NCBI RefSeq assembly: GCF_023028225.1
Contig: NZ_CP095482.1
Coordinates: 2,728,001-2,792,000, forward strand
Length of the DNA: 64,000 nucleotides
Origin: Halorientalis litorea
GTDB lineage: Archaea > Halobacteriota > Halobacteria > Halobacteriales > Haloarculaceae
Direction of reading: 5' to 3'
Shown here: positions 1 to 64,000 of the stretch, piece by piece
Layout of the letters: every line of letters begins with the position of its first letter
Position numbering within the stretch: position 1 is the first letter of the stretch
Program-made: the position numbers and the translations under genes
The notes under the pieces: generated by a model
Seen by the model: only the letters and a program-made list of their open reading frames with translations
Told to the model about the DNA's origin: nothing
The model's database searches: none

Positions 1-2
1 TG

Positions 3-1397
3 GCACTGGCGATGTCCCCCTACGGGCTGCTGTGGTCGAACTTCGACATCACGTCCGAGTTCGGCCTCGCAATCGCCACGTACACCATACAGCCGTGGGG
101 GTTTCTGGTCGTCCTCGGCGGCACCGGCTGTGCCGCCGCCGGCGTCCTCATCCTCATCGAGACGGTGTTCAACTACGGGCCGCTCTACCGCCGTGAGGCG
201 ACTGCCGTCGCGTTGAGCACGCTCGCGCCCTCGGCGGCACTGTTGCTGTGGCTGTTCCGAACCGGGCCGGTGCCGTACCTCAACCTCGCGCCGGTCTGTT
301 TCATCGCCCACGCCGCACTCGACGGCTACGCATTCGTCGGGTCTGGAATGTTCGAGACGAACCCGACGACCCGCCGAGCGGCGGAACGCTCCGTCGTCGA
401 CGACATCGCCAGTCCGATTCTCATCTTAGACCCCGAACACCGAATCGTGGAGGTCAACGACGCCGCGGCGTCGACGTTCGAGATAGGCGAGGAGACGGTC
501 CTCGGCACGCCCGTCACGGACATCGTTCCGGTCACGGTGAGCAACGACGCCGACCAGTACACCGTCGTGACCGAGGCGGGCGGACGCAGGCGCGAGTTCG
601 CCGTCGCCGTCTCGCCGCTGACCGACCCGGCGGGGACGGCAGTCGGCCACACCGTCGTGTTGCAGGACATCACCGACCAACTCCAGCGCGAGCAACGACT
701 GTCGGTTCTCAACCGGATTCTTCGGCACAACCTCCGCAACGAGATGAACGTCATCGTCGGGCAGGCGGACCTGATAGACCACGCGAGCGAACAGGCACAG
801 GTCCAAGACTCAGCCGAGCTAGTACGCGAACGAGGGCAGAAACTCCTCTCGATGGGGGAGAAGGCGTACGACTTCGAGCGACTCCGGGGGACCGAACCGA
901 GCAACGAGCGGGTCGACCTTGCGGACCTCGTCCGGGGAATCGCCACCGACCTCCGGCGACGCTTCCCGGACGCGGTGGTCGAGACGGAGACGGGGACGAC
1001 GACGCTGGCCCGGACGGACCGGGAAATCCTCTCGCTCGTCCTCTCGAACCTCGCGGAGAACGCCATAGAGCACAACGACGCGGCGACGCCACGCGTGACA
1101 CTCTCGGTCCACCGCGGCGAGACGGGTGAGGCACCGGTCATCGACGTGAGCGACAACGGGCCGGGCATCGACCCGTCGGAACTCACGCCCGTCGAGATGG
1201 GACAAGAGACCGATTTAGAACACACGACGGGCATCGGTCTGTGGGTCGTCTCGTGGGGCGTCACGGAACTGGGCGGTGACGTGACGTTCATCGAAACCGA
1301 CGACGGCACCACGGTGTCCGTCAAACTGCCGCCCGGCGCGATGGCCGATGTCGACGCACCGCAGGAGAACCAGCACAACGAGTGGCCGGGGCTTTAA
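3..1397 (+). CDS. Membrane histidine kinase with PAS domain, 5' end cut by window edge
   Basis: Sensor kinase, partial: the frame is open to the left edge, so the true start lies upstream and about 464 residues are visible. The N-terminal part has three or four hydrophobic segments that look like the end of a 7TM-type histidine-kinase sensor region. A PAS domain follows at roughly residues 125-235, opening with PILILDPEHRIVEVNDAA. The H-box is RILRHNLRNEMN, with H the likely phosphorylated residue. A HATPase domain follows with N-box SNLAENAIEHND, G1 box DNGPGI and G2 box GIGLWVV. No receiver domain is present and no response regulator is adjacent. The ligand cannot be told. It converges with the FAD oxidase and overlaps it by 4 bp. 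Confidence 0.9.
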   Translation, partial: ALAMSPYGLLWSNFDITSEFGLAIATYTIQPWGFLVVLGGTGCAAAGVLILIETVFNYGPLYRREATAVALSTLAPSAALLLWLFRTGPVPYLNLAPVCFIAHAALDGYAFVGSGMFETNPTTRRAAERSVVDDIASPILILDPEHRIVEVNDAAASTFEIGEETVLGTPVTDIVPVTVSNDADQYTVVTEAGGRRREFAVAVSPLTDPAGTAVGHTVVLQDITDQLQREQRLSVLNRILRHNLRNEMNVIVGQADLIDHASEQAQVQDSAELVRERGQKLLSMGEKAYDFERLRGTEPSNERVDLADLVRGIATDLRRRFPDAVVETETGTTTLARTDREILSLVLSNLAENAIEHNDAATPRVTLSVHRGETGEAPVIDVSDNGPGIDPSELTPVEMGQETDLEHTTGIGLWVVSWGVTELGGDVTFIETDDGTTVSVKLPPGAMADVDAPQENQHNEWPGL

Positions 1398-2815
1398 TCG
1401 TCTGACTTCGCTCGCACCCGCTCGCCGTCGGCAGTCTCGGGGAACACCTTCCCGGGGTTGAGCGTGTCTTTGGGGTCGAACGCGCGCTTTATCGCCCGCA
1501 TCGCCTCGACGCTGTCCGCGCCGTGTTCGAGTTCGAGGTACTGCCGTTTCCCGCGCCCGACGCCGTGTTCCCCGGTACAGGTCCCACCCATCTCGATGGC
1601 ACGCTCGACGACTTTCCCGTAGACTTCCTCGCCCTCCGCCACGTCCTCTGGGTCGGAGTAGTCCACGAGGACGCTGTAGTGGACGTTCCCGTCGCCGGCG
1701 TGGCCGAAGCAGGGGATTGTCTTGTCGTACTCCTCGCCGAGTTCCTTCGCGTAGCGGATGATGTCCGGGAGTTTGCTGATGGGGACCGTCACGTCGCCCG
1801 CGTGAATCGGCAACTGCTTGGGGTCCCACGAGCGGGTAGCGAACGCCAGTTCCCGCCGGGCCTGCCAGAGTTCGTCCATCGACTCCTCGTCGGCCATCTC
1901 GAACTGGTCTACGTCGTGGGCCTCGAAGATAGAGCGACAGAACTCGATTTCCTCCTCGATGCCGTGGTTGGCGTGGAACTCCACGAACGTCATCGGCGTG
2001 TCGGGCAGGTCCAAGTCGAGGTAGTCGTTTGCCATCATCGCGCTCACGTCGTCCACGAGTTCGATTTTCGCCACGTCGACGCCCGAGCGCACGGCGTCGA
2101 AGACGGCCTCGGTGGCGTCGTCGAGCGTCGGGAAGATGGCCCGGCCGCCCCGTATCTGCTCGGGCCGCCCTTCGAGTTCGAGCGTCGCCCGCGTGACGAC
2201 GCCGAGCGTCCCCTCGCTCCCGATGAGGAGGTTCTTCAGATTGTATCCGCTGGACGTTTTGACCGCCTTCGACCCGGCCGAAATCACGGAGCCGTCCGCC
2301 AGCACGACTTCCAGTTCGAGGACCCAGTCGGCCACCTCGCCGTACTTGACCGTCTGCATCCCGCTGGCGTCGTTGGCTATCATCCCGCCGATGGTCGAGA
2401 TGTCCCCCGAGGATGGGAGTGGCGGGAAGAACAGGCCGTCTGAGGCCGCGGCCTCGTCGACGGCCGACCCCATGACGCCCGGTTGCACGTCGATTTGGAA
2501 GTCGTCGGGCCGCACGTCGAGTATCTCGTCCATCCGGGTGAGGTCCATGCTGATACCCTCGTACTCCGGGACGGCGTTGCCCTCCAGACTCGTCCCGGCG
2601 GCGTAGGGGGTGACCGGGACGCCCCGGTCGTTCGCCGCCGCGAGGACCGCGGACACGTCGTCGGTCGATTCGGGCCAGACGACGGCGTCGGGGGTCACGC
2701 CGGTCTGTTTCTGTTCGGCCGCCCAGTCGGCGGCGTGGTCATCGCGGTCCGAATCACCGAACGACACCTGCGCGTCGGGGAGAATCTCCGTCAGAAACGA
2801 GCAGTCGTGAGGCAT
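1394..2815 (-). CDS. FAD-linked oxidase, GlcD / D-lactate dehydrogenase type
   Basis: FAD-dependent 2-hydroxyacid oxidase or dehydrogenase of about 473 residues. The FAD-binding (PCMH) half carries PYAAGTSLEGNAVPE and IGGMIANDASGMQTVKYG, and the C-terminal FAD-oxidase domain ends with CTGEHGVGRGKRQYL and DPKDTLNPGKVFP, both typical of GlcD/Dld proteins. Glycolate or D-lactate is the likely substrate. No glcE or glcF partner is next to it, so it may work as a single polypeptide. An ATG at 2839 is in frame, but a TATA-like box at 2840-2847 lies about 28 bp before the ATG at 2815, so I chose 2815 as a leaderless start. Confidence 0.9.
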   Translation of the reverse strand: MPHDCSFLTEILPDAQVSFGDSDRDDHAADWAAEQKQTGVTPDAVVWPESTDDVSAVLAAANDRGVPVTPYAAGTSLEGNAVPEYEGISMDLTRMDEILDVRPDDFQIDVQPGVMGSAVDEAAASDGLFFPPLPSSGDISTIGGMIANDASGMQTVKYGEVADWVLELEVVLADGSVISAGSKAVKTSSGYNLKNLLIGSEGTLGVVTRATLELEGRPEQIRGGRAIFPTLDDATEAVFDAVRSGVDVAKIELVDDVSAMMANDYLDLDLPDTPMTFVEFHANHGIEEEIEFCRSIFEAHDVDQFEMADEESMDELWQARRELAFATRSWDPKQLPIHAGDVTVPISKLPDIIRYAKELGEEYDKTIPCFGHAGDGNVHYSVLVDYSDPEDVAEGEEVYGKVVERAIEMGGTCTGEHGVGRGKRQYLELEHGADSVEAMRAIKRAFDPKDTLNPGKVFPETADGERVRAKSDD

Positions 2816-2839
2816 ACTTCCAGTCTGCGGCCGCGCCAT

Positions 2840-2847
2840 CTTAAACG
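2840..2847 (-). promoter_or_regulatory. TATA box of the FAD oxidase gene
   Basis: On the minus strand this reads CGTTTAAG, centred about 28 bp upstream of the ATG at 2815. That is the usual box A distance for a leaderless haloarchaeal transcript, and it is what decides against the upstream ATG at 2839. Confidence 0.55.
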
Positions 2848-2956
2848 TATGTCGTAGCCGCCGCTAGCACTGGCCGCTACACACGACACTTCCCCGACGT
2901 GTTTTACCGAGCCGACATGGCGTATTTTTATACTCCGTGGTTACCATTGTTAATCT

Positions 2957-3928
2957 ATGAAGGTAGCAGAGGTAACGGAGTTCGGCGACAGCGACACACT
3001 CGAAATCACTGACGAGGAGAAACCGGAGCCGGGGACGGGCGAGGTACGCATCGAGGTGCGGGCCGCGGGCATCAACTTCGCGGACATCATGCAGCGGCGG
3101 GGTCACTATCAGGGCGGACCGGAGCCACCGTACGTTCCGGGGATGGAAGTCGCGGGCGTCGTCGACGCCGTCGGTGACGGCGTCGGCCGGAGCGTCGGCG
3201 ACGAGGTGATGGGCTTCGTCGAGGAAGGTGGCTACGCCGAGTACGCCAACGCCAACGCCGCCGGTCTGTTCGACATCCCCTCCGGGATGTCCTTCTCAGA
3301 GGGTGCTGGCTTTGCGGTACAGTTCCTCACCGCCCACAACTGCCTGTTCGAGTGGGGTGACCTGACCGAGGACGAGCAAGTGTTGATACACGCCGCCGCC
3401 GGCGGCGTCGGGACGGCCGCCGTCCAGCTCGCCAGCAACGCCGGTGCCGAGGTGTTCGGTACCGCCTCCACCGACGAGAAGCTGTCCCTCGCCGAAGAGT
3501 TGGGCTGTGACCACCCCATCCAGTACACTGAGACGGACTTCGTGGAGGCTGTCAACGACGCGACGGACGGCGACGGCGTCGACCTCGTGTTGGACGGCAT
3601 CGGCGGCGAGACGACCACCGAGAGCCTGAAGGCACTCTCGCACTTCGGCCGGATGGTCTCGTTCGGGGCTGCCTCCGGCGAACCTGGACAGCCGAACACG
3701 GCCGACCTCCTGTTCAACAACCACACGGTCATCGGCTACCACCTCGGACAGGCGATGTACCGTGACCCCGGCCGCGTGATGGCCGCGGTGCCGAACCTGA
3801 CCGAGCAACTCGAAACCGGTGCCCTCGAGGTCATCGTCGGGCACGAGTTCGACCTGAGCGAGGCCGCCGAGGCCCACCAGTTCATCGAGGACCGCAAGTC
3901 GAGCGGCAAGGTCGTTCTCGTTCCCTGA
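2957..3928 (+). CDS. NADPH:quinone oxidoreductase-like zinc-independent MDR protein
   Basis: Medium-chain dehydrogenase/reductase of 323 residues, quinone oxidoreductase branch. The N-terminal GroES-like fold has AAGINFADIMQRRGHY, the Rossmann fold has HAAAGGVGTAAVQLA, and the C-terminus has the family end RKSSGKVVLVP. No zinc-ligand cysteines of classical alcohol dehydrogenases are seen. It probably reduces quinones or enones with NADPH. The substrate is unknown. An AT-rich TATA-like stretch (2924-2932) sits about 28 bp before the ATG, fitting a leaderless message divergent from the FAD oxidase. Confidence 0.88.
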   Translation: MKVAEVTEFGDSDTLEITDEEKPEPGTGEVRIEVRAAGINFADIMQRRGHYQGGPEPPYVPGMEVAGVVDAVGDGVGRSVGDEVMGFVEEGGYAEYANANAAGLFDIPSGMSFSEGAGFAVQFLTAHNCLFEWGDLTEDEQVLIHAAAGGVGTAAVQLASNAGAEVFGTASTDEKLSLAEELGCDHPIQYTETDFVEAVNDATDGDGVDLVLDGIGGETTTESLKALSHFGRMVSFGAASGEPGQPNTADLLFNNHTVIGYHLGQAMYRDPGRVMAAVPNLTEQLETGALEVIVGHEFDLSEAAEAHQFIEDRKSSGKVVLVP

Positions 3929-3971
3929 ATCACCCGCCAGCGTTAGGACGGGGTAGCTCCAAGTGACGGCC

Positions 3972-4664
3972 ATGACACGGCAGGCCGTCGAGGAGACGTT
4001 CGAGGAGTTCATCGACGACATCATCGAGGTGTCGCTGTCGGAGTTCGACGTCGTCGCGGCCTTGCAAGGGGGTTCGAACGTCGGGAGCCGCCTCGTCAGC
4101 AACCTCCTCAAAAACAGCGACCGCCTCAACCGGAAGGTCATCCAGCCGGAACTGGCGGACTACCGGAACCAAGTGACGACGCAGTTCGGCGTGTTGCTCG
4201 ACTACGCCGAGGACGACGGGGCGACGTTCGCGGAGTATCGCGACGCGGTGCTCGAACATGAGGTTTACTACCACCAACTGCGCGATGACGTGTCCGAACA
4301 GCGACGGGAGGAAATCGTCGAGGCTCTGTTGACCCGTCAGCGTGACCTCATCGAGGCCGCACAACCCCTCGTCGACTCCCCGGAGTCGGAGTTCTGGGCG
4401 GCGGCCGAGGACAGCATCGACTACGAACGCGCGACCGACCTCGTGGAACAGCACTTCACGTTCACCGACCCGCTTCGGGAGTACCCCGACGCCTTCCGGT
4501 TCGACGTGGCTGTCGACACCGGCGACATCGTTCCGGGACTGTTCTCCATCGGCTTCCCGACAGTGACAATCGAGTACACAGACGAGGTGGTGCGAGCACT
4601 CCAAGCGGCGGAGGCTACCGTCGTGGAGCGGACGCTCGAAGAGGTCGACCGCCGGTTCGCCTGA
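3972..4664 (+). CDS. Conserved-looking acidic protein of unknown function
   Basis: A 230-residue acidic, mostly helical protein that I do not recognise. It has no signal peptide and no clear membrane span. One moderately hydrophobic patch, DIVPGLFSIGFPTVTIEYTDEVV, sits near the C-terminus. I chose the ATG at 3972 over the GTG at 3963 because it begins the natural sequence MTRQAVEETFEEF and has an AT-rich element about 27 bp upstream. It follows the quinone oxidoreductase after 43 bp and converges with mptE with a 6-bp gap. Codon usage matches its neighbours, so it is very likely a real gene. Confidence 0.7.
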   Translation: MTRQAVEETFEEFIDDIIEVSLSEFDVVAALQGGSNVGSRLVSNLLKNSDRLNRKVIQPELADYRNQVTTQFGVLLDYAEDDGATFAEYRDAVLEHEVYYHQLRDDVSEQRREEIVEALLTRQRDLIEAAQPLVDSPESEFWAAAEDSIDYERATDLVEQHFTFTDPLREYPDAFRFDVAVDTGDIVPGLFSIGFPTVTIEYTDEVVRALQAAEATVVERTLEEVDRRFA

Positions 4665-4670
4665 CTGCCG

Positions 4671-5363
4671 TCAGCCGTCGACCGGGAGCGGGTCAGTGTC
4701 GATGCCCGCGCGCCTGCCGTCGAGCAGACCGAACCGCTCATTCCGGCGGCGTTCCAGCCAGTAGAGGAGTCGCTCGGCCCACGCGAGTTTCCGTGCCTTC
4801 ATCCCGTCTACGTTCGGGTCCTCGAACTCCCAGCCCACGAACTTCAGCCTGTCCGCGCCGAAGTGGTCGGCGAAGAACGCCGCCCTGTCCCCGTCGGTGA
4901 AGCCGCCGAAGTTCTCGACTGGTCCCGCCGGTGCGGCCTGCGTCGTCGGCAGGACGCGCCCGCTCGGTAACTCGGGGACGTACCGCTCGACGGCCGGAAC
5001 GTTGTCGCCGTGGGCGTGCGCCACGACGGTGACGCCCTGTTCCGCGAGGGGGGCCGCCCGCTCTGGGGCACCGTCGAAGTCCGTCACGAGATAGTCGACG
5101 CCGACGCCCGCCGACTGGAGGCGGTCGGCGGCCGACGACGCTGCAACCACCGCGTCGGCGGCCGCGGCCGCGTCTGCCTCGGCTTCGAGCGAGGGGGCGG
5201 CCCCGGCAATCGCCACGTCCGCACCGTCGAAGTCCACGCGTGCAGTATCGAACGGAGCGACTAGGTCGGCCAGTACGTCGCGCGCGCGCCTGTCCGCCCC
5301 CCGGCCGAACCCGAAGTCCGCGAGGATTGACTCGTACACTGGCTCCCACGCCTCGAAATCCAT
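4671..5363 (-). CDS. mptE: 6-hydroxymethyl-7,8-dihydropterin pyrophosphokinase MptE
   Basis: Archaeal (DUF115-type) 6-hydroxymethylpterin diphosphokinase, which makes the activated pterin for tetrahydrofolate or methanopterin-type cofactors. The 230-residue protein carries the family motifs VDYLVTDFDG and VVAHAHGDN, then the segment NFGGFTDGDRAAFFADHFGA and the helix GMKARKLAWAERLLYWLE. The frame extends upstream to 5417, but the ATG at 5363 begins MDFEAWEPVYESIL as in the family and has a TATA box at 5388-5396, 29 bp away. A large inverted repeat (5404-5451) lies just upstream of that promoter. Confidence 0.9.
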   Translation of the reverse strand: MDFEAWEPVYESILADFGFGRGADRRARDVLADLVAPFDTARVDFDGADVAIAGAAPSLEAEADAAAAADAVVAASSAADRLQSAGVGVDYLVTDFDGAPERAAPLAEQGVTVVAHAHGDNVPAVERYVPELPSGRVLPTTQAAPAGPVENFGGFTDGDRAAFFADHFGADRLKFVGWEFEDPNVDGMKARKLAWAERLLYWLERRRNERFGLLDGRRAGIDTDPLPVDG

Positions 5364-5387
5364 AGCTGTTGCTCGGTGTTCGACGCC

Positions 5388-5396
5388 TATATAAAT
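5388..5396 (-). promoter_or_regulatory. TATA box of mptE
   Basis: Plus-strand TATATAAAT, read as ATTTATATA on the coding strand, centred 29 bp before the chosen ATG at 5363. It decides the start codon. Confidence 0.65.
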
Positions 5397-5403
5397 CGGG
5401 ACG

Positions 5404-5451
5404 AGCCGAAATGGCACGACCTGGTACCCCTACCCGGGTGCCCTTTCGGCT
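5404..5451. repeat. Large imperfect inverted repeat upstream of mptE
   Basis: Arms AGCCGAAATGGCAC (5404-5417) and GTGCCCTTTCGGCT (5438-5451) pair at 13 of 14 positions around a 20-nt loop. It begins about 8 bp upstream of the mptE TATA box, so it could be an operator or a transcribed hairpin from the region to its right. It also marks the border between core genome and the accessory stretch. Confidence 0.6.
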
Positions 5452-5952
5452 TTCACGCGGAAGTTCATGCGCATCTGCCATAAGTTTTCTCTTAGTCAGA
5501 CGGCAAATCTCCGCTCTCGGTGTGTGAGTTGCCCCCGCACGCCCGTCTCGGCCCGTGAGCGTCTGACATCTGTCACATACTCGAACTCCTGAAATCGGTG
5601 TGGAGTGTCTGGGCCGTCAGTTCGTTGGGTTAGCTCTGCAGAAGGCGAGTTAGGGACGCTCACGCAGGGAGGGGCGTCGAGATTTTCTGATCCTCGTTCT
5701 ACACACGTAGCCGGAACATGCCGCGTGCAATTTGACCCGGCGTCGAGGATACTCCGGGCTACTCGGTGCCGGTCGTGGCTGAAGGCCAGCACGGTTTTCA
5801 AGAAGTGGACGTATCCAGCGGGGTGGCAGGCCGGATCTGTTACAATTCGGGTGCTACGCCGAGGAACCGACTAAGAGCAACTACCACCGGCATACTCTCC
5901 AGAAATATGCTTAGCCATGCGTTACACTTTTCACTGCGCGGTCTTCGGGCGG
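5452..5952. other. 500-bp stretch with no recognisable gene
   Basis: Between the inverted repeat near mptE and the end of vapC no frame on either strand gives a convincing protein. The longest frames (about 90-100 codons) have poor haloarchaeal composition, rich in Cys, Ser and Arg and poor in acidic residues. Base composition looks less GC-rich than the flanking genes. It may be decayed mobile DNA belonging with the recombinase remnant at 6.6-6.8 kb. No tRNA-like fold was seen. Confidence 0.5.
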
Positions 5953-6345
5953 TCAGTTCTCGTGCAGGTTCGTGACGGTCATCAGGTCTTCGAGGTGGGA
6001 AGTTTGGAAGTCAGAATCGGCGACCACGAACTCAGCACCAGTTGAGCGGGCGGTGGCGGCTATAAGCGCGTCTGGTGTCGTCAGACGGTCGCCGTCGCTC
6101 ATCACTTCGTCTTGGAGCCGAAGGGCCTCAAGAGTTATTTCCTCTGTTAAATCAAGGGCCTGAACCCCGCCAAAATCACCGCGCAACCCCTCTATGTCGG
6201 TCGTCCCTGACCCGAGCCTGTTCTGAATCACTTCGTATACGCAGATAGTCGAAGTGAAAAACGGTTCACGCCCATCAAGATACTCGACTGCGTAATCCGA
6301 ACCTTGCAGGTAGTCGATGATGGCCGACGAATCGAGAAACGTCAT
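5953..6345 (-). CDS. vapC: VapC-type PIN-domain ribonuclease toxin
   Basis: A 130-residue PIN-domain protein, the toxin half of a type II toxin-antitoxin pair and probably a tRNA- or mRNA-cleaving RNase. It starts MTFLDSSAIIDYLQG, and the four acidic active-site positions are visible: D5, E38 (VYEVI), D92 (TTPDALIAA) and D110/D112 (VVADSDF). The open frame runs further upstream to 6417, but the ATG at 6345 overlaps the antitoxin stop by ATGA and matches the family start. It lies in the accessory stretch beside a recombinase remnant. All catalytic residues are present, so the toxin looks intact. Confidence 0.93.
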   Translation of the reverse strand: MTFLDSSAIIDYLQGSDYAVEYLDGREPFFTSTICVYEVIQNRLGSGTTDIEGLRGDFGGVQALDLTEEITLEALRLQDEVMSDGDRLTTPDALIAATARSTGAEFVVADSDFQTSHLEDLMTVTNLHEN

Positions 6346-6548
6346 CGGCGGTCGTCCCACTCCTCTCGCGATTCTCGGATTCGCTCTTTGGCGCGTTCTG
6401 CCCCTTCTTCTGACCATGCTCCAGCCTTGATGGGTTCTTCATCGGCAGTCACTCGCATCAAGAACTCGTCCCACGTCTCGTCGTCTCTTTTTCGTCCGTC
6501 GAGTCGGTCTTTCGTCTCGGAATCAACCGGGATTGAGGTTCGGCTCAT
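6342..6548 (-). CDS. vapB: VapB-type antitoxin
   Basis: A 68-residue antitoxin overlapping vapC by 4 bp. The N-terminus MSRTSIPVDSETKDRLDG looks like the short DNA-binding (ribbon-helix-helix or similar) segment of haloarchaeal VapB proteins. The C-terminus AERAKERIRESREEWDDRR is a charged helix suited to wrap the PIN toxin. A perfect palindrome, AATTCA-TAG-TGAATT, lies 4-18 bp upstream of the ATG, within the core promoter, and is the likely autoregulatory operator. Confidence 0.85.
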   Translation of the reverse strand: MSRTSIPVDSETKDRLDGRKRDDETWDEFLMRVTADEEPIKAGAWSEEGAERAKERIRESREEWDDRR

Positions 6549-6551
6549 ACT

Positions 6552-6566
6552 AATTCATAGTGAATT
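6552..6566. promoter_or_regulatory. Palindromic operator candidate of vapBC
   Basis: AATTCA (6552-6557), TAG, TGAATT (6561-6566) is a perfect inverted repeat beginning 4 bp upstream of the vapB ATG and overlapping the AT-rich core promoter (GATAAATTCA on the coding strand). Type II antitoxins usually bind such sites to repress their own operon. The assignment is by position and symmetry only. Confidence 0.55.
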
Positions 6567-6590
6567 TATCGTATTGTATCTTCCGACGAC

Positions 6591-6815
6591 TTACACCGTG
6601 TCGGAGTGGTCGTACTTCTGTTCGGTCGTCGCCAGCCGCGAGTGCCTGAGCCGACTCCTGACGTTGTAGCGGATGTACCCGTCGTAAGCTGGTGGAGCAT
6701 CCGGTAGGCAACGCTGTGCCGGAGCGTGTGAGCTGTCACGTCGTCGCGTCTCGGACGCGTCTTCGAGCAACCGCAGTTCGGTCCCGTGGTAAGTGACCGC
6801 GATCGAGGAGAGCAT
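6591..6815 (-). pseudogene. Tyrosine recombinase (integrase) C-terminal remnant, frameshifted
   Basis: Decayed XerC/D-like integrase. On the minus strand one frame encodes VTAHTLRHSVAYRML (6739-6695), the H-x-x-R box. A different frame encodes RLRHSRLATTEQKYDHSDTV (6653-6591), which holds the second conserved histidine and the YDH catalytic tyrosine, followed by a stop. The two pieces join only if a frameshift occurred around 6655-6694. The first catalytic arginine region and the N-terminal core-binding domain are absent, cut off before the plus-strand gene at 6944. It cannot encode an active recombinase. Together with vapBC it marks a former integrated element. Confidence 0.82.
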
Positions 6816-6943
6816 GCCCCCGCTCGGCCCTGTGTACCCACGAACGGTGTTGTGCTCTCGTTCTCGGCCACAGGCTGCGAGATGAACCCCAATCGCTGGG
6901 GGAAACCCGCGCCGCTTATGCCCGTCACTCGGCTACGTCGGTT

Positions 6944-7468
6944 ATGGGCAAGGTCAACATCGGCTTGCGTGGATGGCGGTTCGAGGAGTCGGAGGTGTTC
7001 GACGCGGACGGTGACCTCCGACCGCTCGGGACGATGGAACCGGACACCCGCGAGCGAATCGTTCGCCTCGCCGCGATGATGGGCGAACCCTGTGACGCCT
7101 GCTACCTGATTCACGGCGACGAGGACATCGAACAGTGCAACGTCGCGCGGGTCATCTACGGCGAACCGCTCGGCGAGGTGTTGCTCTGTACGGACCATGA
7201 ACCGGATTTCCTCTACTGGTTCCGCGAGGCGGGCGGCAAAGCGTACGCCGGCGACACCGAACTCGAAGACGCCTTCCACGAGTGGTTCGCCGACGGCGGC
7301 CGCGCACCCGAGGATTACGGGAGCCTCGACCACGTCAACACCGACCCCGACGAGATTCCCGACCCGGACCCGGCCGAGGAACTCCCGTCGCTCGAAGAGG
7401 AACTGGAGAAGATGGAAGACGAGAGCTTGGACGACCTCGGCGTCGACTTGGACGACCTCGACCTATGA
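6944..7468 (+). CDS. Haloarchaeal conserved protein upstream of trmJ
   Basis: A 174-residue acidic protein of unknown function. The first 110 residues look globular, with [18 protein letters not shown] giving a C-x2-C pair and a third cysteine that could bind a metal. The last 40 residues are an acidic tail ([16 protein letters not shown]) typical of salt-adapted proteins. A TATA-like CTTATG element lies about 27 bp before the ATG. It overlaps trmJ by 4 bp (ATGA), so the two are co-translated and may share a role in tRNA modification. That last point is inference from position. Confidence 0.8.
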
Positions 7469-8181
7469 TTTCGGTGGCGGTGGTCGGCGCGACGGAACCG
7501 GGCAACGTCGGCACCATCGCCCGGTCGATGAAGAACTTCGGCCTCGGGGACCTGTTGCTCGTGGACCCGCCGGAACTGGACCCCGACGGCGAGGCCTACG
7601 GCTTCGCCGGTCAAGCCCGCGAGGACGTACTCCCCGAAGCGGACACTGTCACCTTCGACCACCTCGTCGAGCACTACTACACCGTCGGCTGTACGGCCAC
7701 GACGAACGAGGACGCGACGAACCACGTCCGGTACCCGTTCCTGACCCCCGCGGACCTCACCGAGGAGTTACGCGGCGTCGACACCGACGTGGCAATCGTC
7801 TTCGGCCGCGAACGCGTCGGTCTCACCAACGACGAACTCGCGCGCCTCGACCGAGTGTGTTCCATCCCGGCCAGCGACGACTATCCCGTGTTGAACCTCG
7901 GACAGGCGGCGACGGTGGTGCTGTACGAACTCCGGTCGCTGACGGTCGACGCGACACAACACCCCGAAGAAGCACACGAGCGGGCCGACGAGCGCGAAAT
8001 CGAAGCCCTCCACGACCAGTTCGCGGACATGCTCGTCGGCATCGGCCACCCGGAACCAAAACGTGCCAAGGCCGGGCGACTCTGGCGGCGACTGCTCGGC
8101 CGGGCACACCCGACCGGCCGCGAAGTCAAGACGCTCCGCGGTATCCTACGACGGGCGACACAGCGAGCGAACGAAGAGTGA
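7465..8181 (+). CDS. trmJ: TrmJ-type tRNA 2'-O-methyltransferase (SPOUT)
   Basis: SpoU/TrmH-family RNA ribose methyltransferase of 238 residues, TrmJ type, which methylates the 2'-OH of a nucleotide (position 32 in known archaeal TrmJ). Motif 1 is [15 protein letters not shown], motif 2 is [17 protein letters not shown], and motif 3, the SAM-binding knot, is [16 protein letters not shown]. The C-terminal 70 residues form the helical extension found in TrmJ ([14 protein letters not shown], then [14 protein letters not shown]). The start overlaps the upstream gene's stop by ATGA. It converges with the secreted-protein gene at 8192. Confidence 0.88.
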
Positions 8182-8191
8182 AACCGCCGTA

Positions 8192-9934
8192 CTACGCCAT
8201 CGACCCGCCGGACGGTCCGAGCGACAACTCGTAGGCAAACGTCGCCTCACGACTGAAACTCGTGGCGACGATGGTGTACTCGCCGTCCGTCGAGAGCGTG
8301 GTCTGAATCCGGGAGTCGAGGCCTTGGTAGTCGTCGTTCTCGGCGACGACAGTGCCGTTGGGTGCCAACAGGATGAGGTAGGTGTCGTCCTCGCTCTCCA
8401 TCTCGATGGTGATGTCGTCCCCTGCCTCGCCGTCGAAGGTGACCGGTTCGTAGAACCCGCGATAGGCCCGCGATTCGGGGTCGTCCTCGCTTATCGCACC
8501 CTCACGGGTCTCGCCGTACTCGATGTTCCGCAGGTCGGCACTCAGGTCCACATCCTCTTCGACCGACAGCGACAGCGAGTAGTCGAACGTCGCCTCCCGG
8601 TCGTAACTGGTCGCGATGATGGTGTACTCACCGTCCTCGGGGAGCGGGGTCTGAATCCGGGAGTCCAGGCCTCTGTGGTCGTCGTTCTCGGCGACGACGT
8701 CGCCGTTCGGACCGTAGAGGATGAGATAGGAATCGTCGTCGCTCTCCATCTCGATGGTCACGTCCTCGCCCGCTTGGCCGTCGAAGGTGACTGGCTCGAA
8801 GTGGCCACGGAGGAACGGTGCGCGAGGGTCGTTCTCTTCGATGCGACTCTCACGGGTCTGGCCGGGCGCGATGCTCCGGAGGTCCGGCCCCGCGTCCGTC
8901 CCGGCCCCGACGGTTTCGACCGATAGCTCGTAGGGGAAGGTGTCCTCACGGCTGAAACTCGTGGCGACGATAGTGTACTCGCCGTCTTCGGTGAGCGTCA
9001 CTCGCTCGATGGTCGAGTTCAGACCGTCGCTGTCGTCGTTCTCGGCGACGACAGTCCCGCTCGGGTCGAGCAGTTGCAGGTACGTATCACCGGGTTGGGA
9101 CCCCATCTCGATGCGGACCGTCTGCCCGGCATCACCGTCGAAGGTGACCGGTTCGTAGAACCCGCGTCGGTCCTCGTCGTACGGGTCCGTCTTGTCGAGT
9201 TCACCCGTCTCGGTGCTGTTGAGGTCGATAGACCGGAGGTCCGCACCCTCGGTGTCGAGCGTCTGCAGTCGGAGCGTGTAGTCGAACGTCGCCTCGGAGC
9301 GGAACCCGGCGGCGACGACGGTGTACTCGCCGTCCTCGGGAAGAACGATGCCACGGACTGCCGCGTTCAGGCCGTTTTCGGTGTCGTCGTTCTCGGCGAT
9401 GATGTCACCGTCGGGGCCCACGACGAACAGGTACGGGTCGGCGGGGCGACCCTCGTCCGAGCGTCGCGGCGGCCGCGGCGGGTACGGTTCGCCCCCCGTT
9501 CCCCGGTAGCCAGCCCGCATCTCGACGCCGACGACGTCACCCGCAGACCCCTCGAAGGTGAGTGGTTCGTGGTATCCGCGGTAGGACTCCGACTGCGGGT
9601 CGTCGTCGTCGATGCTGCTCCTGATGGTGTCACCGTACGCTACCTCGCGAGCGTCCTGTACCGGGTCACTGACGGCACCACCGGCGTCGCTGGCACTGGC
9701 ACTGCCGCCGCCGCTCGCCGACCCGCTCGTCTGGACCGGGGCTGGCGTCAACGTGGCCTGCTGTGTCGCGCCGGTGTCTCCGGGGAGTCCCGTTCCCGCA
9801 ACCGGGCCAGCGACCAGCCCGGCGACGAGGAGCGTGCCCCCGGCCAGCAGCAGTATCGCTGTGAGTCGCTTCGTCGTGAACCTGTTCGACGTCTCGTCCG
9901 ACTGGTCGCTTCCGGGCCACTTGGAGGGCTTCAT
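8192..9934 (-). CDS. Secreted or surface protein with four PPC-like repeats
   Basis: A 580-residue exported protein. The N-terminus has a basic stretch, a hydrophobic segment (about residues 24-46) and then a Ser/Gly/Thr-rich linker. Four tandem domains of about 110 residues follow, each with the pattern YRGFYEPVTFDG-AG, then E-M, VVAENDD-GLDS-I and DGEYTIVATSF-REATF-Y-L. That resembles bacterial pre-peptidase C-terminal (PPC) domains. No catalytic domain is fused and no C-terminal anchor or sorting signal is seen. The role may be surface binding or salt-dependent adhesion. I chose the ATG at 9934 because its TATA-like element lies within an inverted repeat about 30 bp upstream. Confidence 0.78.
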   Translation of the reverse strand: MKPSKWPGSDQSDETSNRFTTKRLTAILLLAGGTLLVAGLVAGPVAGTGLPGDTGATQQATLTPAPVQTSGSASGGGSASASDAGGAVSDPVQDAREVAYGDTIRSSIDDDDPQSESYRGYHEPLTFEGSAGDVVGVEMRAGYRGTGGEPYPPRPPRRSDEGRPADPYLFVVGPDGDIIAENDDTENGLNAAVRGIVLPEDGEYTVVAAGFRSEATFDYTLRLQTLDTEGADLRSIDLNSTETGELDKTDPYDEDRRGFYEPVTFDGDAGQTVRIEMGSQPGDTYLQLLDPSGTVVAENDDSDGLNSTIERVTLTEDGEYTIVATSFSREDTFPYELSVETVGAGTDAGPDLRSIAPGQTRESRIEENDPRAPFLRGHFEPVTFDGQAGEDVTIEMESDDDSYLILYGPNGDVVAENDDHRGLDSRIQTPLPEDGEYTIIATSYDREATFDYSLSLSVEEDVDLSADLRNIEYGETREGAISEDDPESRAYRGFYEPVTFDGEAGDDITIEMESEDDTYLILLAPNGTVVAENDDYQGLDSRIQTTLSTDGEYTIVATSFSREATFAYELSLGPSGGSMA

Positions 9935-9954
9935 ACGAACAGGCACACGTACAG

Positions 9955-9983
9955 ACACTCCAGATAAAGTGTTTCTGGAGTGT
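9955..9983. promoter_or_regulatory. Perfect inverted repeat over the promoter of the PPC-repeat gene
   Basis: ACACTCCAGA (9955-9964), 9-nt spacer, TCTGGAGTGT (9974-9983): perfect 10-bp arms. The TATA-like GATAAA (coding strand TTTATC, 9963-9968) sits at the inner edge of one arm, about 30 bp before the ATG at 9934. It is either an operator that blocks TBP or TFB binding, or the hairpin end of the upstream gene, which stops at 9995. Confidence 0.65.
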
Positions 9984-9994
9984 ACGATAGTCGT

Positions 9995-11473
9995 TTAAGT
10001 CACTTGTAGTCCGCTGTGGTGCTTTCCGTTCGGTGTCGCGTACCGCTCTGCCACGTAGTTCGCGATGCGGTCGGTGAGGTCGGCCCGATACGTCCAGAAC
10101 CCGTCGTACGTCCCGGGGCCACTCTTCTGGACCAGGAGCGCGGCTCTCCCCTCGGGGTCTCCCCCGCCGTCGTAGACGACGAACCACGAAGTACCGATTT
10201 CCTCGTTCGTCGTCGGGTGGGTCGTCACTCCATCCCACTCCTCCGGGTCCGTGTCGGGTGCTCCGTAGACGTGGACCTCCACGCCGCTCTCCGCGAGTCG
10301 CCGGTAGACGCGCCGTGCCTCGTCGTCGCCCCAGAGGTTCGACAGTCGCTGGAACCCGGCGTGGAGCGTCCCGCTCCCGGCCCGCCACGCCTCCATCTCG
10401 ATGACGTGACTGATGTCGACGAGGAACGCCCAGTCGGCACCGCGGGCACCGAACGTCGAGCGACTCAGGTCGGTCAGCAGTGCCCGTGCGTCCGTCTCCG
10501 GAGCCTCGATGTCCCCCTCGACGGCTTCGAACGACGCCAACAGCGACTGAACCGGCTCCGCGCCGATGAGGTCCGAACCGCGGTGGAGCATCGCCACGTT
10601 GTGCGGGGTGTCCTCGCGCAACGTCGTCTCGCGAAACGCGACGTTGATAGTCTCGCAGTGGGATTCGAGGGCCGCGAGACGGGTCGGGTCACCGTCGTAG
10701 TTGTACACGGTCAGTTGCGGCCGCTCCGTCGCCACGTCGTCGATGACAGCCTTCAGCGACACCGGGACGCTCTCGGGTTCGGTCGTCCCCTCCGACTCCG
10801 CCGTCGTGCCGACGCCGACTGGCTCGGGACTCCAGTCGGGTACGGGTTGCCACTCCTCGCCCACGTCAGAGAGGCCACGGATTCGGGCCTCCGTCCCGTT
10901 CTCGCCGTCTCGGAGCGCGAGTTCGCCGTCGACGAGCGTCTGGACCTGCCCGAAGGCTTCGTCCCCGAGCGTGTCCGTCTGGACTGCGAACAGGCCGAGC
11001 GCGTTCGCCGTCGCGAGCCGTCCGACGAGGACGTGGAGGAACTGCCCGACGCGTTCCGCTTCGGCGTAGAGGAACAACGAAGTCAACGAGGACAGACAGA
11101 CCCGAATTCCCGTCGCGGTCCCGTCCGTGGCGAGTTCCGAGAGGAGCGTGGAGACGCCGACACCGATGCCGGTCAGGTCCGCCGGCGACGAGACGTAGTG
11201 CGTCCAGTCGTCGGCCGCACCGGAGTCGGGTTCGCCGGTACAGTCCACGACTGCGAGTTGGTCCGGGTGGTCGCTGTGGCGTGCGTACTCCCGCCGGATT
11301 TTGTCGGCTCCCGCGTCCGTCGAGACGAAGACGGCCACCTCGCCGTCCGCGGCCCCCTGCGCCAGAAACCGGAGACAGAACTCCCGCTTGCCGACCATCG
11401 GCGGCCCGGAACACATGAGCGTGGTGCCGCCGGGGACAGAATCGCACGGAAAGAGACCGGATGTAGTATACAT
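9995..11473 (-). CDS. RAD55/KaiC-like ATPase fused to a DICT sensory domain
   Basis: Signal-transduction protein of 492 residues. The N-terminal RecA/KaiC-like domain has the P-loop region CSGPPMVGKREFCLRFLA, a recognisable but altered Walker A (GPPMVGKR), followed by the usual FVSTDAGADKIRREY. The second half, from about residue 245, contains a DICT domain around RSTFGARGADWAFLVDI and VIEMEAWRAGSGTLHAGFQ, the family associated with light and redox signalling. Haloarchaea often carry such HTR-like proteins. The output partner is unknown. A tight AT-rich element lies just before the ATG (TACTAGTAGTTATAG on the plus strand), so the start could be slightly different. Confidence 0.82.
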   Translation of the reverse strand: MYTTSGLFPCDSVPGGTTLMCSGPPMVGKREFCLRFLAQGAADGEVAVFVSTDAGADKIRREYARHSDHPDQLAVVDCTGEPDSGAADDWTHYVSSPADLTGIGVGVSTLLSELATDGTATGIRVCLSSLTSLFLYAEAERVGQFLHVLVGRLATANALGLFAVQTDTLGDEAFGQVQTLVDGELALRDGENGTEARIRGLSDVGEEWQPVPDWSPEPVGVGTTAESEGTTEPESVPVSLKAVIDDVATERPQLTVYNYDGDPTRLAALESHCETINVAFRETTLREDTPHNVAMLHRGSDLIGAEPVQSLLASFEAVEGDIEAPETDARALLTDLSRSTFGARGADWAFLVDISHVIEMEAWRAGSGTLHAGFQRLSNLWGDDEARRVYRRLAESGVEVHVYGAPDTDPEEWDGVTTHPTTNEEIGTSWFVVYDGGGDPEGRAALLVQKSGPGTYDGFWTYRADLTDRIANYVAERYATPNGKHHSGLQVT

Positions 11474-11550
11474 ACTAGTAGTTATAGCCGAGCAGTTAGA
11501 AACGTTGCGGCAGAAATTGCTTCAATTCGGGCGCGCGGTCGGCGGGACCG

Positions 11551-13431
11551 TCAGTTCGCTCGTGCCTGTATCTCCTCGCGCAACACTTCACTCACCACGT
11601 CGCCGTCCGCCTTGCCGCGGAGTTCGCCCATGCACTCGCCCATCAGCCCCGAGAACGCGCCCATGCCCTCGGTCTCGACTTGGTCGGCGTTGCGCTCGAT
11701 GACAGCCACGACTGCCTCGCGGACGGCGTCCTCACCCGCGCTCCCGAGGTCCTCGCGGTCGGCGGCCTCTGCGGCCGTCAACTCCGGCGACTCCGCCAGT
11801 GCGGTCAGCAACTCCGGGACCCCCTCCTTCGCGAGGTCACCCGCGGCCACCAACTCGAAGACGCCGCGGAAGTGGTCGTCGGTGAGGTTCTCGACGGGCA
11901 CGTCGTCCCGGCGCAGTTCCGTCACGTCGGACTCGACGGTTCGGGCCGCGAGGTTGGCGTCGACGCCCGTCGCGACGGCGTCCTCGAACAGGTGCCACCG
12001 CTGGCCGTAGGCGACCTGTTCCGCCAATCCCTCGCCGAGGTCGAACGCTTCGCTGTAGCGGTCGACCTTCTCCGTGAGCAGTTCCGGTGTCTCCACCTCG
12101 GCAACGTCGGGTTCGACGGGCGGCACGTCCGTCTCGGGGTACATCCGCGCCGCACCCGGCAGGGGACGGAGGTACCGCGAGGTGGCGTCCTCGTTGGCGT
12201 CGCGGGTCTCCTCGGGGACGCCCGCAATCGCCGTCTCCGCCCGCTCCGCGACGGCGTCGATGGCCATCTCGGCGGTGTCGGGGTCGTCGGCGACGATGGC
12301 GACGGCGTCCTCGGGACCCGCCCCGACGGCCTCCCGGAGGTCCGTGACTTCGGCTTCGGTGACACCGTAGGCCGGGAGTTCGTCGGTGTGGAAGATGCCG
12401 CCCGCACCGTGCCGCTTGGCGTGGTCCGAGAACTCCGTCCCGAGGCGGCGGTCGGGTTGAATCTCCCGGCCGACGAGGCCGTCGAACCCGTAGAGGGGGA
12501 CGGCCTGAACGACGCCCCCGGAGGAGAGCGCGCCGCCGATGACCCCCGAATCCGTTCCCTCGAACACGTGTGTCACGTCCCGCGGGTCACCGACTGCCGC
12601 CCCACGTTCGTCCAGTTCCGCGGCGATGTCGAGCAGTTCGACCTGCCGGCGCGCCTCGTTGTGGACGATGTCGTCGATGTCGTCGAGGCTCTGGACGCCC
12701 TTCAGTTCGATGCGCGCGCCGTCGGCGATTGAGACGTTCACGTCCTGCCGAATCGTCCCGAGACCGCGCTTGACCTTTCCGGTCGACCGCAGTAGCATTC
12801 CGATGCGCTCGGCGGCCTCGCGGGCCTGTGCTGGGGTGGTGATGTCCGGTCCCGTCCCAATTTCGACCAGCGGAATCCCGAGTCGGTCGAGGCTGTAGCG
12901 CACGCCCGCGTCCGTCTCTTCGACGCGTTGGGCGGACTCCTCCTCTAACTGCATGTCCTCGATGCTGACGGGGCCGTCCTCGGTCTCTATCTCGCCGTCG
13001 GTGGCGACGAGCATCGACCGCTGGAACCCCGTCGTGTTCGAGCCGTCGACCACTATCTTCCGCATGACGTGTATCTGGTCGACCACGTCCATGTCCAGCA
13101 GTTGGGCGATTTCGAGTGCCGTCGTCGTCGCCTCCCCGTCGACGCGGGCCGGCGGTTCGTCGTCCTCCTCGACCAGACAGGTGGTGTCGTAGGCGAGGTA
13201 CTCGAACTCGCGGTCGACGCGGCTCTCCTCCAGCGCGGCCTCGTCTATCTCGCCCAGTTCGGAAGCGGTGGGGTGGAGATAGCGCGTGAAACTCCGCGCC
13301 GACTCCTCGGGTTCCCGAAGCACGGTCGGGCACTCACAGAACAGTTTCGTCGCCGTGTCGAGTTGCTGGTGTATCTCCAAGCCGGCGACCAGCCCCAGTT
13401 CCTCGTAGTCGAGGGTGTCCGCGTCAGTCAT
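11551..13431 (-). CDS. gatE: Glutamyl-tRNA(Gln) amidotransferase subunit E
   Basis: GatE, the tRNA-recognising kinase subunit of the archaeal GatDE complex that converts Glu-tRNA(Gln) to Gln-tRNA(Gln). The 626-residue length is normal. It opens MTDADTLDYEELGLVAGLEIHQQL and has the GatB/E core motifs KLFCECPTVLR, YDTTCLVEEDDEPP, SNTTGFQRSMLVA and IRQDVNVSI, then the C-terminal YqeY-like tail GAFSGLMGECMGELRGKAD. The frame runs 30 codons upstream to 13521, but the ATG at 13431 matches the family start. gatD is not in the window, as is common in haloarchaea. Confidence 0.95.
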   Translation of the reverse strand: MTDADTLDYEELGLVAGLEIHQQLDTATKLFCECPTVLREPEESARSFTRYLHPTASELGEIDEAALEESRVDREFEYLAYDTTCLVEEDDEPPARVDGEATTTALEIAQLLDMDVVDQIHVMRKIVVDGSNTTGFQRSMLVATDGEIETEDGPVSIEDMQLEEESAQRVEETDAGVRYSLDRLGIPLVEIGTGPDITTPAQAREAAERIGMLLRSTGKVKRGLGTIRQDVNVSIADGARIELKGVQSLDDIDDIVHNEARRQVELLDIAAELDERGAAVGDPRDVTHVFEGTDSGVIGGALSSGGVVQAVPLYGFDGLVGREIQPDRRLGTEFSDHAKRHGAGGIFHTDELPAYGVTEAEVTDLREAVGAGPEDAVAIVADDPDTAEMAIDAVAERAETAIAGVPEETRDANEDATSRYLRPLPGAARMYPETDVPPVEPDVAEVETPELLTEKVDRYSEAFDLGEGLAEQVAYGQRWHLFEDAVATGVDANLAARTVESDVTELRRDDVPVENLTDDHFRGVFELVAAGDLAKEGVPELLTALAESPELTAAEAADREDLGSAGEDAVREAVVAVIERNADQVETEGMGAFSGLMGECMGELRGKADGDVVSEVLREEIQARAN

Positions 13432-13566
13432 TACCCGTCCGTGGGAGGGCGGAGTGCAAAAAACACACCCTTCCGCCCGGTCGGCGCGCCCGGCAGACCG
13501 GCCCGGTATAGCGACCATCATATACCTACCCTAAAATAAACGGCCTTCTATACTGGGGAACAGGTC

Positions 13567-13590
13567 GAATATATGTGATACGGTATCACA
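13567..13590 (+). promoter_or_regulatory. TATA box plus 17-bp palindromic operator of the SCP-2 gene
   Basis: The TATA-like GAATATAT (13568-13575) is 27 bp before the ATG at 13596. Overlapping its end is TGTGATAC-G-GTATCACA (13574-13590), a perfect 17-bp palindrome filling the space between TATA and start. A dimeric repressor bound here would block initiation. No other perfect copy was noticed in the window. Confidence 0.7.
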
Positions 13591-13595
13591 GTCGC

Positions 13596-14162
13596 ATGAC
13601 TGACGACGACCTCATCGAACGCGTCGAATCGGCACTCGAACTCCCACCCGAAGAACTGGCGGACGAACTCCCCGCGCTACTGGACGACATCGAAGGCCAA
13701 GTCGAGGTCGTCGCCATGGAGAACCCGCGGGTGTTCGCCCGCATCGTCCAGCGGATGGACGAGATGGACATCGCCGCCTTCGCCGATGACTATCCCGACA
13801 CCGTCGACCGGTTCATGGACGTACTCTGGACGGGGATGAACCTGCTCGTCCGGTTCAGCCCCGACGTGCAAGACTCCATCACCGAGGACTTGGGCGTCAA
13901 CTTCGAGGCCTCGAACGCGCCGATGGAGGGGCACCTCCAGCTCGATGCCGACGAAGGCACCGCAGACGGCGGTGCCGAACTGCTCGACGACCCGGACATC
14001 ACCATCAACGGTCCGGCGAACACCCTCGCCAGTCTCATCACCGGCGGGAAAGACCCCGTTCAGGGGTTCATGCAACAGGAATTCGAGATGGACGGCGACA
14101 TCCAGAAGGGGACCCAACTCGCGGCGACGATGGACAAACTCACGGAGAAACTACCCCAGTAG
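13596..14162 (+). CDS. SCP-2 sterol-transfer-family protein
   Basis: A 188-residue protein whose C-terminal half, from about residue 100, is an SCP-2 domain. ITINGPANTLASLITGG, then DPVQGFMQQEFEMDGD and GTQLAATMDKLTEKLP, match the lipid-binding sheet and the hydrophobic last helix. Members bind lipids or acyl-CoA, and in archaea their ligand is unknown. The first 100 residues are acidic and helical. I chose the second in-frame ATG (13596) because the TATA box at 13568-13575 is 27 bp upstream. The promoter carries a strong palindrome, so expression is probably repressed by a dimeric regulator. Confidence 0.85.
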   Translation: MTDDDLIERVESALELPPEELADELPALLDDIEGQVEVVAMENPRVFARIVQRMDEMDIAAFADDYPDTVDRFMDVLWTGMNLLVRFSPDVQDSITEDLGVNFEASNAPMEGHLQLDADEGTADGGAELLDDPDITINGPANTLASLITGGKDPVQGFMQQEFEMDGDIQKGTQLAATMDKLTEKLPQ

Positions 14163-14194
14163 TCGACGAACCACGCCGGTGCTGGCCACTGCGG

Positions 14195-14524
14195 TTAGCT
14201 CGTGTAGACTACGTACAGGTTCCAGATTGAGACAGTCGCACCGACAGTGGCCAGTGCCGCGGGGACTGCGGTGCGGCCCGGTCCACGCAGGAGCCGCCAC
14301 GCGGCGTAGAACCCGGCGAAGACGGCCGCCTTGACCGCCAGCAAGGCGTACTGGCCGTGTACCTCTATCAGCGGCCCCGCGACGACCCCTCCCTCCGACA
14401 CGGTCCCGACCGAGAGGCCCCAGAACGTCGTCACGGTGTCGCCGAGGCCGTAGAAGAGGACCGCTGCCGCCCACAGTGCCCGCTGATGGTTCGCAAGCAC
14501 CGCGAGCACACTCTGAGAACCCAT
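14195..14524 (-). CDS. Small three-span membrane protein (DUF5658-like)
   Basis: A 109-residue integral membrane protein with about three hydrophobic segments. LFYGLGDTVTTFWGLS in the first and the turn EGGVVAGPLIEVHG resemble haloarchaeal DUF5658-type proteins, whose function is unknown. It lies 16 bp downstream of a 48-residue membrane protein on the same strand, so the two are probably co-transcribed. Its stop is 32 bp from the end of the convergent SCP-2 gene. Confidence 0.75.
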   Translation of the reverse strand: MGSQSVLAVLANHQRALWAAAVLFYGLGDTVTTFWGLSVGTVSEGGVVAGPLIEVHGQYALLAVKAAVFAGFYAAWRLLRGPGRTAVPAALATVGATVSIWNLYVVYTS

Positions 14525-14540
14525 ACCGGGTACTTGCCGG

Positions 14541-14687
14541 TCAGGGCATAATAATGGCGACGCCTATCAGAGCGACGACGGTCAGGGCAACGAACAGGAT
14601 AGTGAAGTCAGCCACGGGTGAGATGTACGCCTCCGAACCCGTCTGTTCGGTCCCGGTGTCGGCTTGACTGGCGTGGTCTGTGGCCAT
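14541..14687 (-). CDS. 48-residue single-span membrane protein
   Basis: A small gene beginning MATDHASQADTGTEQTG and ending with one strong transmembrane helix, DFTILFVALTVVALIGVAII, then MP. A TATA-like GATATT (plus strand 14707-14714) lies about 24 bp upstream. Next upstream are two copies of CCGATTCGAA. The hydrophilic, acidic, Thr-rich N-terminus would probably face outside or form a soluble arm. It is reminiscent of tiny accessory subunits of membrane complexes, but I cannot assign one. It precedes the DUF5658-like gene by 16 bp. Confidence 0.65.
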   Translation of the reverse strand: MATDHASQADTGTEQTGSEAYISPVADFTILFVALTVVALIGVAIIMP

Positions 14688-14719
14688 ACCCCTACTCGGG
14701 AGTACCCGATATTCAATGG

Positions 14720-14746
14720 CCGATTCGAATCGACTTCCGATTCGAA
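14720..14746. repeat. Two direct copies of a palindromic 10-mer upstream of the 48-aa gene
   Basis: CCGATTCGAA occurs at 14720-14729 and again at 14737-14746, 17 bp apart. The first copy is part of the 12-bp perfect palindrome CGATTCGAATCG (14721-14732). The pair sits directly upstream of the TATA element at 14707-14714, where an activator or TFB-interacting factor would bind. The rest of the stretch to 14877 (between this gene and fumC) shows nothing else recognisable. Confidence 0.55.
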
Positions 14747-14877
14747 CGCGTCCGGCAACCGCGTTCGACCGGCGGTACCGGAGCCGATAGCCTCACCGGG
14801 AATCGGAGAATTCCGAGCCGTCGGTCACTCGTCCCATACTGGCCGACGACCGCAGTTCGGTTCTACGACCGTCCGGG

Positions 14878-16287
14878 TCACTCGTCGCCCAAGATGACGC
14901 GCTCGGTCATCTTCCGGGGGTCGAGTACCTCGTCGACCTCGTCCTCGTCCAGATACCCCTCTTCGAGCACGACTTCCCGGATGGTCTTCTCCTCGGCCAT
15001 GGCCTTCTTGGCGACTTTGCTGGCCTTGTCGTAGCCGATGGCGGGGTTCAGCGCGGTGGCGAGTGCCATGCTCTGCTGGACGCGTTCCTCGCAGTGTTCC
15101 TCGTCGGCTTCGAGTTTGTGGACGAACTTCTCCGCGAACGTCTCGCTGGCGTTGGTCAGCAACTCCGCCGACTGCAAGAAGTTGTGCGCGAGGACCGGCT
15201 TGTAGAGGTTCAGGTCGATTTGGCCCTCGGCCGCACCCGCGGCGACGGCGGCATCGTTGCCGACGACTTGCTTGTGGACCTGATTGACGGCCTCCGCGAC
15301 GACGGGGTTGATTTTGCCGGGCATGATGGAACTCCCGGGCTGGTTCTCGGGCTGGTCGAGTTCACCGAGGCCGTTCCGCGGCCCGGAGGCGAGCAGTCGC
15401 AGGTCGTTGGCGATTTTGTTGAGCGAGCCCGCGATGGTCCGCAGTTGGCCGTGGGCCTCGCCCATCGCGTCGTGGGCGGCCTGTGCCTCGAAGTGGTTCT
15501 CGGCTTCGCCGAAGGCCAATTCCGTCTCCTCGCTGATGTACTCGGCGGCGAGTTCGGGGAAGTCGGGGTGGGTGTTCAGTCCCGTTCCGGTCGCCGTGCC
15601 GCCGAGCGCGAGTTCGCTGAGGTGGTCGCGGGTGTTCTTGGCGCGGTCGATGCCCTTCTCGACCTGAGCGCGGTAGCCGCCGAACTCCTGCCCCAGCGTG
15701 ACGGGCGTGGCGTCTTGGAGGTGCGTCCGGCCCGTCTTGACCACGTCGGCGAACTCCTCTTCCTTCGCCGCCAACTCGTCGCGGAGCGTCGTCAGCGCGG
15801 GGAGGAGGTCCTTCTCGACGGCCTCCATCGACGCGACGTGCATCGCGGTGGGAATCACGTCGTTGCTGGACTGTCCGTAGTTGACGTGGTCGTTGGGGTG
15901 AATCTCGCGGGACCCGATGTCACCGCCGTAGAGTTCCGTCGCGCGGTTGGCGATGACCTCGTTCGCGTTCATGTTCGAGGACGTGCCGCTCCCTGTCTGG
16001 AACACGTCGACGGGGAACTGGTCGTCGTGGTCGCCCGCGATGACTTCCTCGGCCGCCTCGACGATACACTCGGCCTTGTCCTCGGGAATCAGCCCCAGTT
16101 CGCGGTTCGCCTGTGCGGCCCCCTTCTTGACGACGCCGAGTGCCCGGACGAACCGCCGCCCGAACGTGATGCCCGAGATAGGGAAGTTCTCCACGGCGCG
16201 CTGGGTTTGGGCACCCCAGTAGGCGTCCGCGGGCACCTGCATCTCGCCGAGACTGTCCCGCTCCGTACGGTAATCCTCGTCAGTCAT
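14878..16287 (-). CDS. fumC: Class II fumarate hydratase
   Basis: Fumarase C, reversible hydration of fumarate to malate in the TCA cycle. The 469-residue length is normal. It starts MTDEDYRTERDSLGEMQVP and has the family motifs QTGSGTSSNMNANEV, HPNDHVNYGQSSND, the active-site-region TGRTHLQDATPVTLGQE, and the fumarase/aspartase signature GSSIMPGKINP. All are intact. The frame continues upstream into the next gene without a stop, but the ATG at 16287 matches the family N-terminus. It is 52 bp downstream of the PH-domain pair and has its own probable promoter. Confidence 0.95.
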   Translation of the reverse strand: MTDEDYRTERDSLGEMQVPADAYWGAQTQRAVENFPISGITFGRRFVRALGVVKKGAAQANRELGLIPEDKAECIVEAAEEVIAGDHDDQFPVDVFQTGSGTSSNMNANEVIANRATELYGGDIGSREIHPNDHVNYGQSSNDVIPTAMHVASMEAVEKDLLPALTTLRDELAAKEEEFADVVKTGRTHLQDATPVTLGQEFGGYRAQVEKGIDRAKNTRDHLSELALGGTATGTGLNTHPDFPELAAEYISEETELAFGEAENHFEAQAAHDAMGEAHGQLRTIAGSLNKIANDLRLLASGPRNGLGELDQPENQPGSSIMPGKINPVVAEAVNQVHKQVVGNDAAVAAGAAEGQIDLNLYKPVLAHNFLQSAELLTNASETFAEKFVHKLEADEEHCEERVQQSMALATALNPAIGYDKASKVAKKAMAEEKTIREVVLEEGYLDEDEVDEVLDPRKMTERVILGDE

Positions 16288-16339
16288 GTTCACTCCCCCC
16301 GTCGTTCGGGACCCTCCTAAACGATGTGATACGCCCCTC

Positions 16340-17899
16340 TCACTCGGACTGCCCGACGGGTTCGGCGCCGAGATGTGCCTGCAGTCGCTCCCGGATGGTC
16401 TCGAAGGACCGCTGGGCGTCCTCGGCGTCGATGTCGTAGGCGGTCGCGTCCCGCTGGCCGAACGTCGAGGACGTGGCGGTATCGGCGGTGAGGTGTGCGA
16501 GGCCGAGCCGTCGCTGGAACACCGTCCGCGACCGGATAGCCGTCTGCAACCGGTAGTACGGGACGACGCGCGTGGTCTGTCGCCAGAACCCGTCGCGCAC
16601 GACGAAGTAGTCCTCACCGACGTGATAGCCGCGATGTTTCCACTTGTAGTGTGCCGCGACGGGCACCACGGGGACGAGGAGCAGCGGCGTGAACCACAGC
16701 GAGAAGTTCCCGACGAACGACCGCGCCGCCGCGAAGACGCCTGCGATGGCGAGGACGGCGAGCAGGTAGCGGACCGCGTAGCGTCGCCGCGCGATTTTCG
16801 GTGGCCGAGTGAACGAGAGGGTATCGAACGGTTCGATGTCCCGGGCCAGTTCGAGTGCCCGGGCACGGCGCGTCAGCGGCACCGCCGACTGTGAACCGCC
16901 CTGCCCGCTGTTTTGCCCGGGGCTGTACCCCGCCGTCTCGACGGCCAACCCCGCGTAGCCCAGCGCGCGCATCACGAGGTTTTCCTTTATCGTGAGCGTC
17001 TGCACCTTGTCCGTCGGAATCGACCCGCTGTACCGCTGGAGCAGGCCCCGCTCGTACACCAAGTCCTCGCCTTGCCGCCCGAGTCGGAAGCCGTAGTACT
17101 CGCTGAACGTGACGGCCGCGCTGAGTGCCCACGTCCCGACCGCACCGATTGCGACGGCGACCAAGCCCGTGAGCAAGAGCAAGTCCGGCGTTCCCGTGAT
17201 GGACTCGACGTCGGTGCCGATACCGGTTACCGACGCCGCGAAGCCGAACAGTCGGTCTTGGACCAGCGGGAACCCGACTGCCACGAGAAAGAGGGTGGCC
17301 CGCCGGAACGAGGCCAGCGAGAGGACGACGAGTTCGCTCTCGTCGAGTTCGAAGATTTCCGTGGGTGTGGTGTCGCGTCGGGGTGCGTCCGCGTCCGTCT
17401 CGGGTGTCGCGGCCGCCGTGTCCGGTTCGTCGGCCGCGCGCGTCTCGCCCTGTGCGGCGGCCCGCCGGTCACGGATTTCCGACTGCACCCGGCGGGCTTC
17501 GTCGGCCGCGACGAAGTTCAGCGTCGCCTCCGTCTCGGACCCGCCGGCCGTCTCGACGCGGACCACGGCGACGCCCACGATTCGGTGGAAGATGCTCTCG
17601 GTGATGTCCACGTTCTGGACACGGCGGTAGGGAATCTCGCGCTCCTTCCGGCCGACGACGCCGGCCGCGATGTCGAGCGTGTCCGGCGTGAGGTCGTACT
17701 CGAACCGGTAGTAGTAGGCGACCTGATACCCCGCGCCGAGGAGGAAGCCGAGGGGAGCGAGGACGAAAATCAGGCCGACGGTGTCGGTGCTGTCGGGGAC
17801 GAGGAAGTTCGACATGCTGGTCAGGAAGAAGGCGACGCTCCCGACCACGAGCCCCCGCTGGATGCCGCGCACGAGGGCACTCAGCGGGTGCAGTCTCAT
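16340..17899 (-). CDS. bPH2-domain membrane protein, YdbT-like
   Basis: A 519-residue membrane protein with repeated bacterial-PH (bPH2) domains. The first follows two N-terminal membrane spans and contains YDLTPDTLDIAAGVVGRKEREIPYRRVQNV with TESIFHRIVGVAVVRVETAG. The middle one (GFRLGRQGEDLVYERGLLQ, IPTDKVQTLTIKENL) and the last one (EDYFVVRDGFWRQTTRVVPYYRLQT) repeat the pattern. About six further spans separate them, and a Thr/Asp-rich linker lies near residues 150-180. Function is unknown. In Bacillus, YdbS/YdbT contribute to resistance to antimicrobial compounds. It overlaps its YdbS-like partner by 4 bp (ATGA). Confidence 0.85.
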   Translation of the reverse strand: MRLHPLSALVRGIQRGLVVGSVAFFLTSMSNFLVPDSTDTVGLIFVLAPLGFLLGAGYQVAYYYRFEYDLTPDTLDIAAGVVGRKEREIPYRRVQNVDITESIFHRIVGVAVVRVETAGGSETEATLNFVAADEARRVQSEIRDRRAAAQGETRAADEPDTAAATPETDADAPRRDTTPTEIFELDESELVVLSLASFRRATLFLVAVGFPLVQDRLFGFAASVTGIGTDVESITGTPDLLLLTGLVAVAIGAVGTWALSAAVTFSEYYGFRLGRQGEDLVYERGLLQRYSGSIPTDKVQTLTIKENLVMRALGYAGLAVETAGYSPGQNSGQGGSQSAVPLTRRARALELARDIEPFDTLSFTRPPKIARRRYAVRYLLAVLAIAGVFAAARSFVGNFSLWFTPLLLVPVVPVAAHYKWKHRGYHVGEDYFVVRDGFWRQTTRVVPYYRLQTAIRSRTVFQRRLGLAHLTADTATSSTFGQRDATAYDIDAEDAQRSFETIRERLQAHLGAEPVGQSE

Positions 17900-18357
17900 A
17901 CCGCGTCCTCCGGTTCGCTCTCGATGGCGAGGTCACGGAGTCGATTGCGGAGGTCGCGGGCTTGGTCGGGCGTCAGGCCCGGCACGGTCACGTCCGCGCC
18001 CCGTGACCCGGCGGTGTAGACGACGACCTGTCCGAGTCCCAGCAGGCGGTCGAGCGGGCCACGCCGCGTGTCGACGTGCTGGATTCGGACGTAGGGGACG
18101 GCCGTGTCGACTTTCGTCACGACGCCACGCTCCAGCGCGAGCGCGTCGGGTTCCAGTTCGTACCCCCAACTGCGGTACAGCAGGAGGACGTACACGACGA
18201 CGACGGGGAGGACGACGGCGGCGACGCCCACGCCGAGGAACGGCGATATCGTCAGCAGAAACCGGTCGACGGCGGTGACGATACCGCCGAGGACGAGGGC
18301 GACGAGGAGGCCGACGAGTCCCCAGCGGAGGCGAACGCGAGGATGGAGGGCGTTCAT
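17896..18357 (-). CDS. bPH2-domain membrane protein, YdbS-like
   Basis: A 153-residue partner of the YdbT-like protein. Two membrane spans (about residues 13-32 and 38-61) precede a single bPH2 domain, YELEPDALALERGVV with VPYVRIQHVDTRRGP and RLLGLGQVVVYTAGSRG. The two-gene arrangement of short and long bPH2 proteins is conserved in bacteria and archaea, which suggests a membrane complex. It lies 45 bp downstream of fen1 on the same strand. Confidence 0.85.
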   Translation of the reverse strand: MNALHPRVRLRWGLVGLLVALVLGGIVTAVDRFLLTISPFLGVGVAAVVLPVVVVYVLLLYRSWGYELEPDALALERGVVTKVDTAVPYVRIQHVDTRRGPLDRLLGLGQVVVYTAGSRGADVTVPGLTPDQARDLRNRLRDLAIESEPEDAV

Positions 18358-18402
18358 GGCTCTATCCTCGCGCGCGACGGGTGAATAATTGTCGATGCCC
18401 TC

Positions 18403-19383
18403 TCACGTCCATCGGTCGAGACCCGCCTGCACGGTGGCGTCCTCGATGCGTTCGAACCCCCGTTCGACCTCGTCGCCCGCGACGCCCCACTCCCCGACGA
18501 CGTACTCGCGGGCCGCCGACAAGTCCGGGTCGATGTCGGTGTCGAACGTCACGTCCTCGTTCACCGGCGGGTTCAAAAAGAGGTCACGCACCCGGTCGGC
18601 ATTCTCGACGGCGACGCCGCGGGCCTCGAATACGCCCCAGATGTCGCCGTGTTCCGTGATTGCCTTCACTGCCGTCTTCGGGCCGATGCCGGTGACGCCC
18701 TCGTTGAAGTCGGTGCCACAGAGGATGCCCACGTCGACAAGTTGCTCCCACGTCAGCCCGTGGTCCGCGAGCGTTGCGTCGAGGTCCATGCACTCGGGGT
18801 CGCCGCTGGCCGTGAGGCCTCGGAGCGTCAGGGGCGACCCGAACAGCAGGGCGTCGTAGTCCTCGGTGCCCGCGTAGTCCACCACCCCGGAACGGGCCAT
18901 CCGGGCGGCTTGGGCCTCGCCCTCGGCGGGCGCGTCGACCACCGGCACGTCCAACCGTTCGAGCAGGCCCCGCGTCGTCTCGATGATGGTGTCGGTCAGC
19001 CGCTGGGTGCGCGAGTCCAGCGTCGCCACCCTCGCCGCGTCCCCTTCCTCGCGGGCGGCTTCGAGTTCCTTCTCGTATTGCTCGCGCTGTTCGCGGCGTT
19101 TCTCGACTTCGGCTTCCTTCAGGTCGGTGACGCCGCCGTCGAAGACGAACACGGGCGTCACGTCGTGTTCGAGGAACTTCGGGAGGCCCTGTACGACGCC
19201 GATGAGGTTCGCCACCTCCTCGCCGTCGGCGGTGGTGTACGCCGAGTCCCGCGTGAACTTCACCGTCGTCGTCAGGTAGCGGTACAGCCAGTTGTGGGCG
19301 TCCACCGCGACGACCGACCCCTCAAGATCGTCGTAAGCCACGTCCTCGATGGCCGCGAGGTCGCGTAAATCTGCGTTTCCCAT
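18403..19383 (-). CDS. fen: Flap endonuclease 1
   Basis: FEN1, the structure-specific 5' flap nuclease of Okazaki-fragment maturation and repair. It has 326 residues. It starts [13 protein letters not shown], and the XPG-N domain has [13 protein letters not shown] and PVFVFDGG. The XPG-I domain has the metal-binding [15 protein letters not shown], followed by YDALLFGSP and [21 protein letters not shown] with the helix-3-turn-helix. The C-terminus QAGLDRWT is a PCNA-interacting (PIP-like) motif, Q-x2-L-x2-W. All expected acidic positions appear intact. Confidence 0.95.
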
Positions 19384-19434
19384 CGCAGTCTCGTTAGTGT
19401 GGCCCGGGCTTGAAACCCCCGACAGGTTCCGCCG

Positions 19435-19962
19435 TCACTCCGGCACCGGCACGACCGGCGGCGGACTAGCGTCCGACTTCCGGACCAGAAACGCCCGCTC
19501 GTCCGCGCTCAACTCGCGGTCACGGAACGCCTCGAACCCGCGTCGGTACGTCTCGGGCGACCGGTCGCTCGGGTGTTCGAGCACGAGTTCCGCGATGCCG
19601 GTCTCCTCGCCGGTGAACCCGAACCCGGCGCGGGAGAGGGCTTCGTAGGCGAAGACGTTGTTGACCGCAATCGTCACGCGGTCGTACCCCCGCTCGTGGG
19701 CACGCGCGGTGGCGAAGCGCGCGAGTCGCGGGCCGATTCCCTCGCCGCGCCGGTCGGCCCGCACCGTGATGTACCGGAGCCACAGGGTGTCGGCGTCGGT
19801 CCGGTCCTCGTTGAACGAGACGGCGGCCACCACCTCGCCGTCGTCCAGCACCACGGCCTTCCCGGTGTTCGACATCACGAACTTCCCGGCGTAGCTGAAC
19901 CGCTCGTGGTCGAGACGGAGCGTCGGGCCGTCCGGCGGCCACCCGCGTACCGCGAACTCCAT
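19435..19962 (-). CDS. GNAT-family N-acetyltransferase
   Basis: A 175-residue acetyltransferase of the GNAT fold. The acetyl-CoA site is in WLRYITVRADRRGEGIGPRLARF, with the R/Q-x2-G-x-G/A signature, and the last strand has NNVFAYEALSRAGFGFTGEE. The substrate is not known. A C-terminal extension (YRRGFEAFRDRELSADERAF) follows. I chose the ATG at 19962, although the frame stays open to 20490 through the divergent methyltransferase gene. The two genes share a 72-bp intergenic region. Confidence 0.85.
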   Translation of the reverse strand: MEFAVRGWPPDGPTLRLDHERFSYAGKFVMSNTGKAVVLDDGEVVAAVSFNEDRTDADTLWLRYITVRADRRGEGIGPRLARFATARAHERGYDRVTIAVNNVFAYEALSRAGFGFTGEETGIAELVLEHPSDRSPETYRRGFEAFRDRELSADERAFLVRKSDASPPPVVPVPE

Positions 19963-20034
19963 ACCGAAGCCAGCGGTGCCTGCGGCTTGTACCCTGTGGG
20001 ACACACTTACGACTGCGTGTCCCCTTCCTCCGCC

Positions 20035-20661
20035 GTGGCACACGACCGCTCTCCCGGCGATGTCCGGTTGTTCGACCGCTTCGCGACCGTCTACGACCGG
20101 TTCAAGCCAGCGACCGACGCCGCTACGGTCGCACCCGCGCTCGAACTCGCCGAGCGGGACGTGACCCGCGTCCTCGACGTGGGCGGCGGGTCCGGACAGG
20201 GCGTCCGCGGCCTCGATATCGCGTCGTCGCTCGTCGTCGACCCGGCACCCGGTATGGTCCGCCGGGCGGCCGACCGTGGTGTGGCCGCGGTTCGCGGGGA
20301 CGGACGGCACCTCCCGGTTCGAGACGAGTCGGTCGACGCGGTGTTGATACTCGACGCGCTTCACCACATGCACGACCGGGCGGCCGTCATCGAGGAGGCG
20401 GCACGCATCCTCGAGCCGGGCGGCGTCCTCGCGGTACTGGAGTTCGACCCGACGACGCTCCCGGGGCGCGCACTCGTCGCTGGGGAGCATCTCGTCGGCT
20501 TCGACTCACAGTTTTACACACCGGCAGACCTCGCTGCTCGGGTCCGGGCCGCCGGACTCCGAGCGTCTATTCCTCGCCGTGGCTTCGAGTACCTCGTCGC
20601 GGGCGTCAAGCCCGCCGAGTCGGGGGACACAAGTCCGCCCGGTCCGAACGGCCCCGCATGA
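20035..20661 (+). CDS. SAM-dependent methyltransferase, UbiE-like
   Basis: Class I methyltransferase of 208 residues. SAM motif I is VLDVGGGSGQGVRGL, followed by LVVDPAPGMVRRAADRG, GDGRHLPVRDESVDAV and post-motif LHHMHDRAAVIEEAARIL. It resembles UbiE/menaquinone-type C-methyltransferases, but the substrate is not set by sequence. I chose a GTG start at 20035 (VAHDRSPGDVRLFDRF), since an AT-richer ACTTACG lies about 27 bp upstream. A GTG at 20017 is also in frame. It overlaps the DUF3054 gene by 4 bp. Confidence 0.83.
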   Translation: MAHDRSPGDVRLFDRFATVYDRFKPATDAATVAPALELAERDVTRVLDVGGGSGQGVRGLDIASSLVVDPAPGMVRRAADRGVAAVRGDGRHLPVRDESVDAVLILDALHHMHDRAAVIEEAARILEPGGVLAVLEFDPTTLPGRALVAGEHLVGFDSQFYTPADLAARVRAAGLRASIPRRGFEYLVAGVKPAESGDTSPPGPNGPA

Positions 20662-21101
20662 GTACCGTGGCCGACCGCGTTCGCGGACGCGTGGACCTCT
20701 CGGTGTCGACGGCGGGGTTGCTGCTCGGTGACCTCGTGGCAATCGCCGCGTTCGTAATCATCGGCGAGATGAGTCACAGTATCGACCCGCTGGCGAACCC
20801 CGGTATCGTCGCCGATACGTACGTCCCGTTCCTCGTCGGGTGGCTCCTCGCGGCCGGGTTGGCGGGCGTATATGCCCGTGGACTGCACGAGTCGCCGCGT
20901 CGGAAGGCCGTCACAGTCCTCGGGGCGTGGCTCGTGGCGGACGCCGTCGGGCAGTTGCTCCGGTCGACGGCGTACTTTCACGGCGACGCCGCGCTGACGT
21001 TCGCGCTCGTCGCGGCCGCCGTAGGTGGTCTCTTCCTCGTTGCCTGGCGGTTGGTCCTCGTCGCGGTTATGCCCCGGTTCCGGTCGACGGGGCGCGCGTA
21101 A
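20658..21101 (+). CDS. DUF3054-family membrane protein
   Basis: A 147-residue membrane protein with four hydrophobic segments. LLLGDLVAIAAFVIIGEMSHSID in the first and FLVGWLLAAGLAGVYA in the second are characteristic of DUF3054, a family of unknown function. It is translationally coupled to the upstream methyltransferase (ATGA). Its 3' end overlaps the convergent MFS gene by 35 bp, an unusually long overlap for this window. Confidence 0.82.
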   Translation: MSTVADRVRGRVDLSVSTAGLLLGDLVAIAAFVIIGEMSHSIDPLANPGIVADTYVPFLVGWLLAAGLAGVYARGLHESPRRKAVTVLGAWLVADAVGQLLRSTAYFHGDAALTFALVAAAVGGLFLVAWRLVLVAVMPRFRSTGRA

Positions 21102-22344
21102 CGAGGAACGCGCCCAGCCCAGCACCACAGAGCGCGACGCCGCCGAGGACCAGAAACAGCTGTTCCGGCGAGAAGTACGTCAACATCGCTCCGGCGACGA
21201 CGGCACCGAGCGCGCCGATGCCGAAGGTGCCGAGATACGTGAACCCGTACGAGAGGCCGCGCGTCCCGGCCGGGGTGTACTCGGCCACGGCCGCCTGATA
21301 GAACGGCTGGATGAGAAAGAGGAAGAAGCCGAGCAGTGCGGAGACCACCAGCAGGGCACCGAGGCCGAGTGCCGCCGCCGGGAGAAAGAGGACGGCGACG
21401 ACGGCCAGCGCGGTGAATCCGGCCGCGATGCCGATTTCCGGGCGACCCCGGTCCGTCAGCCGTCCGGCGGTGTACTGCCCGCCGACGCCGACCATCAGCA
21501 GGCCGACGTAGAGGTAATCGCCGGGCTGGTACGTCCGACCGGCGAGTTCGACGGGCGCGAGCGCGGGCACGTTCTGGAGGAGTTCGGGGAGGAACGTCAG
21601 CGTCCCGCGGTAGAACAGTCCGGAACAGAGCGTGACGAGGAAGACGGCGGCGAAGGCACCCGCGAACAGCGTGACCGAGGCCGAACGGAACTCAGCGAAC
21701 GAACTGACGCCGGTTCCGGCGCGCCCGTCCTCACTGCCGCCGTCGGTGGCCGTCACTGCCGCACGCTCGTCGATGTCGACGCGGATGGCGTAGACGGCCG
21801 CGAGTGCCGCCGGGACGGTCAGCACGGCGACGACGGCCCGCCAGTCCAGCACGAGGAGCAGGAGGATGGTCACCAGCGGACCGACGGCGATGCCGATGTT
21901 GCCGGCCATCCCGTGATACGCGAAGGCACTGCCACGCTGTTCGACGCCCCGGGAGATGAGCGAGAGCCCCGAGGGGTGATAGACGCTGGCCGCGACGCCC
22001 CAGATAGCGAGTGCGACGCCGACCAGCACGGGCGAGGGGGCGACGGCCAGCAGGAGGAACGACAGGCTCATCCCGGCGAGACAGCCGGTGATGAGGATAC
22101 GCGCGTCGATGCGGTCCACGAGGATGCCGGAGGGGAGCGCGCCGAGTCCGAACAGGCCGTAGCCGACGGTGACCAGCGCGCCGATGGTCGCGGCGTTGAC
22201 GGGGAACTGCGTGAGGCCGAGATCGATTGCGGTGAACGTGTCGAGCCAGATGGGGACCAGTATCGGGATAGACAACTCGTAGGTGTGAACCATCGCGTGC
22301 GCGACGGCGACGAGGCCCACGATAGAGCGGTCGTTGTCGTTCAC
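21067..22344 (-). CDS. MFS transporter, fosmidomycin-resistance-like
   Basis: Major facilitator of 425 residues with about 12 membrane spans. It starts at a GTG with VNDNDRSIVGLVAVAHAMVH. The segments AVAHAMVHTYELSIPILVP, ALPSGILVDRIDAR, and IWGVAASVYHPSGLSLISRG are like the Fsr/YnfM group of drug and small-molecule exporters. A hydrophilic central loop (residues about 190-215) separates the two halves. Substrate unknown. Its 3' end overlaps the DUF3054 gene on the other strand. Confidence 0.85.
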   Translation of the reverse strand: MNDNDRSIVGLVAVAHAMVHTYELSIPILVPIWLDTFTAIDLGLTQFPVNAATIGALVTVGYGLFGLGALPSGILVDRIDARILITGCLAGMSLSFLLLAVAPSPVLVGVALAIWGVAASVYHPSGLSLISRGVEQRGSAFAYHGMAGNIGIAVGPLVTILLLLVLDWRAVVAVLTVPAALAAVYAIRVDIDERAAVTATDGGSEDGRAGTGVSSFAEFRSASVTLFAGAFAAVFLVTLCSGLFYRGTLTFLPELLQNVPALAPVELAGRTYQPGDYLYVGLLMVGVGGQYTAGRLTDRGRPEIGIAAGFTALAVVAVLFLPAAALGLGALLVVSALLGFFLFLIQPFYQAAVAEYTPAGTRGLSYGFTYLGTFGIGALGAVVAGAMLTYFSPEQLFLVLGGVALCGAGLGAFLVTRAPSTGTGA

Positions 22345-22494
22345 GCTCGCGCTTCACGGCTCAGCGGCTTCAACGCGTCGGTTGCGTTCGCTCGGAGGGG
22401 ACTCAATACGCCCCGGTTGGCCCGGGGCAAGGTGTCAGTGCAGGTGCAGGTGCAGTGAGTGGAGGCACCCGTCTCTGGGGGGAGACCGACTGGC

Positions 22495-22659
22495 TCACCG
22501 CCGCTCGGCGACGGACACGGCGATATCCGACTGGAGCCACGCGTGGTGGTTCTCCCGGTCGTAGATGACGTACTCGTCGGTTCCGATGACGAGTTCCGCG
22601 TACCGGTCCGTCCGGTCCTCACCCGTGCCGTCGTCGTGGTTGGTATCGTGGCTGCTCAT
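22495..22659 (-). CDS. 54-residue acidic protein, haloarchaeal small-protein family
   Basis: Short gene starting MSSHDTNHDDGTGEDRTDRY, followed by AELVIGTDEYVIYDRENHH and AWLQSDIAVSVAERR. The pattern of an acidic N-terminus, then YDRENHHAWLQSD, recalls short haloarchaeal proteins annotated only as DUFs (DUF7331-like, from memory). Acidic composition and codon usage fit a real gene. A palindromic GGCGG-CTATA-CCGCC at 22669-22683 lies 10-24 bp upstream and may hold its TATA element. Function unknown. Confidence 0.65.
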   Translation of the reverse strand: MSSHDTNHDDGTGEDRTDRYAELVIGTDEYVIYDRENHHAWLQSDIAVSVAERR

Positions 22660-22737
22660 CGGTACCATGGCGGCTATACCGCCGTTGGGCTGCCTCCACT
22701 CGAGAGAAGTTCCCCGACGTAAATAATTCCGTCCATG

Positions 22738-22759
22738 CTGTTATCATCCCGAATAACAG
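22738..22759. repeat. Inverted repeat in AT-rich intergenic DNA
   Basis: CTGTTAT (22738-22744), 8-nt spacer, ATAACAG (22753-22759): perfect 7-bp arms. It lies between two divergent small genes and could be a regulator site. Confidence 0.4.
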
Positions 22760-22809
22760 AAACTAATTTATGCAAAGCTCTCTAGTCGATTATTTCATAA
22801 ATTGATACT

Positions 22810-22831
22810 GGAGACGGCCCGGCCCGTCTCC
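22810..22831. terminator. GC-rich hairpin, possible terminator or RNA stem
   Basis: GGAGACGG (22810-22817), loop of 6, CCGTCTCC (22824-22831). It is a perfect 8-bp stem preceded by an AT-rich run. No T-tract follows on the plus strand, so termination is uncertain. It may instead be part of a structured RNA. Confidence 0.3.
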
Positions 22832-23065
22832 GCTTCCGGCATACCGACGACCTCCGCCTGAGCCACGCCACCGTCACCGAACCTCGTCAGACTTCGCACG
22901 CTCGGAACGACGGGGCTCGGGCCGAAACTGCCGGCAAAACCAATCCGTAAGTTATAGACATGTCATTCCGAAACTTCACAGTAAATAGCCAGTGCCTACA
23001 GTGGATATAATGCAGTGCCTATGGGAAACACTTATATTAGGAACTATCCTCTGTTAGAGTACGCT

Positions 23066-23299
23066 ATGACGGGCTACTACGACATCGTGCTCGGTCTCAT
23101 TCCAGTCTCACTCATCACCATCTCTGCGGCCTTCGTCGTCGCCGGGTTCACGCTGACGTTCGCCGTCGCGGCGGCGTCCACAGTCGGCGTCGCACTCGTC
23201 GGACACGCCTTGTTCGTCAACGGTCCGGTCGACGCATCAACACGAACGGACACCTCGACCGCAAACGCGTCCCGTGACACCCCCGTTTCTGCCGACTGA
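23066..23299 (+). CDS. 77-residue two-span membrane protein
   Basis: Small membrane protein beginning MTGYYDIVLGLIPVSLITIS. Two hydrophobic helices (about residues 6-25 and 29-52) are followed by a polar Thr/Ser/Asp-rich tail. The frame opens earlier, at 23015, but the ATG at 23066 has the TATA-like TTATATT about 30 bp upstream and begins the hydrophobic region naturally. Function unknown. The upstream region contains a second TATA-like element flanked by 9-bp direct repeats, so regulation may be more complex than usual. Confidence 0.7.
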   Translation: MTGYYDIVLGLIPVSLITISAAFVVAGFTLTFAVAAASTVGVALVGHALFVNGPVDASTRTDTSTANASRDTPVSAD

Positions 23300-23343
23300 T
23301 TCCGTCCCACACATCTAAGACGACCTCGCCCGAACGAAGGGCT

Positions 23344-24363
23344 ATGTCAGACGATGATGTCGAAGCGCTGTTCCTGCGAAGCGACGAACTCGCCGACCTC
23401 GCCACCATGGACGAGTACGTGGACGCCGTCCGTGAGGGCTACCGCCAACGCGGCGAGGGCGCGCCCGCCGAACCCCGGACGAAACTCCCGAACGAACACC
23501 CGCCGGGGTTCTTCACCGCGTACCTCGCCATCCTTCCCGACACGGGTGTGATGGGGACGTACACCTACGGCGCGGGCTTCGGAACCAAGGACGCACACTT
23601 CATGCTCCCGCTGTACGACAGCGAGAGCGGCGAACCCCTCGCTCTCCTCGACGGTGCGAGCATGAACCCCTACAAGACCGGGGCCACCGGTGCCGTCGGC
23701 GTCGACGCACTTGCGCGTGCCGACGCCTCCTCGGTCGCACTCATCGGGTCCAGCGCGCAGGCACGCGGCCAGTTACTCGCCACAGCGACCGTCCGTGACC
23801 TCGAACGCGTCGACGTGTACTCCACGACGAAAGAACACCGCGAGGACTTCGCCGCGGAGATGAACGAACAACTCGACGCCACCGTCGCCGCCGTCGCCTC
23901 CAGTGCCGCCGCCGTCGAGGGGGCCGACATCGTCATCACCGCCACGCGCGCCCCGGAACCCGTCTTCGACGGGGACCTCTTAGAGACCGGAACCCACGTC
24001 ACCGCGATGGGGCAGTACTCCACCGACGTGCGCGAAATCGACAGCACGGCGATGCAGAAGGCCAAGTACGTCCCCGACCTCCGCGCGCGAACGCGAACCG
24101 ACGCCGGGGCGTTCATCGTGGCCCTCGAGGAGGGGGCCATCGACGAGGACCACGTTCACGCCGAACTCGGGGAGATACTCGCGGGCGTCGAACCGGGCCG
24201 TGAGAGCCCCGACGAGATTACCCTGTTCGACAGCGGCGGAACCGCAATCGAGACGGTGGCCGCCGGGCACATGCTCTACGAACGTGCCAAAGAGCGCGGA
24301 CTGGGCGAGACTATCGCGTTCTCTCCGGCGAGCGAGGCGATGATGGGCAAGCCGGACTCATAG
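23344..24363 (+). CDS. Ornithine cyclodeaminase / mu-crystallin family protein
   Basis: NAD(P)-binding protein of 339 residues in the ornithine cyclodeaminase/mu-crystallin family. It has RTKLPNEHPPGFFTAYLAI, YKTGATGAVGVDALARAD and the Rossmann motif VALIGSSAQARGQLLA (the usual GxGxxA is here GSSAQA). ITATRAPEPVFDGDLL and VTAMGQYSTDVREID follow. It could be an ornithine cyclodeaminase, alanine dehydrogenase or imine reductase; the sequence alone does not decide. It converges with the presenilin-like gene with a 6-bp overlap. Confidence 0.85.
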   Translation: MSDDDVEALFLRSDELADLATMDEYVDAVREGYRQRGEGAPAEPRTKLPNEHPPGFFTAYLAILPDTGVMGTYTYGAGFGTKDAHFMLPLYDSESGEPLALLDGASMNPYKTGATGAVGVDALARADASSVALIGSSAQARGQLLATATVRDLERVDVYSTTKEHREDFAAEMNEQLDATVAAVASSAAAVEGADIVITATRAPEPVFDGDLLETGTHVTAMGQYSTDVREIDSTAMQKAKYVPDLRARTRTDAGAFIVALEEGAIDEDHVHAELGEILAGVEPGRESPDEITLFDSGGTAIETVAAGHMLYERAKERGLGETIAFSPASEAMMGKPDS

Positions 24364-25392
24364 GTACTGCGCCACCCCGAGGGCGTCGACGATTGGAACC
24401 CCGGTGGCGAGTGCGGACACGAGATACCCCGCGATTGCTCCGCCGTTCAACAGCGGCAGTCCCGCGTGTGCCCGCCCCTGTAGCACCATCCGAAGCAGGA
24501 GGGCGAGACCGACCATCGTCCCGACCATCGCACCGAGCGCGGGGACCGGAACCGAGAGCCCCGGGAGCGTGACTGTCGGGACGTTTGCGGGCGCGAAGAA
24601 GGCCGCGCTGGCGACCAACACCGAGGGAATCACCGCGTCGCCCAACCCGATGAACATCGCCTCGCGGTCGAGTGGGTCGGCCTCGATGCCGTCACTGTCC
24701 TCGTCGTCTGGCGCGCTGTCGCCGTCGGCTGCGACCTCCTCGTCTGCTGGCCCGCCCTCGACTTCCCCAGTCGGGTCGGGCGTCTCCGCGTCCAGAAACG
24801 AGTACGAGAGCGTGAGCGGAATCACGAGGATGATAGGCATCTTGAGGTCCATCACGCCGTCGGCCAGTTCGAGCATGTGTTCGGTGCCGTAGACGCTGAT
24901 GGCGTCGTAGACGGCCAGCGCGATCAAAAGGAGGATGGCCGGGAGGAGGCCGAAGCTGATGCCGAAGAGGCCGGCCGCGCCCGCACCCATGACCACGCCC
25001 GCAGCGTCGATGACGTACCACTCGGGGTAGACGTACAGCGCGACGGCGAGCGCGCCCGCCGCACCGAGCGCGAGAAGGTTGACGCCGTACGGTGCCACCA
25101 CCGGCGGTAGGACGACGCTGAACACGTACCACGAGAGGTAGCCACTGGCGAACACCACGAACGCGCGGATGAGTCGTTCGAGGTCGAGTTTGATGACGGC
25201 GAGCATCAGGGCGGTGACGACCAGAATCGCACCGATGTAGAGGAGACTGTTCGTCGGGTCTTGCGGGTCCTCGACGGCCTGATATCCGGCCGTGTCGAAC
25301 GGGGTGACGAGCGCGAGGGCACCCACCTGCACGAGCAGGAAGACGACGCCGATGAACCCGCTTGCGAGGACCGCCCGCGTGCGCTGTTCCAT
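24358..25392 (-). CDS. Presenilin-like A22 intramembrane aspartyl protease
   Basis: Membrane protease of 344 residues with about nine spans, in the archaeal presenilin/signal-peptide-peptidase family. Both catalytic aspartates are visible: D163 in AVYDAISVYG and D252 in FIGLGDAVIPS. The C-terminal PAL-equivalent is GLPLLNGGAIAGY. A highly acidic loop (residues about 200-244) separates the two aspartate helices. It probably cleaves membrane-protein stubs or signal peptides. The ATG at 25392 is chosen over the frame opening at 25458, since upstream codons read through spacer after gar1. It may be the last gene of an srp19-gar1 unit. Confidence 0.88.
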   Translation of the reverse strand: MEQRTRAVLASGFIGVVFLLVQVGALALVTPFDTAGYQAVEDPQDPTNSLLYIGAILVVTALMLAVIKLDLERLIRAFVVFASGYLSWYVFSVVLPPVVAPYGVNLLALGAAGALAVALYVYPEWYVIDAAGVVMGAGAAGLFGISFGLLPAILLLIALAVYDAISVYGTEHMLELADGVMDLKMPIILVIPLTLSYSFLDAETPDPTGEVEGGPADEEVAADGDSAPDDEDSDGIEADPLDREAMFIGLGDAVIPSVLVASAAFFAPANVPTVTLPGLSVPVPALGAMVGTMVGLALLLRMVLQGRAHAGLPLLNGGAIAGYLVSALATGVPIVDALGVAQYL

Positions 25393-25458
25393 ACCGACCC
25401 CTGTCGTGGCTCCGGTTTCAGGATTGCGAACGTCAGCGACGCGCGCGCCGTCGGTCAC

Positions 25459-25686
25459 TCACCGCGCGTACAGTGCGTCCCCGAGGAGCGTGGCCGGCCG
25501 AACGCCCTCGGCGGGCGAGACAGCCACGTACGGGCGGTCGACCGGCCCGAACACGTCCACGACGCGCCCCACGTCGTCCAAGTTCTCGTCGACGACATCT
25601 GTCCCGAACTCCGGGTGGTCGTCCTCCAGCGTGCGAAGGACGGCCAGCCCCTGTGCCGTTCGGACGACCTCGCCCACGCGTCTCAT
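25459..25686 (-). CDS. gar1: H/ACA ribonucleoprotein component Gar1
   Basis: Gar1, the small beta-barrel protein of the H/ACA guide RNP that directs pseudouridylation with Cbf5, Nop10 and L7Ae. It is 75 residues long: [18 protein letters not shown], then [21 protein letters not shown] and VAVSPAEG, which fits the archaeal family. The eukaryotic GAR repeats are absent, as expected. It overlaps srp19 by 4 bp. The srp19-gar1 pairing is common in haloarchaea. Confidence 0.9.
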
Positions 25687-25961
25687 TCGCGGATGGCTCC
25701 GAGGTACGCGCCGACGGCCTGCACGAGGTCCGACTTCGTCGCGTCGTCCGCGTCCTTCACGAGGACGCGGCCCCGTTCCTCCCACTCTCTAGGGTACTGT
25801 TTGTCGCGTTCGACCACGGCGTCGTACCCGACCTGCTGGACGGCTTGGGCTATCTCCTCGACCGTCGGGTCGGGGACAGCCAACTCCAACGGGACCCGCC
25901 GCCCCTCCGCGCGGGTCAGGTCCGCGTCGAAAAACGCGGGCCACATGACGTTCTCGACCAT
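25683..25961 (-). CDS. srp19: Signal recognition particle protein SRP19
   Basis: SRP19, which binds the 7S RNA and helps SRP54 assemble for membrane targeting. The 92-residue protein has [20 protein letters not shown] and [20 protein letters not shown], with the basic segment [17 protein letters not shown], all family features. The 7S RNA gene itself is not visible in this window. It is the first gene of the srp19-gar1 unit. Confidence 0.93.
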
Positions 25962-26031
25962 ACGTCACCTCGCCCGCCCCGACACAAGTGCTTTGCTGGT
26001 CGCGCCGGTGCCGGGACTCCCACGGGGCCGA

Positions 26032-27153
26032 CTACCGCCGGCGGGCCAGTCCGAGGACGGCCGCGAGCGCGATGGCGGCCGTCGCCACACCGGCGCCCAG
26101 TCCCGGCCCGCTGGCCGCAGTCGTCTCGGCCGCATCCGTCTCCGCCGTCGTCGCTTCAGGCGTCTCGGTGTCCGCGACTGTTTCCGTCGCCGTCCGCACG
26201 TCCTCGCGGGTGATGCTCTCGTTCGCCCTGTCGAGTGCGTCGGGGTGCCACTCTTTGGCCAGTCGCGTCAGCGGTTGCGTGACGCGTGGTCCGGGCTGGC
26301 TGATGTAGTTGGACTGCAACTCGATGGTCTGGCTCCGCTGGAGGGCCGTCGTCCCGTTGTAGGCCGCGGTCCGTGGAATCGTCGCGTCGCCGGGGTAGGC
26401 TATCCACTCGGGGTCGCTGTCGACCACGACTTCCTCGCTGAGTTGGCGGTACCCCTCGATTCCAGCCTCGGCGGCGACGTTGGTCCCGCCAGCCGTCGTG
26501 AGTACGTCGTGGATGTGCGTGCCCGTGCCCGTCGTCGTCCCGAAGAAGTAGTACAGGACGCGTGGGTTGTTCTCCGCGAGTTCGGCCGCGCGCTCGGCGC
26601 GTTCGACGCCGAGGCGGAACTCTGTGCTCGCCTCGCGTGCTCCATCGCAGGCTCCGAGGAGCGCGCCCGTCGTCTCGAGGTTGGTTTCGATTTCGTCCAG
26701 CGAGGTGACGAGACCGAAGTGGTAGACGGTAATCCCGGCGGTGCGGAGCTGTCGCACCGTCTCGACGCTCGTCGTGTTCGCCGCGAGGACGATGTCAGGG
26801 TTCAGCCCGACGACCTGTTCGACGTTCACACTCAGGTCGTCGTTGACGACATCGGTGATGCCCTCACGCCCGTCGAGATACGCCGTGTACTGCGTCTGTT
26901 GCATCCCGACCACGCGGTCCTCGGCCCCGACGGCCCACGCGGCCTGTGCGTCGCTCGGTTGAAGCACGACCACCCGCTCGGGCCGTTCCTCGACGGTCAC
27001 CTCGGTCCCCGTCGTGTCCGTGACGGAGACGGGGAACGTACAGTCGGACTGTGCGAGCGTCGCGCCGTCGGGTGCCGCGGCGACCCCGGACCCGCCAGCC
27101 GCGAACCCGCTGGCTACCACCACCACCGTGAGAAGCACTGCGTTCAGTCGCAT
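26032..27153 (-). CDS. btuF: B12-type ABC transporter substrate-binding protein, C-terminally anchored
   Basis: Periplasmic-binding-type protein (BtuF/FhuD fold) of 373 residues for cobalamin. It has an N-terminal signal peptide (MRLNAVLLTVVVVASGFAAG), then PERVVVLQPSDAQAAWAVGA and GLNPDIVLAANTT. The C-terminus has a Thr/Glu/Ala linker followed by SGPGLGAGVATAAIALAAVLGLARRR-type sequence (a Gly/Pro turn, one span, a basic end), a PGF-CTERM-like sorting signal with GPGLGAG in place of PGF. So it is probably exported and lipid-anchored. It is divergent from btuCD and shares one palindromic TATA element. Confidence 0.87.
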   Translation of the reverse strand: MRLNAVLLTVVVVASGFAAGGSGVAAAPDGATLAQSDCTFPVSVTDTTGTEVTVEERPERVVVLQPSDAQAAWAVGAEDRVVGMQQTQYTAYLDGREGITDVVNDDLSVNVEQVVGLNPDIVLAANTTSVETVRQLRTAGITVYHFGLVTSLDEIETNLETTGALLGACDGAREASTEFRLGVERAERAAELAENNPRVLYYFFGTTTGTGTHIHDVLTTAGGTNVAAEAGIEGYRQLSEEVVVDSDPEWIAYPGDATIPRTAAYNGTTALQRSQTIELQSNYISQPGPRVTQPLTRLAKEWHPDALDRANESITREDVRTATETVADTETPEATTAETDAAETTAASGPGLGAGVATAAIALAAVLGLARRR

Positions 27154-27178
27154 TCCCTAACGTTCCGTCGTTACCCAA

Positions 27179-27188
27179 CAAATATTTG
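27179..27188. promoter_or_regulatory. Single palindromic TATA element between btuF and btuC
   Basis: CAAATATTTG is a perfect palindrome centred at 27183.5, exactly 30.5 bp from the first base of the btuF ATG (27153, minus) and 30.5 bp from that of btuC (27214, plus). It is AT-rich in both directions and is the only such element in the 60-bp spacer, so both divergent genes probably use it. Confidence 0.6.
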
Positions 27189-27213
27189 CCTACCGAAAGT
27201 TGGCTTGTAGACG

Positions 27214-28314
27214 ATGCACACGGGGACCAGAGCGGCCACGTTCTCGGCGGTACTCGCGGCGGTGCTCGTGGGCGTCGTCCTCGCCAGCGCGACGGTCGGC
27301 CCCGTCGCGCTCGATACGCTCGTCGTCGCGAAGGCGACGCTCAACGCCGTCGGCGTCCCCGTCGGCCTCGGCGTGGTCACCGGGACGGCGTCCCTCGGCC
27401 CACTCTCGCTGCCTGTCCCCGTCCCAGACGTGACGTACGCCTACCCGTTCGCCTTCGCCGTCGAGGGCGGAGCCGAGACCATCGTCCGGCAGGTGCGACT
27501 CCCCCGCATTCTGCTCGCCGCCGTCGTCGGGTTCGCGCTGGCGTCGGCCGGGACCGTGATGCAGGGTTTCTTCCGCAACCCGATGGCCGACCCCTCTATC
27601 GTCGGCGTCTCCTCCGGCGCGGCGGTCGGTGCCGTCGCCACCATCGCGTTCCCCCTCGCGCTCCCGTTCGGCCTCCAGACTGCGGCGTTCGTCGGCGCGT
27701 TGCTGGCGGCGTTCGGTGTCTACCTCATCGCCTCGGAGGGGCGACACACGCCGGTGGCCACCCTCCTGCTCGCGGGCGTCGCGATTCAGACGCTCCTCGG
27801 TGCGGCAGTCTCGTACATGCTCCTCCACGCCGGCGAGAGCCTCCGGCAGGCGGTGTACTGGCTCATGGGTCACCTCCACAACGCCTCGTGGGCGGAGTTG
27901 GAGGTGACGCTCCCGCTCGCACTCCTCGCGTTCGCCGTCCTCGCGGCGTACACGCGCGATTTGAACGTCCTGATGCTCGGCGAGGCGGACGCCCACACGC
28001 TCGGCATCGAAGTGGAGCGGACCAAGCGCGTGTTGCTCGCGCTGTCGAGTCTCCTCACCGCCGCCGCCGTCGCCGTCACCGGCGTCATCGGCTTCGTCGG
28101 CCTCATCGTCCCCCACGGGATGCGACTCGTCGTCGGCCCGGACCACCGCGTCCTCCTGCCGACGAGCGCGCTCGCCGGCGCGAGTTTCCTCGTCGCGGCC
28201 GACACGCTTGCACGCGCCGGCCCCGCAGAGGTGCCCGTCGGCATCGTCACCGCCGCCGTCGGCGCGCCCTTCTTCCTCTACCTCTTGCGCACACGGGAGG
28301 TGTACGCGCTGTGA
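27214..28314 (+). CDS. btuC: B12-type ABC transporter permease BtuC
   Basis: FecCD/BtuC-family permease of 366 residues with about ten spans. Motifs include RLPRILLAAVVGFALASAGT, VMQGFFRNPMADPSIVGVSSG and GVIGFVGLIVPHGMRLVVG, the coupling helix. It forms the membrane channel of the cobalamin importer with BtuD and BtuF. Its stop overlaps the btuD start by GTGA. An extended loop (about residues 35-75) with PLSLPVPVPDVTYAYPF is longer than in E. coli BtuC. Confidence 0.93.
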   Translation: MHTGTRAATFSAVLAAVLVGVVLASATVGPVALDTLVVAKATLNAVGVPVGLGVVTGTASLGPLSLPVPVPDVTYAYPFAFAVEGGAETIVRQVRLPRILLAAVVGFALASAGTVMQGFFRNPMADPSIVGVSSGAAVGAVATIAFPLALPFGLQTAAFVGALLAAFGVYLIASEGRHTPVATLLLAGVAIQTLLGAAVSYMLLHAGESLRQAVYWLMGHLHNASWAELEVTLPLALLAFAVLAAYTRDLNVLMLGEADAHTLGIEVERTKRVLLALSSLLTAAAVAVTGVIGFVGLIVPHGMRLVVGPDHRVLLPTSALAGASFLVAADTLARAGPAEVPVGIVTAAVGAPFFLYLLRTREVYAL

Positions 28315-29531
28315 TAACCGTCGAGAACCTCGCCGTCAGCAGGGGCGACGCGCAGGTGCTGACCGACGTGTCCCTCTCCGTCGCGGACGGCGAGTTCGTC
28401 GCGCTCGTCGGGCCGAACGGCGCGGGCAAGACGACACTCCTCCAGACGGTCAACGGTCTCCTCGACCCGGACGCCGGGGCCGTGACCGTCGCGGGCCGTG
28501 ACGTGACGACCTGCAGTTCCCGCGAGGTGAGCCGACTCGTGGCGACGGTCCCACAGAACCCGACCATGGCGTTCGACTTCAGCGTCGCCGACGTGGTCGC
28601 GATGGGACGGACCCCCTACCAGTCGCGCTTCGGCCGCGCGAACCCGAGCGAGGAACGCCAACGCGTCGAGCGCGCGCTCGCTCGCACCGACACGGCCGAA
28701 CTGTCAGACCGGTCCGTCAGCGCGGTCAGCGGCGGGGAGCGTCGGCGGGTGTTGCTCGCCCGCGCGTTGGTGCAGGACACGCCCGCGCTCCTGTTGGACG
28801 AGCCGACCGCCAGTCTCGACATCAACCACCGTGTCAGGACGCTGGAACTCGTCTCGGACCTCGTGGCCGAGGGGAAGACGGCGTTCGCGGCGATTCACGA
28901 CCTCGACTTGGCCGCACGGTACTGTGACCGTCTCGTCCTGCTGGCGGACGGCGAGGTCCGGGCGAGCGGCCCACCGGCCGAGGTGCTGCAGTCGACGCAT
29001 CTGGGTGACGCCTTCGGGACCGACACCGCCGTTACGACCGACGCCGCGACGGGGACCCCCTCGGTGACGGCATTGTGGTACCGGCGCGACAGCGACCTCC
29101 GCGTCCACGTCCTCGGCGGCGGCCCCGTCGCGACGCGTGCCATCTGCCGGTTGGTCGACGCGGGTGCGACCGTCACCGGCGGCCCGTTCCCGGAGGGCGA
29201 CGTGGCCGTCGAGACGGCCGAGGCACACGGCATCGACGCGGTGACCGCCCCGCCGTTCGCGGCGGTACCGGACGCGGCTCGCGAGCGCGTGACGGCACTC
29301 CTCGACGGGGCCGACGTGGCCGTTCTCGCGGTAGGCCCATCGGGACCGTCGAACCCGGCGTTCGAACTCGCCGCCGACGTGACGGTACCCGCCGTCGCCG
29401 TCACACCCGACGGTACTGCCCTCGAAGGAACTGTCGGGTGGGAGGAGTTTCGTCCGGCCGTCACCCCCGACGAACTCCCCGCGGCAGTCGTCGCGGCGGC
29501 CGACCGGCAGACGGCCACGGCCGACGACTGA
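28311..29531 (+). CDS. btuD: B12-type ABC ATPase BtuD with extra C-terminal domain
   Basis: ABC ATPase of 406 residues. The N-terminal 250 have Walker A VGPNGAGKTTLLQ, Q-loop TVPQNPTMAF, signature SAVSGGERRRVLLARAL, Walker B ALLLDEPTASLD and the H-loop AAIHDLDLAARY. A C-terminal domain of about 140 residues follows, with VHVLGGGPVATRAICRLVDA and ADVAVLAVGPSGPSNPAFEL, which looks Rossmann-like and is absent from bacterial BtuD. It begins at a GTG overlapping the btuC stop. The frame is open back to 27186, but that is the shadow of btuC. Haloarchaeal BtuD proteins have such an extension. Confidence 0.92.
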   Translation: MITVENLAVSRGDAQVLTDVSLSVADGEFVALVGPNGAGKTTLLQTVNGLLDPDAGAVTVAGRDVTTCSSREVSRLVATVPQNPTMAFDFSVADVVAMGRTPYQSRFGRANPSEERQRVERALARTDTAELSDRSVSAVSGGERRRVLLARALVQDTPALLLDEPTASLDINHRVRTLELVSDLVAEGKTAFAAIHDLDLAARYCDRLVLLADGEVRASGPPAEVLQSTHLGDAFGTDTAVTTDAATGTPSVTALWYRRDSDLRVHVLGGGPVATRAICRLVDAGATVTGGPFPEGDVAVETAEAHGIDAVTAPPFAAVPDAARERVTALLDGADVAVLAVGPSGPSNPAFELAADVTVPAVAVTPDGTALEGTVGWEEFRPAVTPDELPAAVVAAADRQTATADD

Positions 29532-29557
29532 GAGTGTCGTCGCCGACGCTGTGACCG

Positions 29558-31285
29558 CTACAGGACGGTGCCGTGTTTCTTATCGGGAACGTCCTTCTCG
29601 ACGGATTCGTAGAACGCGAAGCGGGCTTCCAGCTCCGTCCGTAGGTCGCTCGGCGGAATCACCTCGTCGATGACGACATCGCTCGCCATCCGGCGCACGT
29701 CAATGTCCTCGCGGAACTGCTCGCGGAGTTCGCGCTCGCGTTCGGCGCGTTCCTCCTCGTCCTCGATGTCGGCGAGTCGGTTGGCGTAGACCGCGTTGAT
29801 TGCCGCCTCGGGACCCATGATGGCGATTTCGCCGGACGGGAGGGCGAGCGTGGACTCGGGGTCGTAGGCTGGGCCGGACATCGCGTAGATGCCCGCGCCG
29901 TACGCCTTCCGAACCACGACGCACTGCTTCGGGACCGTGGCCGCGGAGGTGGCGTAAATCATCTTCTTCCCCTGTTCGAGAATCCCCTCCTTCTCGACCT
30001 GTGACCCGGCCATGAACCCGGGCGTGTCACAGAGATAGAGGAGTGGGACGTTGTAGGCGTCGCAGGTCCAGACGAACTCGGCGGCCTTCTCGGCGGCGTC
30101 GGGGAAGATGGCTCCCGCGCGGTGGGCGGGTTGGTTGGCGACGACGCCGACGGGGCGGCCGTCGACGCGGGCGAACCCGGTCAGAATCTCGGCCCCGTAC
30201 TCGGGGCGCAACTCGAAGAACGACCCGGCGTCGACCACCCGCTCTATCACCCGCTCCATGTCGTAGCCCTTGTTCGGGTCCGCCGGGACGACGGCGTCGA
30301 TGCCGTCGGGCGACTTCGCGGGTGCTTTGCCCGCCGTCTGTGGTGGGTCCTCGTCGCTGTTGTTCGGGAGGTACGAGACCAGTTGTGCGACCAGTTCGCG
30401 GGCGTGTTCCTCGTCCTCGGCCACGAGGTCAGCACTGCCGGAGTGGCGGGTGTGGACCTCCGGGCCGCCCAACGCTTGGAGGTCGATTTCCTCGCCGGTC
30501 ACCATCTCCACCATCCGCGGGGAGGCGATGGCCATCGCACTCATGTCCCGGACCATCACGGTGAAATCGGAGAACACCGGGGTGTACGCCGCCCCGGCGA
30601 TACAGGGGCCGTAGAGGACACAAATCTGGGGCACGCGGCCCGAGAGCCGCGAGTGGTTGTAGTAGTACTTCCCGACGCCCTCCCGGTTGGCGAAAAAGCC
30701 CGTCTGCTGGTCGATGCGGCCGCCGGAGGAGTCCATCAGGTAGAACACCGGTTTCCCGGTTTTCAGCGCGCGCTGTTGCATCCGCAGGAACTTCTCGACG
30801 CCTTTCTCGGCCATCGACCCCGCTTTCACCGAGAAGTCGTTGGCCATGAAGTGGACATCCCGGCCCTCGAACTCCGCGGCACCGGTCAACAGCCCGTCGG
30901 CGGGTAGGCGGTCCTCGCTGTCGAAGTTGGCGAACTTGCCGTCCTCGAAGAGCAGCCCCGAGGTATCGCCGTCGTCACCGAACCACAGGTTGAGGCGGTC
31001 GCGGACGAACAGTTTCCCCTGCTCTTCGAGACGGTCGCGGTACTTCTCGGGGCCGCCACGCTCGATGTCCGCAATCTCCTCGCGGAGTCGCTCTTCGCGT
31101 TCCGTCGGGCCGAGCGTATCCTCGGCGTCCGTGGCGTCGGGACTCGCCGAACTCTCGTGCGTGATGGTCGGTTCGGTGGCATCGCCGACGTAGAGTTCGA
31201 CGGTGTCCTCGACGTGTCGGGCGAGTGCCTCCGCAATCGCCGCGATTTCCTCCTCGCTTGCCCCCTCGGGGATGCGGACGTTCAT
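29558..31285 (-). CDS. pccB: Propionyl/acetyl-CoA carboxylase carboxyltransferase with N-terminal epsilon-like segment
   Basis: Carboxyltransferase (beta) subunit of an acyl-CoA carboxylase, 575 residues. The core has LLTGAAEFEGRDVHFMANDF, YLMDSSGGRIDQQ, VLYGPCIAGAAYTPVFSDF and PLLYLCDTPGFMAGSQVEK, all intact. The first 35 residues (MNVRIPEGASEEEIAAIAEA, then HVEDTVELYVGD) resemble the small epsilon subunit that stimulates actinobacterial and haloarchaeal acyl-CoA carboxylases, apparently fused here. The biotin carboxylase/BCCP subunit is not in the window. It makes methylmalonyl-CoA or malonyl-CoA. ATG at 31285 chosen; one at 31303 is also in frame. Confidence 0.9.
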   Translation of the reverse strand: MNVRIPEGASEEEIAAIAEALARHVEDTVELYVGDATEPTITHESSASPDATDAEDTLGPTEREERLREEIADIERGGPEKYRDRLEEQGKLFVRDRLNLWFGDDGDTSGLLFEDGKFANFDSEDRLPADGLLTGAAEFEGRDVHFMANDFSVKAGSMAEKGVEKFLRMQQRALKTGKPVFYLMDSSGGRIDQQTGFFANREGVGKYYYNHSRLSGRVPQICVLYGPCIAGAAYTPVFSDFTVMVRDMSAMAIASPRMVEMVTGEEIDLQALGGPEVHTRHSGSADLVAEDEEHARELVAQLVSYLPNNSDEDPPQTAGKAPAKSPDGIDAVVPADPNKGYDMERVIERVVDAGSFFELRPEYGAEILTGFARVDGRPVGVVANQPAHRAGAIFPDAAEKAAEFVWTCDAYNVPLLYLCDTPGFMAGSQVEKEGILEQGKKMIYATSAATVPKQCVVVRKAYGAGIYAMSGPAYDPESTLALPSGEIAIMGPEAAINAVYANRLADIEDEEERAERERELREQFREDIDVRRMASDVVIDEVIPPSDLRTELEARFAFYESVEKDVPDKKHGTVL

Positions 31286-31348
31286 ACCCCGGTCTGCGGC
31301 CACCGTCGTGAAACCGTTTTCCCCGGACGGCGGCCGACTCGCCGCCAG

Positions 31349-32194
31349 TCACTCCCCGAGGGCCCGCTCCAACCGGTCGACGAGTTCGGTGTTCCCGACG
31401 TGGACCGGGACGCGCTGGTGGAGTCGCTCGGGTGTCACGTCCAGCAACGACTGGTGTCCGTCCGAGGAGCGACCACCCGCGGACTCGACGATGTAGCCGA
31501 TGGGGTTCCCCTCGAACTGGAGGCGGAGTTTCCCGTTCGTGGCGGAGTCGAGTGCGGGGTAGGCGAAGATGCCGCCGTACTCCAGCACTTGGCTCACGTC
31601 GCCTATCATCGCGCCGCCGTACCGCAGTTTCAGTTCGTCCTCTATCTCCGCGGCGTACGCCGCGAACTCGTCCGGCCAGTCGGGAACGCGGCCGCCGAAG
31701 CCGTAGACGACTGGGTCGGCGGGCAGCGTCAGGTCGTCGTCGACGACGGTGCGCTCGCCGTCCTCGACGACTGCCTCGGCGACTGTCCCGTCCCGTGCCG
31801 TGACCATCGACGTGATGGGGCCGTAGAGGACGTACCCGGCGGCCCGCAGTGCTCGCCCCGAGGCGGGGAGGGGGTCGTCGTACACCGCGACGATGGTCCC
31901 CATGACGTTGTTGGACTTCAGGTTCGAGGACCCGTCGAGGGGGTCACAGGCCACGTGCAGGTCCCCGCCTTCTCCCTCGACGACGCCCTCGCGCTCCTCG
32001 CTCGCGTAACTGGCGACGCCCTCGATAGCGAGGAGTCGCTCCTCCAGCAGTTCGTCGGCGTAGCGGTCGGCGGCGAGCATCTGGTCGCCGGTCGGGTTCT
32101 CGGCCGTCTCGTACTCGCGCCGTCCGGGGAGACTCGCGCGGATGTCGGGGGCCGTCTCGGCGACCGTCTCGAAGACGCGCTCGATGGCGTCCAT
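31349..32194 (-). CDS. fbp: Fructose-1,6-bisphosphatase, class I
   Basis: Gluconeogenic fructose-1,6-bisphosphatase of 281 residues. The metal-binding motifs are clear: E66-E67 in ASYASEEREG and CDPLDGSSN at residues 83-91, with the substrate-loop GHQSLLDVTP near the C-terminus. It follows the aldolase with one base between stop and start, so the two are co-transcribed, a gluconeogenic pair. The frame is open to 32404 through the aldolase gene, but the ATG at 32194 gives the family N-terminus MDAIERVFETVAE. Confidence 0.93.
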   Translation of the reverse strand: MDAIERVFETVAETAPDIRASLPGRREYETAENPTGDQMLAADRYADELLEERLLAIEGVASYASEEREGVVEGEGGDLHVACDPLDGSSNLKSNNVMGTIVAVYDDPLPASGRALRAAGYVLYGPITSMVTARDGTVAEAVVEDGERTVVDDDLTLPADPVVYGFGGRVPDWPDEFAAYAAEIEDELKLRYGGAMIGDVSQVLEYGGIFAYPALDSATNGKLRLQFEGNPIGYIVESAGGRSSDGHQSLLDVTPERLHQRVPVHVGNTELVDRLERALGE

Positions 32195-32195
32195 C

Positions 32196-33011
32196 TCACT
32201 CGGCTTCGGGTGCGGCCGCGTCGGCCACGTCGAGTGCTTCCTCGACGGACGTTTCCTCGAAGATGACCTGCTCCAAGGCGTCGAGGATGCGCTCGGGGTT
32301 CTCCCGCTGGAACACGTTACGCCCGACGGCGAGGCCCGCGCCGCCCGCGTCGATGACGGACTTGACGTTCGAGAGGAACTCCTCGTCGGAGCGTTTCGAC
32401 CCACCGCTCATGACGACTTTCGTCTTGCCGGCCATGCGGACGGTCTCTTCCATCGCGTCCTGACTCCCGGGGTACTTGACCTTCGCCACGTCCGCACCGA
32501 GTTCGAGGCCGAGGCGCGCGGAGTAGGCGATGGTCTCGGGCGTCTTGGCGTTACGGAGGCCCTGCCCCCGCGGGTAGGACCACATGACCGTGGCCATGTC
32601 GTACTCGCGGGCCGTCTCTTGGGCGTCACGCCACTCCTCGACCATCTCGATTTCGTTGTTCGACCCGCCGTAGACGGTGAAGCCGATGGAATCGGCACCG
32701 ACCTCGTGGGCGTAGTCGACCGACCAGTTGACGGCCGAGTCCGGTTCGCCGCGCCAGAGGTTCGAGGTTCCGTTCAACTTGGCGAGCAAGTCCACGTCGT
32801 CCTCGTAGGATGGGTAGTAGGCCTCGGCGACGCCCTTCTGGACCGCGAGGGAGGTGACGGCGTCGTGGGTCGCTACGTCGAAGACCCGTGCTGGGTCCGC
32901 GCTCTCCGGCACGTCCTCGAAGTCCACCGGCCCGTGTTCGAGGCCGTGGTCGTAGGCGAGGATGAGTACCTTCCCGTCCCGGGTCAGGGGGCTGTCGTCG
33001 ATAGGAATCAT
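32196..33011 (-). CDS. Class I fructose-1,6-bisphosphate aldolase, archaeal type
   Basis: DhnA/FbaB-type aldolase of 271 residues, a TIM barrel. Family motifs: ILAYDHGLEHGP, the Schiff-base-region VAKVKYPG with K177 or K179 as the active lysine, KVVMSGGSKRSDEEFL and GLAVGRNVFQRENP. The neighbouring fbp supports fructose-1,6-bisphosphate as substrate. Related archaeal enzymes instead make 2-amino-3,7-dideoxy-D-threo-hept-6-ulosonate for aromatic amino acids, so a mixed role is possible. A minus-strand TATA-like ATTATTA lies about 27 bp upstream. Confidence 0.88.
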   Translation of the reverse strand: MIPIDDSPLTRDGKVLILAYDHGLEHGPVDFEDVPESADPARVFDVATHDAVTSLAVQKGVAEAYYPSYEDDVDLLAKLNGTSNLWRGEPDSAVNWSVDYAHEVGADSIGFTVYGGSNNEIEMVEEWRDAQETAREYDMATVMWSYPRGQGLRNAKTPETIAYSARLGLELGADVAKVKYPGSQDAMEETVRMAGKTKVVMSGGSKRSDEEFLSNVKSVIDAGGAGLAVGRNVFQRENPERILDALEQVIFEETSVEEALDVADAAAPEAE

Positions 33012-33097
33012 ACACGCGTTGATGCCCCACGTTCGCTAATAATCCTGTTGGAACGCTCGACGCCACCCTTACACCCTGTGGCGTCGTGGATGGTCCT

Positions 33098-33961
33098 ATG
33101 CGCGAACTCGATGACATCGACACCGTCGGCATCGTCGGCGCGGGCACGATGGGACACGGCATCGCACAGGTCGCGGCACTCGACGGCTACGACGTGGTGC
33201 TACGCGACGTGGAGGACGAACTCGTGGAGTCGGGGCTGTCGGGCATCCACGAGAGTCTGGACCGGTTCGTGACGCGGGGCGACCTCTCGGAAGCGGAGGC
33301 CGACGACGCCCGTGAGCGGGTCACCGGCACGACAGACCTCGCGGACCTCGCCGACGCCGACCTCGTGGTCGAGGCCATCGTCGAGGACATGGACGTCAAA
33401 CAGTCCGTATTCGCCGACTTGGACGACACCGTGGCCGAGGACGTGGTACTGGCGACGAACACCAGCACGCTCTCGATTACGTCCATTGCCAGCGCGACGG
33501 ACTGCCCCGAACTCGTGGTCGGCCTCCACTTCATGAACCCCGTCCCGCTGATGGAGGGCGTCGAGGTGGTCGTCGGCGAGAAGACCGACCCTGCCGTGGC
33601 GTCCCTCGCCCACGACTTCGCCGAGTCGCTGGGCAAGTCCACGTGGGAGTCCGACGACAAGCCCGGGTTCGTCACGAACCGGATTCTGATGCCGTGGCTG
33701 GCCGAGGGCATCCGCGCCTACGACGAGGGCGTCGCCGAGAAACCCGACATCGACCGCGGCATGACACTCGGCACGAACGTCCCGATGGGACCGCTCGAAC
33801 TCGCCGACCACATCGGTCTCGATATCTGTCTCGACGCGATGGAGACGCTGCACGCGGAACTTGGCGACCGCTACCAGCCACCCTACCTGCTCAAGCGCAA
33901 AGTCGAGGCTGGTGACCTCGGCAAGAAGACGGGGCGGGGGTTCTACGAGTACGGAGACTGA
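33098..33961 (+). CDS. 3-hydroxyacyl-CoA dehydrogenase
   Basis: NAD-dependent (S)-3-hydroxyacyl-CoA dehydrogenase, 287 residues, the short form with no hydratase fusion. The Rossmann motif is GIVGAGTMGHGIAQVAAL, the catalytic histidine is in VVGLHFMNPVPLMEGVEV, and the C-terminal domain has DKPGFVTNRILMPWLAEG and LGKKTGRGFYEYG. It acts in fatty-acid beta-oxidation or in the reverse direction for butanoyl-type synthesis. I chose the ATG at 33098 rather than 33086. It is divergent from the aldolase. Confidence 0.93.
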   Translation: MRELDDIDTVGIVGAGTMGHGIAQVAALDGYDVVLRDVEDELVESGLSGIHESLDRFVTRGDLSEAEADDARERVTGTTDLADLADADLVVEAIVEDMDVKQSVFADLDDTVAEDVVLATNTSTLSITSIASATDCPELVVGLHFMNPVPLMEGVEVVVGEKTDPAVASLAHDFAESLGKSTWESDDKPGFVTNRILMPWLAEGIRAYDEGVAEKPDIDRGMTLGTNVPMGPLELADHIGLDICLDAMETLHAELGDRYQPPYLLKRKVEAGDLGKKTGRGFYEYGD

Positions 33962-33977
33962 CCAACTGGCGAGTCGG

Positions 33978-34454
33978 CTACTCCGCCAAGCGGTCCGCCA
34001 GCGCGTCGATGTCGGCCAGCAGCGACTCGAACTCGGCGGCCACGTCCTCGCGGTCACCGAACTGCTGTCGCGCCCGCGTCCGTATCTCGTCGGCGTCTTC
34101 GCGGAGCCGTTCGAGTTCGGACTCGATGGTCTCCCGGCGGTCCAGCAGGTCCGCGACTTCCGCCGCGAGTTCGTCGATGTCCGCTTCGCCGACCATCTCG
34201 TACTCGTCGTACAGCCCCTCGCCGATAGCACCGTGACCCATCCCGGTCACCTCGTACACGTCGCTGTCCTCGGCGTCGGTTAGCAACCCGAGTGTGGACA
34301 ATTGCTGGCACCGACTCGTGACAGTTTCGCGCTCCAGACCGGTCGTCTCGGTGACCGACGCCACACTCGCGCCCTGTGCGTCGTCGATGGCCCGGAGCAC
34401 CACGATTGCCTCCCAGTCGAGCACGTCCTGCAACTCGGATAGCGTCGGCGACAT
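33978..34454 (-). CDS. Winged-helix regulator with C-terminal coiled coil
   Basis: A 158-residue protein. The N-terminal 75 residues are a winged helix (DWEAIVVLRAIDDAQGA, VASVTETTGLERETVTSRC, LSTLGLLTDAED). The rest is a long charged helix (DIDELAAEVADLLDRRETIE, RLREDADEIRTRARQQFG) that probably dimerises as a coiled coil. I expect a DNA-binding regulator, target unknown. ATG at 34454 starts MSPTLSELQDVLDWEAI. The frame is open to 34616 without coding character. It lies between the convergent dehydrogenase gene and the divergent alpha/beta hydrolase. Confidence 0.78.
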   Translation of the reverse strand: MSPTLSELQDVLDWEAIVVLRAIDDAQGASVASVTETTGLERETVTSRCQQLSTLGLLTDAEDSDVYEVTGMGHGAIGEGLYDEYEMVGEADIDELAAEVADLLDRRETIESELERLREDADEIRTRARQQFGDREDVAAEFESLLADIDALADRLAE

Positions 34455-34578
34455 TCCTACATCGGCGGAGTGGTCCCGCTCGGGTAAGCGTTTACACCGA
34501 CGGCGGGACGGGGCAGATATAAACGGACCGTCGAAGACGCGCACAACGGCTTTGTTGGCTGCCCTACTGGGCCACCCC

Positions 34579-35475
34579 ATGTCAGTGCAACGGCGCGACG
34601 CAGACTTTAGGAGCAACGGGACGCGATGTGCGGCGTGGCTCTACGAACCGGCCGCCGAGAACCCGCCCGTGGTCGTGATGGCCCACGGGTTCGGGGGCGA
34701 GCGCGAGGCCCGCCTCCCGGCGTTCGCCGAACGGTTCGCCGCGGCCGGGATGGCCGTCCTCGTCTTCGACTACCGGACGTTCGGCGACAGCGAGGGCACG
34801 CCTCGGCACGTCGTCTCCGGTCGTCGGCACGTCGAGGACTACCGGGCCGCGCTCGACCACGTTCGCTCGCTGGACGGCGTCGACGGCGACCGGGTGGGGC
34901 TGTGGGGGACCTCGTTCAGCGGCGGCCACGTCGTCGAAGTCGCCGCCGAGGCGGACGTCGAAGCCGTCGTCTCACAGGTGCCGTTCACTGACGGCCGACG
35001 GACCGCGCTCCACCTCGTCAGACAGGGCGGCCTCTCCTACGTGGCGGGCGTCCAGCGGGCACTCACTCGGAACGCCCTCCGGCGGGCCACGCTCCGCGGC
35101 CCGGCGTACGTGCCCATCGTCGCCGACCCCGACGAGTTCGGCGTCCTGAACACGCCCGACGCGAAACCGGGATACCTCTCGCTCGTCCCCGAGGGCGAAG
35201 ACTGGGACAACGAGTGTGCCGCTCGCATTCTCGCCACCGTCGGAACGTACCGGCCAGTGACGGCGGCCGCGGACGTCGACTGTCCGGTCTACGTCGCACA
35301 GGCCACCGAGGACAGCATCATCCCCGCGGACTCTGTCGACGCCCTCGTCCGCGAACTCGACCACGTCGAACGCGACCGATACCCCGTTGGCCACTTCGAG
35401 CCGTACACGGGCGAGTGCTTCGAGGAAGTGGTATCGGCCGAGCGGGCGTTCTTCGAGCGTCACCTGGACGCCTGA
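34579..35475 (+). CDS. Alpha/beta hydrolase (acetylxylan-esterase-like lysophospholipase/peptidase group)
   Basis: Serine hydrolase of 298 residues. The oxyanion region is VVVMAHGFGGEREARLP, the nucleophile elbow is LWGTSFSGGHV (S in GTSFSG), the acid is in ATEDSIIPADSVD, and the catalytic histidine in YPVGHFEPYTG. All triad positions are present. It resembles the DLH/hydrolase group often annotated as alpha/beta hydrolase; natural substrate unknown. ATG at 34579 is chosen (MSVQRRDADFRSNGTRC). Upstream open frame overlaps the regulator gene on the other strand and is a shadow. Confidence 0.87.
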   Translation: MSVQRRDADFRSNGTRCAAWLYEPAAENPPVVVMAHGFGGEREARLPAFAERFAAAGMAVLVFDYRTFGDSEGTPRHVVSGRRHVEDYRAALDHVRSLDGVDGDRVGLWGTSFSGGHVVEVAAEADVEAVVSQVPFTDGRRTALHLVRQGGLSYVAGVQRALTRNALRRATLRGPAYVPIVADPDEFGVLNTPDAKPGYLSLVPEGEDWDNECAARILATVGTYRPVTAAADVDCPVYVAQATEDSIIPADSVDALVRELDHVERDRYPVGHFEPYTGECFEEVVSAERAFFERHLDA

Positions 35476-35521
35476 CCCGGCGATGAGAAAAGTAAAGGAT
35501 TGACTGCCCTAGATTCCGGGT

Positions 35522-36664
35522 ATGGACCTCAGCCCGACGCCCGAGCAAAAGCAGATTCAAGAGATGGTCGCGGAGTTCGTCGACGAGGAAGTGAAGCCGC
35601 GCGCGGCTGAAATCGACAAGGAAGACGAGTTCCCGTGGGACCTCGTGGACGAACTCGCGGAACTGGACCTGATGGGGATGCCATTCCCCGAGGAGTACGG
35701 CGGTGCAGGATTGGACTACCACGCCTACCCGATGGCACTGGAGGAGATTTCACGCGGGTCGGGCGGACTGGGCACCATCGTCGCCGCTCACATCTCACTG
35801 GCGGGCAACATGGTCTACGAGTTCGGCGACGAGGACCAGAAAGAGGAGTACCTCACGCCGCTGGCACAGGGCCACGACATCGGTGCGTTCGCGCTCTCGG
35901 AACCCGGTGCCGGGTCCGACGTGCCCGCGATGGAGACGACGGCCGAGAAGGACGGCGACGAGTACGTCGTCGACGGGAACAAACTCTGGATTTCTAACGG
36001 GAGCGTCGCCGACACCGTGACCCTGTTCGCGAAGACCGACCCCGACGCCGGAAACAAGGGCATCTCTTCGTTCATCGTCCGCCCCGAGGAAGACGACGGC
36101 TTCATCGTCGAGGGGACGGAGGACAAACTCGGCGACAAGGGCTGCCCGACCGCCGAACTCCGCTTCGACGGGATGCGCATCCCCGAGAGCCGCCGCCTCG
36201 GCGAGGAGGGCGACGGGTTCGTCCACGCGCTGAAGACGCTCAACGGCGGCCGCATCACCATCGCCGCCCGCTCCGTCGGCATCGCACAGGCCGCACTCGA
36301 CGAGGCGGCGAACTACGCCGGTGACCGCGAGCAGTTCGGCCAGCCCATCGGCGACTTTCAGGCCATCCAGCACAAACTCGCGGACATGGACACGAAGACC
36401 CGGGCGGCCCGCCTGCTGATGCACGACGCCGCCGACAAGAAGATTCGCGGTGAGAGCTTCATCAAGGAGGCCGCACAGGCCAAACTCTACGCCTCGGAAG
36501 TCTCGCGGGAAGTCGCCAACGAGGGCATCCAGATTCACGGCGGCTACGGCTACACCAAGGACTTCCCGATGGAGCGGTTCTACCGCGACGCCAAACTCAA
36601 CGAGATATACGAGGGCACGAGCGAAGTCCTCCGCAACACCATCGGCCAGCAGTTGCTCGAGTGA
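35522..36664 (+). CDS. Acyl-CoA dehydrogenase
   Basis: FAD-dependent acyl-CoA dehydrogenase of 380 residues, full family length. Signatures: AFALSEPGAGSDVPAMETTA, WISNGSVADTVTLFAK, the catalytic-glutamate region YEGTSEVLRNTIGQQLLE, and HGGYGYTKDFPMERFYRDAK. It catalyses the first step of beta-oxidation or of branched-chain acyl-CoA breakdown. Chain length cannot be told. A TATA-like AAAAGTAAAG (about 35489-35498) lies 25-30 bp upstream of the ATG. Confidence 0.94.
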   Translation: MDLSPTPEQKQIQEMVAEFVDEEVKPRAAEIDKEDEFPWDLVDELAELDLMGMPFPEEYGGAGLDYHAYPMALEEISRGSGGLGTIVAAHISLAGNMVYEFGDEDQKEEYLTPLAQGHDIGAFALSEPGAGSDVPAMETTAEKDGDEYVVDGNKLWISNGSVADTVTLFAKTDPDAGNKGISSFIVRPEEDDGFIVEGTEDKLGDKGCPTAELRFDGMRIPESRRLGEEGDGFVHALKTLNGGRITIAARSVGIAQAALDEAANYAGDREQFGQPIGDFQAIQHKLADMDTKTRAARLLMHDAADKKIRGESFIKEAAQAKLYASEVSREVANEGIQIHGGYGYTKDFPMERFYRDAKLNEIYEGTSEVLRNTIGQQLLE

Positions 36665-36763
36665 CGGCCGGACGCGGCGACTCGAGCCACCGGGACTGTA
36701 ATTAAAGTACAACATATTTGCGCCGGGAGTGTTAGGTGGCTCTTCTCCGTAGTACGGGTACGT

Positions 36764-37096
36764 ATGTCAGGGAAGAGTGTGGGAGTCGACACGGGAGAGA
36801 CGACACCGGACCACGAAGGTAGCGATGCCGACCTGCGGACGCTCGTACGTGACGCCGTCGGCGACACGGCGGTGACGGAAATCGTGTACCGCGAGAACAC
36901 GGGGACGCTCTCGGCCCCGGACACCGAGTGGTCGCGCTTCGACGCCGTCGCGGACCTCCCGGACGGCGGCGTTACGGGGTGGGACGAACTGTACGTCTAC
37001 ACCGAGAGCCACGTCTACCGATGGCTCGGGGTCGGGTTCGGGAACGGCCCGGAGCGACTCCCACGGAATCCCGAGGACCTACCCGGACGCGAGTGA
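36764..37096 (+). CDS. Acidic protein of unknown function
   Basis: A 110-residue acidic soluble protein, not recognised. The middle is ADLRTLVRDAVGDTAVTEIV, and the C-terminal half WDELYVYTESHVYRWLGVGF looks like beta strands with several aromatics. There is no signal peptide, cysteine pair or membrane span. The 98 bp upstream are AT-rich around 36700-36720 (TAATTAAAGTACAACATATTT), which could hold the promoter of a transcript with a short leader. It lies between acyl-CoA dehydrogenase and the SPFH gene. Confidence 0.65.
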   Translation: MSGKSVGVDTGETTPDHEGSDADLRTLVRDAVGDTAVTEIVYRENTGTLSAPDTEWSRFDAVADLPDGGVTGWDELYVYTESHVYRWLGVGFGNGPERLPRNPEDLPGRE

Positions 37097-37206
37097 TGCC
37101 GCCACTCGGTCGGACTCGTCTCGCGCTACTTAATTGAGTTCGGGCCGAAGTCGAACTGTGGTTCCCGAACACACACTTTCGACCGAGACAGCGAACGGAG
37201 TAACGC

Positions 37207-38229
37207 ATGGCTGACGTACCCGACCCAGACGACGACTTCGACCTCGGGGACGATTCGGGGTCCGGGCCGGACATCGACGTCGATGCTCGACGGTACCTCC
37301 GCTTGGCTGGCATCGCAATCGTCGGCCTGTTCGTCGTCGTCGTCCTCCTCGGTGGCTACCACCAAGTCCCGGAAGGGCACGTCGGCGTCCAGAAGTCCTT
37401 CGGAGCCGTGACTGGTGCCGAACTCGCCCCCGGTGCGCACATCATCGTGCCGATAAAGGACTCGGTACAGGACGTGGAGATACGACCGCGGACGTACACG
37501 ATGGCGAACCAACGGGGTGAGGGTGCGGAGCCACAACGGGCCGATGCGGTCACCGTCCAGACGGTCAACGGGACGACGGCCGACATCGACATCACCGTGC
37601 GGTACCGCGTCCAGCGTGACAACCCGTCCAGGTTTGTGTCGGAGTGGAGTACGGTCGGACAAGTCGAACAGCGACTCATCCGCCCCTCGGTTCGCTCGCG
37701 CCTCCGTGACGAGGCGGCCGGTATCCAGACCAGCGAGATATACACGCGGGACGGCCGCGAACGGCTTGGCATGGCCGCACAGGAGAAACTGGAGTCGGTC
37801 TTCGACGACGAAGCACTGGTCTTGGAGGAAGTCCAAGTGAGAGACGTGGACCTCCCGGACTCCTACGACCAAGCACTGAACGAGAAAGAAATCGCCAAAC
37901 AGGAAGTGCAACAGAAGGAGTTCGAGATACAGCAGGCCAGACGCGAGAGAGAGCGCCGGGAGATACAGGCCGAGGCCGAAGCCCGTGTCATCGAGATACG
38001 GGGACAGGCACTCAGAGACAATCCAATCGTCCTCCGGCAGGACTACATCCGGGGTATCAGTGCTGCCGACAAGGTCATCCTCGCCACCGACGACGAGGGG
38101 ACGCCGATAATCCTCCAGACCGACGCACAGGGTGGCGGTGGCGGGCAGACCGACGGAACGACCGGAACGACAGGGACGGACCTCAACATCACCACCGGTG
38201 ACAACATCAACGCGACCGGTGGCGGATAG
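37207..38229 (+). CDS. SPFH/Band 7 (prohibitin-like) membrane protein
   Basis: Prohibitin/stomatin-type protein of 340 residues. An acidic cytoplasmic N-terminus is followed by one transmembrane helix (LRLAGIAIVGLFVVVVLLGG, about residues 31-50), then the Band 7 domain (VPEGHVGVQKSFGAVTGAEL, GAHIIVPIKDSVQDVEI, TVQTVNGTTADIDITVRYRV). A long charged coiled coil follows (EKEIAKQEVQQKEFEIQQAR), then a Gly/Thr/Asn-rich tail with GGGGGQTDGTTGTTGT. Such proteins form ring scaffolds in membranes and hold proteases or sense stress. No NfeD-type protease partner is adjacent. Confidence 0.88.
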   Translation: MADVPDPDDDFDLGDDSGSGPDIDVDARRYLRLAGIAIVGLFVVVVLLGGYHQVPEGHVGVQKSFGAVTGAELAPGAHIIVPIKDSVQDVEIRPRTYTMANQRGEGAEPQRADAVTVQTVNGTTADIDITVRYRVQRDNPSRFVSEWSTVGQVEQRLIRPSVRSRLRDEAAGIQTSEIYTRDGRERLGMAAQEKLESVFDDEALVLEEVQVRDVDLPDSYDQALNEKEIAKQEVQQKEFEIQQARRERERREIQAEAEARVIEIRGQALRDNPIVLRQDYIRGISAADKVILATDDEGTPIILQTDAQGGGGGQTDGTTGTTGTDLNITTGDNINATGGG

Positions 38230-38252
38230 CCGGTCGTCCCACCTTCCCGTCT

Positions 38253-38552
38253 CTACTCGGTGAGCGCGCTCGGGTCGACGTTCTCTCGGGTCCACTCGTA
38301 GTGGTCCCGGAGGCGTGACTCGCCGGCGTCGGTCAGTTCGTACACGTCGCTCAGCCCCTCCGTTCGGGACGCGACGAACCCCTGTCGCTGTAGCGCGTCC
38401 AGCGCGCCGTAGAACTGCTTGGGGTCGATGCGGTCGTCGTAGTGGCGTTCCAGCCGCGTCTTCAACTTCTGTGCCGGGAGTTCGCCACCGTCGGCACCCG
38501 CGAGGAGAATGCAGACGTCTCGGCGGGTGCCGCTCTGGAGCCAGCGAGCCAT
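38253..38552 (-). CDS. PadR-like winged-helix regulator
   Basis: A 99-residue regulator. LQSGTRRDVCILLAGADGGE is the first helix, LERHYDDRIDPKQFYGALDA the recognition region, and LQRQGFVASRTEGLSDVYEL the wing; DAGESRLRDHYEWTREN is the dimer helix. The layout matches the PadR family and the related small haloarchaeal regulators. Its target is unknown. It converges with the SPFH gene (24-bp gap) and is divergent from the 93-residue protein at 38638. Confidence 0.8.
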   Translation of the reverse strand: MARWLQSGTRRDVCILLAGADGGELPAQKLKTRLERHYDDRIDPKQFYGALDALQRQGFVASRTEGLSDVYELTDAGESRLRDHYEWTRENVDPSALTE

Positions 38553-38637
38553 GGGGACGATGGCCCCGGGCCGCTAACGGCTTTTGTGGTTCGACGCGAC
38601 CGGAAGACACGACTAACTCCAACCCGTATGCCGGGTA

Positions 38638-38919
38638 ATGACGGACGCCGAGGCTACGGCGACGGCGGACGGAGTGACGGGCACGTACCGAGAGACGGAC
38701 ACCGAACGCCTGCTGACCTTCGAACGCGACGGCATGACGGCGGCGATAGCGCAGAACATCGAGGGATACGCGATGTTGAAAGTCCGTCCCAGTGCGGACG
38801 GCGACGAACTCGAGCGCTACTACGGGTTCGACATGGCACTCGACCACGCGGCCGAACTGCTCGGCGTGTCACCCCACGACCTGCCGGTTCCGGAACCCGC
38901 GACCGACATGGGGATGTGA
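38638..38919 (+). CDS. Haloarchaeal 93-residue conserved protein
   Basis: Soluble 93-residue protein of unknown function. It runs TYRETDTERLLTFERDGMTA, then AIAQNIEGYAMLKVRPSADG and DELERYYGFDMALDHAAELL. The pattern of two beta strands, a loop and a helix looks like a single small domain. Similar proteins seem common in haloarchaea, though I know of no role. Start ATG is supported by an AT-rich element near 38607-38616. It is divergent from the PadR-like gene. Confidence 0.75.
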   Translation: MTDAEATATADGVTGTYRETDTERLLTFERDGMTAAIAQNIEGYAMLKVRPSADGDELERYYGFDMALDHAAELLGVSPHDLPVPEPATDMGM

Positions 38920-39020
38920 CGGCACCGTCAACTGCCGGTCGGTTTACAGAATCGCGCCTTCGAGCCGCGAACCACCTGTCAACGGCGACGAGTGTGCATC
39001 CGTAACATCCCATCGGCAGG

Positions 39021-39028
39021 CATAAATG
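39021..39028 (+). promoter_or_regulatory. TATA box of the thiolase gene
   Basis: CATAAATG, centred about 27 bp before the ATG at 39052. It decides that the start is not the upstream in-frame codon at 38992. Confidence 0.6.
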
Positions 39029-39051
39029 CGGCAAACCTCGTAACGGGTGTG

Positions 39052-40218
39052 ATGTCAAACCCACGCGTGGCCGGAGTTGGCCTAACCCACTTCGGGAAAC
39101 ACCCCGAGCGGACGGGACGGGACATGTTTGCCGAGGCTGGGTTGGACGCTCTCGACGACGCCGGGGTCGACCCGGACGACGTCGAGGCACTCTTCTACGG
39201 CAATTTCATGGGCGAACTGGCAGAACACCAGGGCCATCAGGGGCCGTTGATGGCCGAGGCCGTCGGGCTACAGGCCCCCGCGACGCGCTACGAGTCCGCC
39301 TGTGCGTCGAGCGGGGTCGCCGTCCGCGACGCCGTCCGGACAGTCCGCAACGGGGAGGCCGACGTGGTGCTCGTCGGCGGTGCCGAACGGATGACCAACG
39401 TCGGCACGGCCGCCGCGACGGACGCCCTCGCCATCGCCGCGGACGACCTCTACGAGATTCGGGCGGGGATGACCTTCCCCGGTGCGTACGCGCTGATGGC
39501 CCGCGCCTACTTCGAGGAGTACGGCGGGACGCGCGAGCAACTCGCCGAAGTCGCGGTCAAGAACCACGAACACGCCCTGCCGAACGAACACGCACAGATT
39601 CGACAGGAGATAACCGTCGAGGACGCGCTGGACGCGCCGATAATCGCCGACCCACTCGGTCTCTACGACTCCTGTCCCATCACCGACGGTGCGAGCGCGG
39701 CCGTCGTCACGAGTGCCGAGTACGCCGCGGACCACGGCTTGGACGCGGGCGTCGCCGTCACTGGAACGGGACAGGGCGGGGACAATCTCGCACTCCACGA
39801 CCGGGAGGCCTACTCCCGGTCCCCGGCGACCGAAGACGCTGCCGAGGAGGCGTACGCCGACGCCGGTATCGGCCCGGCCGACGTCGACTTCCTCGAAGTC
39901 CACGACTGTTTCACCATCGCGGAGGTACTCGCCCTCGAAGGGCTGGGCATCTACGAGAACGGCGCGGCCATCGACGCCGCCGCGAACGGCGAAACCACCC
40001 GCCACGGCGAAACGCCGGTCAACCTCTCGGGCGGTCTGAAGGCCAAAGGTCACCCCGTCGGTGCGACGGGCGTCGCGCAGTTGGTGAGCGTCACGAAACT
40101 CCTCGAGGGGCGGCACGACCGCGCCGCCGACGTGGCGGACGCCGAGACGGCGGTGGCACACAACGCCGGCGGTACGGTCGCGAGTGCGACCGTTCACGTG
40201 CTGGAGGTGGCAGAATGA
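39052..40218 (+). CDS. Thiolase, SCP-x-like
   Basis: Thiolase-fold acyltransferase of 388 residues, non-decarboxylating SCP-x-like group. The nucleophile is C84 in ESACASSGVAV. The second site is LEVHDCFTIAE (H284, D285, C286) and the third is LKAKGHPVGATG (H334). The C-terminal cysteine loop of classic thiolases (C-x-G) is replaced by HNAGGTVAS, as in SCP-x proteins. The catalytic direction is unknown. It is coupled by ATGA to a DUF35 protein, a partner that such thiolases usually need. Confidence 0.9.
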   Translation: MSNPRVAGVGLTHFGKHPERTGRDMFAEAGLDALDDAGVDPDDVEALFYGNFMGELAEHQGHQGPLMAEAVGLQAPATRYESACASSGVAVRDAVRTVRNGEADVVLVGGAERMTNVGTAAATDALAIAADDLYEIRAGMTFPGAYALMARAYFEEYGGTREQLAEVAVKNHEHALPNEHAQIRQEITVEDALDAPIIADPLGLYDSCPITDGASAAVVTSAEYAADHGLDAGVAVTGTGQGGDNLALHDREAYSRSPATEDAAEEAYADAGIGPADVDFLEVHDCFTIAEVLALEGLGIYENGAAIDAAANGETTRHGETPVNLSGGLKAKGHPVGATGVAQLVSVTKLLEGRHDRAADVADAETAVAHNAGGTVASATVHVLEVAE

Positions 40219-40601
40219 GCGAGTCAGTTCCCGACGAGGGGTTCGACGAGTGGCTGGACGCCATCGCGGACGGTGAGGGGTACTTCCTCGAATGCGAACA
40301 CGGCCACGGGTCGCTCCCGCCACGGCGGGTCTGCCCGCAGTGTGGGTCGCGCGAGATAGCGGAGACGCCGCTCCCCGACTCCGGTGCGGTGTCGACGTTC
40401 ACAATCATCACCGTGGCGACACCACAGTTCGAGGACGACGCACCCTACGTGACTGCCATCGCGGACTTCGGCCCCGTCTCGATTACCGGACAAGTCCGCG
40501 GCGTCGACCACGACGAGGTGGAGACCGGACTGGTCGTCGGTATCGACACCGACCGGACCGTCACGAACCGCGACCGCCTCGTCGTCTTCGAACCCCGGTA
40601 A
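40215..40601 (+). CDS. DUF35 zinc-ribbon/OB-fold partner of the thiolase
   Basis: A 128-residue OB-fold acyl-CoA-binding protein. The rubredoxin-like zinc ribbon is FLECEHGHGSLPPRRVCPQCGS: the second pair is C-x2-C, while the first is C-x-H-x-H in place of C-x2-C. The OB domain follows (AVSTFTIITVATPQFEDDAP, PVSITGQVRGVDHDEVETGL). In archaea DUF35 proteins form complexes with thiolases and HMG-CoA synthase and help channel acetoacetyl-CoA. It overlaps the thiolase by 4 bp. Confidence 0.9.
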   Translation: MSESVPDEGFDEWLDAIADGEGYFLECEHGHGSLPPRRVCPQCGSREIAETPLPDSGAVSTFTIITVATPQFEDDAPYVTAIADFGPVSITGQVRGVDHDEVETGLVVGIDTDRTVTNRDRLVVFEPR

Positions 40602-40849
40602 CTGCCCCGAACGCACCCCTTCTCGCCGTGAGACGTTCCCGTACCGCGGAGTTGCAATTCCAGCAGAGATAGACCTTCGGTCGTCCAGTTATCTGCGACA
40701 GTGGGCCACCTACGTTTCCTCTGAGGGCGTAAATGTTTACACTATACCAAAGACTTAGGTGAAACCGAGACGATTACAGGGTAAATGCCGTCGATAACTG
40801 AACACTGCCGAAGCGTCCGGTCGGCGCGGACTGGGGGGCAAGGCGAACC
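40602..40849. other. 248-bp intergenic region
   Basis: Contains AT-rich TGTTTACACTATACCAAAGA (about 40733-40752), which could be a promoter for a leader-bearing acyltransferase message. No convincing ORF or hairpin was seen. Confidence 0.4.
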
Positions 40850-41761
40850 ATGACGAAGCGACACGTCGAGGTTCCGGCGGACGCCCGAGACCAGATAGAC
40901 GAGGCGATAGCGGCCATCGACCGGCGTCTCTCCGGCGAGGAGGACACTGCGATGGTCGTGCAGGAACTGCTCGCCGACCTGTTCGGCGACCGGAAGTTGT
41001 TCGAACAGTACCGTGCGGGTGCCTCGCTCTCGCCGATAGCCTCGGTCCGCCTCCAGAGTTACGACCCGAGAAGCGCGCTGACTGAGACCGAACACTGGGC
41101 CGAACAGGACCGTTCGGAACTCCGCGAGTCGAAGTGTCTGCTGTACCTCTGGCGCGGGTTCGACCAGTCACCGCTCGCGAACAACTTGGCGTTCGCGTTG
41201 CCGTTCCGGCAACTGCTCGCGGACCACCTCTTCGCCGAGGCGGGCGACGGCCTCCGACTGTTCGGCGGTATCAAGATTCAGGCCGGGCACAACATCCGGA
41301 TGGGGGACAACGTCGTCGTCCACAACGACGTCCTGCTCGACGACCGCGGCGAGTTGGTCCTCGGGGACCGGGTGTCCATCGCAGACCGCTGTCACCTTCA
41401 CACCCACAACCACGACACGGTGGACCAGACCGACGTGACGAACTACCGGACCGTCGTCGACGACGACGTTCGCCTCGGCTACGACACGATGCTAGACGCC
41501 GGGGTACGGGTCGGCGAGAACGCGATGGTGGGTGCGTCCTCGATAGTCCGCGGCGACGTTCCGGCCCACCACATCGCTGTCGGGTCCCCGGCGAAGACTG
41601 TCAAAGTGAAGCCGGGTTGGGAACCGGTCGCCGACCATCCCGGCCCACTCCCGGACAACCGGGAGGAGCGGCGACTACCCAGCGAGGTACCGGACGATAT
41701 CAGGGAGTTCGACGAGTTCGGTCGCGACCTGTCGCCACCGGGAGAGACGACTCGCATCTAG
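40850..41761 (+). CDS. Hexapeptide-repeat (LbH) acyltransferase
   Basis: A 303-residue protein. The N-terminal 125 residues are an unassigned helical domain (PADARDQIDEAIAAIDRRL, MVVQELLADLFGDRKLFEQY). The second part is a left-handed beta-helix of the maltose/galactoside acetyltransferase type, with IKIQAGHNIRMGDNVVVHND, LVLGDRVSIADRCHLHTHNHD, VRLGYDTMLDAGVRVGENAM and VPAHHIAVGSPAKTVKVKPG. The active histidine is probably in HLHTHNH. It looks like an O-acetyl or acyl transferase for a sugar or lipid, acceptor unknown. Confidence 0.82.
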   Translation: MTKRHVEVPADARDQIDEAIAAIDRRLSGEEDTAMVVQELLADLFGDRKLFEQYRAGASLSPIASVRLQSYDPRSALTETEHWAEQDRSELRESKCLLYLWRGFDQSPLANNLAFALPFRQLLADHLFAEAGDGLRLFGGIKIQAGHNIRMGDNVVVHNDVLLDDRGELVLGDRVSIADRCHLHTHNHDTVDQTDVTNYRTVVDDDVRLGYDTMLDAGVRVGENAMVGASSIVRGDVPAHHIAVGSPAKTVKVKPGWEPVADHPGPLPDNREERRLPSEVPDDIREFDEFGRDLSPPGETTRI

Positions 41762-41804
41762 CCGAACCGACCGACTGGTCGGATGGCGGCCGGTCGCCGC
41801 GGCG

Positions 41805-42788
41805 TCACTCCGACGCGGGTTCGTGTTCCTCGCCGACGCTTTCGATTTCGATGGTCGTCGCGCCCACGTCGGCACCGCGGACGACTTGCCGGACGAACTG
41901 GTCGGGGTGTTCGACGTGGGGTTGCACGTCGGACTCGTCGAAGACGACGAGTTGCGCGTCCGCGGCGGCCGCGATGTCCTTGCCGTCGTCGAGCGGGCTG
42001 ACGGTCGCCTGCCGCCCCCACACGAGCGTCACGGGTTCGTCCACGTCCGCCAGCACTTCGCCGAGGTCCACGTCCAAATCGAGGAAGCCGCCGAAGAAGG
42101 AGGCGGCCGCGAACCGCGCGCCGGGTTGGTGGGCGGTCTGCCACTGGTACTCGACGAGTTCGTCGGTCACCTTCTCGGGGTCGTAGTAGCCGTGGTCGGC
42201 GTTGAAGTAGCGGATGGCGCGCTCGTTCGTGGCGAGGTTGAACAGCGCCTCGCCCAGCAGCGGCGTCCGTACGAGCGAGCGGACGAGTGGCCGCGTCCCG
42301 GGAATCCCCTCCGTCGTCGGGCAGACCAGCAGCAACTCCTCGAAATCGACGGACTGGGCCGCGACGGCGGCGTACCCGCCCGCGTGTGAGGAGCCGATGA
42401 CCGTCGCGTCGTCGGTCAGGTCGGTCGCGAAGTCCTCGACGAACGTAGTGTAGAGCGACCCCGAGTACATGAGTGGCGGGCGGTCCGACCGGCCGAACCC
42501 GGGCAGGTCCGGCGCGAGGACGTGGTAGTCCTCGGCGAGTTCGTCGAAGACCCCCCGGAACTCGTGGCTCGACCCGGAGGCGTTGATGCCGTGGAGCAAG
42601 AGAAGGTCGGGGTCCTCCGGGTCCCCGGCCTCGGTGTATGCCACGTCGAAGCCCCGCCAGCGGTAGGTTCGAGTCGTCCCGTCCAGCGGCGAGTCGAGGT
42701 CTCCTGCCCGTGATTGGAGGATGCGGTTCGCCGCGGCGGTCAGCCCGACAGCACCGAGCGTCCCGGCGATAGCCGTTCGGAGTTTCAT
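41805..42788 (-). CDS. Alpha/beta hydrolase with an N-terminal membrane anchor
   Basis: A 327-residue hydrolase. An N-terminal hydrophobic stretch (TAIAGTLGAVGLTAAANRIL) may anchor it in the membrane. The oxyanion motif is LLLHGINASGSSHEFRG, the nucleophile elbow is VIGSSHAGGYAAV, and the lid and acid regions are TLVWGRQATVSPLDDGKDI and PHVEHPDQFVRQVV, with H in the latter. The triad is complete. It resembles haloperoxidase-type or dienelactone-like hydrolases. Substrate unknown. Confidence 0.86.
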   Translation of the reverse strand: MKLRTAIAGTLGAVGLTAAANRILQSRAGDLDSPLDGTTRTYRWRGFDVAYTEAGDPEDPDLLLLHGINASGSSHEFRGVFDELAEDYHVLAPDLPGFGRSDRPPLMYSGSLYTTFVEDFATDLTDDATVIGSSHAGGYAAVAAQSVDFEELLLVCPTTEGIPGTRPLVRSLVRTPLLGEALFNLATNERAIRYFNADHGYYDPEKVTDELVEYQWQTAHQPGARFAAASFFGGFLDLDVDLGEVLADVDEPVTLVWGRQATVSPLDDGKDIAAAADAQLVVFDESDVQPHVEHPDQFVRQVVRGADVGATTIEIESVGEEHEPASE

Positions 42789-42824
42789 ACTACGTGGTAC
42801 GGTCGACAGCCGGTTATATGTTTA

Positions 42825-44084
42825 TCAGACCACGGTGACGGTCACGAGACCGACGGCCGCGGTCACTGCCAGCGACCCCGTGACCAACAACCCGAGTTTT
42901 CTGGTCCCCAGCACCCACGCGATACCCGCTTTGACGATGGTGTTCGACGCCGCCGCGATGACGATGCCCGTCGCCGCCACGTCCGTCGTGACCGTCCCGT
43001 CCTGAGCGAGACGGCTCAGCGAGAGCGTCATCGCGTCCACGTCTGCCAACCCGGAGACGAACGACGCGACGTAGACGCCGCTGGCACCGTAGCGGATACT
43101 CACCTGCTCCGAGGCCAACAAGACGACAGCGAAAATCAGCCCGAAAAACAGCGCGGGGCGCAACCGGAAGGGGTTCTCCAGTTCGATGTCGACCGACTCC
43201 CGGGTGTAGAACCAAACGACGGTCACGCCAGAGAGGAGGCCGCCCGTGGCGGTCATCGCCAGCAACGGGAGGGCGACACTGCTCACCAGTGCCGGGTTGA
43301 CGACGGTGACCTCCAGCAGTGCTCGCGGGAACATCGCCGTCGAGGCGACGACGACGGCGACGCCGGAGACGGGCCAGAGTGTGGGTTCGTCGTTCGTGTG
43401 CTGGGCCATCGATGCCGAGGTGGCCGTCGAAGAGACGAACCCACCTAGGACGCCGGTCAGACCGACGCCGCGCTCTGTGCCGAGGTACTGCGAGAGGAGA
43501 TACGCGAGGAGGCTGATGCCCGAGACGAACACGACCATCAGCCAGACGAATCGGGGGTTCAGTCCGAGCAGGGCCGGGAGACTGCGGTCCGGCAACAGCG
43601 GGAGGACGACGAGCGAGACGATGAGGAACTGGAGCGTCGCCCGGAACTCCTCGTGTTCGAGTCGGTCGGCGAAGTCGTGGACCGGTCCCTTCGCGGCGAG
43701 GACGGCCGTCGTCAGGACGCCGAGGACGACGGCCATCGTGTAGGCCGTCGCCGAGTGGGTCGTCATCGCGCCGTAGACGAACGTGAGGAGGAGCGCGGCC
43801 GTCGTCGTCGTCCCGAGGTCGCCCACGACGACGACCTTTCCGACGTACGCGCTGACGACGACGAGGCCGACGATGGCTCCGACGACCGGCAGCAGCGAGG
43901 GGAAGTACGCGCCCGTCAGCGCGCCGAGGAGTGCAAAGAGCGGGAACGTCCGACTCCCGGCGAACACGCCTGCAGAGTCGCTGCGCTCGCGCTCGATGCC
44001 GACGAGCACCCCGATGCCGAGCGCGGTGGCCACCTCGACGACCGGACTCGGTTCGAGCGACGTGACCGCGGCGGTTCCCGTCAC
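42825..44084 (-). CDS. MgtC/SapB plus DUF4010 membrane protein
   Basis: Membrane protein of 419 residues with about 12 spans. The N-terminal part is MgtC/SapB-like (ALGIGVLVGIERERSDS, RTFPLFALLGALTGA), and the C-terminal part is DUF4010 (LTGVLGGFVSSTATSASMAQ, YVASFVSGLADVDAMTLSLS, GIVIAAASNTIVKAGIAWV). The family is linked to magnesium or ion homeostasis and stress, but its mechanism is unknown. The start is a GTG (VTGTAAVTSLEPSPVVEVA). It lies directly downstream of the nos operon on the same strand. Confidence 0.87.
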   Translation of the reverse strand: MTGTAAVTSLEPSPVVEVATALGIGVLVGIERERSDSAGVFAGSRTFPLFALLGALTGAYFPSLLPVVGAIVGLVVVSAYVGKVVVVGDLGTTTTAALLLTFVYGAMTTHSATAYTMAVVLGVLTTAVLAAKGPVHDFADRLEHEEFRATLQFLIVSLVVLPLLPDRSLPALLGLNPRFVWLMVVFVSGISLLAYLLSQYLGTERGVGLTGVLGGFVSSTATSASMAQHTNDEPTLWPVSGVAVVVASTAMFPRALLEVTVVNPALVSSVALPLLAMTATGGLLSGVTVVWFYTRESVDIELENPFRLRPALFFGLIFAVVLLASEQVSIRYGASGVYVASFVSGLADVDAMTLSLSRLAQDGTVTTDVAATGIVIAAASNTIVKAGIAWVLGTRKLGLLVTGSLAVTAAVGLVTVTVV

Positions 44085-44144
44085 ACGCCGACCGTTCTCC
44101 GGGCAGTATTAAGAACGGCAGGGTCTTGCGCGACGTGGGCGGCG

Positions 44145-44954
44145 TCAGTCGCTCCAGACTGCGCGGATGGCGACGGCGATGGACCCACCGAGCCACAGGA
44201 GCAGGCTGACCGCGCCCGGCAACGGCGCGGCGAGGGGCGCGCTTCGGGCGTACGTCTCCCCGACGGCGAGTGCGTACACGAGACTCCGGTAGGCACTGTT
44301 CGGGCTGAGTGCCGCCACCGTCGAGAGCGAGTCGGTATCGACGAGGCCGCCGGAGAGCGCCGCCACGATGGTCGCGTCGAACCCGACGACGAAGGCGACG
44401 AAGACGACGACGGCGAGTGCGAGTGCCTGTCGTGCCGACCGGGCGACGGCCGAGACGGCGACGGCCACCGCCAGCGACACGACGGCGAACCCGGCTGTCA
44501 ACCCGACGAACCGGAGGTAGAGTGCGGGCGCGTCGACGGTACCGTGGGCGGCGACCACCGTAATCTCCGCCGGGCCGCCGAGGACGACGGCGAGGGCGGC
44601 CAGCAACATCGGGACGACGACGATGGGAACGAACCCGACCAACCGACCGAGGAAGACGCCGCCGACGTAGGCCGGGGCACTCACGGGGTAGGTCCGAATC
44701 GTCTCGAGTTCGCCGCTGTCGGCGTCCGAGAGGACCGCCCGGTACCCGAACGCGAACGCGAGCAGGGGGACGAGAGCCTCCGCCGGCGTCAACAGGTCCA
44801 GCAGGAGCGGGAGGTAGCCGCCCGTGCCGGCCGTGGCGACGAGGCCGAACAGGACGGCGGCGTACCCGGCACCCAACAGCAGGACGGTCCGGGCCCGGAC
44901 GACCGTATCGAACTCGCGTTGCGCGACGGCGAGGAGATGGTCGGGTCGGTTCAC
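44145..44954 (-). CDS. nosY: NosY-type ABC-2 permease
   Basis: ABC-2 type permease of 269 residues with about six spans. It begins (GTG) VNRPDHLLAVAQREFDTVVR, then GYRAVLSDADSGELETIRTY, a typical cytoplasmic signature of NosY-like permeases, and PVSAPAYVGGVFLGRLVGFV. With NosF it makes the ABC transporter of the nitrous oxide reductase maturation system, thought to move sulfur or copper-site components with NosD. The start overlaps the nosF stop (GTGA). Confidence 0.85.
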   Translation of the reverse strand: MNRPDHLLAVAQREFDTVVRARTVLLLGAGYAAVLFGLVATAGTGGYLPLLLDLLTPAEALVPLLAFAFGYRAVLSDADSGELETIRTYPVSAPAYVGGVFLGRLVGFVPIVVVPMLLAALAVVLGGPAEITVVAAHGTVDAPALYLRFVGLTAGFAVVSLAVAVAVSAVARSARQALALAVVVFVAFVVGFDATIVAALSGGLVDTDSLSTVAALSPNSAYRSLVYALAVGETYARSAPLAAPLPGAVSLLLWLGGSIAVAIRAVWSD

Positions 44955-45685
44955 TCGGCCACCCCCTCGGCGGGTTCGCGGGTCGTGACTTCCCCCGTCT
45001 CGCCGCCGACGAGTGCCGCCATCGCCGCTTCGAGGTCGTCCGTGTCCGTGCGGTCGCGCAACTCCGCGGGCGACCCCGTCGCGGCCACGGACCCGCGGTC
45101 GAGGACGATTACCACGTCCGCGATGCGGTCGACGGCCCGCAGGTCGTGTGTCGAGACCACCACCGTCCGGCCACCCCCCGCGAGGTCGGTCAGGACGGTC
45201 GAGATGTGCCGGGTCATCATCGGGTCGAGACCGCTCGACGGTTCGTCGAGCAACACGAGCGGCGGTTCCCCGACCGTCGCCTGTGCGATGCCGAGCAGAC
45301 GCGTCATGCCGCCCGAGAGCGCGTTCACGCGGCGGTCGGTCACGCCGCCGAGACCGACCCGGTCCGCGACGGCGTCCGCGTCGGTGTCGGCGGCCACGAG
45401 GTCCGCGTAGAACGAGAGCGTCTCACGGACGGTAAACTCTGGTCGGAACGCCGGTGCTTGCGGCAGGTAACCGACCGGTCTGTCCGCCTCCGAGGCGTAT
45501 TCGACAGTTCCCTCGTAGGAGAGGAGGCCGGCCACGGCCCGGACGAGGGTCGTCTTCCCTGACCCGTTCGGGCCGACGAGGCACGCCACCGTGTCCGTCC
45601 CGAGCGTTACCGAGGCCGAATCGACGGCCCGGAGGTCACCGAACGTGACCGTGAGGTCGTCGACGACGAGTGCGTTGTCAGTCAT
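44951..45685 (-). CDS. nosF: NosF-type ABC ATPase
   Basis: ABC ATPase of 244 residues. Walker A is CLVGPNGSGKTTLVRAV, the Q-loop is GYLPQAPAFRPEFTV, the signature is NALSGGMTRLLGIAQA, Walker B is PLVLLDEPSSGLDPMM, and the H-loop follows in VVVSTHDLRAVDRIAD. It pairs with NosY and overlaps both neighbours by 4 bp. The fusion-free short form is usual for NosF. Confidence 0.88.
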   Translation of the reverse strand: MTDNALVVDDLTVTFGDLRAVDSASVTLGTDTVACLVGPNGSGKTTLVRAVAGLLSYEGTVEYASEADRPVGYLPQAPAFRPEFTVRETLSFYADLVAADTDADAVADRVGLGGVTDRRVNALSGGMTRLLGIAQATVGEPPLVLLDEPSSGLDPMMTRHISTVLTDLAGGGRTVVVSTHDLRAVDRIADVVIVLDRGSVAATGSPAELRDRTDTDDLEAAMAALVGGETGEVTTREPAEGVAE

Positions 45686-47571
45686 GCTGTGGTGTTGAGT
45701 CTGTCGAGCGTCTCGGGGTGGACCGGGTCGACCAGCGGTGCCGTGTCGATGACACCGCTGGCCCGCAACCCCGGAAGTCGGTCCTGCACGGTTCTGAGGA
45801 GCGTCACCGCCGGTGAATCACGGAGCGTTACGCCGCCGGGTGTGCCCAGTAGCCCGCCGTCGATGGGTCCTGTCGGCCGGTACGTCGTCGTGAGCGTCTC
45901 GCCCCCTGCCGAGCGGCCCGGGAGCGCGCCCCAGTAGTTCCCGCGGCCGTCGGCAGTCCAGATGCGCACCGGACCGCCCCCCGCGCTCACTGCCTGCCGG
46001 TTGGCGACGATGTCGTTGCCGACGACGGTCAGCGACGGCAAGAGCGTGTCGGCTCTGACCCCGATGTCGTTGTCGACGACGACGTTTCCGGTCACGAGCG
46101 ACTGGGGTGCGGCGACCGAGAGGCCGATTTCGTTGTCGCTGACGACGTTGTCGGCGACGAACGACGCCGTCCCGGCCACGGTGATTGCCGCACGGGAGTC
46201 GGTCACTTCGTTGCCGACGAGCGCGTTCCGGCGCGGCCGCGTCATCACGATGATACCCCCGTAGGTGTCGCGTGCCGTGTTGTTCACCACCAGTGCCCGG
46301 GAGGTGTACATCTCGTGGACGCCGTATCTGAGGCCCTCCATCCGAGAGTTCCGGACGACGACGCCGTGTGCGCGGTGCGTGTACACGCCGTCGCGGCCCC
46401 CTTCGAACGTGACGTTCTGGACGACGACGGGGTCGAACATCGCCAGTACGCCCATGAATCCGTCCGGCCACTCGTCCGGACCCGTGACGTTCGAGTCTCG
46501 CACCACGAGGCCGTCGCTGGCACGAGCGAGGATGCCGTTGGCGTCCGTCTCGATGGTCAATCCTGTCGCCAGCGACTGGTTCGCGTCCTCGAAGCGGACG
46601 GCAGCGTCGCCCTGTCCGTAGGCCACCCTGATGCGTTGGTCCCACTCCTCGTCAGAGAGGTTCGCCAAGGACCGGGACCCGTTCGGGCCGACGCCGGTGA
46701 CTCGCAAGTCGGTCACGGCCGACCGGGGGGCCGAAACGTCGATGACCGTCCCCGTCCCGTCACCGGCGACGTGACTGTCCGAGCCTGCACCTGCGAGCGT
46801 GAGCGGCTTGTCGACGGTCACGTTCCCGTCGTAGGTGCCCGGCGGGAGGCGAACGGTGGTGTTGGGGGGTGCGCGGTCTATCGCCGCTGCGAGCGTCGGT
46901 ACGTCACGCCCCACGACAACCGACACCGGTCGCTCCGTCAGCGGGGCTGTCGCCGTCACCTGTCGGTCGGCCCACTCCGTTCGGTTCGAGACGTGTCGCG
47001 CCATGTCTGCGGTCGGTGACTCGTCGCGCTGACTCCGCGCGAGGACGCCCTGCCAATCGACCACGTCACCGCCGTAGCCCTCGGCGAAGCGCTCCGCGTC
47101 GTCCCGGTCGCTGAACGGGACGACGGCCGGTCCGGCGGGGGTGCGCGCGCGGCTATCGACCACGAACACCGCGGTCCGTGCCGGTATCCAGCCGCCACCG
47201 CCCCTGTACCCCTCGACGAGGTAGCCGCCGTCCGACAGTCGGAGTTCGGTGCCGCTGTAGTCGGTGACGAGCACTTCGAGCGGTGGCCCGAACTGGCGTT
47301 CGGTGTACGGGGCCGTGAGGTGGCTTGCGGCACTCTCGACGCCGTAGTAGCCGATGACGTACTGGTACTGTGAGAAGAACACCTCGGCTCGTGGGATGCT
47401 GTACCCGTCCTCTTCTGCCTCGTTCACGTCGGCACTGGTCATTCCCAGCGTGAGCGTCTCGCCGAACGGGGCCGGGTCCGGGTCGCTGGCGTCGAAGGGG
47501 TCGACGAGGAACCCCATCCCGGTGACCGAGACGAGGAGGACGACACCGACGAGCGCGTATGTGACTCGCAT
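45682..47571 (-). CDS. nosD: NosD-type beta-helix maturation protein with fused NosL-like domain
   Basis: A 629-residue exported protein. An N-terminal signal or anchor helix (YALVGVVLLVSVTGMGFL) leads into residues 45-178, which align with NosL (VTDYSGTELRLSDGGYL, TAVFVVDSRARTPAGPAVV, FSDRDDAERFAEGYGGDV, VDWQGVL). The NosL metal site CEVCGM is not present; the corresponding segment is DVNEAEEDGYS. Residues about 215-560 are the NosD parallel beta-helix (CASH repeats, e.g. VVVRNSRMEGLRYGVHEMYT, VVSDNEIGLSVAAPQSLVTG). NosD works with NosFY on copper-enzyme assembly. The ATG at 47571 is chosen; the 5' open frame to 47910 is the nosL gene's shadow. Confidence 0.87.
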   Translation of the reverse strand: MRVTYALVGVVLLVSVTGMGFLVDPFDASDPDPAPFGETLTLGMTSADVNEAEEDGYSIPRAEVFFSQYQYVIGYYGVESAASHLTAPYTERQFGPPLEVLVTDYSGTELRLSDGGYLVEGYRGGGGWIPARTAVFVVDSRARTPAGPAVVPFSDRDDAERFAEGYGGDVVDWQGVLARSQRDESPTADMARHVSNRTEWADRQVTATAPLTERPVSVVVGRDVPTLAAAIDRAPPNTTVRLPPGTYDGNVTVDKPLTLAGAGSDSHVAGDGTGTVIDVSAPRSAVTDLRVTGVGPNGSRSLANLSDEEWDQRIRVAYGQGDAAVRFEDANQSLATGLTIETDANGILARASDGLVVRDSNVTGPDEWPDGFMGVLAMFDPVVVQNVTFEGGRDGVYTHRAHGVVVRNSRMEGLRYGVHEMYTSRALVVNNTARDTYGGIIVMTRPRRNALVGNEVTDSRAAITVAGTASFVADNVVSDNEIGLSVAAPQSLVTGNVVVDNDIGVRADTLLPSLTVVGNDIVANRQAVSAGGGPVRIWTADGRGNYWGALPGRSAGGETLTTTYRPTGPIDGGLLGTPGGVTLRDSPAVTLLRTVQDRLPGLRASGVIDTAPLVDPVHPETLDRLNTTA

Positions 47572-47579
47572 GCTCGCCG

Positions 47580-48212
47580 TCAGTTCCGCCCCAGTCGGCC
47601 GATGACTTGCGGCGTCACCTCGTCGAGCGTCAGCAACTCGCCCCCGTACTCGTCGGCGAACGACTCGGCGTCCCCGCCGTCGGTGAACGCGATGAGGTCC
47701 CGCCCCATCGCGCCCTTGACCTCCGACCCGACGACGAAGGTGACTGCACTCGCCTCCACGAAGGCGTCCGCTTCGGGGTGGGTCGAAATCAGCAGGTCGC
47801 CGCCCTCGTCGGCGATGTCGTAGTCGACGGCGGAGTAGTCGGTCACGTACATCACGGCGCGTTCCCACCCCCGGTCCGAACGCTCGAAGTCGTACTGGAA
47901 CGCTTCCCACGTGCTGTCGAACCGCGCTGGGTTCTCGTGCCCGGAGGGTTCCCTGCCGGGGTAGAATATCTCCGTCGACGGGCCGGGATGGTTCGGAATA
48001 ATCATCCCACAGACTTCACAGGCGTCGTCCGTCGTCAGCGTCACCGCCGACGGGACTTCCTCGGTATCACCGTCCGTGCCGAGGTTCGAACACCCGGCGA
48101 GTGACACGGCTCCCGCCGCCGCGACGCCTTCGAGGACGCGCCGCCGTCCCAGGTGATAGTTACAGTCAGTCTGCTCGCCCGCTCGTCCGCCAGTCTTGTG
48201 TTTGTCGCACAT
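47580..48212 (-). CDS. nosL: NosL-type copper lipoprotein with Tat signal
   Basis: A 210-residue exported copper-binding protein. A Tat-type signal (GRRRVLEGVAAAGAVSLAGC, lipobox Cys at 41) targets it as a lipoprotein. The metal site CEVCGM gives C65, C68 and M70, the usual NosL copper ligands, followed by the NosL fold (HENPARFDSTWEAFQYDFE, AVMYVTDYSAVDYDIADEG, GRDLIAFTDGGDAESFADEY). Unusually, before the Tat motif the protein has two C-x2-H pairs, CDKH (2-5) and CNYH (17-20). It is the first gene of nosLDFY. No nosZ is nearby. Confidence 0.88.
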   Translation of the reverse strand: MCDKHKTGGRAGEQTDCNYHLGRRRVLEGVAAAGAVSLAGCSNLGTDGDTEEVPSAVTLTTDDACEVCGMIIPNHPGPSTEIFYPGREPSGHENPARFDSTWEAFQYDFERSDRGWERAVMYVTDYSAVDYDIADEGGDLLISTHPEADAFVEASAVTFVVGSEVKGAMGRDLIAFTDGGDAESFADEYGGELLTLDEVTPQVIGRLGRN

Positions 48213-48350
48213 ATGTAGTGTCTCGGAATCGCGTCTGTCTCGAATTGTTGCGGCCGGTTCCGTCGCCGACCTCCACTGTGCTCTTGTGTTCGTTGTACAA
48301 TATGAGTCGGTATAAGGACACGTCGCGCTCCCAGAGACTGGGAACTCGCG

Positions 48351-49397
48351 TCAGTGCCGCTGTGACTCCACGCAGTCGACGATGGGGCCGACGATTTCGT
48401 CCGCGACGGCGTAGGGGTCGGTCTCGCGGTCGGCGACCCGGTCGACGAACTGCTCCATCCCGCCACGCGCCTCGATTTCGTCGGCCAGCAGGGCGGCGGT
48501 GTCCTCCCGGATGAGTGCCCGTATCTCGCTGGCGTAGCGGTCCCGCTCTTTCTCGACCAGTTGCCCGGAGGCTTCGAGGAACGTGCGGTGGTCCGCGAAG
48601 GCCGCGAGTAAGTCTTCGAGTCCGTCGCCGGTTTTCGCCACCGTTTCGACGATTGGTGGGTCCCACACGGTTTCGTCGTCGGCGTCGCCCGTCCCGGAGC
48701 CGCCCCCGGTGTCCGTCTCGACCGTGCCGTGGTGCCCCGTCGCTACCGCGAGGTCGTTCCGGCGCATCTCAAGCATCTCGCGGAGTTCCTGAACTGTGCG
48801 GTCGGCCCCGTCTAAGTCCGCCTTGTTGACCACGAACAGGTCCGCGATTTCGAGGATGCCCGCCTTCAGCATCTGCACGTCGTCGCCGCTGGCCGGCGGG
48901 ACGAGGACGGCGACGGTGTCCGCCGTCTTCACGATGTCCACCTCGTTTTGCCCCGCACCGACCGTCTCGATGAGAATCTTGTCCTTGCCGAAGGCGTCGA
49001 GAGCCTTCACGGCGTCCGTCGTCGCCGTCGAGAGACCGCCCAGTGTTCCGCGGGCTGACATCGACCGGAAGAACACGTCCATGTCGCCGACGTTCGAGGC
49101 CATACGGATGCGGTCGCCCAACACCGCCCCGCCGGTGAACGGCGAGGACGGGTCGATGGCGATGACGCCGACGGTCTGTCCCTGGTTGCGGTAGGCCTCT
49201 GCCAGTTTGTCCACCAGCGTGGACTTGCCCGCCCCGGGGCTACCGGTGATGCCGATGACATCAGCGTGGCCGGTGTGTTCGTGGAGTGCCGAGACGAGGT
49301 CCCGGTAGCCCGGCGACCGGTCCTCTATCTTCGTGATAGTGCGGGCCAGCGCGCGGTGTTTCCCCGCGAGCAGGTCTTCGATGAGTTGTTCGGTCAC
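48351..49397 (-). CDS. meaB: Methylmalonyl-CoA mutase-associated GTPase MeaB
   Basis: G3E-family GTPase (ArgK/MeaB) of 348 residues that loads and protects the B12 cofactor of methylmalonyl-CoA mutase. The P-loop is GITGSPGAGKSTLVDKLA, switch and base motifs are VGVIAIDPSSPFTGGAVLGD, ILIETVGAGQNEVDIVK and FVVNKADLDGADR. A mid-region insertion (TGGGSGTGDADDETVWD) replaces a loop. The start is GTG, and it follows the mutase small subunit after 40 bp. The product enables propionyl-CoA use. Confidence 0.94.
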   Translation of the reverse strand: MTEQLIEDLLAGKHRALARTITKIEDRSPGYRDLVSALHEHTGHADVIGITGSPGAGKSTLVDKLAEAYRNQGQTVGVIAIDPSSPFTGGAVLGDRIRMASNVGDMDVFFRSMSARGTLGGLSTATTDAVKALDAFGKDKILIETVGAGQNEVDIVKTADTVAVLVPPASGDDVQMLKAGILEIADLFVVNKADLDGADRTVQELREMLEMRRNDLAVATGHHGTVETDTGGGSGTGDADDETVWDPPIVETVAKTGDGLEDLLAAFADHRTFLEASGQLVEKERDRYASEIRALIREDTAALLADEIEARGGMEQFVDRVADRETDPYAVADEIVGPIVDCVESQRH

Positions 49398-49437
49398 GCT
49401 CGACCACCGCCCTGCGGCGGGCGACTCGCCACCGCCA

Positions 49438-49854
49438 TCATCGCTCGTGGACGTTCTCGCGGACGAACTCGATTATCTCGTCCATCGACGCACCGGGACC
49501 GAAGACGCGGGCGACGCCCTGGTCGAGCAGCTCATCACGGTCCTCTTCGGGGATGATGCCGCCGACGAGAACGAGTGTGTCGTCTTTCGCGCCGTACTCT
49601 TCGAGGCCGTCGAGGACTTTCGGTACCAGCGTGTTGTGCGCGCCGGAGAGAATCGAGATGCCGAGTACGTCCACGTCCTCTTGGACCGTCGCTTGGACGA
49701 TTTCGTCCGGTGCCTTGTGCAGGCCCGAGTAGATGACCTCGAACCCGGCGTCCCGGAAGGCGCGAGCGATGACGTGCGCACCCCTGTCGTGGCCGTCTAA
49801 CCCGACCTTGCCGACCAGACACCGTATCGTCCGTTGCTCTTGCTCCGCGCTCAT
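49438..49854 (-). CDS. Methylmalonyl-CoA mutase, B12-binding (small) subunit
   Basis: Cobalamin-binding domain of methylmalonyl-CoA mutase as a separate 138-residue subunit. The B12 motif is GLDGHDRGAHVIARAF (D-x-H-x2-G, the histidine ligating cobalt), followed by ISILSGAHNTLVPKVLDGLE and VLVGGIIPEEDRDELLDQGV. The catalytic large subunit is not in the window. Start ATG 49854 chosen, since upstream codons lie in the divergent promoter region. It heads a two-gene unit with meaB. Confidence 0.92.
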   Translation of the reverse strand: MSAEQEQRTIRCLVGKVGLDGHDRGAHVIARAFRDAGFEVIYSGLHKAPDEIVQATVQEDVDVLGISILSGAHNTLVPKVLDGLEEYGAKDDTLVLVGGIIPEEDRDELLDQGVARVFGPGASMDEIIEFVRENVHER

Positions 49855-49942
49855 GCCCCTCTCTAACACGGTGGATGATTTCACTCTTATCGTTGTGCCC
49901 GGAACCCGACGGACTGAAGAAACTCGACGCCTCAAGTCCGGT

Positions 49943-50578
49943 ATGGCCGCTGCCGAGACTCTCGGACGCTTTCCGAAGGCTCATCCCCGTGTCGTGACCG
50001 CCGTGCTGTCGGTTGTCGGGTACATCCTCGTCCTCGGTGCGTTCGGCGGGGTGCTCCCGTTCCCGACCATCGAGCGCGGGACGGTCAACCTGCTCGGGGA
50101 CGCTATCGCCGTCGTGAACACCGCGGCATTGGCGGCTATCCTCGTCGGTGTCCGGTTCATCCGTCGGGGCGAAGTCCGCAAACACCGCGCCGCGATGCTG
50201 ACCGCTTTCAGCCTGATTATGGTCTTTCTGGCCCTGTACCTCCTCAAGGTCGGTGGCGGGTTCGAGAAGGCAATCCTCGCCAAAGGCGTGGTGCTGTGGG
50301 CCTACCTCGCCATGCTCGCGATTCACATTCTCCTGTCGGCACTCTCGGTGCCCGTCGTCCTCCACGCCGTCGTCCTCGGACTGACGCACACGCCCGAGGA
50401 GTTGCGGGACACGGTTCACAAGCGCGTCGGCCGCGTCGCCGTCGCCGCGTGGGGCCTCTCGCTGGCGTTGGGCATCGTGACGTACCTGATGCTCAACCAC
50501 GTGTATGGCTGGGAACCGCGGGCAGAACTCCTCTTGCTGGTCGCCGTGCCGAACCTGTGGGAGAAATTGGACGGCTGA
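49943..50578 (+). CDS. DUF420-family membrane protein
   Basis: A 211-residue membrane protein with about five spans. PFPTIERGTVNLLGDAIAVV and EVRKHRAAMLTAFSLIMVF contain the conserved charge and H patterns of the DUF420 family, e.g. RRGEVRKHRAAM, with later HILLSALSVPVVLHAVVLG. DUF420/CtaM-type proteins are associated with haem-copper oxidase assembly and cytochrome oxidase loci. The start at 49943 gives MAAAETLGRFPKAHP. Function is inferred, not shown, here. Confidence 0.82.
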   Translation: MAAAETLGRFPKAHPRVVTAVLSVVGYILVLGAFGGVLPFPTIERGTVNLLGDAIAVVNTAALAAILVGVRFIRRGEVRKHRAAMLTAFSLIMVFLALYLLKVGGGFEKAILAKGVVLWAYLAMLAIHILLSALSVPVVLHAVVLGLTHTPEELRDTVHKRVGRVAVAAWGLSLALGIVTYLMLNHVYGWEPRAELLLLVAVPNLWEKLDG

Positions 50579-50583
50579 AACCG

Positions 50584-51498
50584 TTAACTGTCGTCGCTAC
50601 CGCCGCCGACCACGTCGACGAACCGGCCGAACGCGCCGCCGATTTCCGGGTCCTCGTCCGCCTCCGCCTCGCTGTCGTCGGCATCCGTCTCAGCCTCGCC
50701 GTCGCCGCTTCCACCGCTACCTACCTCGGAGAGCGACTTATTGACTTCGAGCGTCGAGTCGTCGGTCTGTTCCGTGTCGTCCGAGTCGGACTCGTCGGTG
50801 GCCGTCGAGAGCGCGCTCGACCCACTCCCGGCAATCACGTCGCCGAGGAGGAGGTTCTTCACGATGTCCTCGTAGGCGGCTACCGGGTCCTCCGTCTCGC
50901 GCAGGTCCGGGACGGTGCCGAGGAGGTCACTGCCGACTTCCACCGGGACGCGCTCTAACGGGAGTTCACGGGCCGTGTCCGTGACGACGACGCCCGACAC
51001 GTCCGTCCCGAGTTTCTCCGCGAACTCGACGGTCTTGCGAGTGTCGGAGACGGCCGCGCGCTCCGGCGAACTCACCACGACCACCTCGTCGGCGTTTTCC
51101 AGCGGAACCTGCACCTCCTCGGTCAGGCCAGTCGCCGTGTCGACGACGATGATGTCGTACGCCGCGCTGACCGTCTTCAGCACGTCCGCGACGCGCTTCG
51201 GGTCCGCGTCGGCGAACGCCAGCAGGTCGTCGGACCCGGCGAGTACGTCGAGACTCGTTTCCACGTCGCCAAACTCGACAGGGTACCCCTCGAACGCCTC
51301 CGAGAGTTCCGCGTCGCCGGTGAGCACGTCGTGAATGGTGTGCTCGGGGCTGAGGTTCAGTACGTCAGCCATGTCCGACATGGCGAGGTCGGCGTCGACG
51401 AGTGCCACGTCACGACCGGTCGCGCTGAAGACAGATGCGAGGTTGATGGCCGTCGTCGTTTTGCCGCTCCCGCCCTTACCGCTCGCGACTGCATACAC
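50584..51498 (-). CDS. MinD/ParA-family ATPase with long acidic tail
   Basis: MinD/ParA ATPase of 304 residues. The deviant Walker A is VASGKGGSGKTTTAINLAS, with switch regions DVALVDADLAMSDMADVL and IIVVDTATGLTEEVQ. A long Ser/Asp/Glu-rich tail follows from about residue 230 (ATDESDSDDTEQTDDST, ETDADDSEAEADEDPEIGG). The membrane-targeting helix usual in MinD is not obvious; the extreme C-terminus FGRFVDVVGGG could be a weak one. Role may be in cell positioning or motility-type polar localisation. Start is a GTG at 51498 directly before the Walker A motif. Confidence 0.85.
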   Translation of the reverse strand: MYAVASGKGGSGKTTTAINLASVFSATGRDVALVDADLAMSDMADVLNLSPEHTIHDVLTGDAELSEAFEGYPVEFGDVETSLDVLAGSDDLLAFADADPKRVADVLKTVSAAYDIIVVDTATGLTEEVQVPLENADEVVVVSSPERAAVSDTRKTVEFAEKLGTDVSGVVVTDTARELPLERVPVEVGSDLLGTVPDLRETEDPVAAYEDIVKNLLLGDVIAGSGSSALSTATDESDSDDTEQTDDSTLEVNKSLSEVGSGGSGDGEAETDADDSEAEADEDPEIGGAFGRFVDVVGGGSDDS

Positions 51499-51726
51499 CG
51501 TACCAAGAATTATCAGGTATTTGGGTATTCAGCCGGTTAGTAGCCGGTAACACTTCGAACGTCGAAACGAGCAAAAGTTTGCATTTCTTGGGTATTAGTT
51601 GGTAACACCGGTGTTATGAGAACGGTTGTCGTGCCTGTCTTTATCGTAGTGAACGAGTGAGTGTAAACTGATATAAACGGGAAAGTCATGTATCGCAACG
51701 GCACGGCGAGTCACCGCATGGGTCCC
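51499..51726. other. 228-bp intergenic region with repeated elements
   Basis: Between the MinD start and the end of the ABC permease. It contains two related elements, TTGGGTATTCAGCC and TTGGGTATTAGTTGG, each followed by GGTAACAC, plus a tandem AGCCGGTTAGT/AGCCGGTAACA and the palindrome TAACACCGGTGTTA (51603-51616). A TATA-like TGATATAAAC lies at 51669-51678 but no plausible gene starts after it. No ORF was recognised. Confidence 0.45.
51603..51616. promoter_or_regulatory. 14-bp perfect palindrome upstream of the MinD gene
   Basis: TAACACCGGTGTTA is a perfect 14-bp palindrome about 105 bp upstream of the minus-strand MinD start, overlapping the second copy of a GGTAACAC repeat. It is a candidate operator for MinD or for an unseen transcript. 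Confidence 0.45.
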
Positions 51727-52503
51727 TCAGTCCGTCCGCGGGAGAGACGCCGCACCCGCCGCGAAGCAGACGACCGTTACCCCGGCCAACACGCCGAAGT
51801 ACAGGAGCGGACCGGGTGCGGCCATCCCGAACCACGTCTCGGCCGCCGGTTCGGACGTGAGGGCACGGACGCCGCGGGCGAAGTACGTCAGCGGCGAGAG
51901 TTGCATCGCGGGGCGGAACCACGCCGGGAGCAGGTCCGGTGGGACGAACGTCTCAGAGAGGAACAACAGCGGGAGCGCGATGGCGTTGCTGGCCGCGATG
52001 ACGCCGTCCTGTGAGTCCGCGAACGACCCCAACAGTGCCCCGACGCCACAGAACAGGGCGACGCCGGCGACGAGGAACGGGACGACCAGCGGCGAGAGCG
52101 TGACATCCGCCCCCGTGGCGAGGACGACCAGCGCGAGCAACAGCAGCCCCGCCAGTCCGATGACGACGACGTTCACGAGCGTCTGTGCGAGCAACCACTC
52201 CCCCCGCGAGAGCGGCGTCGTCGCGAGTTTCTCGAACTGGTTGCCCGCCCGGTGGCGCGCCACCTCGCTCCCGACGCGGGACAGCGGCGTGAACAACACG
52301 ACCACCGCGAGGTAGCCCGGGATGTAGTAGGCTGGCGGTTCGGTGAACAGGCCGCCCCCCGTCGGCTGTGTACCGACCAGCACCCCGAAGATGAGGACGA
52401 TGATGACCGGGAAGAAGAAGGTGAAAAACACCGCTGTCCGGCGTCGGAGGAAGGAGTGCCACGCCGCGACCGACGCGGCGCGGACGCGAGTGAGCGCGCC
52501 CAT
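51727..52503 (-). CDS. ABC-2 type exporter permease
   Basis: A 258-residue ABC-2 permease with about six spans. MGALTRVRAASVAAWHSFLRR precedes the first span (TAVFFTFFFPVIIVLIFGVL), followed by VARHRAGNQFEKLATTPLSR, a coupling segment, and LFLSETFVPPDLLPAW before the last spans. It forms an exporter (NatAB/DrrAB-like) with the ATPase encoded just upstream, 2 bp away. Substrate unknown. Confidence 0.86.
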   Translation of the reverse strand: MGALTRVRAASVAAWHSFLRRRTAVFFTFFFPVIIVLIFGVLVGTQPTGGGLFTEPPAYYIPGYLAVVVLFTPLSRVGSEVARHRAGNQFEKLATTPLSRGEWLLAQTLVNVVVIGLAGLLLLALVVLATGADVTLSPLVVPFLVAGVALFCGVGALLGSFADSQDGVIAASNAIALPLLFLSETFVPPDLLPAWFRPAMQLSPLTYFARGVRALTSEPAAETWFGMAAPGPLLYFGVLAGVTVVCFAAGAASLPRTD

Positions 52504-52505
52504 CG

Positions 52506-53483
52506 TCACTGCACCTCCTCCGTGTCGTCCGCCCCGTGTGACCGCCTGCCGCCGTCGGCAAGCGGTATCTCGCCGCGGTCCACCGCGTCGCCGCTCCGCG
52601 TAACCGCTCGCCCCGTCAGGTCGAGATACACGTCTTCGAGGTCCGGTTCCGTCCACGAGAGGGCGTCGTACGCCGCACCGGTCGCTTCCAGCGTGGCCAC
52701 CACGTCACCGATGGCCTCCGGGGGCACGTCGTACACGGTCAACTGCCCGTCGGCGAACTCGGCTGGGTAGTCGAGCGCGTCCGTCACAGACGGGTCGGCG
52801 TCCGTCTCGACGACCAGACGGCTCTCCCCGCCGTGCCGCTCGACGAGTGCGGCGGGCACGTCACAGGCGACGAGTTCGCCGCCGTCGAGCAACCCCACCC
52901 GGTCGGCGAGTCGCTCGGCTTCCTCCATGTAGTGGGTCGTCAGGAAGACGGTGGTTCCGGCGGCGGCCAACTCCTCGACGAGACGCCAGAGTGCCCGCCG
53001 GCCGGCCGGGTCGATACCGGTCGTCGGTTCGTCCAGCACCAGCAAGTCCGGGTCGTTGACCAACGCCGTCCCGACGCAGGCGCGTCGCTGTTGCCCGCCG
53101 GAGAGGTTCTCGTACCACGTCTCGGCGGCGTCGGCGAGGCCCACGTCCGCGAGGACCGACTCGACCGACCGCGTCTCGTCGTACAGCCCGGCGTAGTACG
53201 CCAGTAGTTCCCGGACGGTCAACCGGGCAGGGGGGTCGAACGACTGCGGCAGGAGGCCGAGCCGCTGTCGGTCCATCTCGGTCGGCGGCCCGCCGAACAC
53301 CGACACGCGCCCCTCGGCGTCGGTCGTTCCGACGAGTGCCCGGACGAGCGTCGTCTTGCCCGCGCCGTTCGGGCCGACCAGTGCGAACACTTCACCCTCC
53401 TCGACGGAGAGCGAGACGCCATCCACCGCCACGGTGTCGCCGTAGGCCCGGCGCACGTCCTCGGCGACGATGGCCGCTGTCAT
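52506..53483 (-). CDS. ABC exporter ATP-binding protein (NatA/DrrA-like)
   Basis: ABC ATPase of 325 residues. Walker A is LVGPNGAGKTTLVRALVG, the Q-loop is GLLPQSFDPPARLTV, the signature is YENLSGGQQRRACVGTALV, Walker B is LLVLDEPTTGIDPAGRR, and the H-loop is FLTTHYMEEAERLADRVG. The C-terminal about 100 residues form the DrrA-like extension (LVETDADPSVTDALDY, LEDVYLDLTGRAV). It exports a drug, lipid or ion; not set by sequence. It precedes its permease. Confidence 0.88.
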   Translation of the reverse strand: MTAAIVAEDVRRAYGDTVAVDGVSLSVEEGEVFALVGPNGAGKTTLVRALVGTTDAEGRVSVFGGPPTEMDRQRLGLLPQSFDPPARLTVRELLAYYAGLYDETRSVESVLADVGLADAAETWYENLSGGQQRRACVGTALVNDPDLLVLDEPTTGIDPAGRRALWRLVEELAAAGTTVFLTTHYMEEAERLADRVGLLDGGELVACDVPAALVERHGGESRLVVETDADPSVTDALDYPAEFADGQLTVYDVPPEAIGDVVATLEATGAAYDALSWTEPDLEDVYLDLTGRAVTRSGDAVDRGEIPLADGGRRSHGADDTEEVQ

Positions 53484-53563
53484 GTGTGCCCGGGGGGCCG
53501 GTATCGGCGTAAGCGATTCGATTCGTCCCGGGGGGATAAGCCGCTGGCGGCCCGAGTTGTGCC

Positions 53564-54919
53564 GTGGACCTGTTCGCTAGCAAAGAGGACCTGCAACTGA
53601 CTGCGGGGAGCGTGCGCGGTCCGTTGTTCAAACTCGCCGTCCCCGTCGTCCTCGCCACCCTGCTCCAGACGGTGTACAACCTGACCGACACCTTCTGGGT
53701 CGGGCAGTACGACAGCACCGCGCTCGCGGCACTGACGTTCTCCTTCCCCCTCGTGTTCCTCTCGCTCGCACTCGGCGGCGGTGTCTCGACCACCGGTCGC
53801 ATCCTCGTCGCCCAGTACGAGGGGGCCGGTGACCGGCGTGACGCGGGCGTCGTCGCCGGCCAGACGCTGACCTTCGCCGTCGCCGCGGCACTCGTCGTCG
53901 CCGGCCTCGGCGTCGTCGGCGTGCCGCCGCTGTTGGCCGCCGCCGGTGCTGGGCCCGACGTTGCCCCGCTCGCGGAGACGTACCTCACCTACGTCCTCGC
54001 GGGCCTGCCGCTACTCTTTCTCGCCGCGACGTTCTCGGCAGTCCTCCAAGGCTACGGGGACACCGTGACGCCACTGCTCGTCGTCGCCGCCTCCGTCCTG
54101 TTGAACATCGTCCTCGACCCCGTGCTGGTGTTCGGACTCGGCCCAGTCCCCGAACTCGGCCTGCGCGGGGCCGCCATCGCCACGCTCGGCGCGCGTGGGG
54201 TGGCCGCCGTCGCCGGCGTGTGGTTGCTCGTGTCGGGCCGTGTCGGACCGGGTGTCCCCCTCGGGGACATGTGGCCGCGACGGGCGTACCTCGCGCGCGT
54301 CCTCCGACTCGGAGTCCCAGCGTCGCTCGAAACCACGGCCATCGCCGTCTCCGTCACGGCGATGCTGTTCGTCGTCGGGCGGTTCCCCGAACCCGTCGTC
54401 GCTGGCTTCGGTATCGGCGAGCGCGTCCTTTCGCTGATGTTTCTCCCAGCCATCGGCGTCGCCAGTGCCACGACGACGATGGTCGGGCAGAACCTCGGCG
54501 CGGACGAACCGGAACGAGCGCGCCGCGCCGCCCGAATCGCCGTCGGCTACCCCCTCGTCGGCTTGACTGCCGTCGGCCTCCTCGTCGTCGCCGCGGCACC
54601 AGTCGTGGCCGGCGTGTTCACGCCCGACGACGCCGTTATCGGCCACGCGGCAGCCTTCCTCACCTACACCGGGCCGGCGTTCGGGCTGGAGGCGGCCCTC
54701 CGGGTGTACAGCGGCGTGTTCCGCGGTGCCGGTCGAACCAGCGTGGCGATGGTTGTCACCGGTGTCGCGTTCCTCCCCGTCCGCCTCGGCCTCGCGCTCG
54801 CGCTGGTCGGGCCACTCGGGCCGACGGCAATCTGGGTCGCCTACGCGGTCAGCGGTCTCCTCGGTGCGGGACTGGCCGCGCTGGTCGCCCGGACCATCTC
54901 GTGGGAACGGCTGGTTTAG
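53564..54919 (+). CDS. MATE-family efflux transporter
   Basis: MATE exporter of 451 residues with 12 spans, likely Na+- or H+-driven efflux of cations or drugs. Motifs: VLATLLQTVYNLTDTFWVGQ, GGGVSTTGRILVAQYEGAG, LLNIVLDPVLVFGLGPVPE, and SATTTMVGQNLGADEPERAR. The start is GTG 53564 (VDLFASKEDLQLTAGSVR). It converges with the SelW-like gene and overlaps it by 4 bp. Confidence 0.92.
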   Translation: MDLFASKEDLQLTAGSVRGPLFKLAVPVVLATLLQTVYNLTDTFWVGQYDSTALAALTFSFPLVFLSLALGGGVSTTGRILVAQYEGAGDRRDAGVVAGQTLTFAVAAALVVAGLGVVGVPPLLAAAGAGPDVAPLAETYLTYVLAGLPLLFLAATFSAVLQGYGDTVTPLLVVAASVLLNIVLDPVLVFGLGPVPELGLRGAAIATLGARGVAAVAGVWLLVSGRVGPGVPLGDMWPRRAYLARVLRLGVPASLETTAIAVSVTAMLFVVGRFPEPVVAGFGIGERVLSLMFLPAIGVASATTTMVGQNLGADEPERARRAARIAVGYPLVGLTAVGLLVVAAAPVVAGVFTPDDAVIGHAAAFLTYTGPAFGLEAALRVYSGVFRGAGRTSVAMVVTGVAFLPVRLGLALALVGPLGPTAIWVAYAVSGLLGAGLAALVARTISWERLV

Positions 54920-55146
54920 ACGTACTGCCGCGCGCGGCGCACCGTCTCGTCCACGTCGAACTCGTCGTCTGCGATATCGAACACCGGTTCTCCGTCGACG
55001 GTGACGCGGAACACGCCGTGGTCGCCGGTTCGGAGCGTCACCGCGTCGAGTCGCTCGCCGAACGCCGTGAGGAGCGCGCGCTGGACGCTCACCGCTCGGT
55101 CGAGGTATCCACAGGGGACGCAGTATTCGATTTCGACTTCGGTCAC
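54916..55146 (-). CDS. SelT/SelW/Rdx-family redox protein
   Basis: Thioredoxin-like Rdx-family protein of about 76 residues. It begins VTEVEIEYCVPCGYLDRAVS with the C-x2-C motif in the first loop, then LLTAFGERLDAVTLRTGDHG and VFRVTVDGEPVFDI. In this family a selenocysteine can replace one cysteine; here both are cysteines. I prefer the GTG at 55146; a TTG at 55173 is also open. TTTTGAA on the coding strand about 27 bp upstream fits as TATA. It may be last in a ctaB-containing unit, 39 bp after the 226-residue membrane protein. Confidence 0.8.
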   Translation of the reverse strand: MTEVEIEYCVPCGYLDRAVSVQRALLTAFGERLDAVTLRTGDHGVFRVTVDGEPVFDIADDEFDVDETVRRARQYV

Positions 55147-55185
55147 ACCCGGGGTTTGGTCGGCACCATTCAAAAGGCTACGCCG

Positions 55186-55866
55186 TCAGCGGCCGAAGGG
55201 CCGCCAGTACAGCAGGCCGACCGTCACGACGAACACGACCGTCGAGAGACCGTATGATTGGGCGTACACCGCGCCCGCCAGTGCCGTCCCGGTGCCTGCC
55301 ACGCCGGTCACGACCGTTGCCAGAATCGGCCACGTGCAACTCACGCACGAGAGCAGACCGAGCAGTCCCGTGACGGCCGACCCCGCGGCGTCGATGACTG
55401 TCGCGTAGACGAGATACGCGAGCGCGGCGTAGCCGACGACTTTGAACGGCAACAGCGTGACGGCGACCACCGACCCGTTGTACAGGACGGCCGGCCCCCA
55501 TCCCGGCGGGATGGAGAGCGCGGCGATGCGGAACGACGAGGGGCCGGGCGTGGCGAGGCCGAACAGGCCACCGAAGTAGCCGAGGAGGACGAAGTAGCCG
55601 ACGGCGACGGCGGCCGCGAGTCGTCGCTGTCGCGTCCCCGTCGGTGCCGGGTCGGTTCGGAGGACGGCCCACACACCCACGTTTATCCAGACGAACGGGT
55701 ACACCCAGTAGCGCAGTCCGCCGGCACTCGTCAACTGGGCACTCGAGACGAGCCAGTACAGCCCGAGTGCGAAGAGTTCGACGTTGAGGACCAACAGCCC
55801 CCACAACACTGTCTCACGGCTGATGTCGAAGCGGTCCAGCCAGTTCGCGGTGGCGGTGTCTGTCAT
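55186..55866 (-). CDS. Haloarchaeal membrane protein downstream of ctaB
   Basis: A 226-residue membrane protein with about seven spans, not assigned to a characterised family. Spans include ETVLWGLLVLNVELFALGLY and GLLGLLSCVSCTWPILATV. SCVSC holds two cysteines close together (C-x2-C) within a membrane segment, which could bind copper or form a disulfide. It is translationally coupled to the CtaA-CtaB fusion gene (ATGA overlap), so a role in haem-copper oxidase assembly is possible. That is inference from position. Confidence 0.75.
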   Translation of the reverse strand: MTDTATANWLDRFDISRETVLWGLLVLNVELFALGLYWLVSSAQLTSAGGLRYWVYPFVWINVGVWAVLRTDPAPTGTRQRRLAAAVAVGYFVLLGYFGGLFGLATPGPSSFRIAALSIPPGWGPAVLYNGSVVAVTLLPFKVVGYAALAYLVYATVIDAAGSAVTGLLGLLSCVSCTWPILATVVTGVAGTGTALAGAVYAQSYGLSTVVFVVTVGLLYWRPFGR

Positions 55867-57284
55867 AGCGCGAGTGCATCGACGACGACGGCGAGCAGGA
55901 GCGCGCCGAGATACGCGTTCGAGGCGTGGAAGGCGCGGAAGGCCGCCCCTTCGGTCTGCTCACGGTGGAGCCTGACGACTGCCCAGAGGAACACCGTCCC
56001 GAGCGCGGTGGTCGTCGCGGCGTACACCCAGCCCAGTTCCGTCACCGCGGCCAGCACCGTCGCGGCGAGCAGGGTGGCCCCCAGCCACAGGAGGATGTGC
56101 TTGCGCGTCGTCGCCTCGCCGCGGACGACGGGCATCATCGGGAACCCGCCGCGCTCGTAGTCGTCCTTGTACGCGAGCGCGAGATTGTAGAAATGGGCGG
56201 GCGTCCAGACGAAGATGACGCCGGCCAACACCACGCCCGGTATCCCGATAGAGCCGGTGACGGCGGCCCACCCGATGAGTGCCGGGAGCGCGCCCGCCGC
56301 ACCGCCGATGACCGTGTTCTGGACCGTGTTCGGCTTGAGGACCAGCGTGTAGACGATGCTGTAAAACAGGATGGCGACGAGGCCGAGCACCGCCGCGAGG
56401 GGGTTCAACTGCAGGAACACCGCGAGGGAGGCGGCGGCCAGTGCCAGCCCGAACGCCATCGCGTTGCGGACCGGCACTTGGTGGGTCGCTATCGGCCGGT
56501 CGCTGGTGCGGTCCATCTGCTTGTCTCTGTCGCGCTCGAAGACGTGGTTGAACGTCCCGCTGGCCCCGATTGCGAGGACGCCGCCGCCGAGCGTCAGAAC
56601 GACGGTGCGGACGGTCAAGGAGGGACCGGCAGCCAGTGCCATACCGGCGGCGGCGACCAGACAGAGCAGCCACATCAGCCGAGGTTTCGTCAGGCGGAAG
56701 TAGGCCATGCCGACGGCCTTCGCCCGGCCGAGCGCGCTGTCGGGGAGCGGCGGCTGGTCGAGCGGTTCGTCGGCCGCCTCGGCACTCGGCGGTTCGAGGG
56801 TCGGTGATTCCTCGGGTTCGTCGGTTTCGGCGGGTTCGAGGTGCCACGCCAGCGCGAGGGTCAGTGCCGCGAAGATGCCCATGCCCGCGACGAGGTGGGC
56901 GAGGGGGAACGGGGCGGCACCGGTCTCGACGGCGACGAACGCGCCGACTACGACCTGGACGGGGTAGAGAACGAGCGCGACGCCCAGTGCCACCCGGACG
57001 CGGGTCGAGATGTCGTCACGGCGGAGGCTGGCGAGTGCGGCCACGAACAATAGGACGAACACGAGCGCGGCCACGGCGCGGTGGGTCCACGCGACGGCCA
57101 GTGCGGGCGTGGCGAGCGTCGGTGTCTGTGCACAGACCGGCCACGACGGGCAGGCACTCGCGGCGTCGGAGATGGCGGCGGTCGCACCGAGAACTACCAG
57201 CAGGTACACGCCAACGGCGGTGCTGGCGAGGAGCGTCGCAAACCGCGGGCGGCCGGTGGCCCCAAACACCGATGGAACTCTCAC
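55863..57284 (-). CDS. ctaB: CtaA-like domain fused to haem O synthase CtaB
   Basis: A 473-residue fusion. The N-terminal about 150 residues have four spans with AWTHRAVAALVFVLLFVAAL and AHLVAGMGIFAALTLALAWH, each with a conserved His as in half of a CtaA/COX15 haem A synthase. A hydrophilic Pro/Glu linker follows (PEESPTLEPPSAEAADEP). The rest is UbiA-type CtaB (YFRLTKPRLMWLLCLVAAAG, NHVFERDRDKQMDRTSDRP, FVWTPAHFYNLALAYKDDYE) that farnesylates haem B. A GTG at 57284 is chosen: TATA-like CATAAG (57309-57314) is 27 bp upstream. Confidence 0.88.
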   Translation of the reverse strand: MRVPSVFGATGRPRFATLLASTAVGVYLLVVLGATAAISDAASACPSWPVCAQTPTLATPALAVAWTHRAVAALVFVLLFVAALASLRRDDISTRVRVALGVALVLYPVQVVVGAFVAVETGAAPFPLAHLVAGMGIFAALTLALAWHLEPAETDEPEESPTLEPPSAEAADEPLDQPPLPDSALGRAKAVGMAYFRLTKPRLMWLLCLVAAAGMALAAGPSLTVRTVVLTLGGGVLAIGASGTFNHVFERDRDKQMDRTSDRPIATHQVPVRNAMAFGLALAAASLAVFLQLNPLAAVLGLVAILFYSIVYTLVLKPNTVQNTVIGGAAGALPALIGWAAVTGSIGIPGVVLAGVIFVWTPAHFYNLALAYKDDYERGGFPMMPVVRGEATTRKHILLWLGATLLAATVLAAVTELGWVYAATTTALGTVFLWAVVRLHREQTEGAAFRAFHASNAYLGALLLAVVVDALAL

Positions 57285-57308
57285 TAGTCGTTCCTTGTCG
57301 CGGGTCCA

Positions 57309-57314
57309 CTTATG
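57309..57314 (-). promoter_or_regulatory. TATA box of the CtaA-CtaB gene
   Basis: Minus-strand CATAAG, centred about 27 bp before the GTG at 57284. It supports that GTG over the frame opening at 57356. Confidence 0.5.
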
Positions 57315-57385
57315 CCCCCCGCTTCGGCGTCGACGGCGGCGCGAGAACCGCGTCACGAGGGACGGGCTGGGCGGAAGACAGTAGG

Positions 57386-57393
57386 TATTTATG
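57386..57393 (+). promoter_or_regulatory. TATA box of coxB
   Basis: TATTTATG, centred about 29 bp before the coxB ATG at 57419. coxB is divergent from ctaB over a spacer of about 134 bp. Confidence 0.6.
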
Positions 57394-57418
57394 CCGGAAT
57401 TCCTAACGCCCGCTTACG

Positions 57419-58387
57419 ATGAACCGCAAGCGCGCCGGGCTGATGGGCCTCTTCAGTGCCGCGCTGTTGCTGGTGGCGGTCGAACCCGCCCTCGCGCAGA
57501 CCAGTACCTCCACGACGGAGAGCCTCATCTGGGGGCTGAACATGAAGCTCCTCTACGTGGCGATACCGATCACCATCCTCGTCGAGGGTATTCTGGTGTA
57601 CACGGTCTGGAAGTACAGCAAGAGCGACGAGGCCAAACCCACACAGGAGAACCGCCGACTCGAAATCACGTGGACCATCGCGACAGCCGTCATTCTCCTC
57701 TTCGTCGGCGTCGCGTCCTATCAGGTCCTCGGGAACCCGTACGTCACCGCCTCGACCGCACAGCAAGAGCAGGTCGAGGAGATGGAGCAGATTGACGTCA
57801 TCGGGCAAAAGTACATCTGGTACTTCCAGTACGACGACATCAGTGCCGAGGACGTCTCGGCCACCGGGCTGACGCTCGAAAACGTCTCCGTCGAGGGCGG
57901 GGAGGTGGTCAGTACCGGTGACGACGGCACTGTCGTCGAGGGGGCAGAACTCACCGGGGCTGGTGTCGAGTCCGCAACGCTCGACTCCGCGACTGTCTCC
58001 GGTATCGATGCGAACGAAGGCGAGAGCGTCTCCGCCGACGGTGTCGATGTCTCGGACGCCAACATCTCGGACGCGACGCTCGCCGGTGCCTCCGTCAGAA
58101 CGACGGAGACGATGGTGATGCCCGCAAACGAGGACGTGCGCCTCAACATCACCTCGGTCGACTGGCTCCACGCCTTCCACGTCCCGAGCCTCGGGCTGAA
58201 GTCCGACGCCTTCCCCGAGCAGTCGAACTACCTGCAGACGAACGTCGGTGAAACCGGTACCCATCAGCTCTACTGCGCTGAATACTGTGGCACGGGCCAC
58301 TCCGGGATGCTCGGAACGGTCGACGTGCGCTCACAGAACGAGTACCAGCAGTGGCTCGTCCAGCAGTGGGTAGAAGACAACCAGTAA
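57419..58387 (+). CDS. coxB: Cytochrome c oxidase subunit II with inserted repeat segment
   Basis: Subunit II of a haem-copper oxidase, 322 residues. An N-terminal signal (LMGLFSAALLLVAVEPALAQ) and two spans are followed by the CuA cupredoxin domain. Ligands: H251 in WLHAFHVPS, then C286, E288, C290, H294 and M297 in YCAEYCGTGHSGM. Residues about 140-228, between KYIWYFQYD and MVMPANEDV, are an insert of pentapeptide-like units (ESATL, DSATV, SDANI, SDATL, AGASV). Homologues have a short loop here. No coxA is downstream; the next gene is convergent and 1 bp away. So subunit I must be elsewhere. Confidence 0.92.
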   Translation: MNRKRAGLMGLFSAALLLVAVEPALAQTSTSTTESLIWGLNMKLLYVAIPITILVEGILVYTVWKYSKSDEAKPTQENRRLEITWTIATAVILLFVGVASYQVLGNPYVTASTAQQEQVEEMEQIDVIGQKYIWYFQYDDISAEDVSATGLTLENVSVEGGEVVSTGDDGTVVEGAELTGAGVESATLDSATVSGIDANEGESVSADGVDVSDANISDATLAGASVRTTETMVMPANEDVRLNITSVDWLHAFHVPSLGLKSDAFPEQSNYLQTNVGETGTHQLYCAEYCGTGHSGMLGTVDVRSQNEYQQWLVQQWVEDNQ

Positions 58388-58388
58388 C

Positions 58389-59159
58389 TCAGACGTGCGG
58401 TTTCGGCAGTAAGTCCTCGAACGGCTGGTCGTCCAACCAGCCCGCGAGGTTGACGAGGTTCTCACAGGCGGCCTCGAACAGTTCTTCGCCGATTTCGGGC
58501 GATGCGTCGGTTTGGTCGCCCAGCACGCCGTTGTCCGTGTTGTCGATTGCGTCGTAGAACGTTCTGGCGCCGTAGGTCCGCCCGGCCTCGGCGTCGAACT
58601 CCACGAGGCCACCGTCCCGTGCGTCCTCGATACGGTCCGTGCGCACGAGGTCCGGCGCGAGGTGCCACACCAGCGACGTTTCTTTCGGGCCGCCGTGCGG
58701 CCCGGGCGTCTCGAACACCGCCTCGATGCGGTCGGTGATGCTCTCGTCCCACATCCACTCGACGGCGTACGCGACTTCGTCGTCGCGGAGGCGGCGACCG
58801 ACCTCCCGGAGGTGTTCGACGTTGCCGCCGTGTGCGTTGACGAAGACCACTCGGTCGATGCCGTGATACGTGAGGTTGCGCGTGAAACTCTCCACGTAGT
58901 CACGGAACACCGGCGCGTCGACCCACATCGTCCCGTGGAACTGTCGGTGGTGGGGACTCACGCCGATGTCGACGGTGGGCGTACAGAGGAACCCGGTCCG
59001 TCGGGCCGCCTCGCGGGCGAACCCTTCCGCGATGATGGCGTCAGTCGCCTCGGGAAGGTGCGGGCCGTGCTGTTCTGTCGACCCCAGCGGAACGAGTGCG
59101 ACCGATTCGGTTCCGAAATACTCGCCTAACTCCGGCCACGTCTTGTCGCCGACAAACAT
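58389..59159 (-). CDS. Creatininase-family amidohydrolase, ArfB-like
   Basis: A 256-residue creatininase-fold metallohydrolase. Metal ligands appear in VPLGSTEQHGPHLPEATDA (E, H, D), DIGVSPHHRQFHGTMWV and VFVNAHGGNVEHLREVGRR, with a later glutamate in SLVWHLAPDL or nearby. In archaea, members such as ArfB hydrolyse the formamide of a riboflavin/F420 precursor; creatinine hydrolysis is unlikely. The start at 59159 gives MFVGDKTWPELGEYFGTE. Confidence in the exact substrate is moderate. Confidence 0.82.
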   Translation of the reverse strand: MFVGDKTWPELGEYFGTESVALVPLGSTEQHGPHLPEATDAIIAEGFAREAARRTGFLCTPTVDIGVSPHHRQFHGTMWVDAPVFRDYVESFTRNLTYHGIDRVVFVNAHGGNVEHLREVGRRLRDDEVAYAVEWMWDESITDRIEAVFETPGPHGGPKETSLVWHLAPDLVRTDRIEDARDGGLVEFDAEAGRTYGARTFYDAIDNTDNGVLGDQTDASPEIGEELFEAACENLVNLAGWLDDQPFEDLLPKPHV

Positions 59160-59223
59160 GGTCGAACGCTGGGGGGCCGCGGGTATCAATGTTCGCGCCC
59201 GCTTGCCGCGTGGAACGCCCCCT

Positions 59224-59949
59224 TCAGCAGAGGTTGCCGGTCGAGTAGACCTCTCCGTCGTCGGTTATCGCGAGGCCGACACCGAGATACTCCGCGTTCT
59301 CGTAGGAGAGCCGTTCCCGGTACGCCGAGTTGTCGTACCACTTCTCGACGATGTCGCGTGCGACTTCGGTTTCGTCCTCGTTGAACTCCGTGACGCCGTC
59401 GACTTCGTACGGCCGCCCGGCGACAGTCTGTGACAGCACTTCGAGGTTACTGCTCGACGAGGTGTCGGCCCTGATGATGTACGTGCCGGCGGCCGACTCG
59501 AACTGACAGGTGTCGTAGAGGTTCGCGTTCCGGTAGCGGTCGGCACTACTCGTGGCGTCGAACTCGTGGCTGACGAGACGCTCTCTGGCCATCCGCTGGC
59601 TGTGGCTGTTGGCCATCTCGGTCACGGCGTCGGCCGTCTGTCCACCTCTCTCGAAGGCGTTCAGGTCGTCCGCGCGCCGTCTGCTGTTGACCAAGCGGAG
59701 TACCTCCGACCGAATCTCGCTCTCGTCGAACTCACGCGTCGGAACCGTGGTTCGGCCGCCCGGAAGAGTCGGCGTTCCACTCCCACCCTGCTGGTCGGGG
59801 GCGGCGGTCGGAACCGGTGTCGGCGTCCCCTCGTCGGCATCAGTCGCTACCGGGTCCGGCCCACCGATCTGCATCCCGATGAGAATCCCGACGCCCATCG
59901 CTACGAGAACGATGACCCCCAGCACGCCCAGTGCCGTGTTGTTCGCCAT
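59224..59949 (-). CDS. CAP/SCP-domain extracellular protein
   Basis: A 241-residue protein anchored by one N-terminal span (ALGVLGVIVLVAMGVGILIG, residues 5-24), then a Pro/Thr/Gly-rich linker (to about residue 70) and a CAP domain. The domain has LRLVNSRRRADDLNAFERGG, ANSHSQRMARERLVSHEFDA and YDNSAYRERLSYENAEYLGV, close to SCP/PR1 and YkwD proteins. The acidic and histidine residues typical of the CAP cavity (SHSQRM, HEFDA, E in NEDETEVA) are visible. Function outside the cell is unknown. Confidence 0.84.
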   Translation of the reverse strand: MANNTALGVLGVIVLVAMGVGILIGMQIGGPDPVATDADEGTPTPVPTAAPDQQGGSGTPTLPGGRTTVPTREFDESEIRSEVLRLVNSRRRADDLNAFERGGQTADAVTEMANSHSQRMARERLVSHEFDATSSADRYRNANLYDTCQFESAAGTYIIRADTSSSSNLEVLSQTVAGRPYEVDGVTEFNEDETEVARDIVEKWYDNSAYRERLSYENAEYLGVGLAITDDGEVYSTGNLC

Positions 59950-59989
59950 ACTACCGTATCCCTCTCAGCACTGGCAAATCAATGTTGTG

Positions 59990-60463
59990 TCATTCACTCG
60001 CATCGTCGGGTCGTTTCTTCGAGAGTGCCGTCCGGTCGAGTTCGCAGACGAGCGTCTCCTCGCCGTCGTCGCCCAGTTTGTACGCCTCGACGTGCATCGT
60101 GACGACGCCACGGTCCCCGTCGCTCGTCTCGCGCTTGTTCGTCACCGTGGACTGGGCCCGAATCGTGTCGCCGTGGAACACCGGTGCGGGATGCTCGACG
60201 TTGTCGTAGGACAAGTTGGCGACGATGGTGCCGTCGGTGGTGTCGGGTATCGTCATGCCGACGGCCAGTGCCATCGTGTAGAGGCCGTTGACGACGCGTT
60301 CGCCGAACTGCGTGTCCGCGGCGAACACCGAGTCGAGGTGGAGCGGCTGTTGGTTCATCGTCATGTCGCAGAACTGTTGGTTGTCGCTCTCGGAGACCGT
60401 CCGCCGTTTGTCGTGTTCGATGGTCTCGCCGACCTCGAACTCCTCGTAGTAGAGACCGGTCAC
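59990..60463 (-). CDS. MaoC-type hydratase/dehydratase
   Basis: Hot-dog-fold enzyme of 157 residues, MaoC family. It starts VTGLYYEEFEVGETIEHDKR, then SDNQQFCDMTMNQQPLHLDS (the D-x4-H-type catalytic region), GERVVNGLYTMALAVGMTI and VFHGDTIRAQSTVTNKRE. It hydrates an enoyl-CoA. Divergence from a CitE-like lyase suggests a C5 substrate such as mesaconyl- or itaconyl-CoA. GTG at 60463 chosen; TATA-like GTTATC (60488-60493, minus) is 27 bp upstream. Confidence 0.83.
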   Translation of the reverse strand: MTGLYYEEFEVGETIEHDKRRTVSESDNQQFCDMTMNQQPLHLDSVFAADTQFGERVVNGLYTMALAVGMTIPDTTDGTIVANLSYDNVEHPAPVFHGDTIRAQSTVTNKRETSDGDRGVVTMHVEAYKLGDDGEETLVCELDRTALSKKRPDDASE

Positions 60464-60487
60464 GCCCGTGTCGTCTCCTGGCCCGCT

Positions 60488-60493
60488 GATAAC
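60488..60493 (-). promoter_or_regulatory. TATA-like element of the MaoC gene
   Basis: Plus-strand GATAAC (GTTATC on the coding strand), centred 27 bp before the GTG at 60463. It supports that start codon. Confidence 0.45.
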
Positions 60494-60563
60494 GGTATCG
60501 GGAACGGGGACCGCCCGGCTCGACCCCCGGAACGCTGAAGCCGCCACCACCGAAACGGCCTGT

Positions 60564-61415
60564 ATGGCACGTCGGAGTCTCCTGTTTTCGCCCGGTGACC
60601 AGCCCGCGTTGCTGCGGAAGGCACCCGAGACGGGTGCCGACGGCGTGATTTTCGACCTCGAAGACGCCGTTGCACCCGACGAGAAGACGACGGCCCGCGA
60701 CGCCGTCCACGAGGTACTCACCGACCCGGCGTTCGACCCGGACTGTGAGGTGTGCGTCCGCCTCGATCCGGTGGGTGCCGGGGCCGCCGCCGACGTGGCC
60801 GCGGTTCTCGACGGTGACCCCCGACTCGACAGCGTGATGCTCCCGAAAGTCAGCGACGCCGCCGACGTGACCGCCCTCGGCGACCTGTTGGCCGACCACG
60901 GCGCGGCACTGTCGGTCCTCGCTATCGTCGAGTCGGCGGCGGCGGTCCTCGCCGCCGAGGACATCGCTCGCGCGGACCCGACGGACGCGCTGGTGTTCGG
61001 TGCCGAGGACCTCGCTGTCGACATCGGGGCGGCTCGGTCCGTCGAGGGAGGGGAGACGATGTACGCCCGCCAGCGCGTCGTCCTCGCCGCCAGTGCCGCG
61101 GGCGTGGATGCCCTCGACAGCATCCACGCCGACATCGAGGACACCGAGGGTCTGGCGGCGGACGCGACGACGGCGAGGCGACTGGGGTTCGACGGCAAGG
61201 TCGCAATCCACCCCGACCAGATTCCGGTCATCAACGATGCCTTCACACCGCCCGCAGAGCGGGTCGAGTGGGCCGAACGCGTCCTCGAAGCGAGCGAGGC
61301 CGCCGCGGCGGAGGGCCGTGGCGTAGTCCGCGTCGACGGCGAGATGGTCGACGCACCGGTCGTCGCGCGGGCCGAACGCGTCCTCGAACTGGCACGGGCG
61401 GGCGACGACCGCTGA
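60564..61415 (+). CDS. CitE/HpcH-family acyl-CoA lyase
   Basis: HpcH/HpaI aldolase of the CitE type, 283 residues. Motifs: RRSLLFSPGDQPALLRKAPE, GVIFDLEDAVAPDEKTTA (Mg-binding E, D), LAIVESAAAVLAAEDIA, DALVFGAEDLAVDIGA and KVAIHPDQIPVINDAFT. There is no citF/citD nearby, so it is a stand-alone lyase: citramalyl-CoA, malyl-CoA or beta-methylmalyl-CoA are candidates. It is divergent from the MaoC gene and 48 bp upstream of glutamate dehydrogenase. Confidence 0.88.
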   Translation: MARRSLLFSPGDQPALLRKAPETGADGVIFDLEDAVAPDEKTTARDAVHEVLTDPAFDPDCEVCVRLDPVGAGAAADVAAVLDGDPRLDSVMLPKVSDAADVTALGDLLADHGAALSVLAIVESAAAVLAAEDIARADPTDALVFGAEDLAVDIGAARSVEGGETMYARQRVVLAASAAGVDALDSIHADIEDTEGLAADATTARRLGFDGKVAIHPDQIPVINDAFTPPAERVEWAERVLEASEAAAAEGRGVVRVDGEMVDAPVVARAERVLELARAGDDR

Positions 61416-61463
61416 CTCACGGACGGCACCACGTTTAACTCGGCCGTCGCCGATTGGTGGGGC

Positions 61464-62720
61464 ATGACAAACGAGGTGAACCCGTTCGAGAGCTTGCAGG
61501 AGCAAATCGACGACGCAGCCGTCTTTCTCGACATCGCTCCGGACCGCATCGAACGGCTGAAGCGACCGGAGCGGGTGCTGGAGACGAACCTCTCGGTCGA
61601 GATGGACGATGGGTCCATCGAGGTGTTCGAGGCGTTCCGGTCGCAGTTCAACGGCGACCGGGGACCGTACAAGGGCGGCATCCGCTATCATCCCGGCGTC
61701 ACTCGCGACGAGGTGAAGGCACTCTCCGGGTGGATGGTCTACAAGTGTGCCGTCGTTGACATCCCGTACGGTGGCGGCAAGGGTGGTATCGTCCTCGACC
61801 CGCGGGACTACTCCGCCAGTGAACTCGAACGCATCACGCGGTCCTACGCCACCGAACTGCGCCCGCTCATCGGGCCGGACCGGGACATCCCCGCGCCGGA
61901 CGTCAACACCGGCCAGCAGGAGATGAACTGGATAAAAGACACATACGAGACGCTCGAACGGACGACGGCCCCCGGCACGGTGACCGGAAAGTCCCCGACC
62001 AGCAGCGGGAGCGCGGGCCGCGTCGAGGCGACGGGGCGGTCGGTGATGCTCACCGCCCGGGAGGCGTTCGAGTACTTCGACCGCGACATCGCCGACGCGA
62101 CTGTCGCGGTACAGGGCTACGGGAACGCCGGGTCGGTCGCCGCCCGACTCATCGACGACCTCGGGGCCGACGTGGTCGCTGTCTCGGATTCCGGCGGGGC
62201 AGTGTACAACGCCGACGGCTTGGACACCGAGGCGGCCAAAGCCCACAAGGTGTCGACCGGGTCGCTGTCCGGGTTCGAGGGTGCGAGCGAGGAGCTACGC
62301 AACGACGAGATGCTGACGATGGACGTGGATTTGCTCGTCCCCGCCGCGCTCGAGAACGCCATCGACGGGACGCTCGCCCGCGACGTGCGGGCGGACATCG
62401 TCGTCGAGGCGGCCAACGGCCCGCTCACCCCGGACGCCGACGACGTGCTCACCGAGCGTGACGTGGCCGTCTTCCCCGACGTGCTGGCGAACGCGGGCGG
62501 CGTCACCGTCTCGTACTTCGAGTGGGTCCAGAACCGACAGCGGTTCGCGTGGACCGAACAGCGTGTCAACGACCGACTGGAGCGCGTCATCACCGACGCG
62601 TTCGACACGATGACCGACACTTACGAACGCCGTGACCTCCCGAACCTCCGAACGGCGGCGTACGTCGTCGCAATCGACCGCGTCGCGACTGCCGCTGACG
62701 AGGCCGGTGTCTTCCCCTGA
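61464..62720 (+). CDS. gdhA: Glutamate dehydrogenase
   Basis: Hexameric Glu/Leu/Phe/Val dehydrogenase of 418 residues. The substrate motif is [18 protein letters not shown], the catalytic lysine region is [20 protein letters not shown], and the dinucleotide fold is [21 protein letters not shown] Ser/Gly loop, [20 protein letters not shown], precedes it as in haloarchaeal enzymes. It interconverts glutamate and 2-oxoglutarate plus ammonia. Cofactor preference is not settled by what I see. It may be co-transcribed with the CitE-like gene, 48 bp upstream. Confidence 0.94.
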
Positions 62721-62735
62721 CGCCGGCAGTCCGTC

Positions 62736-63182
62736 TCACGCACTCGGGTCGCCGATATGGACGACGAACACCGGCACCCGCGCGTTCTCGACGACGCGTC
62801 TGGTCACGCTTCCGAGTTTGACGTGTCGGTCGTGGTCGCCACTCCCGCGCGTCCCGATGACGACGACGTCGTTGCTCGAACCCCGAGTGTGTTTCACGAT
62901 GGTCTCCGACGGGATGCCCTCGCGGACGGACCCCGTCGCCTCGACGCCGAGTTCCTCGGCACGCATCTGGACTTCCTCGATGGCCCGCTCACCCTTCCGT
63001 TCGAGCGTTTCCTCGGCCTCTGCCCGCCTGTCCGCCGGGAGTGCGTGGTACTGCCGCTCGTCGACGACGTACAGGGCCTCGACGGTCGCGTCGTGGCGGT
63101 CGGCCATGTCGAGGGCGTGTTCGAGTACGTCGACGATGGCTTCGCTTCCGTCGGTGGGGACGAGTATCCTGTCGTAGTTCAT
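62736..63182 (-). CDS. Universal stress protein, UspA type
   Basis: A 148-residue UspA-domain protein. It starts MNYDRILVPTDGSEAIVDVL with strand 1 and the ATP-contacting D. The ATP-binding signature VVVIGTRGSGDHDRHVKLGS has one residue more than the usual G-x2-G-x9-G spacing. SVTRRVVENARVPVFVVH ends the fold. Likely an ATP-binding stress-response protein. ATG at 63182 chosen; the open frame to 63287 lacks coding character. It converges with gdhA. Confidence 0.88.
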   Translation of the reverse strand: MNYDRILVPTDGSEAIVDVLEHALDMADRHDATVEALYVVDERQYHALPADRRAEAEETLERKGERAIEEVQMRAEELGVEATGSVREGIPSETIVKHTRGSSNDVVVIGTRGSGDHDRHVKLGSVTRRVVENARVPVFVVHIGDPSA

Positions 63183-63285
63183 GTGTAACGGTTTCACACG
63201 CCACCCCTTCAACACGGGGGGCAGTCTCACGCCGTGGGAACGAACCGACCACCGACGTTTTACTCCGGTCGCTCCTAAAGGGTGC

Positions 63286-63765
63286 ATGGCTGTCTACGAG
63301 CGCAGAACTCGCGTCGCCGCGCCGTTCGAGGATGTGTGGGAGTTTCACTCACAGATTTCGGGGCTGGACGCGCTGACCCCGGGGTGGATGAACCTCGAGA
63401 TCGAGTCCGTCACCGGTCCCGACGGCGAGGCCGACCCGGAAATCCTCGAAGCAGGGGCACGCGCCGAGTCGTCGGTACGGCCGTTCGGCGTCGGGCCACG
63501 CCAGCAGTGGACTTCCGTCATCACCGAACGCGAATCGGGCGACGGCACGGCGATGTTTCGGGACACGATGGAGGGCGGCCCCTTCGCGGAGTGGGAGCAC
63601 ACGCACTCGTTTTACGCCGACGGTGACGGAACGGTCGTCCACGACCACGTCGAATACCAACTCCCGTTCGGGCCGCTCGGGCGGATGTTGGGACCGCTCG
63701 CCGTCGTCGGCCTCGAACCGATGTTCCGGTTCCGTCACCGGAAGACGAAGGAACTTCTCGAGTAG
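63286..63765 (+). CDS. SRPBCC (START/Bet v1-like) family protein
   Basis: A 159-residue SRPBCC-fold protein. MAVYERRTRVAAPFEDVWEF is the usual opening strand and helix, PFGVGPRQQWTSVITERE and WEHTHSFYADGDGTVVHDHV give the sheet, and QLPFGPLGRMLGPLAVVGLE with MFRFRHRKTKELLE give the long C-terminal helix. Such proteins bind hydrophobic ligands or act as cyclases. This subtype (often annotated cell-division inhibitor or YfcH-like) has no proven role. ATG at 63286 chosen over 63181. Confidence 0.82.
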   Translation: MAVYERRTRVAAPFEDVWEFHSQISGLDALTPGWMNLEIESVTGPDGEADPEILEAGARAESSVRPFGVGPRQQWTSVITERESGDGTAMFRDTMEGGPFAEWEHTHSFYADGDGTVVHDHVEYQLPFGPLGRMLGPLAVVGLEPMFRFRHRKTKELLE

Positions 63766-63842
63766 CGTCGTCGGCCCGTTCGTCGCCGGGGCGTTCGCCG
63801 CGAGTCACGAACGTCTAAGGCACCGCCGTTCGTGGCGGGTGT

Positions 63843-64000
63843 ATGCGACTGGAGGAGTTCTGGGGCGTCGGTCCCAAGACCCGCGAGGTGTTGGCCGAGG
63901 AACTCGGGGAGAGCGAAGCCATCGCGGCCATCGAGGCGGCCGACAGCAGGACGCTCGTGAACGCGGGGCTGAGTCGCGGCCGTGCGACTCGCATCCTCCG
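63843..64000 (+). CDS. Helix-hairpin-helix start of a MutS-family protein, cut by window edge
   Basis: Only the first 52 residues are visible: MRLEEFWGVGPKTREVLAEE, then AIAAIEAADSRTLVNAGLSR and GRATRIL. Two helix-hairpin-helix-like units (WGVGPKTREVL and GLSRGRATRIL) match the N-terminus of haloarchaeal MutS5-type mismatch-repair-like ATPases. The ATPase domain must lie beyond the right edge, so this assignment rests on the N-terminal pattern alone. Confidence 0.65.
   Translation, partial: MRLEEFWGVGPKTREVLAEELGESEAIAAIEAADSRTLVNAGLSRGRATRIL

Follow-up and report, generated by a model that had tools for sequence, protein, structure and literature searches.

The mptE-trmJ interval of Halorientalis litorea

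How did a toxin-antitoxin pair, a scrap of a tyrosine recombinase and a stretch without recognisable genes come to lie beside the folate gene mptE in Halorientalis litorea, and what is the large inverted repeat found next to them? We addressed this question in a 64,000-nt stretch of contig NZ_CP095482.1, referred to below as the window, whose own numbering is used throughout for the locus. The original prediction had seen here a mobile element that entered a neutral gap and decayed, vapBC being kept by addiction and the inverted repeat forming the element's border. The joint explanation which we consider likely is a different one, namely that a folP gene has been displaced from this place and that the region spared by the exchange carries a conserved structured leader RNA of mptE. 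The locus comprises the following features.

4671-5363, minus strand: mptE, 6-hydroxymethyl-dihydropterin diphosphokinase, MptE-like (PF01973, E 2.1e-13)
5388-5395, minus strand: second TATA-like box TTTATATA, about 24 nt before mptE
5405-5450, minus strand: conserved hairpin RNA, proposed mptE leader, with the loop GGGUAGGGGUAC at 5424-5435
5480-5491, minus strand: conserved promoter-like box GAGAAAACTTAT (BRE + TATA), the hairpin lying downstream of it
5504-5952, no strand assigned: non-coding DNA in folP's place, 449 bp without a recognisable gene
5953-6345, minus strand: vapC toxin gene (PIN domain PF01850, E 4.6e-11); the start is our choice, the open reading frame as listed beginning further upstream
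6342-6548, minus strand: vapB antitoxin gene (DUF7557, E 3.1e-6; VAPB_antitox 22.5 bits, below the cut-off of 27.9)
6591-6747, minus strand: tyrosine recombinase scrap, the last ~52 codons, frameshifted
6748-6900, no strand assigned: unattributed DNA (weak plasmid match for 6744-6905, tblastn E 0.8)
6913-6919, plus strand: TATA-like box CGCTTAT before the 174-aa gene, kept and aligned with the congeners, presumably the promoter of that gene
6944-7468, plus strand: conserved 174-aa gene, 53-82% identical across 20 relatives' intervals that were selected for holding it
7465-8181, plus strand: trmJ-like SpoU methylase gene (PF00588, E 8.8e-24)

A Pfam search with the 174-aa gene beside trmJ gave no match. 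Beyond the trmJ-like gene, a 588-aa open reading frame on the minus strand (8192-9958) contains internal repeats that are spaced ~348 nt apart and are 71-82% alike.

Apparent replacement of a type A folP gene

A DNA search with positions 4671-8180 over 58 genomes yielded matches in 55. From the 57 other genomes, 20 intervals (one per genome, 7 from congeners) were fetched in which mptE and the pair formed by the 174-aa gene and trmJ lie close together. Each of the 20 contains a folP-like gene, referred to here as type A (373-429 aa, ~380 aa), beside mptE and on the same strand. In the window, ~1.4 kb of low-GC DNA (5504-6900) is found where the relatives have this gene. Homology with the congeners extends on the left side up to about 5501-5503 and is found again from near 6905 on the right, indicating that the upstream regions of both neighbours survive and that folP is gone. 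With the FolP proteins of 15 relatives as queries, no folP remnant beyond chance was detected in the window's interval, the best E value among the matches listed being 0.057, and the idea of a folP relic was rejected on these matches. Since the fetched relatives have folP at this place and none of them displays an empty site, the DNA was exchanged. By this comparison the locus is a replacement of type A folP, not an insertion into an empty site: as the aligned DNA shows, type A folP is absent, its place being taken by ~1.4 kb of DNA that is low in GC and has partly decayed.

Among the fetched intervals, the stretch that separates folP from the 174-aa gene is itself a hot spot. Five congeners (L034, L035, L037, L038, and L039) carry here a gene for a protein of 708-741 aa that by eye resembles PAS/kinase proteins, one congener (L036) has a 268-aa membrane protein, and two other relatives (L045, L046) have a lipoprotein-like gene of 370-371 aa.

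The genome of the window harbours two Pterin_bind genes, neither of which is at the locus: FolCP at C1:2237472 and a 382-aa protein at C1:2174101. The latter (C1:2174101-2175246, ~560 kb from the locus) is a FolP of a second type, type B, and is 47-49% identical to the folP products of the congeners; those of six congeners are 79-82% identical to that of genome G001. Five of the 57 other genomes (G011, G012, G018, G032, and G042) possess type B, with scores of 416-459 bits at 55-60% identity, and all remaining FolP matches among the 57 genomes score 332 bits or less. Haloarcula also has type B FolP (56-58% identity). None of the six type B genomes among the 58, that of the window included, has a second short FolP. 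In a tree of 29 rows, three of type B (the window's genome and two Haloarcula) and 26 of type A, the two types were separated with 100/100 support.

We infer an order of events from this distribution: type B FolP may have been gained elsewhere in the genome first, by which the native type A copy would have become dispensable. Recombination with mobile DNA could then have removed folP and spared the upstream region of mptE. An alternative, which concerns only this displacement and not the RNA, is that type A folP was first lost by simple deletion and that the vapBC/integrase DNA arrived later in unrelated events. The pieces of the segment differ in their relatives and could not be traced to a common element, as such a history would predict. 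However, the control regions on both flanks are kept, for which a single exchange event would be the simpler account, and we regard the deletion-first course as a genuine but lesser possibility.

Nature of the vapBC/integrase segment

In several respects the segment itself is as originally described. Both vapC and vapB are intact, and the gene for the PIN toxin is preceded by an overlapping antitoxin gene, the arrangement of a VapBC toxin-antitoxin module. The recombinase C-terminus, said to be split in two frames, is real but small (157 bp); it keeps the H-x-x-R box and the YDH tyrosine, and a 2-bp gap between the boxes shifts the frame. The DNA reported to be free of genes over about 500 bp measures 449 bp, and the GC content, proposed as a check, is lower in vapC (0.547), vapB (0.565) and the non-coding part (0.586) than in the whole window (0.668).

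A Pfam search with the recombinase fragments alone gave no match. At the DNA level, the closest intact integrase occurs in the same genome (C1:1885550; L003:7079-7705) and is 87% identical to the scrap over 157 bp. The 17-kb locus around it has only the integrase in common with the window's segment, all other DNA matches being 26 nt or shorter, and thus lends no support to vapBC and the scrap having come as one element. The intact integrase copy adjoins proteins of the virus families phrog_2231 and phrog_3232 and a DNA methyltransferase. The region C1:1878000-1895000 (L003) contains, at 2303-9354, a provirus-like cluster with the intact 208-aa integrase and a C5 DNA methyltransferase, which may be pleolipovirus-like.

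The non-coding part gave one 60-bp match (84%) to a congener and two weak matches (E ~0.009) in the 57 other genomes. Plasmid and phage searches with the segment returned 12 records with relatives of vapBC or the integrase at ~65-70% identity, and a single exact match of 34 bp to the vapBC of a Natrinema plasmid. Among open reading frames of at least 70 aa in the 20 relatives' intervals, none clustered with vapC. The vapBC/integrase segment thus looks specific to this genome among the fetched intervals; the same arrangement in distant haloarchaea, which would have pointed to an ancestral state, was not encountered there.

The intact vapBC, the recombinase scrap, the low GC content and the absence of the segment from the other fetched intervals are what a decayed mobile element in a neutral gap would leave behind. 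Against this origin, the fetched relatives have folP at the site and none is empty, no exact direct repeat of at least 7 nt that could represent att sites was found between 5481-5530 and 6861-6945, and the integrase scrap comprises only ~52 codons. The inverted repeat exists (5405-5450), but it is kept at this place in distant haloarchaea, across the class, with a promoter-like box upstream of it, and was ruled out as the border of an element. What remains of the original prediction is therefore a segment that looks genome-specific, without the empty site and the bordering repeat and with a joint origin of vapBC and the scrap, as well as retention of vapBC by addiction, as conjecture, and we consider a mobile element of this kind an improbable explanation of the locus.

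A conserved structured RNA upstream of mptE

Folded with its flanks on the plus strand, the repeat at 5405-5450 reached -30.7 kcal/mol (z = -2.26), and 6 of 200 shuffled sequences were as good. Taken singly, the window's sequence thus exceeds its shuffles in stability by little, and the argument for an RNA is built on comparison. Of the 20 fetched intervals, 19 have the hairpin at the corresponding position, and these include every one of the 7 congeners. Two covariance models were used, R1 built from 20 sequences and the hairpin-only model R2 from 43 sequences. R1 matched 40 of the 58 relatives' genomes and 351 of 391 sampled genomes of the class (~90%, nearly always once; 40 genomes without a match), the two sets overlapping and both including the window's own genome. 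With R2, one copy of 34-69 bits was obtained in 40 of the 58 genomes, along with 17 further matches of 22-26 bits, 9 of which were the antisense of the same hairpin. Over the phylum, R2 matched 30 of 196 genomes, all within the window's order, so that no copy was seen outside the haloarchaea among these 196 by this model, which is the weaker one and misses at least one genome found by R1 (G061).

The stem was examined in an alignment of 63 sequences (A3), which replaced an earlier wide alignment from R1 (A2) that had included 9 weak antisense matches. In A3, which was fitted to the model and thus leans towards its structure, 93.1% of the cells in the stem are paired, compared to 84.1% in shuffles. 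Ten of 16 pairs have changed on both sides, and there are 76 such cells against 22.7 in shuffles; none of 500 shuffles reached the observed values. When the partner was slid by 1-3 columns as a control, pairing did not exceed 46%. A MAFFT alignment of 43 sequences that was not fitted to the structure likewise displayed two-sided changes, in 8 of 13 pairs. In 37 of the 63 sequences, the model's outermost pair does not form. The loop GGGUAGGGGUAC is nearly invariant, each of its letters being at least 95% conserved. The conserved secondary structure with compensatory changes that is typical of structured leaders is hence present, and these comparisons demonstrate that the hairpin is a conserved structured RNA in most sampled Halobacteria.

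In Rfam 15, no match to the element was obtained with window positions 5300-6950 up to an E value of 10, the only hit being a weak sR14 match at 6383-6446 within vapB. Three diverse loci, searched up to an E value of 5, also gave no match on the element and only a weak one away from it. On the element, no Rfam family reached its curated score in these searches. Guide RNAs of the box C/D or H/ACA class are defined by their box motifs and a guide pocket; Rfam returned no guide-RNA match on the element, and the C/D and H/ACA boxes and the guide pocket were judged by eye only.

Promoter-like box and position relative to mptE

The box GAGAAAACTTAT is located ahead of the hairpin at 5491-5480 on the mptE strand. 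None of the 63 aligned sequences departs from the box in the GAAA and TTAT letters, and the spacing between box and hairpin core is 42-46 nt. TTWT and CGAAA are given as haloarchaeal promoter motifs in the available part of a transcriptome study (PMC4983044), and GAGAAAACTTAT presumably has promoter activity.

Of 80 named loci that were found by means of mptE, 59 contain the RNA, in all 59 cases directly upstream of mptE and on its strand; those without it include Halococcus, Haladaptatus, and methanogens. We then considered these 80 loci together with 80 that were fetched by handle, some of the 160 stemming from the same genomes. The RNA is present in 128 of them. A folP gene, counted by homology because a statistic based on open reading frames was confused by spurious GC-rich frames, lies upstream in 110 of these 128, and in all 110 the gap from stop to start is 105-597 nt. 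Of the 32 loci that lack the RNA, 8 (L271-L278) are not haloarchaeal, one was unusable, and in one (L196) the core was recognised by pattern only, with no R1 match; folP is upstream in 17 of the 32, where the gap always lies between -4 and 54 nt. The remaining loci (18 with and 15 without the RNA) have no folP directly upstream and are outside this comparison. Presence of the RNA at gaps of 105-597 nt and its absence at -4 to 54 nt are as expected of a cis-acting 5′ leader.

In seven relatives whose mptE abuts folP (G010, G013, G027, G029, G030, G037, and G045), the whole genomes are without a strong copy. Conversely, the RNA stays with mptE where folP is not adjacent, as in G012, G018, G032, G044, and Haloferax elongans. 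The element therefore has both the constant place upstream of mptE and the absence upon abutment with folP that characterise a structured leader. Both the structure of the RNA and its link to mptE are demonstrated by the compared loci; on the same basis a leader role of the hairpin is well supported, and we think that the mptE mRNA most probably begins with this RNA as its 5′ leader, through which mptE would be controlled in cis.

The distance from the core to the mptE start varies widely (38-329 nt). At four loci (L043, L162, L181, and L182), only 15-18 nt separate the hairpin from the start.

The RNA might instead be the product of an independent small RNA gene acting in trans beside an mptE that is transcribed leaderless from its own promoter. 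The hairpin has its own promoter-like box, the core can be as far as 329 nt from the start, and 27 of 118 distinct loci have a TTWT box at 26-34 nt from the mptE start. The window has a box of this kind as well. At such loci mptE might be transcribed without a leader, and the hairpin might belong to a small RNA of its own. For H. volcanii, moreover, small RNAs immediately preceding coding genes are described in the accessible text of one report (PMC6490895). However, the RNA is missing in 17 of 17 loci in which mptE abuts folP, with no strong copy elsewhere in the seven whole genomes, and in the loci read the RNA is always upstream of mptE on the mptE strand. In addition, the hairpin-to-start distance is less than ~30 nt in 20 of the 118 distinct loci, which leaves hardly any room for another promoter. 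We thus consider a separate small RNA unlikely and favour the 5′ leader.

A short peptide encoded by the region in place of a structured RNA is very improbable: one frame runs open across the hairpin in 53 of the 63 sequences, where shuffles would give 22.5, but a conserved start codon is lacking, only 62% have the G that would make an ATG of the TATA box, the distance from box to core varies by 1-4 nt, the loops are of different lengths, and the paired changes fit a stem.

For the 5′ leader, the distance from the TATA-like box suggests that the transcript would begin at or just before the hairpin, the conserved promoter giving rise to an mRNA that starts with it. A protein or small molecule might then act at the loop and change the output of mptE in cis via mRNA stability, translation or early termination. 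Guessing from gene function, candidate ligands would be a pterin- or folate-type metabolite or MptE itself. That the hairpin is a native riboswitch-like sensor of pterin or folate, controlling MptE and thereby folate synthesis across the Halobacteria, is a tentative and somewhat doubtful extension of this model.

Comparison with known systems

As in xenologous (non-orthologous) gene displacement, one type of FolP is missing and a divergent one is encoded elsewhere. The present case differs from the usual one in that the vacated place holds a toxin-antitoxin pair and a recombinase scrap. On a small scale, it illustrates how a gene for biosynthesis can be exchanged from within its cluster and the presumed control RNA of the neighbour retained. 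The VapBC modules of haloarchaeal plasmids and chromosomes belong to the same families as the one found here, the plasmid relatives having ~65% DNA identity, and compared with them the window's pair shows nothing unusual.

We found no description of the mptE-upstream RNA in the literature, where it may be an unnamed entry in supplementary H. volcanii transcript lists, and the hairpin is apparently an undescribed RNA element. The H. volcanii intergenic sRNAs are also short intergenic RNAs with a promoter of their own; as far as the accessible text of that study goes, 22 of 27 sRNAs are confined to H. volcanii and 3 occur in more than 10 other genomes (PMC3956466). A further set comprises 22 conserved ncRNAs of Halobacteria, for which the available portion of the article mentions no function (PMC7002113). 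According to the part of the transcriptome study at hand, 72% of the protein-coding transcripts of Haloferax volcanii are leaderless, 111 genes have both leadered and leaderless mRNAs, and translational control via structured leaders is not considered typical of haloarchaea (PMC4983044). With a structured RNA preceding a single folate gene in ~90% of the sampled haloarchaeal genomes, there would be a clear exception to the leaderless rule. The RNA is amenable to testing in a laboratory model strain and might reveal by what means folate or pterin status is sensed in archaea.

Several traits are shared with cis-regulatory 5′ leaders and riboswitches of bacteria and archaea, an example being the bacterial tetrahydrofolate riboswitch: in each case a structured RNA whose stem covaries and whose loop is invariant sits immediately before a gene for biosynthesis. 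Unlike known riboswitches, the mptE RNA has no Rfam match at the thresholds used and is confined to haloarchaea among the 196 genomes of the phylum. The crcB motif is presented as a leader of the riboswitch type in bacteria and archaea in the accessible section of its description (PMC2864571). Archaeal ribosomal-protein leaders include, in the portion of the source available, the S15 leader of Halobacteria (PMC7247131). This, too, is a conserved structured leader of haloarchaea; the ribosomal-protein leaders, however, precede ribosomal-protein genes, whereas the RNA described here precedes mptE.

Follow-up and report, generated by a model that had tools for sequence, protein, structure and literature searches.

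NosDFYL systems and the locus of Halorientalis litorea

The copper-delivery machinery NosDFYL of Pseudomonas stutzeri (PDB 7O0Y, 7OSF, and 7ZNQ) consists of the β-helical protein NosD, the ATPase NosF, the permease NosY, and the lipoprotein NosL, which carries a CxxCGM motif. The deletion of nosL in Paracoccus affects the CuZ centre of nitrous oxide reductase, whereas CuA remains full unless copper is limiting (PMC6530538). Bacterial NosL is specific for CuZ under copper sufficiency, and under copper shortage it may supply CuA as well (PMC6530538). The statement in the initial annotation of the locus described here, that NosDFY and NosL mature the copper centres of nitrous oxide reductase, is therefore incomplete with respect to NosL. 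The nosZ-linked nosDFY(L) sets of haloarchaea, such as those of Haloferax larsenii (pHl5678-2) and Natronococcus occultus (plasmid 2), have the gene order D-F-Y and adjoin nosZ and the gene of a membrane protein; a cupredoxin of the halocyanin type is often encoded there too. Their NosD is about 461–463 residues long, lacks a NosL domain, and groups with bacterial NosD.

An orphan NosDFYL is already known in one bacterium. Parageobacillus thermoglucosidasius has a nosL-nosDFY set without NosZ, for which an alternative copper client was proposed, with the copper nitrite reductase NirK tentatively favoured; the available portion of that report describes no fusion of NosL to NosD (PMC13068155). 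Assembly of CuA in cytochrome oxidase is known from the ScoI-TlpA-CoxB module of Bradyrhizobium, which contains no ABC transporter and in which TlpA reduces Sco and CoxB ahead of copper insertion (PMC6696091). Two reviews of the factors that assemble oxidases make no mention of NosD or NosL (PMC6696091, PMC9145763). Our literature search, which covered few subscription papers, retrieved no account in which the haloarchaeal NosD variant described below is set apart from the nosZ system or tied to oxidase assembly.

We analysed a stretch of 64,000 nucleotides of the H. litorea genome (the window). It contains a tight minus-strand cluster of nosL, nosD, nosF, and nosY at positions 44145–48212 (Table 1). 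The contiguity of the four genes had been noted from the sequence and was borne out: the stop codon of nosL and the start codon of nosD are separated by 8 bp, and the nosD/nosF and nosF/nosY junctions overlap by 4 bp each. Coordinates and Pfam matches also confirmed meaB upstream and a DUF4010 gene downstream. A scan with sigma-70 promoter and terminator models, which are ill-suited to archaea, found nothing.

Table 1 Features of the nosLDFY cluster and its surroundings (positions in the window)
Feature	Coordinates	Strand	Remarks
DUF4010/MgtC gene	42825-44084		downstream of cluster
nosY	44145-44954	-	ABC-2 permease; PF12679
nosF	44951-45685	-	ABC ATPase; PF00005; motif reading
nosD	45682-47571	-	NosL-like/NosD β-helix fusion, 629 aa; ATG at 47571
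NosD right-handed β-helix core	45724-46929	-	about residues 215-616; structure match to NosD 7OSF_A and 7O0Y_A
NosL-like domain of NosD	47032-47454	-	about residues 40-180; without CxxC
nosL	47580-48212	-	Tat/lipobox-type signal (RR...LAGC) and NosL domain with CEVCGM at about 48003-48020
meaB	48351-49397		upstream of cluster
DUF420 membrane protein (CtaM-like oxidase assembly factor)	49853-50578	+	1.6 kb beyond nosL; PF04238, 105 bits
Rdx (SelT/SelW/SelH-like)	54916-55146	-	beside heme O synthase
DUF7546 membrane protein	55186-55866	-	beside heme O synthase
Heme O synthase (UbiA family)	55863-57356	-	PF01040, 217 bits
CoxB, CuA subunit of cytochrome c oxidase	57419-58387	+	PF00116 and PF02790; CuA motif CAEYCGTGHSGM

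The products of the cluster correspond to the components of the P. stutzeri system. The free NosL matches PF05573 with 136 bits, NosL of PDB entry 7OG7 with an E-value of 2e-14, and NosL of the NosDFYL complex 7OSF with 1e-11. It combines a lipobox with a Cu(I)-binding CxxCGM motif, which reads CEVCGM, as expected of a NosL chaperone. NosD contains the Pfam NosD domain (PF05048, 87.8 bits; cut-off 23.6), and its score against TIGR04247, 184.5 bits, is short of the curated cut-off of 300. Residues 226–624 align to 7OSF_A, from the NosDFYL complex, with a Z-score of 40.8; the β-helix also matches 7O0Y_A, with a Z-score of 40.3. The Walker A, signature, and Walker B motifs of NosF are all intact, and the protein matches NosF of 7O0Y_B with an E-value of 3.5e-34, although ABCA-type ATPases score higher. 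The single PDB match of NosY is NosY of 7O0Y_D (E-value of 8e-6). With a NosD fold and cognate NosF and NosY encoded in the same operon, the system belongs to the NosDFY-type copper ABC transporters. Unlike that of P. stutzeri, it is not accompanied by nosZ, its NosD comes from a separate clade, and this NosD carries in addition an N-terminal membrane-anchor helix and a NosL-like domain devoid of CxxC.

A NosL-like domain within NosD

The initial annotation proposed that the N-terminal part of NosD resembles NosL and lacks CEVCGM. Profile searches, matches to PDB entries, and a structure prediction all substantiate the proposal. PF05573 matches at about residues 57–176 of 629 with 55.9 bits (cut-off 24), and the domain matches PDB NosL 2HPU with an E-value of 2e-4 as a single sequence and 3e-8 as a family profile. 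The AlphaFold model of NosD, calculated from an alignment of 48 sequences, has a mean pLDDT of 87.7. It contains, in order, an N-terminal membrane-anchor helix (residues 2–19), an α/β domain (about 40–180), a long helix (186–213), and the β-helix. The comparison of the modelled domain with NosL that had been suggested placed it on NosL 7OG7 in a Foldseek search (TM-score of 0.70 by target length, rmsd 2.3).

Neither the fused domain of this NosD nor that of any of 133 fused relatives contains CxxC, and in 118 of the 133 the stretch of the domain examined is free of cysteine. The free NosL and the fused domain of the same operon are 33% identical over 72 aligned positions. We infer that the fused domain is a copper-dead module for docking or pairing. 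The fusion is already visible in public annotation, where one entry carries the name 'nitrous oxide reductase accessory protein NosL/NosD'.

Two kinds of NosD in Halobacteria

The absence of nosZ beside the cluster, recorded initially, extends to the whole genome of the host, which belongs to the genus Halorientalis, is 3.2 Mb in size, and is 99.94% complete. A search with the NosZ profile TIGR04246 returned only matches to the CuA-containing tail (best E-value of 2e-12), the top one being a ba3-type subunit II. The identical query retrieved full NosZ at E-values below 1e-150 from 41 of 146 relatives of the family. The profile PF18764 (nos_propeller) was replaced by TIGR04246 because it matched nothing, controls included. 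The suggestion that nosZ has moved elsewhere is thus refuted for this genome, and the nosZ expected in the same genome as a nitrous oxide reductase maturation system is missing from the host.

Full-length fused NosD is encoded in 72 of the 146 family genomes, and 45 of these 72 lack nosZ. Haloarcula hispanica ATCC 33960 encodes fused NosD on a plasmid of 405 kb. Short matches to the window NosD (about 207–620 of the query, near 30% identity) lie about 1–3 kb from nosZ. The sampled nosZ loci have the order nosZ, membrane protein, short NosD, F, and Y, often with a cupredoxin and sometimes with NosL. In nearly all of the loci L104–L113, a conserved membrane protein of about 230–295 residues with no Pfam match is encoded directly after the haloarchaeal nosZ. 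Annotated records from Haloferacaceae and Natrialbaceae agree in that their nosZ-linked NosD is unfused and of the length given above. In a tree of 147 NosD cores, the fused proteins form one side of a branch with a support of 100, and the short haloarchaeal NosD proteins group with those of alphaproteobacteria. The fused clade spans many genera, and none of its members sits in a nosZ operon. A scan of 84,980 species genomes gave 75 loci among the best 80 matches, all of them haloarchaeal by title and all relatives of the fused query.

The initial annotation had allowed that the fused domain might be universal in haloarchaeal NosD next to nosZ. This does not hold, since all nosZ-linked haloarchaeal NosD proteins examined are unfused and the fused ones form a separate clade. 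Loci, annotated records, and tree all separate fused from nosZ-linked NosD, and we therefore rejected the view of the fusion as no more than a haloarchaeal version of the nosZ-linked protein. The sole fused locus near nosZ, at a distance of about 8.6 kb in genome G089, is accompanied by a separate unfused nosDFY adjoining that nosZ. In Haloferax mediterranei, a NosD near nosZ was listed with a NosL family domain, and nosFY were said to be missing (PMC9240420); the related H. larsenii has unfused NosD, F, and Y beside nosZ.

The same data bear on whether the fused cluster is what remains of a nosZ cluster that was lost, or supports nosZ from a distance. Its family-level likeness to NosDFYL and the presence of both fused NosD and nosZ in 17 Haloarcula genomes (genus g3) speak for such an origin or role. 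However, nosZ operons have their own unfused NosDFY, the fused NosD forms a clade of its own, and the fused cluster is intact across many nosZ-free genomes and genera. Among 108 genomes taken as near-complete, 65 with fused NosD and 43 without, fused NosD is not associated with nosZ either overall (p = 0.32) or when stratified by genus (p = 0.60). We regard this explanation as largely refuted and highly improbable.

Genomic neighbours and the candidate copper recipient

The initial annotation suggested that the machinery serves another CuA enzyme, for example the CoxB encoded about 9.2 kb from nosL. The CoxB, heme O synthase, and DUF420 setting of nosLDFY is found again in other Halorientalis and, in part, in genus g8, and the pairing with CoxB is kept in most Halorientalis loci examined. 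In Bacillota, aa3-type oxidases depend on the DUF420 protein CtaM (PMC9145763), and DUF420/CtaM was suggested to export copper towards Sco (PMC13344008). However, meaB and a B12-binding gene are equally kept in Halorientalis and g8, so synteny alone could explain the setting, and in other genera the nearby partner is Sco or ba3 oxidase rather than CoxB. The specific pairing with CoxB is therefore the weaker part of the suggestion. The Rdx and DUF7546 genes beside heme O synthase, which are also found repeatedly in Halorientalis, may likewise be connected with oxidases.

Predicted neighbours of the fused loci were clustered and then named, and those within about 10 kb were counted. The recurrent ones are Sco (PF02630), a CcdA-like membrane protein, which has no Pfam match and was named by sequence reading, a TlpA-like redoxin, and DsbD_2. 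Also found were subunits I and II of ba3 oxidase (COX1, COX2), a P-type ATPase that contains a heavy-metal domain, an HTH regulator of the HVO_0163 type, and DUF7471. Among 49 fused loci of Haloarculaceae, Sco occurs near 15, CcdA near 14, and the TlpA-like protein near 13; none of the three was found near 11 nosZ loci or 39 random loci. In 52 fused loci from families left out when the search profiles were built, Sco is present near 14 (0 of 39 random loci, p = 2e-4), DsbD_2 near 13 (0 of 39, p = 4e-4), and any of six core genes near 19 (1 of 39, p = 7e-5), where the random loci all come from Haloarculaceae and match the other families imperfectly, and the loci share ancestry and are not independent. 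No nosZ lies within about 10 kb of these 52 loci. Roughly half of the fused loci, if not more, lack all of these genes within 10 kb, among them the 12 loci from Haloferax without exception. A ba3 (CuA) oxidase is encoded close to fused nosDFY in five loci (L065, L068, L081, L082, and L144), some of which also contain a Cu-ATPase, Sco, or DsbD_2. The host genome encodes ba3 subunits I and II, a Cu-ATPase, Sco, DsbD_2, and a halocyanin-like protein in one module (G000:C1:2557447-2565349), located 209 kb from nosLDFY.

The association with Sco extends to whole genomes. Sco was detected in 47 of the 65 near-complete genomes with fused NosD and in 8 of the 43 without (OR 11.4, p = 5e-8; genus-stratified p = 2e-5), leaving 18 fused genomes in which it was not detected. 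In the Haloarcula-type genus g3, Sco is present in 17 of 20 fused genomes and in none of the nine others; the two genes are often on one plasmid-sized contig there, so co-inheritance may account for part of the co-occurrence. The survey of haloarchaeal genomes that had been proposed as a check thus showed that fused NosD without nosZ is widespread. CuA-like matches were obtained in 138 of the 146 genomes, too many for their presence to be diagnostic. The association with ba3 (OR 9.2 overall) disappears once stratified by genus. The ba3 oxidase as the only client is unsupported, given this null result and the genomes G072–G074 (Halorhabdus type), which encode fused NosD and Sco yet gave no match to ba3.

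Copper might instead go to another cupro-enzyme, chiefly NirK, as proposed for the bacterial nosL-nosDFY without nosZ (PMC13068155). The host encodes NirK (G000:C1:486657-487604), as do 53 of the 65 near-complete fused genomes (OR 5.1). In genomes G100, G115, G121, and G132, Sco lies about 1–3 kb from nirK and may serve NirK in some haloarchaea, so that Sco alone is no pointer to CuA. However, the association with nirK vanishes when stratified by genus (p = 0.85), and nirK lies within about 10 kb of one fused locus only (G129), compared with ba3 within about 13 kb of five and Sco near many. CcdA- and TlpA-type factors, which recur next to the cluster, fit the chemistry of CuA better than that of NirK. 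We consider delivery to NirK or another such enzyme unlikely. A rather doubtful alternative is a transporter for general copper homeostasis (uptake, export, or stress protection) that serves no particular client enzyme. An HVO_0163-type regulator and DUF7471 often adjoin the cluster, Cu-type P-type ATPases sometimes do, and a plasmid annotation names the permease a copper ABC transporter permease. Against this, Sco and the thiol-redox partners that recur near the cluster belong to assembly and not to general homeostasis, and the core of NosD retains the client-loading NosD fold.

CuA assembly is classically accompanied by Sco and by thiol factors of the TlpA and CcdA types, and the neighbours of the fused cluster belong to the Sco and TlpA families of the Bradyrhizobium module (PMC6696091), which makes delivery to an oxidase the best-supported function. 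The linkage to Sco, CcdA, TlpA, DsbD_2, and ba3 together with the co-occurrence of Sco gives real, if indirect, support to the part of the suggestion that concerns another CuA enzyme, and on this basis the fused cluster may deliver copper to subunit II. With moderate confidence, we propose that the cluster is a nosZ-independent NosDFYL variant whose targets are heme-copper oxidases and, most likely, their CuA site in subunit II. A machine of the NosDFYL type has probably been given a second job in haloarchaea. More tentatively, the fused clade could represent a second, ancient haloarchaeal machine of this type, which would be a dedicated ATP-driven loader of the CuA or another site of respiratory oxidases and an as yet undescribed route of oxidase metallation by an ABC transporter.

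Under the proposed mechanism, the lipoprotein NosL would use its CEVCGM motif to bind Cu(I) on the outer side of the membrane and then dock on the NosDFY transporter, where the copper-dead NosL-like domain of NosD may provide a permanent surface for docking or pairing. ATP hydrolysis by NosF would shift NosY and the β-helix of NosD, so that copper could be handed to the apo-enzyme, alongside Sco. The thiol-reducing factors CcdA, TlpA-like protein, and DsbD_2 would hold the copper-binding cysteines reduced. If machines of the NosDFYL type load oxidases, NosDFY becomes a general copper-loading ABC system, and annotations of nosD, nosF, nosY, or nosL without nosZ should not be counted as a potential for nitrous oxide reduction.

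Loci L091–L094 (g15, Natronomonas type) contain a tandem pair of fused NosD-F-Y sets with NosL close by; the two NosD copies fall into different branches of the tree, which indicates an old duplication. A plasmid of Halobacterium salinarum (pKBTZ03_355, L232) carries only a broken remnant of fused NosD around positions 4001–4691; the remnant adjoins a small gene and one for an HTH protein and appears to be a decayed locus. CxxCGM was found in 43 of 104 free NosL proteins, an underestimate because the gene caller trimmed many starts, and only clear cases were used. The free NosL of fused clusters L171, L177, L180, and L183 (Halorubrum) and L087 and L088 (Halovenus type) has DHGM or GGM in place of CxxCGM, and its copper site may have been rebuilt.
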